A DNA stretch of 34,422 bases, taken from the NCBI GenBank assembly GCA_016871915.1, contig VHBP01000022.1, positions 1 through 34,422 of the forward strand. The letters are read 5' to 3'. Origin of the DNA: Gemmatimonadota bacterium (lineage in GTDB: Bacteria > Gemmatimonadota > Gemmatimonadetes > Gemmatimonadales > Gemmatimonadaceae). This document shows, in pieces, positions 1-34,422 of this stretch. Each line of letters opens with the position of its first letter. The first letter of the stretch is position 1. Position numbers and translations under genes: made by a program. Under the pieces are notes generated by a model. That model searched no databases. It was not told the origin of the DNA and saw only the letters and a program-made list of their open reading frames with translations.

Positions 1-797
1 TGACCGAGTGGCCGCCGATGGCAGAGGCGCTCGCGCAACGCTTCTGGCCGGGGCCGCTCACCCTGGTCCTCCCGCGTCAGGCGATCGTCCCCGATGTGAT
101 CACCGGGGGTGGCCCCACGGTCGCGATTCGCTCTCCGGCGCACCCGGTGGCGCGCGCCTTGCTCGAGGCCACCGGACTCCCGATCGCCGCGCCGAGCGCG
201 AACCGCTTCACCGAACTCTCTCCCGTCACCGCCGAGCAGGTGGAGCGCGCACTCGGCGATCGTGTGGAGTGCATCCTCGATGGCGGGCGCACGAACGTCG
301 GGATCGAGAGCACCGTCGTCGATCTCTCCGGGCCGGTGCCAATGCTCCTGCGTCCGGGGACCATCACCCAAGCGGAGCTCGAGGCGATCACCGGTCCCCT
401 CGCACGACCGGCGAAGGCCGTGGATGACGAGACCCCGCGGCCGTCGCCGGGGATGATGGCGAGGCACTATGCGCCACGCGCGCCGGTCGTCCTTACCGAA
501 GCGAAGGATATCGATGCCATGGTCGTTCGCGTGGCGACCGAGGTCCAACCGGCGCGCATCGGACTCATCACCTGGAGCGGTAGTGCTCGGGAATCTTCCT
601 ATCCGGCACAGATCTTCCACCTCCCGCTCCCTGCGGACGCGGCCGGGTACGCGGCCGACCTCTATCAGGCACTCCACACCTGCGATGACGCCGGCTGCGC
701 ACGCATCCTCGTGGAGCATCCACCTGTGGATCCTGCGTGGGAGGGGGTCCGTGATCGGCTGAGCCGAGCCGCTCATCCCCTTGCCTCCCCCCTCTGA
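1..797 (+). CDS. L-threonylcarbamoyladenylate synthase (Sua5/YrdC/TsaC family), 5'-truncated by window edge
   Basis: The reading frame is open from base 3 and runs to a TGA at 795-797, so the true start lies outside the window and the ATG at 18 is internal. The visible part holds the second half of a YrdC domain ([11 protein letters not shown], then [10 protein letters not shown], then [11 protein letters not shown] and the STVVDLSG stretch), followed by the linker motif [14 protein letters not shown] and a C-terminal Sua5 domain of about 110 residues. The family makes threonylcarbamoyl-AMP from threonine, bicarbonate and ATP in the cytoplasm, for the t6A37 modification of ANN-decoding tRNAs. 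The Sua5 extension separates this protein from the short TsaC type. Roughly 60 N-terminal residues should be missing. fabI follows after 17 bases but seems to have its own promoter. The family call is secure. Confidence 0.93.
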
Positions 798-809
798 ACC
801 GGCGATATC
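781..809 (+). promoter_or_regulatory. Putative sigma70-type promoter for fabI, leaderless arrangement
   Basis: TTGCCT (781-786), a 17-base spacer and GATATC (804-809) resemble a -35/-10 pair. The fabI ATG begins five bases after the -10-like hexamer, where transcription would start. No Shine-Dalgarno sequence is seen between them, so a leaderless mRNA is inferred. The -35 part lies inside the end of the preceding gene. Confidence 0.4.
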
Positions 810-814
810 ACGCT

Positions 815-1726
815 ATGCTCCCCATTGACCTCTCCGGCAAGCGCGCCCTCGTCGCGGGCGTCGCCGACGACAACGGCTTCGGCTGGGCCATCGCGAAGCA
901 CCTCATCCAGGCCGGCGCCACCGTCTGTGTGGCCACCTGGCCCCCAGCGCTCAACATCTTCCTGAATCTGCTCGAGCGCGGGAAGCTCGATGAATCGCGG
1001 CGCCTCATGGACGGGTCCCTCCTCAGCTTCGAGAAGATCTATCCCCTCGACGCCGTCTTCGATCAACTCGAGGATGCCCCCGCGGAGCTCCGTGAGAGCA
1101 AGCGCTACAAGGACGTCGGGGATTTCTCGATTGCCGGTCTCGCCGAACGCATGCGTGCGGACTTCGGCGAGGGCTCGGTCGAAATCCTCGTCCACTCCCT
1201 CGCCAATGGCCCCGAGGTCAAGAAGGCGCTCATCGACACCTCGCGCGCCGGCTACCTCGCCGCGGTGAGCGCGAGTGCCTACTCCCTCGTCTCGATGGTC
1301 CGTGCCTTCGGCCCGCTCATGCGGCGCGGTGGCGCGGTCGCCTCTCTCACCTACATGGCGAGCGAGAAGGCGATCCCGGGCTACGGCGGTGGGATGTCCT
1401 CCGCCAAGGCCGCGCTCGAGAGTGACACCCGCGTCCTCGCCTTCGAAGCCGGGCGCCGCTACGGCATCCGCGTCAACACCATCTCAGCCGGCCCCTATGC
1501 CTCGCGCGCCGCAAGTGCGATCGGGATCATCGATGACATGGTGACCTACTGCGAGGGAAACGCCCCCCTCACCGAGCGCCTCGAGGCCACCGAGGTCGGG
1601 GCGGCGACGGCCTTCCTCTGTTCGCCACTCGCGAGCGGGATCACCGGCACGACGATCTACGTCGACAAGGGGATCCATGCGATGGGGATGGCGGTCGACG
1701 GGACCACCGTCCCCGCGCGCGGCTGA
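815..1726 (+). CDS. fabI: Enoyl-[acyl-carrier-protein] reductase (NADH), plant/chlamydial-type FabI
   Basis: This 303-residue short-chain dehydrogenase/reductase catalyses the last reduction of each fatty-acid elongation cycle in the cytoplasm. The NADH-binding start is [17 protein letters not shown] (about residues 9-25). The catalytic stretch is [18 protein letters not shown], with Tyr190 and Lys198. The C-terminus contains RVNTISAGP and GTTIYVDKG. From memory of the family, the insert near residues 45-85 (WPPALNIF, then [12 protein letters not shown]) and the seven residues between Tyr and Lys match plant plastid and chlamydial reductases, whereas E. coli FabI is about 262 residues with six residues between them. 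The start is the only ATG fitting the family N-terminus. The gene converges on the GNAT gene across a hairpin. Confidence 0.95.
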
Positions 1727-1734
1727 CGCGTGTG

Positions 1735-1759
1735 CCGCATGCCCGAATCGGGCGTGCGG
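1735..1759. terminator. Hairpin between convergent fabI and GNAT genes
   Basis: CCGCATGCCCG (1735-1745), the loop AAT and CGGGCGTGCGG (1749-1759) form an 11-bp stem with one G-T wobble. It lies in the 37-base gap between two convergent stop codons, so it could end transcripts from both sides. There is no U-tract, so it may act only as an RNA 3'-end stabiliser or a weak terminator. Confidence 0.55.
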
Positions 1760-1763
1760 GGTG

Positions 1764-2261
1764 TCAGATGATCGCGCGCTCGTACATCTGCACGGCGTAC
1801 GCCCCACCATCCGACTCGCGTACCCCGACGGGCTGGTATCCGAGCCGTTCGTGGAAGCGCTGCGACCCAGGATTCGGCGGACGGAGATTCACCTCGAGGG
1901 TGATCCGCGGCCAGCGCCCCTGCGCCGCCGCATGCAGGTCATGGTACAACGCGGTGCCGACGCCACGATTCCGCGCCCGCTCCGCCACGACCACCCGATC
2001 CATATACAAGAAGGAATCGAACCGCGCCGTGAACCAGGCGTAGTTCTGACTCCAGTACGACAAGCCTGACGGCACACAGAGCAGGAACCCCGCGATCCCC
2101 TCCGCATCCTCCGCCACGCGATAGTGCGTGGTGTGCGCGACGAGCCAGGCCCACGGCGCGGGGTCGAGCGCGTTCACGTTCGGCGTCGCGGCGTTGTTCA
2201 TCGCGAGAACTATCGCGTGATCTGCATCGGTCGCGTCACGGACGAGAAGGGGGGCGCTCAT
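1764..2261 (-). CDS. GNAT-family N-acetyltransferase
   Basis: This 165-residue protein has the Gcn5-related acetyltransferase fold. The N-terminus LLVRDATDADHAIVL fits the usual first strand and helix. The acetyl-CoA pyrophosphate loop is VVVAERARNRGVGTALY, carrying the R-x-x-G-x-G signature, and the C-terminal GSQRFHERLGYQPVG is the usual motif-B region. The acceptor cannot be told from sequence. I chose the ATG at 2261 because it matches the usual GNAT N-terminus and has G-rich sequence upstream. A GTG at 2300 overlaps the TGA of the upstream gene (GTGA) and would add 13 low-complexity residues, so coupled initiation there is possible. It is the last gene of a four-gene minus-strand run. 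Confidence 0.85.
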   Translation of the reverse strand: MSAPLLVRDATDADHAIVLAMNNAATPNVNALDPAPWAWLVAHTTHYRVAEDAEGIAGFLLCVPSGLSYWSQNYAWFTARFDSFLYMDRVVVAERARNRGVGTALYHDLHAAAQGRWPRITLEVNLRPPNPGSQRFHERLGYQPVGVRESDGGAYAVQMYERAII

Positions 2262-2296
2262 CGCGCCCCCCGACCCTCCCACCGAGGCCGCTACAC

Positions 2297-5200
2297 TCAC
2301 TGCGGCACGACCTCGTCGGCGAGATCGTCATCCATCACCGGCGCGGGCCGCGTCGCCGGTTTCTCCTCCGCCTTCGGGACGATCGGTGCGAGCCCGAGCT
2401 TCTGGAGCTCGTCGTTGAGCCGCTTGAGATCGGTGTCGAACACCTTCTTGAGCTGCGTCAGCTGCACGCCGAGCGCCGTAGAGAGCTCCGCGAAGACCTG
2501 CTCCGACTGCGCCGTGGGAAGATAGGGCCCCGACGCCACCACGCCGTTCAGCGCCGCGATCCGGTTGTTGAGGCGCACCGGGAAGTTGAGCGGATCCTGT
2601 CCGCTCTGGTTCTTCACCTGATAGACCTCGTGCTCGACGCGCGACATCGCCGAGTCGATCGCCGTCGCCATCGGGCGGAGCTGCGGCGCGCCCGCGAGAC
2701 GGTCCTCCATCTCACCGCGGACCCACCGGACCTGCTTCACCGCGTCGTTCGCCTCGGTGGTCTTATCGCGGATCTTCATCAGGAAAGTGAACTGCGCGAG
2801 GAGATCGGCCTCGGTCGCTGTGGTGCGCGGATCGTTGAGGAGCTTGAAGGTCGCGACCTGCAGGGCCGCGGTCCCGACCGTCATCCGCACGGTGTAGGTA
2901 CCGGCCGGCGCCATCGGGCCGCGCACCGACCCCGCCCACATGATCATCCCACGGAAGGCGCTCGCGTCGGGATAGCGCATATCCCAGGCGAAGGTGTTCA
3001 TCCCTGCCGCATTCGCCGGGCGCTGGGCCGCCCCGCCCCCGAAGCGGCCACCCCCCGGCGCGTTCTGCGCCGCCGCCCGCTCCGCCGCGAGCGCCGCCGA
3101 GTCAGCGGACTCATACGTCTTGATCACCTGACCATTGGGCGCGAGGAACTCGAGCTTCACCGGCTGCCCCGCCTGCGCGAGGTGATAGCGCACGATCACC
3201 CCCGTCGCCGGGTTCTGACCGGGATTCGTCCCCGAGGCGCCGGGACCACGCATCCCACCACCCCCGAAGCCCCCGCCCCACTCGATGCGATAGGCATCGC
3301 GCGGCGCGAATAGGTGCGCCGGCTTGGCGAAGACCGCCGCGGTCGTCTGGCGGAGCGCCGAGAGATCGTCGAGCACCCAGAAGGAGCGGCCGTGGGTCCC
3401 GGCGATCAGATCGCCTTCCTTCACGACGAGATCGTGCACCGGCACCGGCGGGAGGTTCCCCTGCAGGCGCTGCCACTGCGCGCCGTCATCGAACGAAACA
3501 AAAACCCCGCGCTCGGTCCCCGCGTAGAGGAGCCCGCGCCGCGTCTCATCCTCACGGATCACGCGCGTGAACTCGTCGCCCGGGATCCCGGTGACGATCT
3601 TGGTCCAGGTCGCTCCGAAGTCGGTGGTCTTGTAGAGCAACGGCTGGAAGTCGTCGAGCTGGAAGCGGTTCGCGGCGAGATACGCCGTGCCGTCAGCAAA
3701 GCGTGAGGTCTCGATGATCGAGATGCGGGAGAAGTCCCCGATCCCCTTCGGTGTCACATTCTTCCAATTCTTCCCGCCATCGCGCGAGAGCTGCACGTAC
3801 CCATCGTCCGTCCCGACCCAGAGGACGTTCTTGTTCTGGTAGGATTCGGCGAGGGTGAAGATCGTCCCGTAGGTCTCGACCCCGGTCTGGTCCTTGGTGA
3901 TCGGGCCGCCGGAGGGACCGAGGGTCTTGGGGTCGTTGCGCGCGAGCGGGGGGGAGATGATGTCGAACGACTGCCCCTCGTTCGTCGAGCGGAAGAGGCT
4001 CGAGCCCCCCGCATAGAGCACCTTCGGATCGTGCATCGAGATCACGATCGGGAAGGTCCACTGGAACTTGTACTTGATGTCCTCTGACGACCACCCCATC
4101 GGGTTGTCGGGCCAGGCGTTGATGTTCCGCTCGAGCCCGGTGCGCATGTCCTTGCGCGTGAGGTAGCCGGAATAGCTCCCGGCATAGACGATGTCGGGGT
4201 TCTTGGGGTCAGCGGTCACATAGCCCGACTCGCCACCGCCAGCGTCATCCCAATCGCCGATCCCGATCCCCCCCGCCTGCCGGCTCGGGCCGCAGAGGGT
4301 GGAGTTGTCCTGCTGGGCGCCGCAGACCTTATACGGAAAGTGGTTCGTGGCGGAGACGTGATAGAACTGCGCGGTGGCGAAGTCCTGATCGGTCCAGGTC
4401 TGCCCGCCGTTGAAGGAGACGTTGGCGCCGCCGTCGTTGGCCTGCACCATCCGCTGCGGATCGTTCGGCGCGATCCAGAGATCATGGTTATCGCCGTGCG
4501 GGACGCTGATCTGCTGCCGCCAACTCTTCCCACCATCGGTCGAACGGAAGAACGAGACGTTGAGTCCATAGACGACGTTCGTGTCCTTCGGGTCGGCGAC
4601 AAGGCGCGAGTAGTACCAGGCGCGCTGGCGGAGATTGCGATCGCCGTTGAGATACTGCCAGGTCGCGCCCGCATCATCAGAGCGATAGGTGCCACCCGAA
4701 TCGGCTTCGATCTGCGCCCAGATCCGCTTCGGGTTCGCCGGCGAGATCGCGAGCCCGATCTTCCCGAGGAGTCCCTTCGGGAGCCCGGGATTATTGGTGA
4801 TCTCACGCCAGGTGGTCCCACCGTCGGTCGACTTCATGATCCCGCTGCCGGGCCCGCCAGAGTTGAGCATCCAGGGGCGACGATACGCATGCCAGAAGGT
4901 CGCGTAGAGCGTGTTCGGGTCGCTCGGATCCAGGATGAGATCCCAGACGCCCGTGGAGTCATTGCGATAGAGCACCTTCGTCCAATTCTTCCCGCCATCG
5001 GTCGTCTTGAAGACGCCACGCTCTGGATTGTTACCGAAGGCGTGCCCGAGCGCTGCGACATAGACGATGTCGGCATTCGTAGGGTGTACGCGCACCCGCC
5101 CGATGTGCCGCGTCTCCTTGAGCCCCATCGAGGTCCAGGTGCGGCCAGCATCGGTCGTCTTCCAGAGCCCGTCGCCATGCGAGGTGTTCCCGCGGATGTC

Positions 5201-5569
5201 GGTCTCGCCGCCGCCGACATAGACGATATCGGGGTTTGATTCCGCGACGCCAATCGCACCGATCGTCCCACCGAAGGCGCGATCGGTCATCGGTTGCCAG
5301 TTCACCCCACCATCGACGGTCTTCCAGACCCCGCCGCCGGTGGTCCCCATCCAGTACTCGTTCACGCGGCTCGTGGAACCGGCGACGGCGACGGAGCGGC
5401 CACCACGCGCCGGACCGAGCTCACGCCATCGCACCTGGGAGAGCGACGCGGCGGGGATCGTCTGGGCGATGAGTGGGGCCGCCGCGCCCAGCAGCGCCAG
5501 CCCGAGCACGAGCCGAATGGACCAGAGCGAACCGAGAGAACGACGGGACACGGACAGGTGCGTCATCAT
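2297..5569 (-). CDS. Exported VPS10/sortilin-like Asp-box (BNR) propeller protein
   Basis: About 1090 residues. It begins with a Sec signal peptide (SIRLVLGLALLGAAA, likely cleaved near LIA-QT). The next 700 or so residues carry many Asp-box/BNR motifs, including TTDGGKNWTKV, STDGGTTWREI, SDDAGATWQYL, STDGGKSWRQQ, SRDGGKNWKNV and TTDFGATWTKI, as in VPS10/sortilin-type beta-propellers. A Gly-rich linker (about residues 780-860) leads to a mainly helical C-terminal region rich in charged residues. Such proteins are often labelled glycosyl hydrolase, but I see no catalytic signature and do not assign an activity; a role in protein or peptide binding outside the cytoplasm is only a guess. The ATGATG at 5569-5564 overlaps the TGA of the HD-GYP gene. 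An in-frame ATG at 5632 would put 21 non-signal-like residues in front and is unlikely. Confidence 0.85.
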   Translation of the reverse strand: MMTHLSVSRRSLGSLWSIRLVLGLALLGAAAPLIAQTIPAASLSQVRWRELGPARGGRSVAVAGSTSRVNEYWMGTTGGGVWKTVDGGVNWQPMTDRAFGGTIGAIGVAESNPDIVYVGGGETDIRGNTSHGDGLWKTTDAGRTWTSMGLKETRHIGRVRVHPTNADIVYVAALGHAFGNNPERGVFKTTDGGKNWTKVLYRNDSTGVWDLILDPSDPNTLYATFWHAYRRPWMLNSGGPGSGIMKSTDGGTTWREITNNPGLPKGLLGKIGLAISPANPKRIWAQIEADSGGTYRSDDAGATWQYLNGDRNLRQRAWYYSRLVADPKDTNVVYGLNVSFFRSTDGGKSWRQQISVPHGDNHDLWIAPNDPQRMVQANDGGANVSFNGGQTWTDQDFATAQFYHVSATNHFPYKVCGAQQDNSTLCGPSRQAGGIGIGDWDDAGGGESGYVTADPKNPDIVYAGSYSGYLTRKDMRTGLERNINAWPDNPMGWSSEDIKYKFQWTFPIVISMHDPKVLYAGGSSLFRSTNEGQSFDIISPPLARNDPKTLGPSGGPITKDQTGVETYGTIFTLAESYQNKNVLWVGTDDGYVQLSRDGGKNWKNVTPKGIGDFSRISIIETSRFADGTAYLAANRFQLDDFQPLLYKTTDFGATWTKIVTGIPGDEFTRVIREDETRRGLLYAGTERGVFVSFDDGAQWQRLQGNLPPVPVHDLVVKEGDLIAGTHGRSFWVLDDLSALRQTTAAVFAKPAHLFAPRDAYRIEWGGGFGGGGMRGPGASGTNPGQNPATGVIVRYHLAQAGQPVKLEFLAPNGQVIKTYESADSAALAAERAAAQNAPGGGRFGGGAAQRPANAAGMNTFAWDMRYPDASAFRGMIMWAGSVRGPMAPAGTYTVRMTVGTAALQVATFKLLNDPRTTATEADLLAQFTFLMKIRDKTTEANDAVKQVRWVRGEMEDRLAGAPQLRPMATAIDSAMSRVEHEVYQVKNQSGQDPLNFPVRLNNRIAALNGVVASGPYLPTAQSEQVFAELSTALGVQLTQLKKVFDTDLKRLNDELQKLGLAPIVPKAEEKPATRPAPVMDDDLADEVVPQ

Positions 5570-6762
5570 GTGAGTTGGGGGAGTGAGGGAAGGAGAGAGG
5601 GTTCGGTCGTCGAGGCAGCGCGTGTCTCCCACCGGCGCATCATCGAAAGGAACGCCAAGGCAATATCGGCATCGAACTCGACGCCGGCACCCTGCTCGAT
5701 GATCGAGAGGATATCGTCGTGAGCCATCCCCTCGCGAAAGGGCCGCACGGAGGCCAGTGCATCATACACATCACAGACATGGACGATAAGACTGGCGACA
5801 TGACAGGCGCGGGCGAAGAGGAGGCGGGGGTACCCACGACCATCGATCCAGATATGGTGTTCGTATGCGACCGTCGCCGCGAGATCGAGTCGCGTGTCGC
5901 TCTCATAGATGATGCGCGCGCCCTCCTCGGGATGCTGACGGATCAGGGAGAGCTCCTGATCGGTGAGCCGACCGGGCTTGACGAGTACCTCGGTGGGGAT
6001 GCGGACCTTGCCGATGTCGTGCAACAGGGCGGCCAGCCCGAACGCCCGGACATCCGCGGCCCCACGCCCTAGCCATTCGGTGAGCGCCATCGTGAGCACC
6101 GCGACATTGATGGCGTGCGTCGTGAGGTACTGGTCGACCGGAGCCATCGTCACCAACGGGAGGACCACCGCCGGCTCCGCATGCATGGCCGCCGAGAGGG
6201 AGCGGATCACCGATTCCGCCTCCAGCAAGGGGATCTGTCCGGTCGTTCGGACCTCGTCGTGGATGAAGCGGACCGCCGCTCCCTCCTCCATGAGCGGCAC
6301 GACGGCCCGCCGCCTCGCATCGGCCAGCGAGTCCGACGGCTCGGCCTTCTGTTGATACCGCTGATCGCGGATCCCCACCGCGCCCCATCGGATCGTCGAG
6401 CGGCGCCGATGACTCGTCACCGACGAATCGACCGTCGGGTGATAGAGGAGATCGTACACCTCGCCGAGGAAGGCCTCGAGATCCTCTTGGGTGGTCTCGG
6501 GATCGATCTCGACGCGCTGGACCCCGACGGTGTCGAAACGTGCCGCCCAATCCCACCCACGAAGCGATCGGAGAGGCAGGTCGTTGTAGATCGCTTCATC
6601 GCCGATGAAGGTGAAGCGCGGGCGCACATCCGTCTCCATCAAGCGGCGCAGCGCCTCGTAGGCCTGTGCCATCGCACCCTGTCGTCCAGGGTGCTGCGCG
6701 CCATACAACTGCATGGATGTGAGGGCCTTGGTGAGGGCCGTCAGGAATCTGCCTGCCGCCAT
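5566..6762 (-). CDS. HD-GYP-type phosphohydrolase with HEAT-partner-like N-terminal module
   Basis: 398 residues. Residues 1-110 form a module with SMQLYGAQHPG and VEIDPETTQEDLEAFLG that resembles the N-terminus of the product of the gene just upstream. The HD domain follows: HAINVAVLTMAL, then LLHDIGKVRIP with His248 and Asp249, then KPGRLTDQELSLIRQHPEEG, then a GYP region (WIDGRGYP, Tyr311). HD-GYP proteins commonly hydrolyse cyclic di-GMP to pGpG or GMP. The usual HHExxDGxGYP appears here as HHIWIDGRGYP: the Glu is replaced by Ile while the histidines and GYP remain. Activity is therefore plausible but not certain. No membrane segment is visible, so it is probably cytoplasmic. The ATG shares its A with the TGA of the upstream gene (TGATG), implying coupled translation. 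Confidence 0.85.
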   Translation of the reverse strand: MAAGRFLTALTKALTSMQLYGAQHPGRQGAMAQAYEALRRLMETDVRPRFTFIGDEAIYNDLPLRSLRGWDWAARFDTVGVQRVEIDPETTQEDLEAFLGEVYDLLYHPTVDSSVTSHRRRSTIRWGAVGIRDQRYQQKAEPSDSLADARRRAVVPLMEEGAAVRFIHDEVRTTGQIPLLEAESVIRSLSAAMHAEPAVVLPLVTMAPVDQYLTTHAINVAVLTMALTEWLGRGAADVRAFGLAALLHDIGKVRIPTEVLVKPGRLTDQELSLIRQHPEEGARIIYESDTRLDLAATVAYEHHIWIDGRGYPRLLFARACHVASLIVHVCDVYDALASVRPFREGMAHDDILSIIEQGAGVEFDADIALAFLSMMRRWETRAASTTEPSLLPSLPQLT

Positions 6763-8810
6763 CAGCCTCCCCTCCGCCGCACCATCGTCGCCGCCCGCAC
6801 CGCAGGATCATTGCTCATGGCCGCGAGGGTCAACACCTCACGGCCCGCGGGGTGTGACCCCCAATGCACCGCCACACCCTCGACCGCTGCGAGGAGCTCG
6901 GGCGTGGTCGGCAACAGCGTGGCGCGGCGGAGGAGTCGGGCGGGCCGCATCACGCGACTCGCCAGCCAGATCGGGGTCTCCGGTGCCGTGTGACCGGCCA
7001 CCGCCCGGACCGCGAGCGCGCGCATCTCGGGACGCAACAACTCATCATCGGCCCGCACCTTGAGGACGGAAGCGACCTCTCGCGGACAGTGCCCCATGGC
7101 CGCGGCCAAGGACAGTCGGACGATGGTCTCATCAGGGTCCACGAATGCCCAGGCCATGGTCGCTCCCTGCTGCCGCGCATCGCGGAGCAACTCGCGGATC
7201 GCCTCGCGCCGTACCCCGACATCGGGATGCGTACTGAAGGCGCCCGGATCGTAGGCCGACGTCCAGGTGGGATGTCGTCCCAAGAGGACGAGTAGCGACC
7301 GCAGCGTCGTCCAGCGGACGATGGTGAGATGCGGCACGAGGGCCCGCGCGACCGGCGCGCCGATCTGCTCCAGCAACCCGAGATAGCGCTCGATCGTTGC
7401 TGGATCCGTGACCGCCTCCAAGGCATCGACGAGGACCGGGACCGCCGCGATCCCCATCCGCGTTATCAGCCGCTCGACGGAGCGGTGCGGAAAGGGGTGG
7501 CGCCGGGTGAGCGCATCGAGCCGGGCAGGCGTCGCGATCGCCGCCCAGAGGGCATCCCGCATCCAGGCCGCTGGCGCCTGATCCACGAGATCCATCAGCC
7601 CCTCGATCTCGCCACGCGTGATCATCTCGTCGATCGCCGGCCACATGGAGCTACCGAGGGTCTCGATCTCCAATCCGATCGCGAGCACACGCGACGGCTC
7701 GACCGGGGTCGCCTCATCCGTCGGCCTGGCCATGGGGTCACGCGCCGCCAACCGGTCGAGTGCGGCCCGATACACCGAGGGATCGGTCTCACCGCGGGTC
7801 CACCGCTCGATCAACTCCGTCACCTGCTGACGCAACGCGACATCGGCGATGGCGGCCTGGTCCCCCGTCCCCTCCTCTGCCTGTGAGGCAAGCTTGGAGA
7901 GCATCCCCCGCATCGCCGTGGAGATGGTCTGCTGCGAGACGGTGGCCGCCGCCACCGCGAGGGCGAGGACCGCGTTCGTCGTCACGGCACCCACCACCTC
8001 CTGCAGGAATCGTCGGCGCCGCGTCGCGTCGCCACCCAGATGCAAGAGCCGCTCGAGCGTCCTCTGCCCGAGCTTCTGCACCAAGGCGGAGACCCGGAGA
8101 CGGGTGCCGCTCGCATCGCGGCCCCCTCTGGTGTTAATCGCCATCGACAGCTGATACAGGACGATCATCACCGTCTGGTCGTACTCGGTGTCGCCCTCAT
8201 GGCGCTCGATCGCCTCGGCCACGGTGGCGGGGAGGGCATGCTCGATTTCGGTCCCGGAGACCGCGAGGTCGGGGAGCGCGATCTGGACGAGGCGGATCCA
8301 GAGTGCCTCCGCATCATCGATCGAGAGCGTCTCCCCGTCGGCCAACGCGAGGGACGAGAAGCTCAGCGCCATCAACCGGAGATGCGGCCACTGCGCGAGG
8401 ACGTCGGGGCCTTCGAGTCCGAGTGGACGGTCGATCCCCGACCCAGCGGTCCCGAGCGTCTGCATCAGGCGTTCGAGCTCGTCGACCGTCACCCCAGGGG
8501 TGATGCGGATCGATCCGATCTGATGTTGATGCAAGCGCGTCGCCAACGCCCGTAAGACCGGATGGTTCGGGTCGGTGGCGATGGCATCGACGATCAGCTG
8601 CATGGGCGCCACGCCGATGACGAGGGCGGGCCGCGTGGCGAGTACCGCGTTCAATCGCCCGAGCACCCCGGTCGACACCGTATCGAGGATGGGGTGCCCA
8701 GGGGGATAGATCGCCGCCTTCACCATGCCGACCGAGAATTCGACAAGTAGATCCACCAGCTCCTTGGGGAGCGTGGGGCCTGCAGCGGTCGTGACGGAGG
8801 GTCCCTCCAT
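6762..8810 (-). CDS. HEAT-like repeat protein, partner of the HD-GYP protein
   Basis: 682 residues, with no signal peptide or membrane segment. The first 120 residues (AAIYPPGHPILD, RPALVIG, then IRITPGVTVDELERLMQTL) resemble the N-terminal module of the downstream HD-GYP protein in order and spacing. The rest is almost wholly helical, with repeated units such as LVDALEAVTDPATIERYLGL, VGVRREAIRELLRD and EMRALAVRAVAG that look like HEAT or ARM repeats. No catalytic motif is recognised; a scaffold or protein-protein interaction role is inferred. It is the first gene of a minus-strand operon (HEAT, HD-GYP, VPS10, GNAT) and is divergent from the GMC oxidase gene. Translation probably begins at the ATG at 8810, six bases after a -10-like hexamer. 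Confidence 0.7.
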   Translation of the reverse strand: MEGPSVTTAAGPTLPKELVDLLVEFSVGMVKAAIYPPGHPILDTVSTGVLGRLNAVLATRPALVIGVAPMQLIVDAIATDPNHPVLRALATRLHQHQIGSIRITPGVTVDELERLMQTLGTAGSGIDRPLGLEGPDVLAQWPHLRLMALSFSSLALADGETLSIDDAEALWIRLVQIALPDLAVSGTEIEHALPATVAEAIERHEGDTEYDQTVMIVLYQLSMAINTRGGRDASGTRLRVSALVQKLGQRTLERLLHLGGDATRRRRFLQEVVGAVTTNAVLALAVAAATVSQQTISTAMRGMLSKLASQAEEGTGDQAAIADVALRQQVTELIERWTRGETDPSVYRAALDRLAARDPMARPTDEATPVEPSRVLAIGLEIETLGSSMWPAIDEMITRGEIEGLMDLVDQAPAAWMRDALWAAIATPARLDALTRRHPFPHRSVERLITRMGIAAVPVLVDALEAVTDPATIERYLGLLEQIGAPVARALVPHLTIVRWTTLRSLLVLLGRHPTWTSAYDPGAFSTHPDVGVRREAIRELLRDARQQGATMAWAFVDPDETIVRLSLAAAMGHCPREVASVLKVRADDELLRPEMRALAVRAVAGHTAPETPIWLASRVMRPARLLRRATLLPTTPELLAAVEGVAVHWGSHPAGREVLTLAAMSNDPAVRAATMVRRRGG

Positions 8811-8816
8811 ACGGGA

Positions 8817-8822
8817 AAGCTA
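8817..8822 (-). promoter_or_regulatory. Putative -10 element for the HEAT/HD-GYP operon
   Basis: On the minus strand TAGCTT ends six bases before the ATG at 8810. No good -35 is seen at 16-18 bases and no Shine-Dalgarno sequence lies in between, so a leaderless transcript is only suggested. Confidence 0.25.
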
Positions 8823-8842
8823 CGTCCGCATGGGGCGCGATG

Positions 8843-8872
8843 TTGGTCTCCCGACGAGGATTGCGCTATCTC
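8843..8872 (+). promoter_or_regulatory. Putative promoter deciding the GMC oxidase start
   Basis: TTGGTC (8843-8848), an 18-base spacer and TATCTC (8867-8872) form a -35/-10-like pair. The in-frame GTG at 8879 sits seven bases after the -10 start region ends, where RNA would begin. If this is the promoter, the upstream ATG at 8840 is outside the transcript and GTG 8879 is the true, leaderless start. Confidence 0.45.
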
Positions 8873-8878
8873 TCCGTC

Positions 8879-10930
8879 GTGCCCCACCGGCCTGCCCTCT
8901 CTCCGACCCAACGTGCCACGCTCGAGGCGGCGGCCCGGCGGATCGTCCCGCACGCCTTCACCGATCCGGCGCGTGGCGACGCACTGATGCGCGCACTCCT
9001 GGCGCGGATCGGCGGGCTCTCCTCTCGTAAGCAGCGCGACCTCCGGCTCGCGCTCACCCTCTTCGGGTCGCGAGCGAGCGCGCTGACGAGCGGCCTCCTC
9101 CCGCGCCCCTTCCTCGCACAGTCCCCGGAGCGCCAAGACCGGCAGTTCGAGCGCTGGCTCACCTCCTCCGTCGCCGCCTTCCGTACCATCGCGCAGGCGA
9201 TCCGCCGCCTCGTCATCTTCACCGAATACACCACGCCGGCGGCCCACCACGAGATCGGCTATCACGGCCCGTATCACACCCGCGGACCGCTGTTCTCATG
9301 GGAGGGGGTGCTCCCCGGCGCCGAGACCGACACCGAGCCGGTCGCGCGCGCCGCAGCGCCCGGGACGGCACATCATCCCCCGCCATTCACCTCGACGCTC
9401 ACGCCGCTCGCCCTCGACGAGAAGACCCTCCGCGCCGATGCCATCGTGATCGGGACCGGCGCTGGCGGCGCGGTCGCCGCCGCACGGCTCGCCGAGTCAG
9501 GCCTCGATGTGCTGATCCTCGAGTCAGGCGCCCTCCGCGATGGCCACGACTTCACCGAGGTCGAGCTCGATGCCCTCGGGCACCTCTACGCCGAGGGAGG
9601 CCAGCGCACCACCGACGACCTCGGCGTCTCGATCGTCCAAGGGGTGGGCGTCGGCGGTGGGACGAACGTGAACTGGATGGTCATGCTCCGCACCCCCGAT
9701 TGGGTGCTCGATGAGTGGGCCACCGCGCATGGCACCGAGGGGATGCGCCCCGCCGATCTCGCACCGACCTTCGATCAGATCGAGGACGAGGTCCACGCGC
9801 GCATCGTCCCTGACGACGCGCATTCTCCGAGCAATCGCATCATCCTCGACGGCTCCGCCCGACTCGGTTGGTCGGCGCGAAGTGTGCGCATCAATGCGCG
9901 TGGGTGCGTGCGCACCGGCTTCTGCGGCTACGGTTGTCGCACCGGCGCCAAACAGGGCGGACTGCAGATCTTCCTGCCACGGGCCCAGGCGGCGGGCGCA
10001 CGGATCCTCCCGAACGCGACCGTCGAGAGGATCCGGATCGTCGAGCGGAAAGGCGCCTTCCCCAAGAAGCGGCTCACCGTGCGACACACGAACGCGAGCG
10101 GCGAGGTGCATGTGCTCCGCGCCGAGGCACCGATCGTGATCGTCGCGGGGGGCGCGATCGAGACGCCGGCATTGCTCCAGCGCTCACGGATGGGGGGCGG
10201 CGGCACCGGGCGCTTCCTCCGTCTGCATCCGACCACCGGGGTCTTCGGCCGCTACGATCATCCGATCTACGGCGCCGGTGGGATCCCGATGACCACGGTG
10301 AACGACCAGTTCCATCGACTCGATGCCAACGGCTACGGGGTCTGGATCGAGAGTCCGCCCTTGCATCCGGGGATCGGGGCCCCGGCGGCCTCGGGGTTCG
10401 GTGCCGCGCATCGCGAGACGATGCTCGCCTTCGATCATCTCGGGGCGCTGGTGATCCTCGCGCGCGACGGCGCGCAGCGTGGGCAGTCTGACGGAGAGGT
10501 GCGGGCGCGCCGAGATGGGTCGCTCTCGATTGGCTATCGCCTGAGCGCCGCCGACGCGCGGCATCTGGAGGAGGGGATGGTCGCGGCGGCGCGGATCCAC
10601 TTCGCCGCGGGCGCCACGTCTGTGATCACCGGGCACTCCCCCGGCATCACCCTCCGACACGACCGTGAGGTCGACCGCCTGCGCGGACTCCCGATGGGCG
10701 CCAATCAGATCACCCTCTTCTCCGCGCATGTGAATGGCACGGCACGACTTGGGGCCGATCGCACCACCAGCGGGTGCGACCCGCACGGTGAGGTCTGGGG
10801 AGCCCCCGGCGTCTTCGTCGCCGATGGCTCCCTCCTCCCCACCGCCCCCGGGGTGAACCCTCAGGAGACGATCATGGCGCTCGTCACCGTGCTCGCCGAC
10901 CGCATCGCACGACGGTACCGAACCGCGTAA
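8879..10930 (+). CDS. GMC-family FAD oxidoreductase, long-chain-alcohol-oxidase (FAO)-like
   Basis: 683 residues from the GTG at 8879; an ATG at 8840 would add 13. Residues 1-170 form an extra helical N-terminal region (ALSPTQRATLEAAARRIVPH, later IFTEYTTPAAHHEIGYHGP), like that of plant and yeast fatty-alcohol oxidases. The FAD-binding start follows near residue 187 (DAIVIGTGAGGAVAAARL, then LILESG), then VQGVGVGGGTNVNWM. The C-terminus has the GMC catalytic region HVNGTARLG and the closing GVNPQETIMAL. These enzymes oxidise alcohols to aldehydes with O2 or another acceptor; a long-chain alcohol substrate is inferred from the architecture. A Cys-rich stretch, GCVRTGFCGYGCRTGAKQG, lies mid-protein and is typical of this subfamily. 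No signal peptide is seen. Transketolase follows after 12 bases. Confidence 0.85.
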   Translation: MPHRPALSPTQRATLEAAARRIVPHAFTDPARGDALMRALLARIGGLSSRKQRDLRLALTLFGSRASALTSGLLPRPFLAQSPERQDRQFERWLTSSVAAFRTIAQAIRRLVIFTEYTTPAAHHEIGYHGPYHTRGPLFSWEGVLPGAETDTEPVARAAAPGTAHHPPPFTSTLTPLALDEKTLRADAIVIGTGAGGAVAAARLAESGLDVLILESGALRDGHDFTEVELDALGHLYAEGGQRTTDDLGVSIVQGVGVGGGTNVNWMVMLRTPDWVLDEWATAHGTEGMRPADLAPTFDQIEDEVHARIVPDDAHSPSNRIILDGSARLGWSARSVRINARGCVRTGFCGYGCRTGAKQGGLQIFLPRAQAAGARILPNATVERIRIVERKGAFPKKRLTVRHTNASGEVHVLRAEAPIVIVAGGAIETPALLQRSRMGGGGTGRFLRLHPTTGVFGRYDHPIYGAGGIPMTTVNDQFHRLDANGYGVWIESPPLHPGIGAPAASGFGAAHRETMLAFDHLGALVILARDGAQRGQSDGEVRARRDGSLSIGYRLSAADARHLEEGMVAAARIHFAAGATSVITGHSPGITLRHDREVDRLRGLPMGANQITLFSAHVNGTARLGADRTTSGCDPHGEVWGAPGVFVADGSLLPTAPGVNPQETIMALVTVLADRIARRYRTA

Positions 10931-10942
10931 CTTTCGCGGCGC

Positions 10943-12940
10943 ATGTCTCACGCCGCCCTGCAGAAGCTCGCCATCGACACGGTCCGCACCCTCGCCATGG
11001 ATGCGGTACAACAGGCCGAATCCGGCCACCCTGGGACCCCGATGGCCCTCGCCCCGCTCGCCTACGCGCTCTACACGCGTCATGTGCGACACAACCCCGC
11101 CGATCCGCACTGGCCCGATCGCGATCGCGTGGTGCTCTCCGCGGGCCATGCGTCGATGCTCCTCTACGCGACGCTCCACCTCTCGGGGTACGATCTCTCG
11201 CTCGACGAGATCAAGGCCTTCCGGCAGTGGGGGAGCAAGACGCCGGGCCACCCCGAGGTGGGACACACCCCAGGCGTCGAGACGACCACGGGCCCCCTCG
11301 GCCAAGGGATCGCCAACGCCGTCGGGATGGCGGTCGCCGAAGCGCATCTCGCGGCGACCTTCAATCGTGAGGGGCACGCGGCGATCGATCATCACACCTG
11401 GTTCATCGCCGGCGATGGCTGCCTCATGGAGGGGATCTCGCATGAGGCCGCCTCCTTCGCGGGCCACCAGCAGCTCGGCAAGCTCATCGGCTTCTTCGAT
11501 GACAACAACATCACCATCGACGGCCGTGTCGACCTGAGCTGCAGCGACGACGTCGCGCAGCGCTTCGCGAGCTATGGCTGGCAGGTCCTCCATCTCGCCG
11601 ACGTCAACGATCAGGACGCGATCGATCGCGTGATCGCCGAGGCGAAGGCCGACACGCAGCGCCCGACCCTCGTCATCACGCGCACGATCATCGGCTTCGG
11701 CTCACCCAACCGTGCCGATACCGCCAAGGCGCATGGCGAGCCGCTCGGGAAGGACGAGATCACGCTCACCAAGCAGGCGTATGGCTGGCCGAGCACCGAG
11801 CCCTTCCATGTGCCTGCGGAGTCACTCGCGCACTGGCGCGAGGCCAAGGCGCGCGGCGTGGCGATGCAGGCGGAGTGGATGACGCGCTTCATGGCGTACA
11901 CGAAGACGCATCCCGAGCTCGCCAAGGAACTGGGGCGTCGCTGGCATGGCGATCTCCCCGCCGCGTGGGAGAAGGCGCTCCCGACCTTCGATGCCTCGAA
12001 CGGGAAGCTCGCGAGCCGCGCCGCCTCAGGCGTGGTGATCAACGCGATCGCCCCGAGTCTCCCCGAGCTGATCGGTGGCTCCGCCGATCTCACTGGGAGC
12101 AATCTCACGAACGTGAAGGGCGCCGCGCCCTTCTCCGCGAAGGATCGAACGGGGCGGAACTTCCACTTCGGGATCCGCGAGCATGGCATGGGTGGGATCA
12201 TGAACGGGATGGCGCTGCACGGCGGGGTGATCCCGTACGGCGGCACCTTTCTCGTCTTCGCGGACTACATGCGGCCGGCGATCCGTCTCGCGGCACTCAT
12301 GAAGCAGCAGTGCATCTACGTCTTCACGCACGACTCCATCGGGCTCGGCGAGGACGGCCCCACGCACCAGCCGGTGGAGCAGCTCACCTCGCTGCGGTGC
12401 ATCCCGGGACTCCAGGTGCTGCGCCCCGGCGATGCGCACGAGACCGCCGAGGCGTGGCGTGCCGCGCTCAAATACAAGACGGGACCGAGCGCGATCGTCC
12501 TCACGCGGCAAGCGTTGCCGTTGATCGATCGCACGACCGCGGCCCCGGCGAGCGAGGTGGCGAAGGGCGCCTATGTGCTCGTCGACGCGCCAGCGGGGAC
12601 CAAGCCGTCGGCCATCCTCATGGCGAGCGGCTCCGAGGTGCAGCTCGCGCTCGCGGCACATCAGGAGCTCGCGCAGCAGGGGATCGGGACGCGCGTGGTG
12701 TCGATGTGTTCGATGGAGCTCTTCGCCGCGCAGCCGGAGTCGTATCGCGCGAGCGTGTTGCCGCGTGGCCCCAAGCGCGTGGCGATCGAGGCTGCGCATC
12801 CGATGAGCTGGTACCGCTGGGTCGGGACCGATGGCGTGGTCATCGGGATCGAGGGCTTTGGCGCGAGCGCGCCGTATCAGCGGCTCTATTCGGAGTATGG
12901 GCTCACCACCGCGGCGGTCGTCGCGGCGGTCCGCGGGTAG
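10943..12940 (+). CDS. tkt: Transketolase
   Basis: 665 residues, the normal size. Transketolase moves two-carbon ketol units between sugar phosphates in the non-oxidative pentose phosphate pathway, using thiamine diphosphate and a divalent metal. Visible signatures are the N-terminal [18 protein letters not shown], the ThDP/metal-binding region [19 protein letters not shown] with [11 protein letters not shown], the pyrimidine-domain stretch [19 protein letters not shown], and a C-terminal domain with [10 protein letters not shown]. The start is the ATG 12 bases after the GMC gene stop; a TAACTT hexamer nine bases upstream overlaps that stop codon and might be a -10. No ribosome-binding site is obvious. 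The next gene begins within a few bases of the TAG. The assignment is firm. Confidence 0.97.
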
Positions 12941-12953
12941 GAGCGGACGCATC
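12939..12953 (+). promoter_or_regulatory. AGGAG ribosome-binding site in front of an ATC codon
   Basis: AGGAG (12939-12943) overlaps the tkt stop codon and is followed after seven bases by ATC (12951-12953), the first codon of the conserved N-terminus of the ATP-grasp enzyme. No ATG, GTG or TTG lies in frame at this position, so the site points to initiation at AUC. The alternative is the in-frame ATG at 12897, inside tkt. Confidence 0.5.
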
Positions 12954-13964
12954 CCGCGACACCGCGTCCTCCTCCTCACCCATCCTGACCTCGTCCCCCC
13001 GGACGCGGACGCGACCCGCTCGGCGCGCGATGCCTTTGCCGTCAAGACGGAATCCGATGTCATCACCACGCTCCGGGCGAGCGGTCACGAGGTCCACGTC
13101 CTCGGCGTGCAATGGGAGCTGCACCCCATCCGCGAGGCCGTCGAACGCATCCAACCCGACCTCGTCTTCAATCTCCTCGAGGAGTTCTACGGCGAGACGA
13201 CCTACGATCACAACGTCGTCTCATATCTTGAGCTGAAGCGGATCCCGTACACCGGATGCAACCCGCGCGGGCTCGTCCTCGCGCGGGGGAAGGCGATCTC
13301 CAAGATGCTCGCCACCCATCACCGGATCCGGGTCCCGCGCTTCGCCGTCTTCCCGCGGGGAAAGAAGGCGCGCCGCCCGCGCGACCTCACCTTCCCACTC
13401 ATCGTGAAGTCACTCGTCGCCGATGCATCGCTCGGGATCGCGAAGGCCTCCGTCGTCGATTCCGACGAGAAGCTCGCCGAGCGTGTGCGCTTCATCCATG
13501 AGCGGATCGGCCACGATGCGATCGCCGAGCAGTTCATCATCGGGCGCGAGCTCTCGGTGAGCGTGATGGGGAATGATCGCCTCCGCGCCTTCACCCCCTG
13601 GGAGCTCCGACAGACCTCGCTCGCCGCCGACGAACCGCTGATCGCCACGGAACGGCTGAAGCACGATCCCATCTTCCAGCAGCGCCATGGCGTCGTGATC
13701 GGTCCCGCGACCGACCTCCCCGAGGAGGTCATGACCAAACTGATCCGCGACAGCAAGCGGATCTATCGGCTGCTCGAGCTCTCCGGGTACGCACGCATCG
13801 ACTTCCGACTCGACGCCGAGGGACGGAGCTACTTCCTCGAGGCGAATCCCAATCCTGACATCGCGCAGAGCGAGGAGTTCGCGCAGTCCGCCGCGCACGA
13901 TGGGCTCCCGTACCCTGCTCTCCTCGATCGACTCCTGCAGCTCGGGCTCGACCGCGCATCATAG
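12951..13964 (+). CDS. ATP-grasp ligase of the D-alanine-D-alanine ligase type
   Basis: About 337 residues from the proposed AUC start. The N-terminus RVLLLTHPDLVPPDAD is the expected first strand. It is followed by DLVFNLLEEFYGE, YTGCNPRGLVLARGKAIS, a lysine-containing ATP-grasp strand (LIVKSLVADASLGIAKAS), EQFIIGRELSVSVMG, and the metal-binding end DFRLDAEGRSYFLEANPNPD with the Glu-x-Asn pair. These are hallmarks of Ddl-like ligases, which join a carboxylate to an amine using ATP. Whether the substrate is D-Ala for peptidoglycan or another amino acid is unclear, because it is not in a cell-wall cluster. The normal start codon appears to be missing (ATC at the expected site); an ATG at 12897 would add 18 residues and overlap tkt by 44 bases. 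Confidence 0.82.
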   Translation: MPRHRVLLLTHPDLVPPDADATRSARDAFAVKTESDVITTLRASGHEVHVLGVQWELHPIREAVERIQPDLVFNLLEEFYGETTYDHNVVSYLELKRIPYTGCNPRGLVLARGKAISKMLATHHRIRVPRFAVFPRGKKARRPRDLTFPLIVKSLVADASLGIAKASVVDSDEKLAERVRFIHERIGHDAIAEQFIIGRELSVSVMGNDRLRAFTPWELRQTSLAADEPLIATERLKHDPIFQQRHGVVIGPATDLPEEVMTKLIRDSKRIYRLLELSGYARIDFRLDAEGRSYFLEANPNPDIAQSEEFAQSAAHDGLPYPALLDRLLQLGLDRAS

Positions 13965-14042
13965 GCTGCAGTCAGGCGCCGCCTGGCGAATCGCCTGCGT
14001 CCACCACTCAACACTTGGCTGTCCCTCGACGTACTCTCCTCG

Positions 14043-15329
14043 ATGCCTATCCTCCGCACCCTTCGGCGCGCCGGCCTCGTCGGCGCGCTCCTCGTCTCGG
14101 CCCTCCCCGCTGTCACCGGCGCCCAGAGCGACCGCGATCCACGCCTCCGCGTCTTCCTCGACTGCCAATTCGGTGGCTGCGATCGGAACTTCTTCATCAA
14201 CGAACTCCCCTTCGCCCTCTGGACGCAGGATCGACTCGATGGGGACGTGCATCTCCTCATCACCCGACTCGGCACGGCGAGCGGAGGCGGTGCCTACACC
14301 CTCACCTTCCTCGGCCAGCGCCGATTCGCCGGACGGGGCGATACCCTCACGACCCAGCTCCCTCCCAACACCACCGAGGATCTCCGGCGGCGGGAGCTCG
14401 CACGGGTCATGAAGCTCGGGCTCGTCCCCTATCTGACGCGCCTGCCAGGACAGGAACGCTTCTCCGTCGCCTACGCCGTGCCGAAGGACGCCCCCGCGGC
14501 CCCCGACCTCTCGGCGGTGCAGGACCCGTGGAATCTCTGGGTCTACCGCCTCCGGGCGAATGGGGGTGGGAGCGCCGAGAGTCGCGCGAGCAACTATGAG
14601 CTCACCAGCAACGTCAGCGCCTCGCGCGTGACCGAGACGTGGAAGGTCACCTTCTGGGGCGGGCAGGAATACCGCTTCAATCGCTTCAAGCTCTCCGATT
14701 CCACGGAGCGACGCTTCATCCTCCGCAACGCCGATGCCGGCGCACGGATCGTGCGCAGTCTCAGTGACCATTGGTCGGTGGCCGGGCGCGCCAACGCAGG
14801 CTTCACCGAGTTCCGGAATCAGGACCTCTATGGCTCGCTCGAGGCGGCGGCGGAGTACAACCTCTTCCCCTGGCAGGAGGCGACGAGCCGCCAGCTCCTC
14901 GGGATCATCTCCATCGGGGGACGCTACTTCGATTACCGCGAGGAGACGATCTACGGGCAGCGGACCGAATTCCGACCGGTCGCGCGCGCCATCCTCGCGG
15001 GGGAGAGCCGGCAGACCTGGGGGACGATCGACGCCGCCCTTCGCTATACCAAGTACCTCCACGATGCCCGGACCTACAGCCTCGGCTTCAATGGTCGGAC
15101 CAACATCCGACTCACCCGCGGCCTCTCGATCGAGCTCCGCGGCGAGGCCGCCAAGGTGAACGATCAGCTCTTCCTCGCCCGCGGGAGCGCCTCCGACGAT
15201 GAGGTCCTCACTCGGCAGCGGGCCCTCGCCACCGCCTACCGACTGAACGGCGGGGTGGGGCTCAGCTTTACCTTCGGTTCCATCTATAATTCCATCGTGA
15301 ACCCGCGCCTCGAAGAACTCGGCAACTGA
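14043..15329 (+). CDS. Exported protein of unknown function, barrel-like C-terminus
   Basis: 428 residues with a Sec signal peptide (LVGALLVSALPAVTGAQS, cleavage near GA-QS). The mature N-terminus has LRVFLDCQFGGCDRNFF with Cys41 and Cys46, the only two cysteines. Next comes a 100-residue domain (VHLLITRLG, then GGAYTLTFLGQRRF), then from about residue 170 alternating polar/aromatic strands (TETWKVTFWGGQEYRF, YSLGFNGRTNIRL, GGVGLSFTFGSIYN) that suggest an outer-membrane beta-barrel. I recall similar proteins only as hypothetical ones in several phyla and assign no function. The start is the ATG five bases after a TACTCT hexamer. It is followed after five bases by a VKOR-type disulfide-forming enzyme, which suggests that its cysteine pair is oxidised in the periplasm. 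Confidence 0.75.
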   Translation: MPILRTLRRAGLVGALLVSALPAVTGAQSDRDPRLRVFLDCQFGGCDRNFFINELPFALWTQDRLDGDVHLLITRLGTASGGGAYTLTFLGQRRFAGRGDTLTTQLPPNTTEDLRRRELARVMKLGLVPYLTRLPGQERFSVAYAVPKDAPAAPDLSAVQDPWNLWVYRLRANGGGSAESRASNYELTSNVSASRVTETWKVTFWGGQEYRFNRFKLSDSTERRFILRNADAGARIVRSLSDHWSVAGRANAGFTEFRNQDLYGSLEAAAEYNLFPWQEATSRQLLGIISIGGRYFDYREETIYGQRTEFRPVARAILAGESRQTWGTIDAALRYTKYLHDARTYSLGFNGRTNIRLTRGLSIELRGEAAKVNDQLFLARGSASDDEVLTRQRALATAYRLNGGVGLSFTFGSIYNSIVNPRLEELGN

Positions 15330-15334
15330 GTCGG

Positions 15335-15853
15335 ATGTCTCGCGACGACACCCCGCGCGATGGCCTCCTCGGGCTGACCTATCGCCAGCTCGTGGCACTC
15401 ATCGCGCTTGTGAACGCCTTCATCGCGACCTATCTGCATCTTTGGAAGATCGGGAAGGCGGGCACCCTCGCGTGTGGGGGGAACGGAGGATGTGCGGTCG
15501 TCCAGTTCAGTCAGTGGAGCTGGGTCCGTCTGCCCTGGCAGGACCCCTCGAGCCTCGGGGTTGATGTCGCGCTGATCGGCGCAATCGGCTACACCGTGGT
15601 GTTACTCGCCGCGCTCTGGGGCGCGCGCGAATCTCTCGCCGATGCGCGGGGCCCAGTGATCGCCCTCGCTGGGCTCGTCTTTCCCGCGATCCTCTTCACC
15701 GTCCGGCTCAAGTACGCTGAATGGGTCGTGTTAGGCACCTTCTGCCCCTGGTGCTTCATCTCGACCGTCTCGATCACCCTCCTCGGGGTGCTCGTCGCCC
15801 TCGAGTGGCGGCGGGTCAGGCGACTCGCTCGAGGGCGCGCCGCAGCCGACTGA
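15335..15853 (+). CDS. Vitamin K epoxide reductase (VKOR) family disulfide-forming membrane protein
   Basis: 172 residues with about four or five membrane segments (QLVALIALVNAFIATYLHLW, VALIGAIGYTVVLLAALW, VIALAGLVFPAILFTV, FISTVSITLLGVLVAL). The cysteine layout matches bacterial VKOR: Cys47 and Cys53 in the loop LACGGNGGC, and the quinone-side CPWC with Cys137 and Cys140. Bacterial VKORs reoxidise a DsbA-like thioredoxin partner and pass electrons to quinone, replacing DsbB. No thioredoxin domain is fused here, and none is encoded beside it, so the partner must lie elsewhere. It starts five bases after the exported barrel-like gene and overlaps the end of the convergent aminotransferase gene by 38 bases. 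Confidence 0.88.
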   Translation: MSRDDTPRDGLLGLTYRQLVALIALVNAFIATYLHLWKIGKAGTLACGGNGGCAVVQFSQWSWVRLPWQDPSSLGVDVALIGAIGYTVVLLAALWGARESLADARGPVIALAGLVFPAILFTVRLKYAEWVVLGTFCPWCFISTVSITLLGVLVALEWRRVRRLARGRAAAD

Positions 15854-17147
15854 CGACCTCCTCGATCTGCGCTGGCGAGATGATCAATGGCGGGGAGAGG
15901 GCGAGGATATCCATCGTGCTCCGCACCAAGAGATCCTGGTTGAAGAACGCCTCGACGAAGACGTCGTAGGCCCGTGAGCCCGGGGCATCTGGGCGCGGGG
16001 CGAGTTCGATCCCCGCGACGAGTCCGAGGTTACGGACATCGATCACATGCGGGGCATCGCGCAGGGTGTGCACGGCCTCTTCCCAGACCGGCGCAAGTGC
16101 GGCGACGCGCGTGAGCAGCGCCTCGTCCTCATAGAGCTGCAGCGTCGCGAGTCCGGCCGCCGCCGCGAGCGGGTGCCCGCTGTACGTGTACCCGTGGAAG
16201 AACTCGACCCCGCTCTTCGTGGCATGGACCACCGTGTCGTGGATCGCGCCACGCACCGCCGTCGCCCCCATCGGCACAGCGGCGTTGGTGATCCCCTTCG
16301 CCATCGCCATGAGATCCGGCGTGACGTTGAAGTACTGCGCCGCGAACAGCGTGCCGAGTCGACCGAAGCCTGTGATCACCTCATCGAAGATCAGCAGGAT
16401 CCCATGCTGGTCGCAGATCGCACGGAGTCGCTCGAGATAGCCGACCGGTGGGATCAGCACCCCGGTGCTCCCCGCCACCGGCTCCACGATCACCGCGGCG
16501 ATCGTCTCACCCCCACGGGTCGCGATGATCCCCTCCAAGGCGTCAGCGAGCTCCGCGCCCTGCGCCGGCATCCCGCGCGAGAAGGCGTTGCGTGCGAGGT
16601 CATGCGTGTGCGGGAGATGATCGACCTGCGGAAGGAGCTGCGCGGCAAACGCCGTACGATTGGGTGCGATCCCGCCGACTGAGATCCCACCGAAGCCGAC
16701 GCCATGATACCCGCGGAGCCGTCCGACGAATCGCGTCCGCTGCGTCTCCCCGCGCGCCTGGTGATATGCCAAGGCGATCTTGAGCGCGGTATCGACCGCC
16801 TCGGAGCCTGAGTTCGAGAAGAAGACCTGCGTGAGCCCCGGCGGGAGGATCCGCACGAGGCGCTCGGCGAGGGCGAAGCTCCCCGGATGCCCCATCTGGA
16901 ACCCGGGGGCGAAATCCAACTGTGCCGCCTGCCGCGCGATCGCCTCGACGATCGGCGCCCGCGCATGCCCCGCATTCACACACCAGAGCCCCGCCGTCCC
17001 ATCGAGGATCTGCCGCCCATCAGCCGACTGGTAGTGCATCTCCTTCGCGCCGACGAGCATCCGAGGCCGCGCCTTGAACGCCTTGTTGGCGGTAAAGGGC
17101 ATCCAAAGGTTGTCTAGGTTTTGAGGGCTGGCAGTAACGACAGACAT
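15816..17147 (-). CDS. Class III aminotransferase, beta-alanine (omega-amino acid):pyruvate type
   Basis: 443 residues. The opening LDNLWMPFTANKAFKARPR, then GTAGLWCVNAGHAR, FSNSGSEAVDTALKIALAYH and LIFDEVITGFGRLGTLFAA are class III aminotransferase signatures. The PLP-binding Lys284 is in MAMAKGITNAAVPMGA. From memory it is closest to the Pseudomonas omega-amino acid:pyruvate transaminase, which moves the amino group of beta-alanine or other omega-amines to pyruvate, giving malonate semialdehyde and alanine. The exact amine is not settled by sequence. I chose the ATG at 17147 because it gives the family N-terminus; the open frame continues far upstream, antisense to the susC-like gene, without meaning. 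It is divergent from the SusC/SusD pair with 142 bases between the starts, and convergent with the VKOR gene. Confidence 0.9.
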   Translation of the reverse strand: MSVVTASPQNLDNLWMPFTANKAFKARPRMLVGAKEMHYQSADGRQILDGTAGLWCVNAGHARAPIVEAIARQAAQLDFAPGFQMGHPGSFALAERLVRILPPGLTQVFFSNSGSEAVDTALKIALAYHQARGETQRTRFVGRLRGYHGVGFGGISVGGIAPNRTAFAAQLLPQVDHLPHTHDLARNAFSRGMPAQGAELADALEGIIATRGGETIAAVIVEPVAGSTGVLIPPVGYLERLRAICDQHGILLIFDEVITGFGRLGTLFAAQYFNVTPDLMAMAKGITNAAVPMGATAVRGAIHDTVVHATKSGVEFFHGYTYSGHPLAAAAGLATLQLYEDEALLTRVAALAPVWEEAVHTLRDAPHVIDVRNLGLVAGIELAPRPDAPGSRAYDVFVEAFFNQDLLVRSTMDILALSPPLIISPAQIEEVVSRLRRALERVA

Positions 17148-17160
17148 GGGTGGCTGGGGG

Positions 17161-17188
17161 TTGATTGTCACGGTTGGGAAACTACTCT
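17161..17188 (+). promoter_or_regulatory. Putative promoter of the SusC/SusD pair
   Basis: TTGATT (17161-17166), 16 bases and TACTCT (17183-17188) resemble a sigma70-type promoter. It would give a 5' leader of about 95 bases before the ATG at 17290, unlike the nearly leaderless layout of several other genes in the window. Confidence 0.4.
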
Positions 17189-17203
17189 GTAGCAGGGCCG
17201 CCT

Positions 17204-17232
17204 CGCCCGGGGGCCCCAGAAACACCCGGGCG
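17204..17232 (+). other. Perfect 8-bp hairpin in the SusC leader
   Basis: CGCCCGGG (17204-17211) and CCCGGGCG (17225-17232) are exact inverted repeats around a 13-base loop. The hairpin falls just after the inferred transcription start and about 57 bases before the ATG. It might stabilise the mRNA, bind a regulator or pause polymerase; nothing in the sequence decides between these. Confidence 0.5.
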
Positions 17233-17289
17233 GACGCACCGTGTTCAACGCTGCACCACTCGCACCTTCCTTTGAAAGAGGAGTACGGC

Positions 17290-20200
17290 ATGTCGAGGTT
17301 CACCCCACCCCGGGTCATCCTGAGCGCCTTCCTGACGCTGGCGCTCATGGTCGGATCCCTTGGCGCGCAGGGCGCCACCGGTGTGATCACCGGAAAGGTC
17401 ACCGCGAAGGGGACCAATGAAGCGCTCGCCGAGACGCGCGTCGTCCTCGTGGGAACCGCGGTCGCGGTCTTCACGAACGCGCAGGGCGAGTACCGCATCC
17501 CGAACGCCCCGGTAGGCGCTCGCCAGGTGACGGCGTATCGCGTCGGGTACCAGGCGGCCACGGACACCGTCCGCGTCGTCGCGGGCCAGACCGCGACCCT
17601 CAACCTCTCGATGGCGGTCTCGCGCGTCCAGCTCTCGGACGTCGTCGTGACCGGCACGGTGGGGAACCAGGAGCGTCGCGCGCAGGCGGCGACCGTCGCC
17701 AGCGTCGACGTCGCGCAGATCGCCAAGGACTCCCCGGCCCAGAACGTCGGCCAGCTCCTCCAGTCGCGTGTACCGAGCGTCTCGGTGAGCTCCGCCTCGG
17801 GGACCGCCGGCACCTCGCGTCGCATCAACATCCGCGGCGCTGCCTCAGTCAACCTCTCCAACTCCCCGCTCGTCTTCGTCGACGGCATCCGCCTCGTCGA
17901 GGGGACGGTTGGGCTTGGCCAGAGTGGCCAGGTCGCCGACCGCCTCAACAACATCAACCCCGAGGATATCGAGTCCATCGAGGTGGTGAAGGGGCCAGCG
18001 GCCGCGACGCTCTACGGCGCCGACGCCTCCGCCGGCGTAATCCAGATCATCACTAAGAAGGGCCGCGCCGGGGTCCCGCGCTTCACGCAGAACCTCACCC
18101 TGGAGACCGGCGCGGTCGACCAGGCGTGGACCCCGCCCGACAACTACGCCAACTGCTCTGCGGCGCTCGTCGCCCCGACGAGCACCAACCCCCTCTGCCG
18201 CGGGCAGGCGGTCGGCGCGCTTGTCTCCGATAATCCGCTCGTCCGTGAAGGCGCCTTCCGTAAGGGCCAGATCGGGAACTTCGCCTACTCGGCGAGCGGG
18301 GGCGGTCAGGGGTACGGGTACTTCTTCTCGGTCAACCGTGACCAGCAGACCGGCACCCTCCCGAACAACGAGTTCGGGCGCTCGTCGCTCCGCACCAACT
18401 TCAACTTCGTCCCCGACGCGCGCGTGACCGTCAACGCGACGATCGGACTCCAACAGTCGCGCCTCCGCGCGCCGGACAACGACAACAACATCTTCGGCTA
18501 CCTCGGTGGCGGCCTCCTCGGCACTCCAACGAGCCGCACCGATGACGGCTCGGGGAACAACGGCTGGTTCGGCTTCAACCGCAACCTTGCCGCCATTCAG
18601 GCGATCGACCGCCAGCTCTACACCCGCGGGACCACCGCCGGCATCACCGTCAGCTACGTCCCGGTGAGCTGGTTCACCCACAAGCTCACCGTCGGTGGCG
18701 ACCTCACCTGGGATGAGCAGTACAACTACTTCCCGAAGAACGGCCGCACCCAATACGGCGGCCTGACCGACGGCGGTTCGAACAACCAGATCCGCAACTC
18801 AGTCCAGCGCTACACCTTCGACTACACCGCCAACGCGCGTCGCGAGTTCGGCGAGTCGAAGCAGTGGGAGCTCAATGCGACCGCCGGCATCCAAGCGATC
18901 ATGACCCGCAGCGAGGGGATCTCCGCGACGGGCACCGGCTTCGTCGTCAACAGCAACAACGTGATCAGCGCCGCCTCGCAGACCTCCGCCGGCGGCTCCG
19001 AGACGATGGTCCGTCAGCGCGGGTGGGTCGGCCAGGCGCAGCTCGGCCACCTCAACCGTCGCTTCCTCCAGGTCGGTGTCCGCGTCGATGAATTCTCAGT
19101 GTTCGGCGCCGAGGCCGACCCGGCGATCCTGCCGAAGGTCGGCGGGTCGTGGGTCGTCTCCGATGAGAACTTCTACGGCGGCTTCGCCTCGCTGGTGAAC
19201 ACCCTCCGCCTCCGCGCAGCGTGGGGCCAGACCGGGCGTGCCCCGGGCGCGGGCGCCTCACTCGTCACCCTCGCCGCCGCCCCGAGCATCTCGGGCACCT
19301 CGGCGATCGCCGGCGCGGTGCCGGCCAACCCCGGCAACGACAGTCTCCGGCCGGAGCGCGGGACCGAGATCGAAATGGGCTTCGATGCCAGCTTCCTCAA
19401 TGAGAAGCTCGCCCTCGAGGTGACCTACTTCGACAAAACCACCAACGACCTCATCCTGAGCCGGCCGCTCCCGCCGTCGCTCGGCTTCACCCAGAACCCG
19501 CAGGTCAACGTCGGGTCGGTGACGAACAAGGGGCTCGAGGTGACGCTCTCCACGACGCCGATCGAGATGCGCAACTTCCGCTGGGACCTCCGCGGCGGCT
19601 TCGCGACCCTGGAGAACACGCTGACCGACCTCGGTGGCATCAGCCCCTTCGGGACCCTCAATCGCTTCACCGAGGGGTACCAGCTCGGCTCGTGGGTCTC
19701 CAAGACCATCCGCAGCATCGATCAGACCACCGGCGTCGTCACCGTCTCCGACACGCTCGAGGCCGTGGGCAACGTCTTCCCAACGCTCGAGGGAACGCTG
19801 ACCAGTACGATGACCTTCTTCAATCAGCTCCGGGTCACCGCGCAGGTCGACACCAAGCAGGACTTCTTGGTTTACAACAACACGGAGTACTTCCGTGAGA
19901 CGCAGCTGGTCCGCTCGAATAACCGGTTGGACACCCTCGTCCTCCCGCGCCTCGAGCGCCTCCGCCGCTACGGCAACCCGACCGCCGGCAGGCCGGCCTT
20001 CGTCCAGCAGAACGGGAACGCCACCACGGTAGCCGAGGCGCGCGACGGCTTCCTTCAGCCGGGTGACTTCGTCCGACTGCGTGAGGTCGGAGTGACCTGG
20101 GACCTGCCGAAGGGCCTCGTCGGCTTCCTTGGTCCGGTCCAGACCGCCTCGCTCGGCTTCGCCATGCAGAACGTGAAGCTCTGGAAGGACAAGGGCTTCA

Positions 20201-20313
20201 CCGGCGCCGATCCTGAGGTCATCTCCAACGGCGCGACCCAGTTCGGTCGCGACGACTTCCTGACCCTCCCCAATCCACGAACCACCGTGGTGCGGCTCAA
20301 CCTGACCTTCTGA
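17290..20313 (+). CDS. SusC/RagA-type TonB-dependent outer-membrane receptor
   Basis: 1007 residues. GAGGAG about eight bases upstream and the signal peptide (VILSAFLTLALMVGSLGAQG) fix the start at 17290. A carboxypeptidase-regulatory-like domain follows (GVITGKVTAKGTNEALAE to about residue 110), then LSDVVVTGTVG. The plug domain has RRINIRGAASVNLSNSPLVF and IEVVKGPAAATLYGADASAG. A beta-barrel takes up the remaining 750 or so residues and ends in Phe (VVRLNLTF), as outer-membrane proteins often do. It should form a TonB-energised channel with the SusD-like lipoprotein encoded 12 bases downstream. No sugar- or peptide-degrading enzyme lies beside it, so the nutrient is unknown. It is divergent from an omega-amino acid aminotransferase gene. 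Confidence 0.94.
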   Translation: MSRFTPPRVILSAFLTLALMVGSLGAQGATGVITGKVTAKGTNEALAETRVVLVGTAVAVFTNAQGEYRIPNAPVGARQVTAYRVGYQAATDTVRVVAGQTATLNLSMAVSRVQLSDVVVTGTVGNQERRAQAATVASVDVAQIAKDSPAQNVGQLLQSRVPSVSVSSASGTAGTSRRINIRGAASVNLSNSPLVFVDGIRLVEGTVGLGQSGQVADRLNNINPEDIESIEVVKGPAAATLYGADASAGVIQIITKKGRAGVPRFTQNLTLETGAVDQAWTPPDNYANCSAALVAPTSTNPLCRGQAVGALVSDNPLVREGAFRKGQIGNFAYSASGGGQGYGYFFSVNRDQQTGTLPNNEFGRSSLRTNFNFVPDARVTVNATIGLQQSRLRAPDNDNNIFGYLGGGLLGTPTSRTDDGSGNNGWFGFNRNLAAIQAIDRQLYTRGTTAGITVSYVPVSWFTHKLTVGGDLTWDEQYNYFPKNGRTQYGGLTDGGSNNQIRNSVQRYTFDYTANARREFGESKQWELNATAGIQAIMTRSEGISATGTGFVVNSNNVISAASQTSAGGSETMVRQRGWVGQAQLGHLNRRFLQVGVRVDEFSVFGAEADPAILPKVGGSWVVSDENFYGGFASLVNTLRLRAAWGQTGRAPGAGASLVTLAAAPSISGTSAIAGAVPANPGNDSLRPERGTEIEMGFDASFLNEKLALEVTYFDKTTNDLILSRPLPPSLGFTQNPQVNVGSVTNKGLEVTLSTTPIEMRNFRWDLRGGFATLENTLTDLGGISPFGTLNRFTEGYQLGSWVSKTIRSIDQTTGVVTVSDTLEAVGNVFPTLEGTLTSTMTFFNQLRVTAQVDTKQDFLVYNNTEYFRETQLVRSNNRLDTLVLPRLERLRRYGNPTAGRPAFVQQNGNATTVAEARDGFLQPGDFVRLREVGVTWDLPKGLVGFLGPVQTASLGFAMQNVKLWKDKGFTGADPEVISNGATQFGRDDFLTLPNPRTTVVRLNLTF

Positions 20314-20325
20314 GGCCTGCCCAAC

Positions 20326-21582
20326 ATGCAATTTACTCGATTCTCCCGGGCGACCGTGCGACTGGCCGGCACGGCCGCGCTCCTCGCCTCGACCGCGTGC
20401 AGCGACTTCCTCACAGTGAAGAACCCGTCGGTCATCGACGCCGGGGCCGTCAATCCAGTGGACGATGCCGCTACCCTCGCCCTCTCGGGCCAGCAGTCGT
20501 ACTCCTCAGCCCTCGGCTGGCTGATCATGTACGGCTCCTGGTTCACCGGCGAGGCGCTCGTCTCCGAGACCTTCCCGACCCGCAATGAGTTTGGGCGGCG
20601 CGACGTGCTAGCCCAAAATGGCTCGCTCTCGAGCGACGTCTGGTTCCCGCTCTCCCAGGCGGCCGCCGGTAACAGCCTGATCATCAAACTCGCCCTTCCG
20701 ACGCCGGAGTCGAACATCAACTACGTCCGGGCGCATACCTGGCTGGGCTACGCCTTCACGTTGATGGCCGAACAGTTCTGCCAGGGAGTCGTCGCCGGAG
20801 GCCCACTCCTCTCGACCAACGACATGCTCGATTCGGCGATTACCAATTTCTCGGCGGCGATCGCGAAGGGCACAGCGAACGGGACGACGGCCGCGGTTCA
20901 GCTGGCAAACGTTGCCCGTGTCGGACGCGCCCGCGCCTACCTCCAGCGGCAGAATAAGGCCGCGGCGGCCGCGGATGCCGCGTTGGTCCCGGCCGGATTC
21001 GTCTTCTCCTTCACGCACCTCGACGACCCGACTAACCGCACCCGGTTGAGCAACCGGATGTGGCAGTTCACCTTCGACCGCGGGTCGATCTCGGTGGCGC
21101 CGGCCTTCCGCATCACCGACAATCGGATCGCGTACCGGCTCGGCAGTCAGGGCTCGCCGGTACTCGTGGCTCAGGACCCGAACTCTGGGGCCTTCGTGGT
21201 CCAGCAGAAGTATCCGACCTACGCCTCCCCGGTGCGCGTCGCCTCGAAGCTCGAGGCTGACTACATCGCCGCCGAGGCGGGGACGACGGCCAGTCGGATC
21301 AGCCTCATCAACGCGCGGCGTGCGGGGGGAGGTCAGGTGCCCTACGCCGGTGCGACCGATGATGCGAGCGTTCTTCAGGAATTGATGACACAGAAGTCAC
21401 TCGACTTCTACCTCGAGGGGCAGCGCCTCGGTGACTGGCGCCGCAACCCGACCAGTGTCACGAACATACCGGTCGCGGGCGCGCAGTACTTCAAGCCGGG
21501 GTTCCCGGCGATCGGAAACCAGACCTGCTATCCACTCCCGGTCTCAGAGACGGACAACAATCCGAACATCCCGAAGGGCTGA
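20326..21582 (+). CDS. SusD/RagB-like surface lipoprotein
   Basis: 418 residues, shorter than typical Bacteroides SusD proteins (about 500 or more). The signal peptide ends in LLASTAC with a probable lipidated Cys25 (the lipobox is imperfect), followed by SDFLTVKNPSVID, the usual SusD/RagB N-terminus. The body is helical with a TPR-like region (YVRAHTWLGYAFTLMAEQFC, then VARVGRARAYLQRQNK) and ends with the conserved LDFYLEGQRLGDWRRNP. SusD-like proteins cap the SusC channel on the cell surface and hold the substrate. The gene is 12 bases after the SusC gene, clearly in one operon, and is followed by a strong hairpin. The substrate is unknown. Confidence 0.92.
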   Translation: MQFTRFSRATVRLAGTAALLASTACSDFLTVKNPSVIDAGAVNPVDDAATLALSGQQSYSSALGWLIMYGSWFTGEALVSETFPTRNEFGRRDVLAQNGSLSSDVWFPLSQAAAGNSLIIKLALPTPESNINYVRAHTWLGYAFTLMAEQFCQGVVAGGPLLSTNDMLDSAITNFSAAIAKGTANGTTAAVQLANVARVGRARAYLQRQNKAAAAADAALVPAGFVFSFTHLDDPTNRTRLSNRMWQFTFDRGSISVAPAFRITDNRIAYRLGSQGSPVLVAQDPNSGAFVVQQKYPTYASPVRVASKLEADYIAAEAGTTASRISLINARRAGGGQVPYAGATDDASVLQELMTQKSLDFYLEGQRLGDWRRNPTSVTNIPVAGAQYFKPGFPAIGNQTCYPLPVSETDNNPNIPKG

Positions 21583-21601
21583 TCGGATCGGACCAGCAGG
21601 A

Positions 21602-21642
21602 TGAAACGGGGGGTGGCGCTGACGGCGTCACCCCCCGTTTCA
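21602..21642. terminator. Strong bidirectional hairpin terminator
   Basis: TGAAACGGGGGGTG (21602-21615) and its exact complement CACCCCCCGTTTCA (21629-21642) form a perfect 14-bp stem with a 13-base loop that can add three inner pairs. It lies 19 bases after the SusD stop and two bases before the stop of the convergent DUF4127 gene. The A/T-rich stem ends give a GTTTCA tail on either strand, suiting two-way termination. Confidence 0.8.
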
Positions 21643-21644
21643 CA

Positions 21645-23300
21645 TCAGCCACATCGTAGCGCGAAATCGAACGCCGCCTCAAAGGTCCGCCCCCATGGGA
21701 GCCGCACATCAATCGGCGAGGTGACTCGGCACCGCGTGCCGATCACACCTGAAAGATCGGTGGTCATCGTGACGCGCCCCCGCACCGCCACGCGGAGCTC
21801 ACTCTCGATCGTCGCTGTCTGCGCCGCCGTCAACCGGAAGGGATCCCAACCCCGCGCGTGAACCGAGGCGACCAGCGCCGGCCGGATCCGACTCTTGTAG
21901 AGATCATCGTCGAGCCATCGGTCGAGGAGGAAGGCCGCCTGCGAGGCCTGCCGATCGGGGAACAGTGCGACGGATGAATCATGCGCCACCAACCATCGCA
22001 CCACGCCATGCGCGACCGCGGTCCCCACCGCATTGCCCGCGGTGTTCCATCCGCCGTAGCCGACGAGCGACGCAAATAGGCCGCTAGAGACCAGGAGATC
22101 GGTCAGCGTCGTATCCGCTCCTTGGATTGAACCCGAGGGATCGACATCCGCGAGGATAACCGGGTACGCACTCTCTCGCACCAGCGCGGCGGCGCGCACG
22201 GATCTCTCGGGCGTGGCGCGGGCCGTATGGACAACGAGCTGGAGCGCGACCTCGTCCGGCGTTCTCGCGCCTCTGGCATCAGGGATCCGAGCCCCCGCGA
22301 GCCGGAGATGCGCCCGCACCGTTTCCGCGAGCGGCCGATCCTCGAACGGCATGAGGCGCGCGCTATCGTCGGGCGCCACATACTGGACGCCGACCAGCGG
22401 TGAACGTCCGCGAAGGGCCGTGAGCGCTCGCGCCACGAGCAGCATCCCGAACTCATCCGTCCCACTCTGGATGCTGATGCGCTCTTGGAGCCTACGCCGA
22501 GCGATCTGTGCCGTGAGCTGCTCCCGCTCACCGAGATGCACGCCGCGCGCACGGGCATCGTCCTGCGTGAAGACGAGATGCGTGAGCACACCCTCGGCGC
22601 TCAGATCCAACAGCGCCTCATGCACCCGCACGTTCCGCGCACGGGCCACCCGATACGCGGTCAAGATCGCCTCAGGGATCCGCGCCCGGAGTCGCACGAG
22701 CTCCTCGGCCTCCGCTGGGCGCATCGAGTCGGGCGCGATCTCCGCCCATCGGGCGAGCGCCTCGCGATACCCTTCGTTCTGGCCATCGGCGGTCGGCGCG
22801 AGCCGCATCAGACTCGCCGACGCGTAGATGGGGAGTCGTGGATACCGCGCACGGATCTCTCGAAGGAGCTGGAGACGAGCCAGCGCCTGCTCCACGTTCC
22901 CGCTTTCGAGGGTCCGTGAGGCGACGAGCCCACCGTAGGCGAGGAGATCGACCGAGACGATCACCGCATCCACCTGCGCAGTGTCGCGAGGACGCGCCGT
23001 CCTGCGCGGGGCGAGCGCGATCGTCGTACGCATCCAGCGCTGAACCGCGTCCGCGTCGGCCGGTTGCGTGAATCGGCCGAGGAGCTCGCGCGGTGGCGTC
23101 ACCACCGTCGCGCCCGCGATCGCCCCGATGCGCACAGGGAAGTCGACCGAGGAGGGCCGATCATCGAGCGGGATCAGCAGGAGGCGAGGCCCCTGTGTTT
23201 GGCCCGGCGACGGCCCTTGGCCGAGGACTGGCACCCCGAACAACAGCGCGGCGATGAGGATCCTGCCCCGGAGCCGGATCCTCATCACCTGCGTGCTCAC
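21645..23300 (-). CDS. DUF4127-family exported protein
   Basis: About 551 residues. The N-terminus is a signal peptide (RILIAALLFGVPVLGQG). The conserved stretches I associate with DUF4127 are RLLLIPLDDRPSSVDFP, VDAVIVSVDLLAYGGLVASR, ASLMRLAPTADGQNEGY and GYGGWNTAGNAVGTAVAHG. The biochemical function of this family is not known to me. The export signal places it in the periplasm or beyond. The GTG at 23300 overlaps the TGA of the upstream gene (GTGA) with AGGGA just before it, so I chose it; the ATG at 23285 is equally possible and removes five residues. It is the last gene of the FloA/NfeD run and ends at the shared terminator. Confidence 0.8.
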   Translation of the reverse strand: MSTQVMRIRLRGRILIAALLFGVPVLGQGPSPGQTQGPRLLLIPLDDRPSSVDFPVRIGAIAGATVVTPPRELLGRFTQPADADAVQRWMRTTIALAPRRTARPRDTAQVDAVIVSVDLLAYGGLVASRTLESGNVEQALARLQLLREIRARYPRLPIYASASLMRLAPTADGQNEGYREALARWAEIAPDSMRPAEAEELVRLRARIPEAILTAYRVARARNVRVHEALLDLSAEGVLTHLVFTQDDARARGVHLGEREQLTAQIARRRLQERISIQSGTDEFGMLLVARALTALRGRSPLVGVQYVAPDDSARLMPFEDRPLAETVRAHLRLAGARIPDARGARTPDEVALQLVVHTARATPERSVRAAALVRESAYPVILADVDPSGSIQGADTTLTDLLVSSGLFASLVGYGGWNTAGNAVGTAVAHGVVRWLVAHDSSVALFPDRQASQAAFLLDRWLDDDLYKSRIRPALVASVHARGWDPFRLTAAQTATIESELRVAVRGRVTMTTDLSGVIGTRCRVTSPIDVRLPWGRTFEAAFDFALRCG

Positions 23301-23695
23301 TCCATCCCTGGACACCGTCCTAAGATGGTGCTGACGACGATCGCCTGCCGGACATCGGCGGGGCGCTTGAGGGTGTGCAACACGGGATGCGGCGCCCGGG
23401 CGACCGGATGGACCACCGGACGCGGCCCACGCGGCCCCTCGGGAGCGGGCGACGGCACCGGCGCGCGGCGGGCGCTTGGCGCCTTGGGCGTGGGCCGCGC
23501 TGGTGGGGGCGCTGGCTTCCGCGGTCGAGCTGTCCCGCGCAGGATCTCTTCGAGATCGAAGATAATCTCCGGTGACGAGCGTTCGGGTTCCGACTCCCGC
23601 TCCAGCGGCGGCCGCTTGGCGCGCCGCTGCCACCGCTGAATCAGATCGATCAACCCCGCGGCGAGGATGAAGAGGACGGGAAGGAGCTGTTCCAC
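23297..23695 (-). CDS. Small membrane-anchored Pro-rich protein of unknown function
   Basis: 132 residues, starting with GTG. Residues 3-18 (QLLPVLFILAAGLIDLIQ) form one membrane segment, followed by a basic stretch (RWQRRAKRPP), an acidic stretch with PEIIFDLEEILRG, a long Pro/Ala/Arg-rich linker, and a short conserved-looking C-terminal tail (RPADVRQAIVVSTILGRC). The layout suggests a protein anchored with its tail in the cytoplasm, where the tail could bind a partner. The tail resembles a short ending I have seen on other small anchored proteins, but I can name no family. It lies 28 bases after floA and overlaps the DUF4127 start, so it is probably co-expressed with the flotillin. Confidence 0.65.
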   Translation of the reverse strand: MEQLLPVLFILAAGLIDLIQRWQRRAKRPPLERESEPERSSPEIIFDLEEILRGTARPRKPAPPPARPTPKAPSARRAPVPSPAPEGPRGPRPVVHPVARAPHPVLHTLKRPADVRQAIVVSTILGRCPGME

Positions 23696-23723
23696 GAGTC
23701 GCTATCGATGAAGGATCGGTCGA

Positions 23724-24695
23724 TCAGCGCGGCTTGGCCGGCGTCGGTGGCTCATCGCCCCCGGCGATGGCACTCCGCATCGCGGTATCGGCCTGCACGT
23801 TCTTCATCTTGTAATAGTCCATGATCCCGAGGTTCCCCTGCTTGAACGCCTCGGCCATCGCGCGCGGCACCTCGGCCTCGGCCTCGACGACGCGGGCGCG
23901 CATCTCCTGCTCGAGCGCCACCGCCATCGCCCGGCGCTCCTCCGCCTTCGCCTGCGCGATCTGCTTGTCGGCGTTCGCCTGGTCGATCTGCAGCTTGGCC
24001 CCGATGTTCTCTCCGACATCGACATCGGCGATGTCAATCGAGAGGATCTCATAGGCTGTCCCGGCGTCGAGCCCCTTGCTCAGGATGTGCTTGGAGATGT
24101 GATCGGGATTCTCGAGCACGTCCTTGTGGTTCTCCGCAGAACCGATGGTGCTCACCATCCCCTCGCCCACGCGGGCGATGATCGTCTCCTCACCGGCGCC
24201 ACCGACGAGGCGATCGATGTTCGTGCGCACCGTCACGCGCGAGACCGCGATCAGCTGGATCCCGTTCTTCGCGATCGCCGCGATCTTCGGCGTCTCGATC
24301 ACCTTCGGGATCACCGACATCTTCACCGCCTCGAGCACGTCGCGCCCCGCGAGGTCGATCGCCGCCGCGCGCTGGAAGGTGAGCGGGATGTTCGCCTTGT
24401 CGGCGGAGATGAGCGCATTCACCACGCGCACCACGTTCCCGCCCGCGAGATAGTGCGCCTCGAGCTCGTTGAGCGAGATCGAGAGCCCCGCCTTCACCGC
24501 ACCGATGCGCGCCGTGATCACCGTGCCCGGCGGCACGCGCCGGAGCCGCATCCCGACGAGCGTCGAGAGGCCCACGTAGGCCCCGGAGGCCCAAGCCGCC
24601 ACCCAGAGGTTGACGGGGACGAGGAAGAGGAGGACGCCGAGCCCCGCGATCACGAGGAGGAGGAGTCCGATACCACCACCAATCAGTTCAGCCAT
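23724..24695 (-). CDS. floA: Flotillin-like protein FloA
   Basis: 323 residues, close to the usual 330. It has an N-terminal membrane hairpin ([19 protein letters not shown], then [16 protein letters not shown]), the linker [17 protein letters not shown], an SPFH-like domain ([39 protein letters not shown]), and a coiled-coil end rich in Glu/Ala ([20 protein letters not shown]) followed by [19 protein letters not shown]. FloA proteins organise functional membrane microdomains. nfeD lies 23 bases upstream, the known partner arrangement. No strong ribosome-binding site is seen before the ATG. Confidence 0.95.
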
Positions 24696-24718
24696 GTCAG
24701 GTCATCTCAGAGTAAAGG

Positions 24719-26077
24719 TCAAACAACACGACGCACCACGATGCGGTTCCCCTCCATGCGCGTGACGACGATCGGCACACCAGCCGCGATCATCTCTCCT
24801 TCGGAGACCACGTCCACGCGCACCCCGTCGATGAGAGCGATCCCGGCAGGACGCAGCGGCGTCGCCGTCTGCCCCTGCTGTCCCACATGGGTCGTCGGGG
24901 CCACCACCGGCGCCGGCGGCGCATCCCCCATCCCCTGCGGGAGGGACGCATCGAGCACCAACTGCCGACTGAAGGGCGTATGCCGGATGAATCGGAAGGC
25001 GACGAGGCTCCCGATCAGCGCGACGATCATCGCCAATGCGACGCGCCCCATCGCCCCGAAGAACGCCGCCATCGTCGACCCATGACCGATCAGGCTCAAC
25101 GAGAAGCCGGCGAGCGTCGAGATGATCCCCGCGATCCCCGCGATCCCGAACCCGGGGATCACGAAGACCTCAAGTGTGATCAGCGTCAGCCCGAGCCCCA
25201 CGAGGATCAGCTCCTCCCACCCCACGAGCTCCACCGTGTAGTGGCCCGCGAGGACGAGGATGAGACTCAGGATCCCGAGCCCACCCGGCACACCGAACCC
25301 CGGCGTCCTGAGTTCGATGATGATCCCGAGCGTCGCGATCGAGAGAAGGAGCGAGGCCACCACCGGATGCGTGAGCAGTCGGACGAACCCCTCGCCCCAG
25401 TTGGGTGAAAGTCGCACGATCTCGGCGGTGCCGAGGTCGATCCCGTTGAGCAACGAATCCAAGGTGTTCGCCTGACGATCGGCGACCTGCCGCGCCAACG
25501 CCTCGTTCGTCGTCAGCGCCAGCAGCTTGCCCTTCGGACTGAGCCCAGGGATCTCGACGTCGCGGTCTACCATCGCCTCCGCGATCGCGAGCGGACGTCC
25601 GCGGCTCTCCGCTGTCGCGCGGAACTCTTTCCGGACATACGAGACCGTCTTCTCCTCCACCGGGCTCGCCTCGCCGCCGGTGGGACTCAGCTGCACCGGG
25701 GTCGCGGCGCCGATCGTCGCTCCCTCGGTCATCACGATCTCCTTCGCGGCGAGACTGATCAGCGCCCCCGCGGAGATCGCGCGGCGATTCACGAAGGCGA
25801 TCGTGCGCACTGGCGACGCGAGGAGCGCGTCACGGATCACCACGGCGGCATCGACGCGGCCACCGAAGGTATTGATATCGAGGATCAAGGCATCGGCCTG
25901 GGACTCCTCCGCCTCGGCGAGTGCCCGCTTCACGAACGGGGCGAGCCCCATGTCGATCGTCCCCTCGATCGGGATGACGATGACGCGCGGAGCGGATTGG
26001 GCGACGGCCGTGGTCGCGAGCGACACGAGCGACGCGACGGTCAGGAGGGCGGTTCGACGGAAGGAGGTCCAGAGCAC
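24719..26077 (-). CDS. nfeD: NfeD-family membrane serine protease (ClpP class)
   Basis: 452 residues. A signal peptide (TALLTVASLVSLATTAVAQS) precedes a ClpP-like protease domain with ILDINTFGGRVDAAV, the nucleophile Ser102 in RRAISAGALISLAA, and the general base Lys143 in VEEKTVSYVRKEF. The spacing of 41 between them equals that of the archaeal 1510-N protease (Ser97/Lys138). About five membrane segments follow (VVASLLLSIATLGIIIEL, LGILSLILVLAGHY, ELILVGLGLTLITLEVFV and others), and the protein ends with an OB-like NfeD domain (PAGIALIDGVRVDVVSEGE). This is the long form. Partner flotillin FloA is encoded 23 bases downstream. The protease faces the outside and is thought to cut membrane-linked proteins. 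Confidence 0.95.
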   Translation of the reverse strand: MLWTSFRRTALLTVASLVSLATTAVAQSAPRVIVIPIEGTIDMGLAPFVKRALAEAEESQADALILDINTFGGRVDAAVVIRDALLASPVRTIAFVNRRAISAGALISLAAKEIVMTEGATIGAATPVQLSPTGGEASPVEEKTVSYVRKEFRATAESRGRPLAIAEAMVDRDVEIPGLSPKGKLLALTTNEALARQVADRQANTLDSLLNGIDLGTAEIVRLSPNWGEGFVRLLTHPVVASLLLSIATLGIIIELRTPGFGVPGGLGILSLILVLAGHYTVELVGWEELILVGLGLTLITLEVFVIPGFGIAGIAGIISTLAGFSLSLIGHGSTMAAFFGAMGRVALAMIVALIGSLVAFRFIRHTPFSRQLVLDASLPQGMGDAPPAPVVAPTTHVGQQGQTATPLRPAGIALIDGVRVDVVSEGEMIAAGVPIVVTRMEGNRIVVRRVV

Positions 26078-26119
26078 AGCGCTACCCGGGAGAGAGGTCT
26101 ACTGGAAGATACCCCGCGG

Positions 26120-26626
26120 TCAGTAGGAACGGGGCTCTGGCGGGCGCCGGTTCTGCCAGTGTCGCCAGCAGGCGACGAGTCCGCCGATCACGGAGCCGAA
26201 CCAGATGAGATCGCCGACGCGACGCAGCTGATCGGCGATCGCGAGATCGCTCCGTAGGAGGTCGAAGGTTCGGAGGAGGTAGTTCCAGTCGTGGTCGTCC
26301 CCTTCGCCCCCCATCGAGACGAGTGGAAGCTCCAGCGCCCGCGCATCCCCGACGTACCACGAGAGGTCGCCGAGGGCCGCCGCGAGCCAGAGGCCGGCGA
26401 TCGCGATTCCCACCCCATCCCGGGTGCGCCACATCAGCGCCCCAGCCCCAATCGGGACCAGGAGCTGCATCAGCGACCCACCGGCAATGGTCATGAACTC
26501 GTTCCCGAAGAGCGCAAAGAAGAGGTGGCCGAACTCGTGTGCCCCGAAGGTGATTCCCCCGAAGAGACCCCGGCCGATCTCCCGGAATGGGCCACGGGCC
26601 TGTGCGGCGACGAAGAGGAGGACCAC
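26120..26626 (-). CDS. Integral membrane protein with HExxH motif, putative metalloprotease
   Basis: 168 residues with about four membrane segments. The first long segment carries FGAHEFGHLFFALFG, with His30, Glu31 and His34 as a zinc HExxH motif inside or next to the membrane, as in site-2 protease-like peptidases. Other segments are GGSLMQLLVPIGAGALMW, VGIAIAGLWLAAALGDLSW and LIWFGSVIGGLVACW. The loop DDHDWNYLLRTFDLL could supply a third ligand; the usual M50 NxxPxxxxDG motif is not present, so activity is unproven. The start is a GTG 18 bases after the peroxidase stop; the frame is closed just upstream by a TAG. It sits between a di-heme peroxidase gene and nfeD. Confidence 0.65.
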   Translation of the reverse strand: MVLLFVAAQARGPFREIGRGLFGGITFGAHEFGHLFFALFGNEFMTIAGGSLMQLLVPIGAGALMWRTRDGVGIAIAGLWLAAALGDLSWYVGDARALELPLVSMGGEGDDHDWNYLLRTFDLLRSDLAIADQLRRVGDLIWFGSVIGGLVACWRHWQNRRPPEPRSY

Positions 26627-26644
26627 CAGACGCCACCACGTGGT

Positions 26645-27799
26645 CTAGCGCCGGAAGGGATCGCTGAACCGGGCATCCACCGCGAGCGTCTCGTCAGTGA
26701 GCGTCCGCAGGAAGGCCACCAGCGCCGCACGCTGCTCCGCCGTGAACCCGAACCGGCGCGGGATCCCACTCGGCGGTCCACCCGGGACGAGCGGCGGCGC
26801 CATCAGTCGATTATCCAGCGTCGGCCCCGCCTGGATCCCGCTGTCATAGAACTCGATCACCTGCTCCAGCGTCGCGAAGCGACCGTCATGCATGAAGCGA
26901 CCACTCCGGCCGACCTGCTTCAATGAGGGCGAACGGAAGATGCGCGTCTCCCCCGCATCGAGCCCGTTGCTCCGTGAATTGGCATTGAGGGAGAAACTCG
27001 GCGGGACATGACACGCAGCGCACCCACTCCCCTGGAAGAGTTGCTTGCCCTGGGTCTCCTCCGGCGTGAGCGCGGGGAAGGGACCGTTGAGCGACCCTTG
27101 AGGGTTGGCGGGGGTGAAGATCGGTGCGGCGGCGAGGTCCCACCGACTCGTGGTCGAGACGATGCTTCGCACGTACTGCGCCAGCGCGCGCTGCACACGA
27201 TCCTCGGTGACCACCGAATCCCCGAATGCCATCCGGAAGAGCGGGGCGTAGTACGGACGCTCGCGGAGCCGAGTGAGCGCCGCCACGATCCCACCATGCG
27301 CCGCATCGAACCCCATCTCACCGGGATCCTGGATTGGCTGCGTCGACTGGGCCTCCAACGTGGCGGCGCGGCGATCCCATAAGAACCGCCCACTCTCGTT
27401 GAACCGCGCATTCACCAACCGCATCGAGTGCGCCGAGGTCAGTGCCCCCTCGAACCCCCGACTGAACCGCGCCGAATCCCCAAATGCAACGGTCTGCGCA
27501 TGGCAGGTCGCACAGGAGACCGTCCCGTTCCGACTCAACTGCCGCTCATAGAAGAGGACGCGCCCGAGGGTCGCCCCCGCATCGGAGATCGGCGCCCCTA
27601 TCGTGCGATCCTCCCGCCCCAGCACCGCGGCGTCGAAGTACGCCGGCAGCGTGACCGGGGCGTAGCGTGGCAGGTTCTCAGGATCGATCAGGAGGGCCGC
27701 CCGGATGGCAGCATGTCCCTCGGCGAAGGGATCGGTGGGGTGTTCAGAACAGCCGACCGTCACCACGAGCAGGGAGAAAAAGAGGAAGCGTCGGCGCAT
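26645..27799 (-). CDS. Di-heme cytochrome c peroxidase/MauG-like lipoprotein
   Basis: 384 residues. The signal peptide ends with a lipobox (VVTVGC, Cys17), so the protein is probably lipid-anchored in the periplasm. Two c-type heme sites are present: CATCH (97-101) and CAACH (261-265), about 160 residues apart as in bacterial di-heme peroxidases. Other family stretches are ATLGRVLFYERQLSRNGTVS, LWDRRAATLEAQ and GRFMHDGRFATLEQVIEFYD. Members reduce hydrogen peroxide or, in MauG, oxidise protein side chains; which applies here is unknown. The ATG at 27799 was chosen because it begins the signal peptide; the frame stays open upstream without coding character. It is the first gene of a six-gene minus-strand run and divergent from the MBL-fold gene. 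Confidence 0.9.
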   Translation of the reverse strand: MRRRFLFFSLLVVTVGCSEHPTDPFAEGHAAIRAALLIDPENLPRYAPVTLPAYFDAAVLGREDRTIGAPISDAGATLGRVLFYERQLSRNGTVSCATCHAQTVAFGDSARFSRGFEGALTSAHSMRLVNARFNESGRFLWDRRAATLEAQSTQPIQDPGEMGFDAAHGGIVAALTRLRERPYYAPLFRMAFGDSVVTEDRVQRALAQYVRSIVSTTSRWDLAAAPIFTPANPQGSLNGPFPALTPEETQGKQLFQGSGCAACHVPPSFSLNANSRSNGLDAGETRIFRSPSLKQVGRSGRFMHDGRFATLEQVIEFYDSGIQAGPTLDNRLMAPPLVPGGPPSGIPRRFGFTAEQRAALVAFLRTLTDETLAVDARFSDPFRR

Positions 27800-27931
27800 G
27801 GGAGGGTGATGATGTTGGATCCGATGATATGACGTCCGAGCCGACCCCCTGCTAATCTCTCGCCGACCTCCCGTCCGCGTAAGGCGTCCCGTCGTACATG
27901 GATCAGGACCGTGGTACGTTTCCATGTTGCC

Positions 27932-28849
27932 ATGCCACGTCATCTCATGCGCCTATCGTGCTGGGTCGTACTCACGTACCTCGCCTTCGGACCCGCACTC
28001 GGGCATGCGCAGCAAACAGCGCTCGTGATGCTCGGCACGGGGACTCCGAACGCTGATCCCGACCGCAGCGGACCCGCCGTCGCCGTGGTGCGGGCCGGAC
28101 GATCCTATCTCATCGACGCGGGTCCCGGCGTCGTACGTCGTGCCGCAGCAGCGGCCGCGCTCCATGCGGATTCCGCACTGCAACCGCGCAATCTGCGCAC
28201 CCTCTTCCTCACCCATCTCCACTCCGATCACACCGTCGGGCTCCCCGATCTGATCCTTTCGGCTTGGACGCTCGAGCGCGATGTCCCGCTCGAGGTCTAT
28301 GGGCCGCCAGGGACGCAGGCGATGGTCGATCACCTCCTCGCGGCGTACGCCGCCGATATCCGGAATCGGATCGACGGGCTCGAACCCGCGAACCCCACCG
28401 GCTATCAGGTGCGGGTGCACGAGATCGCCCCCGGCCTGATCTTCGAGGATGGCAATGTGACTGTCACCGCCTTCGCCGTCCCACATGGCGATTGGGAGGT
28501 CGCCTTCGGCTATCGATTCCAAAGCATCGATCGGTCGATCGTCATCTCCGGGGATACGCGCGCAAGCGACACCGTGGTGGAGGCCTGCCGCGGCTGCGAC
28601 CTCCTCGTGCACGAGGTCTACTCCGCCGAGCGCTTCCGGACGCGACCACCCGCCTGGCAGGCCTATCATGCGAAGGCGCACACCTCGACCACCGAGCTTG
28701 CCGACGTCGCCAGTCGCGCTGCCCCGAAACAGCTTCTCCTCTACCACCAACTCTTCTGGGGCACGACAGACGAGGGGTTGATCGTCGAGATACGCGCGGC
28801 CGGGTACAAGGGACCGATTCGCTCCGCCGCCGACCTCACGCGATACTGA
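27932..28849 (+). CDS. Exported metallo-beta-lactamase-fold hydrolase (RNase Z/arylsulfatase-like subgroup)
   Basis: 305 residues from the ATG at 27932; an ATG at 27947 and a GTG at 27911 are alternatives. A signal peptide (WVVLTYLAFGPALGHAQQ) is clear. The MBL zinc motif is THLHSDH (His95, His97, Asp99, His100) with GLPDL after it. The early strand is VMLGTGTPNADPDRSGPA, further ligands are likely in FAVPHGDWEVAFGY, VISGDTRASD and LLLYHQLFW. This layout is that of the RNase Z/AtsA-like group, but export rules out tRNA processing. Many exported relatives hydrolyse small esters, sulfates or phosphodiesters; the substrate is unknown. A TACGTT hexamer at 27915-27920 may be its -10. The nucleosidase gene follows after 40 bases. 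Confidence 0.82.
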   Translation: MPRHLMRLSCWVVLTYLAFGPALGHAQQTALVMLGTGTPNADPDRSGPAVAVVRAGRSYLIDAGPGVVRRAAAAAALHADSALQPRNLRTLFLTHLHSDHTVGLPDLILSAWTLERDVPLEVYGPPGTQAMVDHLLAAYAADIRNRIDGLEPANPTGYQVRVHEIAPGLIFEDGNVTVTAFAVPHGDWEVAFGYRFQSIDRSIVISGDTRASDTVVEACRGCDLLVHEVYSAERFRTRPPAWQAYHAKAHTSTTELADVASRAAPKQLLLYHQLFWGTTDEGLIVEIRAAGYKGPIRSAADLTRY

Positions 28850-28876
28850 GGCTATCCGCCCCACCGAGACGGCCGG

Positions 28877-28882
28877 TATCTT
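28877..28882 (+). promoter_or_regulatory. Putative -10 element of the nucleosidase/permease unit
   Basis: TATCTT lies seven bases before the ATG at 28890, the distance from a -10 hexamer to a transcription start. There is no ribosome-binding site between them, so a leaderless mRNA is likely. No strong -35 is seen. Confidence 0.4.
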
Positions 28883-28889
28883 CCACGCT

Positions 28890-29825
28890 ATGCGCCTGTC
28901 TCGTCTCTCTCTCGTCGTTCTCGCTCTCCTCCTGAACGGCGCGCCCACTCCGGTGCACACTCAGGCAGGGCCCTCCGCATCGACGGCGTCGACCCCACGC
29001 ATCGCCGTGATGTCGGCCTTCGAGACCGAACTCGTCGCCCTCCGCGCCGCCGCGAAGATCACGAGCATCCAGGTCGTGAACGGTCGCACCTGGTACCTCG
29101 GCACCCTCGCCGGCCACAAGGTCGTGCTCCTCCTGAGCGGCTACAGCATGGTCAACGCGGCGATGACCACGCAGGCCCTGCTCGATCGACTCCCTATCCG
29201 CACGATCGTCTTCTCCGGGATCGCCGGTGGGGTGAACCCTGGGCTCGACGTGGGCGATGTGACGGTGCCCGCCCAGTGGGGCAACTATCAGGAGCAGGTC
29301 TTCGCGCGCGAGACCCCCACCGGGTTCGCCCCCGCCCGTACCACTACGACCTTCGGCGGCTTCGGGATGATGTTCCCGCAAGGGACCTCGGTCACCGTGC
29401 GCGGCGCGCCTGATTCGCTCGAACGCCGCTTCTGGTTCCCCGTCGACACCCTCGCCCTCCGCATCGCGCGCGAGGTCGCCGCCCGCGTCCCCCTCGCGCG
29501 CTGCACCACGGACACGAACTGCCTCCCACATCAGCCACGCGTGGTCGTCGGTGGCAATGGCGTGAGCGGCCCCACCTTCGTCGACAACGCCGCCTACCGC
29601 GAGTGGAGCTGGCGCACCTTCCGCGCCGATGCCCTCGACATGGAGACCGCCGCCGTCGCGGTGGTCGCGCACGAACATCGGGTTCCCTACATCGCCTTCC
29701 GCTCCCTCTCCGATCTCGCCGGTGGCGAGACGGGGGACAACGTCATGCGCACCTTCGGGCGGCTCGCCGCCGCGAACTCCGCCACCGTGGTGATGGCGTT
29801 CCTTCAGGCCTTCCCACGCCGATGA
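28890..29825 (+). CDS. Exported 5'-methylthioadenosine/S-adenosylhomocysteine nucleosidase-like enzyme
   Basis: 311 residues. The N-terminus is a signal peptide (LSLVVLALLLNGAPTPVHTQ), unlike the usual cytoplasmic enzyme of about 230 residues. The nucleosidase fold is clear: IAVMSAFETELVALR with Glu47 (equivalent to Glu12 of E. coli Mtn), IVFSGIAGGVNPGLDVGDV, ALDMETAAVAVVA with Met251-Glu252 (Glu174), and FRSLSDLAGGE with Asp275 (Asp197). Such enzymes split MTA, SAH or related adenine nucleosides into adenine and a ribose part. An insert holding Cys205 and Cys211 (CTTDTNC) could form a disulfide in the periplasm. Its TGA overlaps the ATG of a purine permease gene, pointing to release and import of adenine. 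The exact nucleoside is not determined by sequence. Confidence 0.88.
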   Translation: MRLSRLSLVVLALLLNGAPTPVHTQAGPSASTASTPRIAVMSAFETELVALRAAAKITSIQVVNGRTWYLGTLAGHKVVLLLSGYSMVNAAMTTQALLDRLPIRTIVFSGIAGGVNPGLDVGDVTVPAQWGNYQEQVFARETPTGFAPARTTTTFGGFGMMFPQGTSVTVRGAPDSLERRFWFPVDTLALRIAREVAARVPLARCTTDTNCLPHQPRVVVGGNGVSGPTFVDNAAYREWSWRTFRADALDMETAAVAVVAHEHRVPYIAFRSLSDLAGGETGDNVMRTFGRLAAANSATVVMAFLQAFPRR

Positions 29826-31132
29826 TCGGCGCGCTGCGACGCGACCTCCGCGCAGCCATGGCTCGCGGTGAGACCACACTCGCCACCGAGATGCGCGCTG
29901 GCCTCGCGACCTTCCTCGCGATGGCCTACATCATCGTCGTGAATCCCGCGATCCTCGAGGCTGCGGGACTCCCCCGCGATGCTTCGGTCACCGCCACGAT
30001 CCTCTCGGCGATCGTCGGGACCCTGTTGATGGGCCTCTACGCACGGCGGCCCTTCGCCGTCGCCCCCTACATGGGGGAGAACGCCTTCATCGCCTTCACC
30101 GTCGTGCAGGGGATGGGGATCTCCTGGCAGGTCGCACTCGGCGCGATCTGCCTCGCGGGGATCGTCTTCGCCCTCCTCACGGTGCTCCGCATCCGTGCGT
30201 GGCTCGCCGATGCCCTCCCCCGCTCCCTCACACGGAGCTTCGCCGTCGGCATCGGCTTCTTCATCACCTTCATCGGGCTCACCGACCTCGGCATCGTGCG
30301 CGACGGGATCCCCGGAGCCCCCGTCGCGCTCGGAGACCTCACGGCGCCCGCCACCGCCCTCGGACTCGGTGGCGTCCTCCTCACCGCGATCCTCCTCGCA
30401 CGAAAGACCACCGGCGCCCTCCTCATCGGGATCGTCGCCACCGCGCTCGCCTCCTTCACGCTCGGCGTCACCCCATGGCCATCGGCGGTGGTCAGTGCGC
30501 CGCCGAGCCTCGCACCGATCGCCGGTCAGCTCGATCTCGTGGGCGCTCTCACCCCACGCGCCCTGCCGATTGTCCTCCTCGTCTTCGTGATGGCGTTCGT
30601 CGACACCCTCGGGACGCTCTACGGGCTCTCCTCACAGGCGGGACTCCTCGACGCCGAAGGGCGCTTGCCCGATGTCGAACGTCCGATGCTCGCCGATGCC
30701 CTCGGCAACATCGCAGCCCCACTGCTGGGCACCACCACGAGTGGGGCCTATATCGAATCAGCCGTCGGGATCGGCGAGGGGGGACGCACCGGTGTGGTCG
30801 CGGTGGTGGTGGCGCTCCTCTTCGGCTTGGCCCTCTGGTTCGCGCCGCTCCTCACCGCGGTCCCACTGCATGCCTCTGGCGTCGCCCTCGTGGTACTCGG
30901 CGCCCTCATGCTCCAGAGGATCCGCGAGCTCGATCCCTCCGATCTCTCGGAGTGGATCCCCGCCTTCCTCACCATCGTGCTGATGAGCTTCACCTTCAAC
31001 ATCGGTGTGGGGATGACCGCGGGGTTGATCGCCCATCCGCTGATGCGCATCACCACCGGGCGCGAGGTGCGGGCAGCCCAGTGGGTCTTGGCGGCGATGT
31101 CACTCGCCTTCTATCTCGTCTATCCCTTCTGA
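29822..31132 (+). CDS. NCS2/AzgA-type purine (adenine/guanine/hypoxanthine) permease
   Basis: 436 residues and about 12 to 14 membrane segments. Family stretches include EMRAGLATFLAMAYIIVVNP, PYMGENAFIAFTVVQGMGIS, SFAVGIGFFITFIGLTDLG, VFVMAFVDTLGTLYGLSSQA and GTTTSGAYIESAVGIGEGGR, all typical of AzgA/PbuG proton-linked purine importers in the inner membrane. The ATG at 29822 overlaps the nucleosidase TGA (ATGA), so the two are translationally coupled. The open frame reaches back to 29603 antisense-free within the nucleosidase gene, but that part is not coding here. With the convergent apt gene next door, adenine is the likely cargo; specificity is inferred from context. Confidence 0.93.
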   Translation: MIGALRRDLRAAMARGETTLATEMRAGLATFLAMAYIIVVNPAILEAAGLPRDASVTATILSAIVGTLLMGLYARRPFAVAPYMGENAFIAFTVVQGMGISWQVALGAICLAGIVFALLTVLRIRAWLADALPRSLTRSFAVGIGFFITFIGLTDLGIVRDGIPGAPVALGDLTAPATALGLGGVLLTAILLARKTTGALLIGIVATALASFTLGVTPWPSAVVSAPPSLAPIAGQLDLVGALTPRALPIVLLVFVMAFVDTLGTLYGLSSQAGLLDAEGRLPDVERPMLADALGNIAAPLLGTTTSGAYIESAVGIGEGGRTGVVAVVVALLFGLALWFAPLLTAVPLHASGVALVVLGALMLQRIRELDPSDLSEWIPAFLTIVLMSFTFNIGVGMTAGLIAHPLMRITTGREVRAAQWVLAAMSLAFYLVYPF

Positions 31133-31133
31133 G

Positions 31134-31156
31134 CGCGGTACGGTGTACTCACCGCG
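31134..31156. terminator. Weak hairpin between convergent permease and apt genes
   Basis: CGCGGT (31134-31139) pairs with ACCGCG (31151-31156); alternatively CGGTG-TACT-CACCG (31141-31154) forms a tighter loop. The two are mutually exclusive. It lies in the 30-base gap between convergent stops and has no U-tract, so termination is only suggested. Confidence 0.3.
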
Positions 31157-31162
31157 ATTCAC

Positions 31163-31699
31163 TTAATAGCGGACGAGGGTCTCGGTGCGCACGCCCATGA
31201 GGGCGGTGCGCCACGGGAGGAAACTCAGATCGATCACCGCAGCGATGCCGGCGAGCGTCGCGCCCGTGCGTGCCACGAGTCGGACCACGGCCGCGGCGGT
31301 CCCTCCCGTCGCCAGCACATCATCGATGGCGAGCGCACGATCGCCAGCGCCGAGGGCATCGACGTGGCACTCGAGGGTATCGGTCCCATACTCGAGGGCA
31401 TACGACTCCGTGAGCCGCGCGCGCGGCAACTTCCCCGGCTTCCGGACCGGGACGAGCGCAGCGCCGAGATGTTGCGCCACGGGAGCACCGAAGAGGAACC
31501 CACGACTCTCGATCGCCAGCACATGCGTGATCCCCGCGGACTGCCAGGGCGCTGCGAGCGCCGTCGTCGTCCGCAAGAACAGGGCGGGATCATGCAGCAC
31601 CGGTGTGATGTCCTTGAACGACACCCCGGGACGCGGGAAATCCGAGACGGTGAGGATCGTGCGGGTGAGATCGGCAGCGAGGGTCGGATCCGAGGACAT
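31163..31699 (-). CDS. apt: Adenine phosphoribosyltransferase
   Basis: 178 residues, the normal size. It joins adenine to PRPP to give AMP in the cytoplasm. The N-terminus has VSDFPRPGVSFKDITPVLHD, the adenine-site stretch is VLAIESRGFLFGAPVA, then VPVRKPGKLPR and LEYGTDTLECHVDAL. The PRPP loop is ALAIDDVLATGGTAAA. The ATG at 31699 gives the family N-terminus; the frame is open to 31879 but those residues are not apt-like. It converges on the purine permease gene, which with the exported nucleosidase makes a purine salvage neighbourhood. The assignment is firm. Confidence 0.95.
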   Translation of the reverse strand: MSSDPTLAADLTRTILTVSDFPRPGVSFKDITPVLHDPALFLRTTTALAAPWQSAGITHVLAIESRGFLFGAPVAQHLGAALVPVRKPGKLPRARLTESYALEYGTDTLECHVDALGAGDRALAIDDVLATGGTAAAVVRLVARTGATLAGIAAVIDLSFLPWRTALMGVRTETLVRY

Positions 31700-31996
31700 G
31701 GGGTGGCGTGTGAAGGGAACGATCGAACCGGCGATGGACCACGGCACGGACCGATGACCGAATGTACCGCGGATGCGTCCGCTCTCGCTTGGAATACAGG
31801 TGGGATTCGGCTCATTCGTCACATCGACGTCGGTGAGTGGGAGCAATGTTGATGACGAGCCCTTCGCGTCATCGACCAACCTGAGCGACGCGGCGATGGC
31901 GAAGACCCTCTATGCCGAGCTCTACGTCACCCGAGGGGATATCATTGACCCGGCGCGTCGGCGCGCGACCGGATTCGAACAACTAGAGACGGTCCG
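31700..31996. other. 297-base intergenic region, no supported gene
   Basis: This is the largest gap in the window, between the apt start and the 3' end of the PDZ gene. It should hold the apt promoter and the end of the PDZ transcript. A plus-strand frame reading MAKTLYAELYVTRGDIID from about 31896 is open, but it runs on antisense into the PDZ gene without family resemblance. GGATTCGAAC near 31971 recalls a tRNA T-arm, but flanking bases do not pair. I see no convincing promoter or terminator. Confidence 0.5.
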
Positions 31997-32908
31997 TCAC
32001 CGATCGTTGCCAGCGAGGCGATATCGCTCGCCATCCAGCACGAGCCCGGTACGCCCGCCGTCGATCAACTGCACGGTGAGGGTCCGCCGGGTGAAGGGAG
32101 CCGAGCTGCTCCCGAGGGTCACCGTCCCCTCGCGTGTCGCGCCGACGCTCGTCGCGAGCGCCGAACTCGCCACCGCATAGAGCGTGATCCCCTTCCCTTG
32201 GATCTGATAGCACCCATCCTCCGCATACGACGAGACGGCGCTGCTCCGATGGAGCGCGTAACTCCCGTCGCCGTTGAGCCAGAGTTTCTCCGTCGCCGCT
32301 CCTGACGCCGAGAGCCATTGATAGACGCGGTTGGGTCGGATGCCGCGCAACTCGGCGCACGCGCGGCGCCAGGCGCGGTCAGGTCCACTGGTCCGCTCGG
32401 GGGCCGGCGATGCAGCGGCCGGTGGGGTGAGCGCCGTCGCGGCAGACGGTCGTTCGCTCGACTGACGTTCGGTCGATGGCACGGTCACAGATCCCCCGGT
32501 CGAGGGGACGGCCACGGGAGGATCGAACGACGGAACGTTGGTCGGGCGGTCGAATGAGGGAACCGAGGTTTGATCATCGAAGGAGGGGACACTCGGTCCG
32601 CCCTCCCCCTCGAGGCGTGCGATGACGGTCTGCGTCCCACGGCGCACGACGAGAGAGAGTGGTTCGGCACCACGGAGCCGTGTCAGGATCTCTGACGGGG
32701 TGGTCGCGATCGCCGTCCCCGAGCGCTCATCCACGATCCGCTCGATAAGATCCCCGGCCCGCAGGGCGGCGCGGGCGCCTGGAGTGGCGGCACGTACCGC
32801 CGTGACCCGCACGGCGCCCGGCCCGGCATCGAGCGTCAGTCCCCGCATCTGTCCCTCCACCTGACCTGACGCGAGGAGGATCATCAGACTGATTCCCAGG
32901 ATACGCAT
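31997..32908 (-). CDS. Exported PDZ-domain protein with nonapeptide repeat linker
   Basis: 303 residues with a short signal peptide (ILGISLMILLASGQVEGQ). Residues about 20-100 form a PDZ-like domain (VRVTAVRAATPGARAALRAGDLI as two adjoining parts, then EILTRLRGAEPLSLVVRRG). A linker of five tandem nonapeptides of the pattern xVPS(F/T)xxxx follows, then a Ser/Pro/Ala-rich stretch, then a C-terminal domain of about 120 residues (CAELRGIRPNRVYQWLS, KLWLNGDGSYALHRSS) unknown to me. PDZ domains bind peptide ends or proteins; no protease domain is attached. GGGGAGG about ten bases before the ATG at 32908 supports that start; a GTG at 32911 adds one residue. It is divergent from the amidohydrolase gene. 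Confidence 0.75.
   Translation of the reverse strand: MRILGISLMILLASGQVEGQMRGLTLDAGPGAVRVTAVRAATPGARAALRAGDLIERIVDERSGTAIATTPSEILTRLRGAEPLSLVVRRGTQTVIARLEGEGGPSVPSFDDQTSVPSFDRPTNVPSFDPPVAVPSTGGSVTVPSTERQSSERPSAATALTPPAAASPAPERTSGPDRAWRRACAELRGIRPNRVYQWLSASGAATEKLWLNGDGSYALHRSSAVSSYAEDGCYQIQGKGITLYAVASSALATSVGATREGTVTLGSSSAPFTRRTLTVQLIDGGRTGLVLDGERYRLAGNDR
32459..32593 (-). repeat. Five tandem 27-bp units encoding VPS(F/T) nonapeptides
   Basis: Inside the PDZ gene, five in-frame 27-base units encode SVPSFDDQT, SVPSFDRPT, NVPSFDPPV, AVPSTGGSV and TVPSTERQS. The first three are closest to each other; the last two have Thr for Phe. Third codon positions differ between units, so the repeat is kept at protein level rather than being a fresh DNA duplication. 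Confidence 0.85.
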
Positions 32909-33003
32909 CACAGTGCCCCTCCCCGACGAAGGATAGGTGCCGCTCGAGCCTCCGGGATATCGTGGGGTCCGAATGTCAGGGTGTCAAATGGCGCCTTGTC
33001 GCC

Positions 33004-33009
33004 TACTAT
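33004..33009 (+). promoter_or_regulatory. Putative -10 element of the amidohydrolase gene
   Basis: TACTAT lies 16 bases after TGTCAA (32982-32987), a poor -35. Transcription would begin near 33016, giving a leader of about 27 bases before the ATG at 33043. Confidence 0.25.
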
Positions 33010-33042
33010 CGGAGGTCGGACATCCCGCTGCATGTTTCTGGG

Positions 33043-34335
33043 ATGCGATTCTCTTCCCTGCACCTCGTGGCCGGACTCTGCGCCGCCACACTCCTCCCGG
33101 CGCAATCAGCGCCGGTGACCGCCCTCCGTGCCGATCACGTGATCATCGGCGACGGCACCCAGATCCCCAACGCCATCGTCCTCGTCCAAGGCGACCGCAT
33201 CACCGCCGTGGGCCCGGCAGCGCAGATCCGGATCCCCGCCGGCGCACGGACGATCGATCTCTCCGGACAGACCCTCCTCCCCGGCTTCATCGACGCGCAC
33301 ACCCACCTCACCTCCATCGACAACGACGGCGGTGACCTGGCTGCGCTGCGGGAGACCCCGGCGCACGGGGCGATCTATGCGACCATCAATGCCCGCAAGA
33401 CCCTCGAGGCGGGATTCACCACGGTGCGCGAGGCCGGGTCACTCGGCTACGTCGATGTCGCCGTGCGTGACGCCATCACCCGCGGCCTCATCCCGGGCCC
33501 ACGCATCCACGCCTCTGGTCCTGCCTTGGGGACCACCGGTGGTCACGCCGATGTGAATGGCTGGAGCCCCTTCCTCGATCTGCCGGGGACCGGCGCGATC
33601 GTCGACGGCGCCGATGCCATGCGTCGACAGGTGCGACTCAACGTCAAATACGGCGCCGATCAGATCAAGATCGTCGCGACCGGTGGGGTCCTCTCGGTCG
33701 GCGACGCCGTCGGAGCACCACAGATGACCGAGGAGGAGCTCCGCGCCGCTGTCACCGAGACCTCGCGGTTGGGCCGTAAGGTGATGGCCCACGCGCACGC
33801 CGGCGATGGCCTCCTCGCCGCGGTGCGCGCGGGGGTCGCGAGCATCGATCATGGCTCGCTCGTGAGCGATACCGCGATCGCCGAGATGAAGGCGCGCGGC
33901 ACCTATCTCGTGCCGACGCTGATCATCCTCGAGGAGATCGTACGCGACGGCGCCGCGAAAGGGGTCCCGCCCTACGCCGTGAAGAAGGCGACCGCCATCG
34001 CGGCGGAACGTCGCGTGCGACTGCGCACCGCCTATCGTGCCGGTGTGCGCTTCGCGTTGGGCACCGATGCCACGAGTGATATCCACGGCCGCAATGGCGA
34101 GGAGTTTAAGTACTTGGTCGACATCCTCGGCGCCACGCCGATGGAGGCCATCACCATCGGGACGCTCAACGGCGCGCGGCTTCTCGGGATCGAGGGAGAC
34201 CTCGGCACCGTGAGCATCGGCAAGCTCGCCGATCTCGTCGCGGTGTCTGGGAATCCCCTCGACGACGTCACGCGCCTCCAGCGACCGACGCTGGTAATGA
34301 AGGGTGGCGTGGTCGTGGTGGGGAGCGCGCGGTAG
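33043..34335 (+). CDS. Exported metal-dependent amidohydrolase (imidazolonepropionase/Xaa-Pro dipeptidase-like)
   Basis: 430 residues. A signal peptide (LHLVAGLCAATLLPAQSAP) fixes the ATG at 33043; the frame is open to 32962 but those residues are not signal-like. The amidohydrolase superfamily signs are LLPGFIDAHTHL with His86 and His88, the probable carboxylated Lys209 in ADQIKIVATGG, metal histidines in VMAHAHAGDG and ASIDHGS, and the catalytic Asp in FALGTDATSD. It ends with the usual urease-alpha-like closing strands (GKLADLVAVSGNPLDDV). Exported members of this subgroup often hydrolyse dipeptides or cyclic amides, but the substrate is not readable here. It is divergent from the PDZ gene. 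Confidence 0.9.
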   Translation: MRFSSLHLVAGLCAATLLPAQSAPVTALRADHVIIGDGTQIPNAIVLVQGDRITAVGPAAQIRIPAGARTIDLSGQTLLPGFIDAHTHLTSIDNDGGDLAALRETPAHGAIYATINARKTLEAGFTTVREAGSLGYVDVAVRDAITRGLIPGPRIHASGPALGTTGGHADVNGWSPFLDLPGTGAIVDGADAMRRQVRLNVKYGADQIKIVATGGVLSVGDAVGAPQMTEEELRAAVTETSRLGRKVMAHAHAGDGLLAAVRAGVASIDHGSLVSDTAIAEMKARGTYLVPTLIILEEIVRDGAAKGVPPYAVKKATAIAAERRVRLRTAYRAGVRFALGTDATSDIHGRNGEEFKYLVDILGATPMEAITIGTLNGARLLGIEGDLGTVSIGKLADLVAVSGNPLDDVTRLQRPTLVMKGGVVVVGSAR

Positions 34336-34422
34336 GACGCACGTCGACCGATGTACCAACCCAACCGTTCTTTTTCCAAATCTGCCACTCGTGAGGGTCT
34401 TGTGCGTCTCACCTTTCTCCTG
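34336..34422 (+). other. Window end, no gene seen
   Basis: These 87 bases hold a TTTTT run near 34372 without a preceding hairpin. GACGCAC (near 34336) and GTGCGTC (near 34402) are complementary but about 60 bases apart. The start of a following gene may lie just beyond the edge. Confidence 0.3.

Follow-up and report, generated by a model that had tools for sequence, protein, structure and literature searches.

Organization of the gene pair

The window, that is, the whole stretch of 34,422 nucleotides analysed from contig VHBP01000022.1 of a Gemmatimonadota bacterium, carries on its minus strand a gene for a protein with a predicted helical C-terminus, followed directly by a gene for an HD-GYP protein. 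The following features were assigned:

6762..8810, minus strand: gene of the module-HEAT protein, 682 aa; ATG start, stop TGA at 6764-6762 (ORF)
8445..8765, minus strand: N-terminal module of the HEAT protein, residues about 16-122; match to the module profile at 8448-8762
6771..7703, minus strand: C-terminal helical (HEAT-type) array, about residues 370-680 (hhalign, AlphaFold, Foldseek)
6760..6764, minus strand: TGATG junction, HEAT stop TGA (6764-6762) and HD-GYP start ATG (6762-6760) with one base in common
5566..6762, minus strand: gene of the module-HD-GYP protein, 398 aa; ATG 6762-6760, stop TGA 5568-5566 (ORF, Pfam HD_5)
6445..6750, minus strand: N-terminal module of the HD-GYP protein, residues about 5-106; match to the module profile at 6454-6759
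5638..6153, minus strand: HD-GYP phosphodiesterase domain, about residues 204-375 (Pfam, PmGH alignment)
5564..5569, minus strand: ATGATG, HD-GYP stop (5568-5566) overlapping two in-frame ATG starts (5569, 5566) of the next gene

The TGATG overlap reported in a preliminary description of this DNA was recovered exactly, with both ORFs in place and a single base in common. The order HEAT gene to HD-GYP gene, directly adjacent, was found in all of the 21 loci compared, and the stop and start codons overlap at 30 of the 33 junctions of this type of pair (pair A), by -4 or -1 and in one case by -8. Orthologs of the HEAT gene were identified in 43 of 61 related genomes, and most relatives encode full-length orthologs of the HD-GYP protein (~31-53% identity). 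Genomes with a single partner are few; among those checked, the locus meets a contig end in G050 and a run of N in G037, while in G060 the HEAT gene and the module are both gone. Related genomes also harbor a diverged second pair (pair B) with the same gene order and with Pfam HEAT_2. No other neighbor recurs in more than six of the 21 loci, and no conserved third gene was found beyond the pair, except for a GGDEF gene located immediately downstream in six genomes of the window's genus. The gene that follows the HD-GYP gene in the window codes for a BNR/VPS10-type protein, and its ATGATG coupling is local, not being kept at other loci.

The HD-GYP protein

Of the two classes of c-di-GMP phosphodiesterases, one is formed by the HD-GYP proteins. 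To our knowledge, the role of their uncharacterised N-terminal regions is largely open. The window protein matches Pfam HD_5 (PF13487) over residues 211-367 (E 3.8e-22) and the PmGH chain (4mcw; E 1.8e-23). Alignment to PmGH revealed all seven metal ligands that the two HD-GYP subgroups have in common (H216, H248, D249, H277, H302, H303 and D331), along with K252, D334 and the GYP motif (G310-Y311-P312). The first six ligands and GYP are invariant in 29 orthologs, D331 is present in 25 of these, and all seven ligands occur in 18 of the 18 pair-B HD-GYP proteins aligned. The eighth ligand, E185 of the trinuclear E/D-T-G subfamily, is absent, its position being occupied by Y212. PmGH belongs to the E/D-T-G subfamily, with D183/K225 as putative catalytic residues, whereas members of the Y/F (tyrosine/phenylalanine) subfamily have Tyr in place of E185 (PMC4159591). 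The earlier assignment to c-di-GMP-type HD-GYP phosphohydrolases is supported, the catalytic set being intact as judged by alignment, and the window protein is likely to be an active phosphodiesterase.

The HEAT protein

No Pfam family matches the window HEAT protein at E<=1. AlphaFold predicts an all-helical array (mean pLDDT 59.6), and Foldseek searches with this model retrieved importin/ARM/HEAT solenoids with E 5.6e-5 to 1e-3, at a TM of about 0.2 and for a model of low mean pLDDT. The C-terminal regions of pairs A and B align by hhalign over 258 columns (P 1.8e-9). Pfam HEAT_2 is recognised directly both in the pair-B partners (E 6e-10 to 5e-22) and in the partners at other loci (up to E 3.7e-31), including those of other phyla, which supports the HEAT-like nature proposed at first for the partner.

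A homologous N-terminal module in both proteins

It had been suggested that both proteins begin with the same module of about 100 residues. Direct BLASTP of the HEAT protein against the HD-GYP protein found no N-terminal similarity, and the resemblance is therefore detectable by profiles only. Profiles of the two N-termini, constructed from 40 ortholog segments for HD-GYP and 33 for HEAT, were compared by hhalign and aligned over 96 columns with a score of 60.9 (probability 96.5%, P 7.9e-10). In reciprocal hmmsearch each profile retrieved the opposite family, with best domain E-values of 4e-9 and 1e-9. None of 100 column-shuffled profiles reached the observed score (maximum 21.1). Scores were 12.6 with the profile reversed, <=14.6 with other parts of the HEAT protein, and 15.6 for the HEAT N-terminus against the HD domain. 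In the module profile, which was built with both window sequences included, the HEAT and HD-GYP proteins have E-values of 3.0e-29 and 3.6e-31, respectively, which are thus not independent.

AlphaFold predicts the same helix-helix-strand-strand-helix-strand-helix order for both modules: H16-34, H40-57, E63-67, E72-74, H84-95, E100-103 and H109-120 in the HEAT protein (pLDDT about 62-86), and H2-19, H25-44, E49-53, E56-59, H72-78, E81-86 and H92-107 in the HD-GYP protein (pLDDT 86.6, pTM 0.79). Based on the profile alignment and the predicted element order, the two N-termini are almost certainly one homologous module. Chance or convergence between two short helix-rich N-termini, with which the BLASTP result would agree, can practically be dismissed in view of the P value, the clean shuffled, reversed and sliding-window controls, the reciprocal HMM matches and the common order of predicted elements.

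The motifs listed in the preliminary description are present in both window proteins, with some corrections. Y-x-x-x-HP lies at residues 20-25 of the HD-GYP protein and 35-40 of the HEAT protein, but in the family at large the Tyr alone is near-invariant. The RP...IG stretch has a different offset of IG from R in the two proteins (6 vs 5 residues) and is not conserved family-wide. The late motif is one residue longer than originally written, namely I-x-P-x-x-T-x-x-(D/E)-L, and occupies residues 86-95 (HD-GYP) and 103-112 (HEAT).

Pfam and NCBIfam contain no family shared by 35 module sequences, DUF3391 being included among the domains tried, and the N-terminal 120 residues match no named sensor or receiver domain (REC, PAS, GAF, DUF3391). 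Sequence searches of the PDB returned no whole-module homolog (the best match, with E 7.6e-4, covers 35 positions in a designed protein), the PDB fold search with the module gave nothing under E 0.001, and no module homolog was found in a viral structure library. The module, of ~105 residues and alpha/beta in composition, is unnamed and absent from Pfam, NCBIfam and the PDB.

Recurrence of the pair and of the module

A search for other proteins with the module found it across many phyla, mostly in adjacent pairs. With pairs counted as module copies on the same strand and closer than 2.6 kb, paired copies make up 126 of 136 in the window's order, 96 of 110 in Nitrospirota, all 46 in Armatimonadota and 44 of 78 in Planctomycetota, where the other 34 are unpaired. 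Both partners, identified by the HD profile and by HEAT profiles or Pfam, occur in Nitrospirota, Armatimonadota, Planctomycetota, Fibrobacterota, Omnitrophota and Eiseniibacteriota, as well as in Myxococcota and another Deltaproteobacterium; the phyla with the two-protein unit number at least seven (the window's phylum also has it). A contig scan seeded with the HD-GYP alignment gave, among the matches listed, HD-GYP proteins from many phyla and not the close orthologs, and served to show breadth. Viral contigs gave HD-GYP-like matches, and the module was absent from them. Since the two genes lie side by side in so many bacterial phyla, the pair appears to be a widespread two-protein signalling unit not described before; no description of the HEAT/HD-GYP module pair was found among the open-access papers searched, where co-mentions were partly judged by title.

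One Armatimonadota locus contains two tandem pairs, and four planctomycete proteins have two tandem modules followed by HEAT repeats. In a tree of the module (about 107 columns), the AU test rejected neither the grouping of A-HD with A-HEAT (p 0.72) nor that of HEAT-A with HEAT-B (p 0.63). Either order of duplication is compatible with this tree, including a recent origin of the pair within this locus. In one genome both modules and an HD domain are fused in a single ORF; the fusion, seen in one assembly only, has an HD domain that looks degenerate and is without the C-terminal part of the HEAT protein.

The module is not dedicated to HD-GYP, because it is also found on unpaired HEAT proteins and on many unpaired planctomycete proteins. 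Five unpaired module-HEAT proteins occur in the window's order, and some unpaired ones are located beside MoxR/DUF58 genes. In Acidobacteriota, module proteins have PilZ at their C-terminal end, and two of these also match HEAT_2 weakly, while STAND-like ATPases of Planctomycetota carry AAA_16, two tandem modules and HEAT_2. Judged from sequence, the intact metal ligands, the GGDEF neighbor and the PilZ domains on module proteins tie the module to c-di-GMP. In the window genome, one GGDEF and one HD-GYP protein were detected and neither EAL nor PilZ was found; with one GGDEF, no EAL and no PilZ, its c-di-GMP circuit would be minimal.

Proposed function of the pair

The HEAT and HD-GYP proteins very probably constitute a functional unit. 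Translational coupling of the overlapping genes would lead to both proteins being made together, and the two homologous modules would most likely associate as a pseudo-symmetric heterodimer, placing the phosphodiesterase on the HEAT scaffold. The scaffold, by recognising a target or signal, may then localise or gate c-di-GMP hydrolysis. The hetero-pairing suggested at the outset is strongly consistent with the adjacency, the stop/start overlap, the duplication of pairs as pairs and the chains with two modules. A physical complex of the two proteins is reasonably likely, and the chance that its contact runs via the modules may be put at about even. Regulation of catalysis by the HEAT partner, and c-di-GMP as the substrate, would follow from the same reading, which as a whole (paired modules docking a c-di-GMP phosphodiesterase to the HEAT protein as its scaffold) we consider marginally more probable than its negation.

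The module could instead dock onto a third partner common to both proteins, such as machinery of the membrane or envelope or a cell-pole factor, to which the HEAT and HD-GYP proteins would be co-recruited and not touch via the module. Its occurrence on unpaired HEAT proteins by MoxR/DUF58 genes, on PilZ proteins and on STAND-like ATPases has the pattern of a generic adaptor. However, the loci offer no recurrent neighbor as a candidate, and tandem modules per chain and the two-by-two occurrence favor module-module pairing, which makes the third partner unlikely. Equally improbable is a small-molecule sensor, based for example on a Tyr/His loop, used separately by both proteins, with the adjacency resulting from a common signal. 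In pair A, helices 1 and 2 are joined by a conserved Y-x-x-(G)-H-P turn, but its HP is lost in pair B (YPVENA, YLPNNP), near-invariance of the Tyr alone would be unusual for a ligand pocket, and no structural match to a known sensor was obtained; docking is favored over sensing as the role of the module.

It is more doubtful still that the HD-GYP protein is mainly a c-di-GMP-binding or scaffold component and not an enzyme, the pair then being a receptor complex. Four of the 29 orthologs have lost D331 and K252 and kept the paired gene, so the unit does not depend on catalysis in every case, and the HD domain is degenerate in an Armatimonadota-group third pair and in the fusion. The complete ligand set in the window protein, in the other 25 orthologs and in every pair-B protein aligned argues against this.

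In its broadest form, docking via paired modules would make the ~105-residue module a domain for pairing, through which two-protein c-di-GMP units are assembled in at least seven phyla. Its further occurrence, in cis or trans, on PilZ receptors and on ATPases of the STAND-like type would mark it as a general dimerising adaptor of bacterial signalling; this reading we advance tentatively, at somewhat less than even probability. Two families of 'hypothetical' proteins are reduced to one testable hypothesis on binding and control of hydrolysis, in a genome whose c-di-GMP circuit is near minimal.

Comparison with known systems

Like proteins that combine DUF3391 (PF11871) with HD-GYP, the window HD-GYP protein has an uncharacterised N-terminal domain before the HD-GYP domain. 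It has no match to DUF3391, however, and pair B has sub-threshold matches only (E 0.03-0.08), located after the module. The predicted C-terminal helical solenoid of the partner resembles HEAT-repeat proteins (Pfam HEAT_2), but the window protein has diverged too far for Pfam, carries the unnamed module and is linked to HD-GYP. The module is shared with the acidobacterial proteins that end in the c-di-GMP receptor domain PilZ, whereas the window protein is without PilZ. The Planctomycetota STAND-type ATPases likewise have the module, two in tandem, ahead of HEAT_2; unlike the window pair, they are single large polypeptides with an ATPase and no HD-GYP.

There is also a likeness to HD-GYP phosphodiesterases of the Y/F subfamily, with which the window protein shares the HD and GYP motifs and the Tyr in place of E185. 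With PmGH it has the seven metal ligands in common, and its D210/K252 correspond to the putative catalytic D183/K225. It differs from HD-GYP phosphodiesterases in having HHI, not HHE, after the double His, an N-terminal module that belongs to no Pfam or NCBIfam domain, and a near-constant HEAT partner gene; this library-absent module and near-constant partner define a two-protein unit around HD-GYP.

Gene Organization

Two ORFs of the window, whose gene content would suit Gemmatimonadota, are considered here:
8810–6762, minus strand, HEAT-like gene (682 aa)
6762–5566, minus strand, HD-GYP gene (398 aa; Pfam HD_5)

The TGATG overlap noted in the preliminary description was confirmed, the A of this motif being common to both ORFs on the minus strand. 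Pfam places HD_5 at residues 211–367 of the HD-GYP protein (E-value, 3.8e-22), and the HEAT-like protein has no Pfam match. Full-length relatives of the HD-GYP protein (about 31–53% identity) are found in most of 60 related genomes, and orthologs of the HEAT protein in 43 of 61 genomes. The next gene downstream (2297–5569, minus strand), of the BNR/VPS10 type, overlaps the HD-GYP stop codon via ATGATG (5569–5564), thus the three genes may be co-translated in the window.

The HEAT gene is located immediately upstream of the HD-GYP gene in all 21 loci laid out, with no other neighbour recurring in more than 6 of them. With start codons picked by proximity, the stop codon of the HEAT gene and the start codon of the HD-GYP gene overlap in 30 of 33 junctions of pair A, i.e., the window genes and their orthologs (−4 or −1, one −8; −1 in the window). 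The pair is a unit. As for the one-partner genomes checked, the locus is interrupted in two, by a contig end in G050 and by a run of N in G037. In G060, the HD region persists in truncated form, and neither the HEAT gene nor the HD module is left.

The two genes have also multiplied together: related genomes harbor a diverged pair B, composed of an HD-GYP protein of ~500 aa (23–30% identical) and an upstream protein of ~600–700 aa, in which the module is accompanied by clear HEAT_2 repeats (E-values, 6e-10 to 5e-22). The C-terminal regions of the pair A and pair B HEAT proteins are homologous (hhalign P, 1.8e-9; 258 columns), and on this basis the HEAT label was accepted for the window protein missed by Pfam.

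The Shared N-Terminal Module

Since BLASTP between the two window proteins gave no N-terminal match, orthologs were gathered from 60 related genomes, yielding N-terminal profiles of 40 (HD-GYP) and 33 (HEAT) sequences. The common N-terminal module that had been proposed was borne out by profile-profile alignment (hhalign probability, 96.5%; P, 7.9e-10; 96 columns). The observed score of 60.9 compares with a maximum of 21.1 for 100 column-shuffled HEAT profiles, 12.6 for a reversed profile, at most 14.6 for nine segments taken from elsewhere in the HEAT protein, and 15.6 for the HEAT N-terminus against the HD domain. In ORF searches, the HD-GYP profile picks up members of the HEAT family (best domain E-value, 4e-9), and the HEAT profile the HD-GYP family (1e-9). 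The shared module of ~105 residues is real.

AlphaFold predicts the following order of helices (H) and strands (E):
HD-GYP module: H2–19, H25–44, E49–53, E56–59, H72–78, E81–86, H92–107
HEAT module: H16–34, H40–57, E63–67, E72–74, H84–95, E100–103, H109–120

The first model (pLDDT, 86.6; pTM, 0.79) was built from 13 sequences of both sides, and the second from HEAT-side sequences only (module pLDDT, about 62–86). Compared by order of elements only, the two models agree, the second alignment being free of HD-GYP sequences; this answers the suggestion that differing folds would refute the relationship. An all-helical array is predicted behind the HEAT module, at a whole-protein mean pLDDT of only 59.6.

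The Y-x-x-x-HP motif is present at residues 20–25 (HD-GYP) and 35–40 (HEAT). The late motif is present as well, in the form I-x-P-x-x-T-x-x-(D/E)-L (residues 86–95 and 103–112, respectively), which differs from the one first described. RP followed by IG occurs in both window proteins, with differing spacing and not as a family feature; among 35 module sequences, only Tyr is near-invariant.

Modules of all four classes (HD-GYP and HEAT of pairs A and B) match each other (P, 6e-11 to 2e-5). The classes separate in a tree of 107 columns, but its deep branches lack support (values of 75 or less). An origin within the pair and a grouping of HEAT-A with HEAT-B are both accepted by AU tests. Duplication has taken place.

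Distribution of the Module

Whole-genome searches with the module alignment (A3) revealed many other module-bearing proteins in several phyla. With pairing defined as a same-strand partner within 2.6 kb, 126 of 136 copies (E-value about 1e-10 or better; 37 genomes) are paired in the window's order, 46/46 in Armatimonadota (12 genomes), 96/110 in Nitrospirota (41 genomes), and only 44/78 in Planctomycetota (31 genomes), where 10 copies occur two to a polypeptide. Since contig ends account for several of the unpaired copies, these fractions are lower bounds in fragmented assemblies. In the window genome, the HEAT and HD-GYP genes carry the only two copies.

An HD second gene with a HEAT-family signal in the first was confirmed in Nitrospirota, Fibrobacterota, Omnitrophota, Armatimonadota, Myxococcota, a further Deltaproteobacterium, Eiseniibacteriota and Planctomycetota; the first gene of a Phycisphaerales pair has no Pfam signal. 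In one Armatimonadota-group ORF of 796 aa (locus L266, 3436–5823, minus strand), the two modules are joined to a degenerate HD domain. The first part of this ORF aligns to a relative's separate HEAT-side protein and the remainder to the HD protein of that relative. It corresponds to a fused pair minus the HEAT C-terminus and, coming from a single assembly, is a hint only.

Among the unpaired module proteins, one (L259, 2496–4259, plus strand) immediately precedes a MoxR-type AAA ATPase and another (L256, 3146–4831, plus strand) lies near a DUF58/VWA gene, so that the module has other partners here. Four Planctomycetota proteins (L275, L276, L277, L278), from three genomes, with a fourth genome (G389) by coordinates only, are single polypeptides in which an AAA_16 (STAND-like) ATPase is combined with two tandem modules and with HEAT repeats.

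Catalytic Site and Links to c-di-GMP

Alignment to PmGH (PDB 4mcw), whose metal ligands are reported in PMC4159591, assigns H216, H248, D249, H277, H302, H303 and D331 as ligands in the window HD-GYP protein. K252, D334 and, judged by position, D210 are present as well. Y212 stands where PmGH has E185, which places the protein in the tyrosine/phenylalanine subfamily described in PMC4159591. With a complete ligand set, the HD domain probably has c-di-GMP phosphodiesterase activity in the window. Across 29 orthologs, GYP and the first six ligands never vary. Four of these proteins have lost D331 and K252, and all four keep the HEAT partner:
L053, 260–1450
L057, 3432–4544
L059, 3423–4547
L060, 368–1486

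Judged by residues, a minority of the orthologs may be pseudo-enzymes, and this is likely for the four listed, within the HEAT/HD-GYP unit.

The module is also tied to c-di-GMP in two ways that do not depend on the HD domain. According to coordinates, a GGDEF gene begins just downstream of the HD-GYP gene in six same-genus genomes (Pfam identifies GGDEF in two of them, one of which also has a weak PAS match); it is absent from this spot in the window. In three Acidobacteriota, proteins of 890–976 aa begin with the module and end in PilZ:
L260, 1373–4300, minus strand, PilZ sub-threshold, weak HEAT_2
L262, 2961–5630, plus strand, PilZ sub-threshold, weak HEAT_2
L263, 2108–4918, plus strand, PilZ clear (E-value, 3.8e-11)

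PilZ falls at the same place in all three. Each chain would thus combine a scaffold with a c-di-GMP receptor. The c-di-GMP set of the window genome (98.75% completeness) is near-minimal: a single GGDEF protein (L253, 2608–3603, minus strand), which has a GGEEF motif and a hydrophobic N-terminus, one HD-GYP match, and neither EAL nor PilZ detected.

Proposed Mechanism and Comparison with Known Proteins

The main alternative is that the module docks the HEAT and HD-GYP proteins to something else, which would explain why it is found on STAND-like ATPases and on unpaired HEAT proteins that lie beside MoxR/DUF58 genes; however, the module tends to occur in twos, whether in trans or in cis, which favors module-module pairing. 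The sequences themselves show module homology, gene order, overlap, joint multiplication and the ligand set. The arrangement judged most likely is a HEAT/HD-GYP heterodimer held by the two modules. Their contact would form the interface and place the phosphodiesterase on the HEAT scaffold, which would recognise a target and might control catalysis, with c-di-GMP as the probable substrate.

No Pfam or NCBIfam model is common to the 35 module sequences. PDB sequence searches gave no whole-module match (best E-value, 7.6e-4, over 35 positions of a designed protein), and Foldseek found none under E 0.001 in PDB and a viral structure library. No description of the HD-GYP/HEAT pair was found in the open-access literature, candidate papers being judged by title. 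The HD-GYP and HEAT parts are known; the module domain and the two-gene unit, both belonging to c-di-GMP signalling proteins, are undescribed as far as these libraries show.
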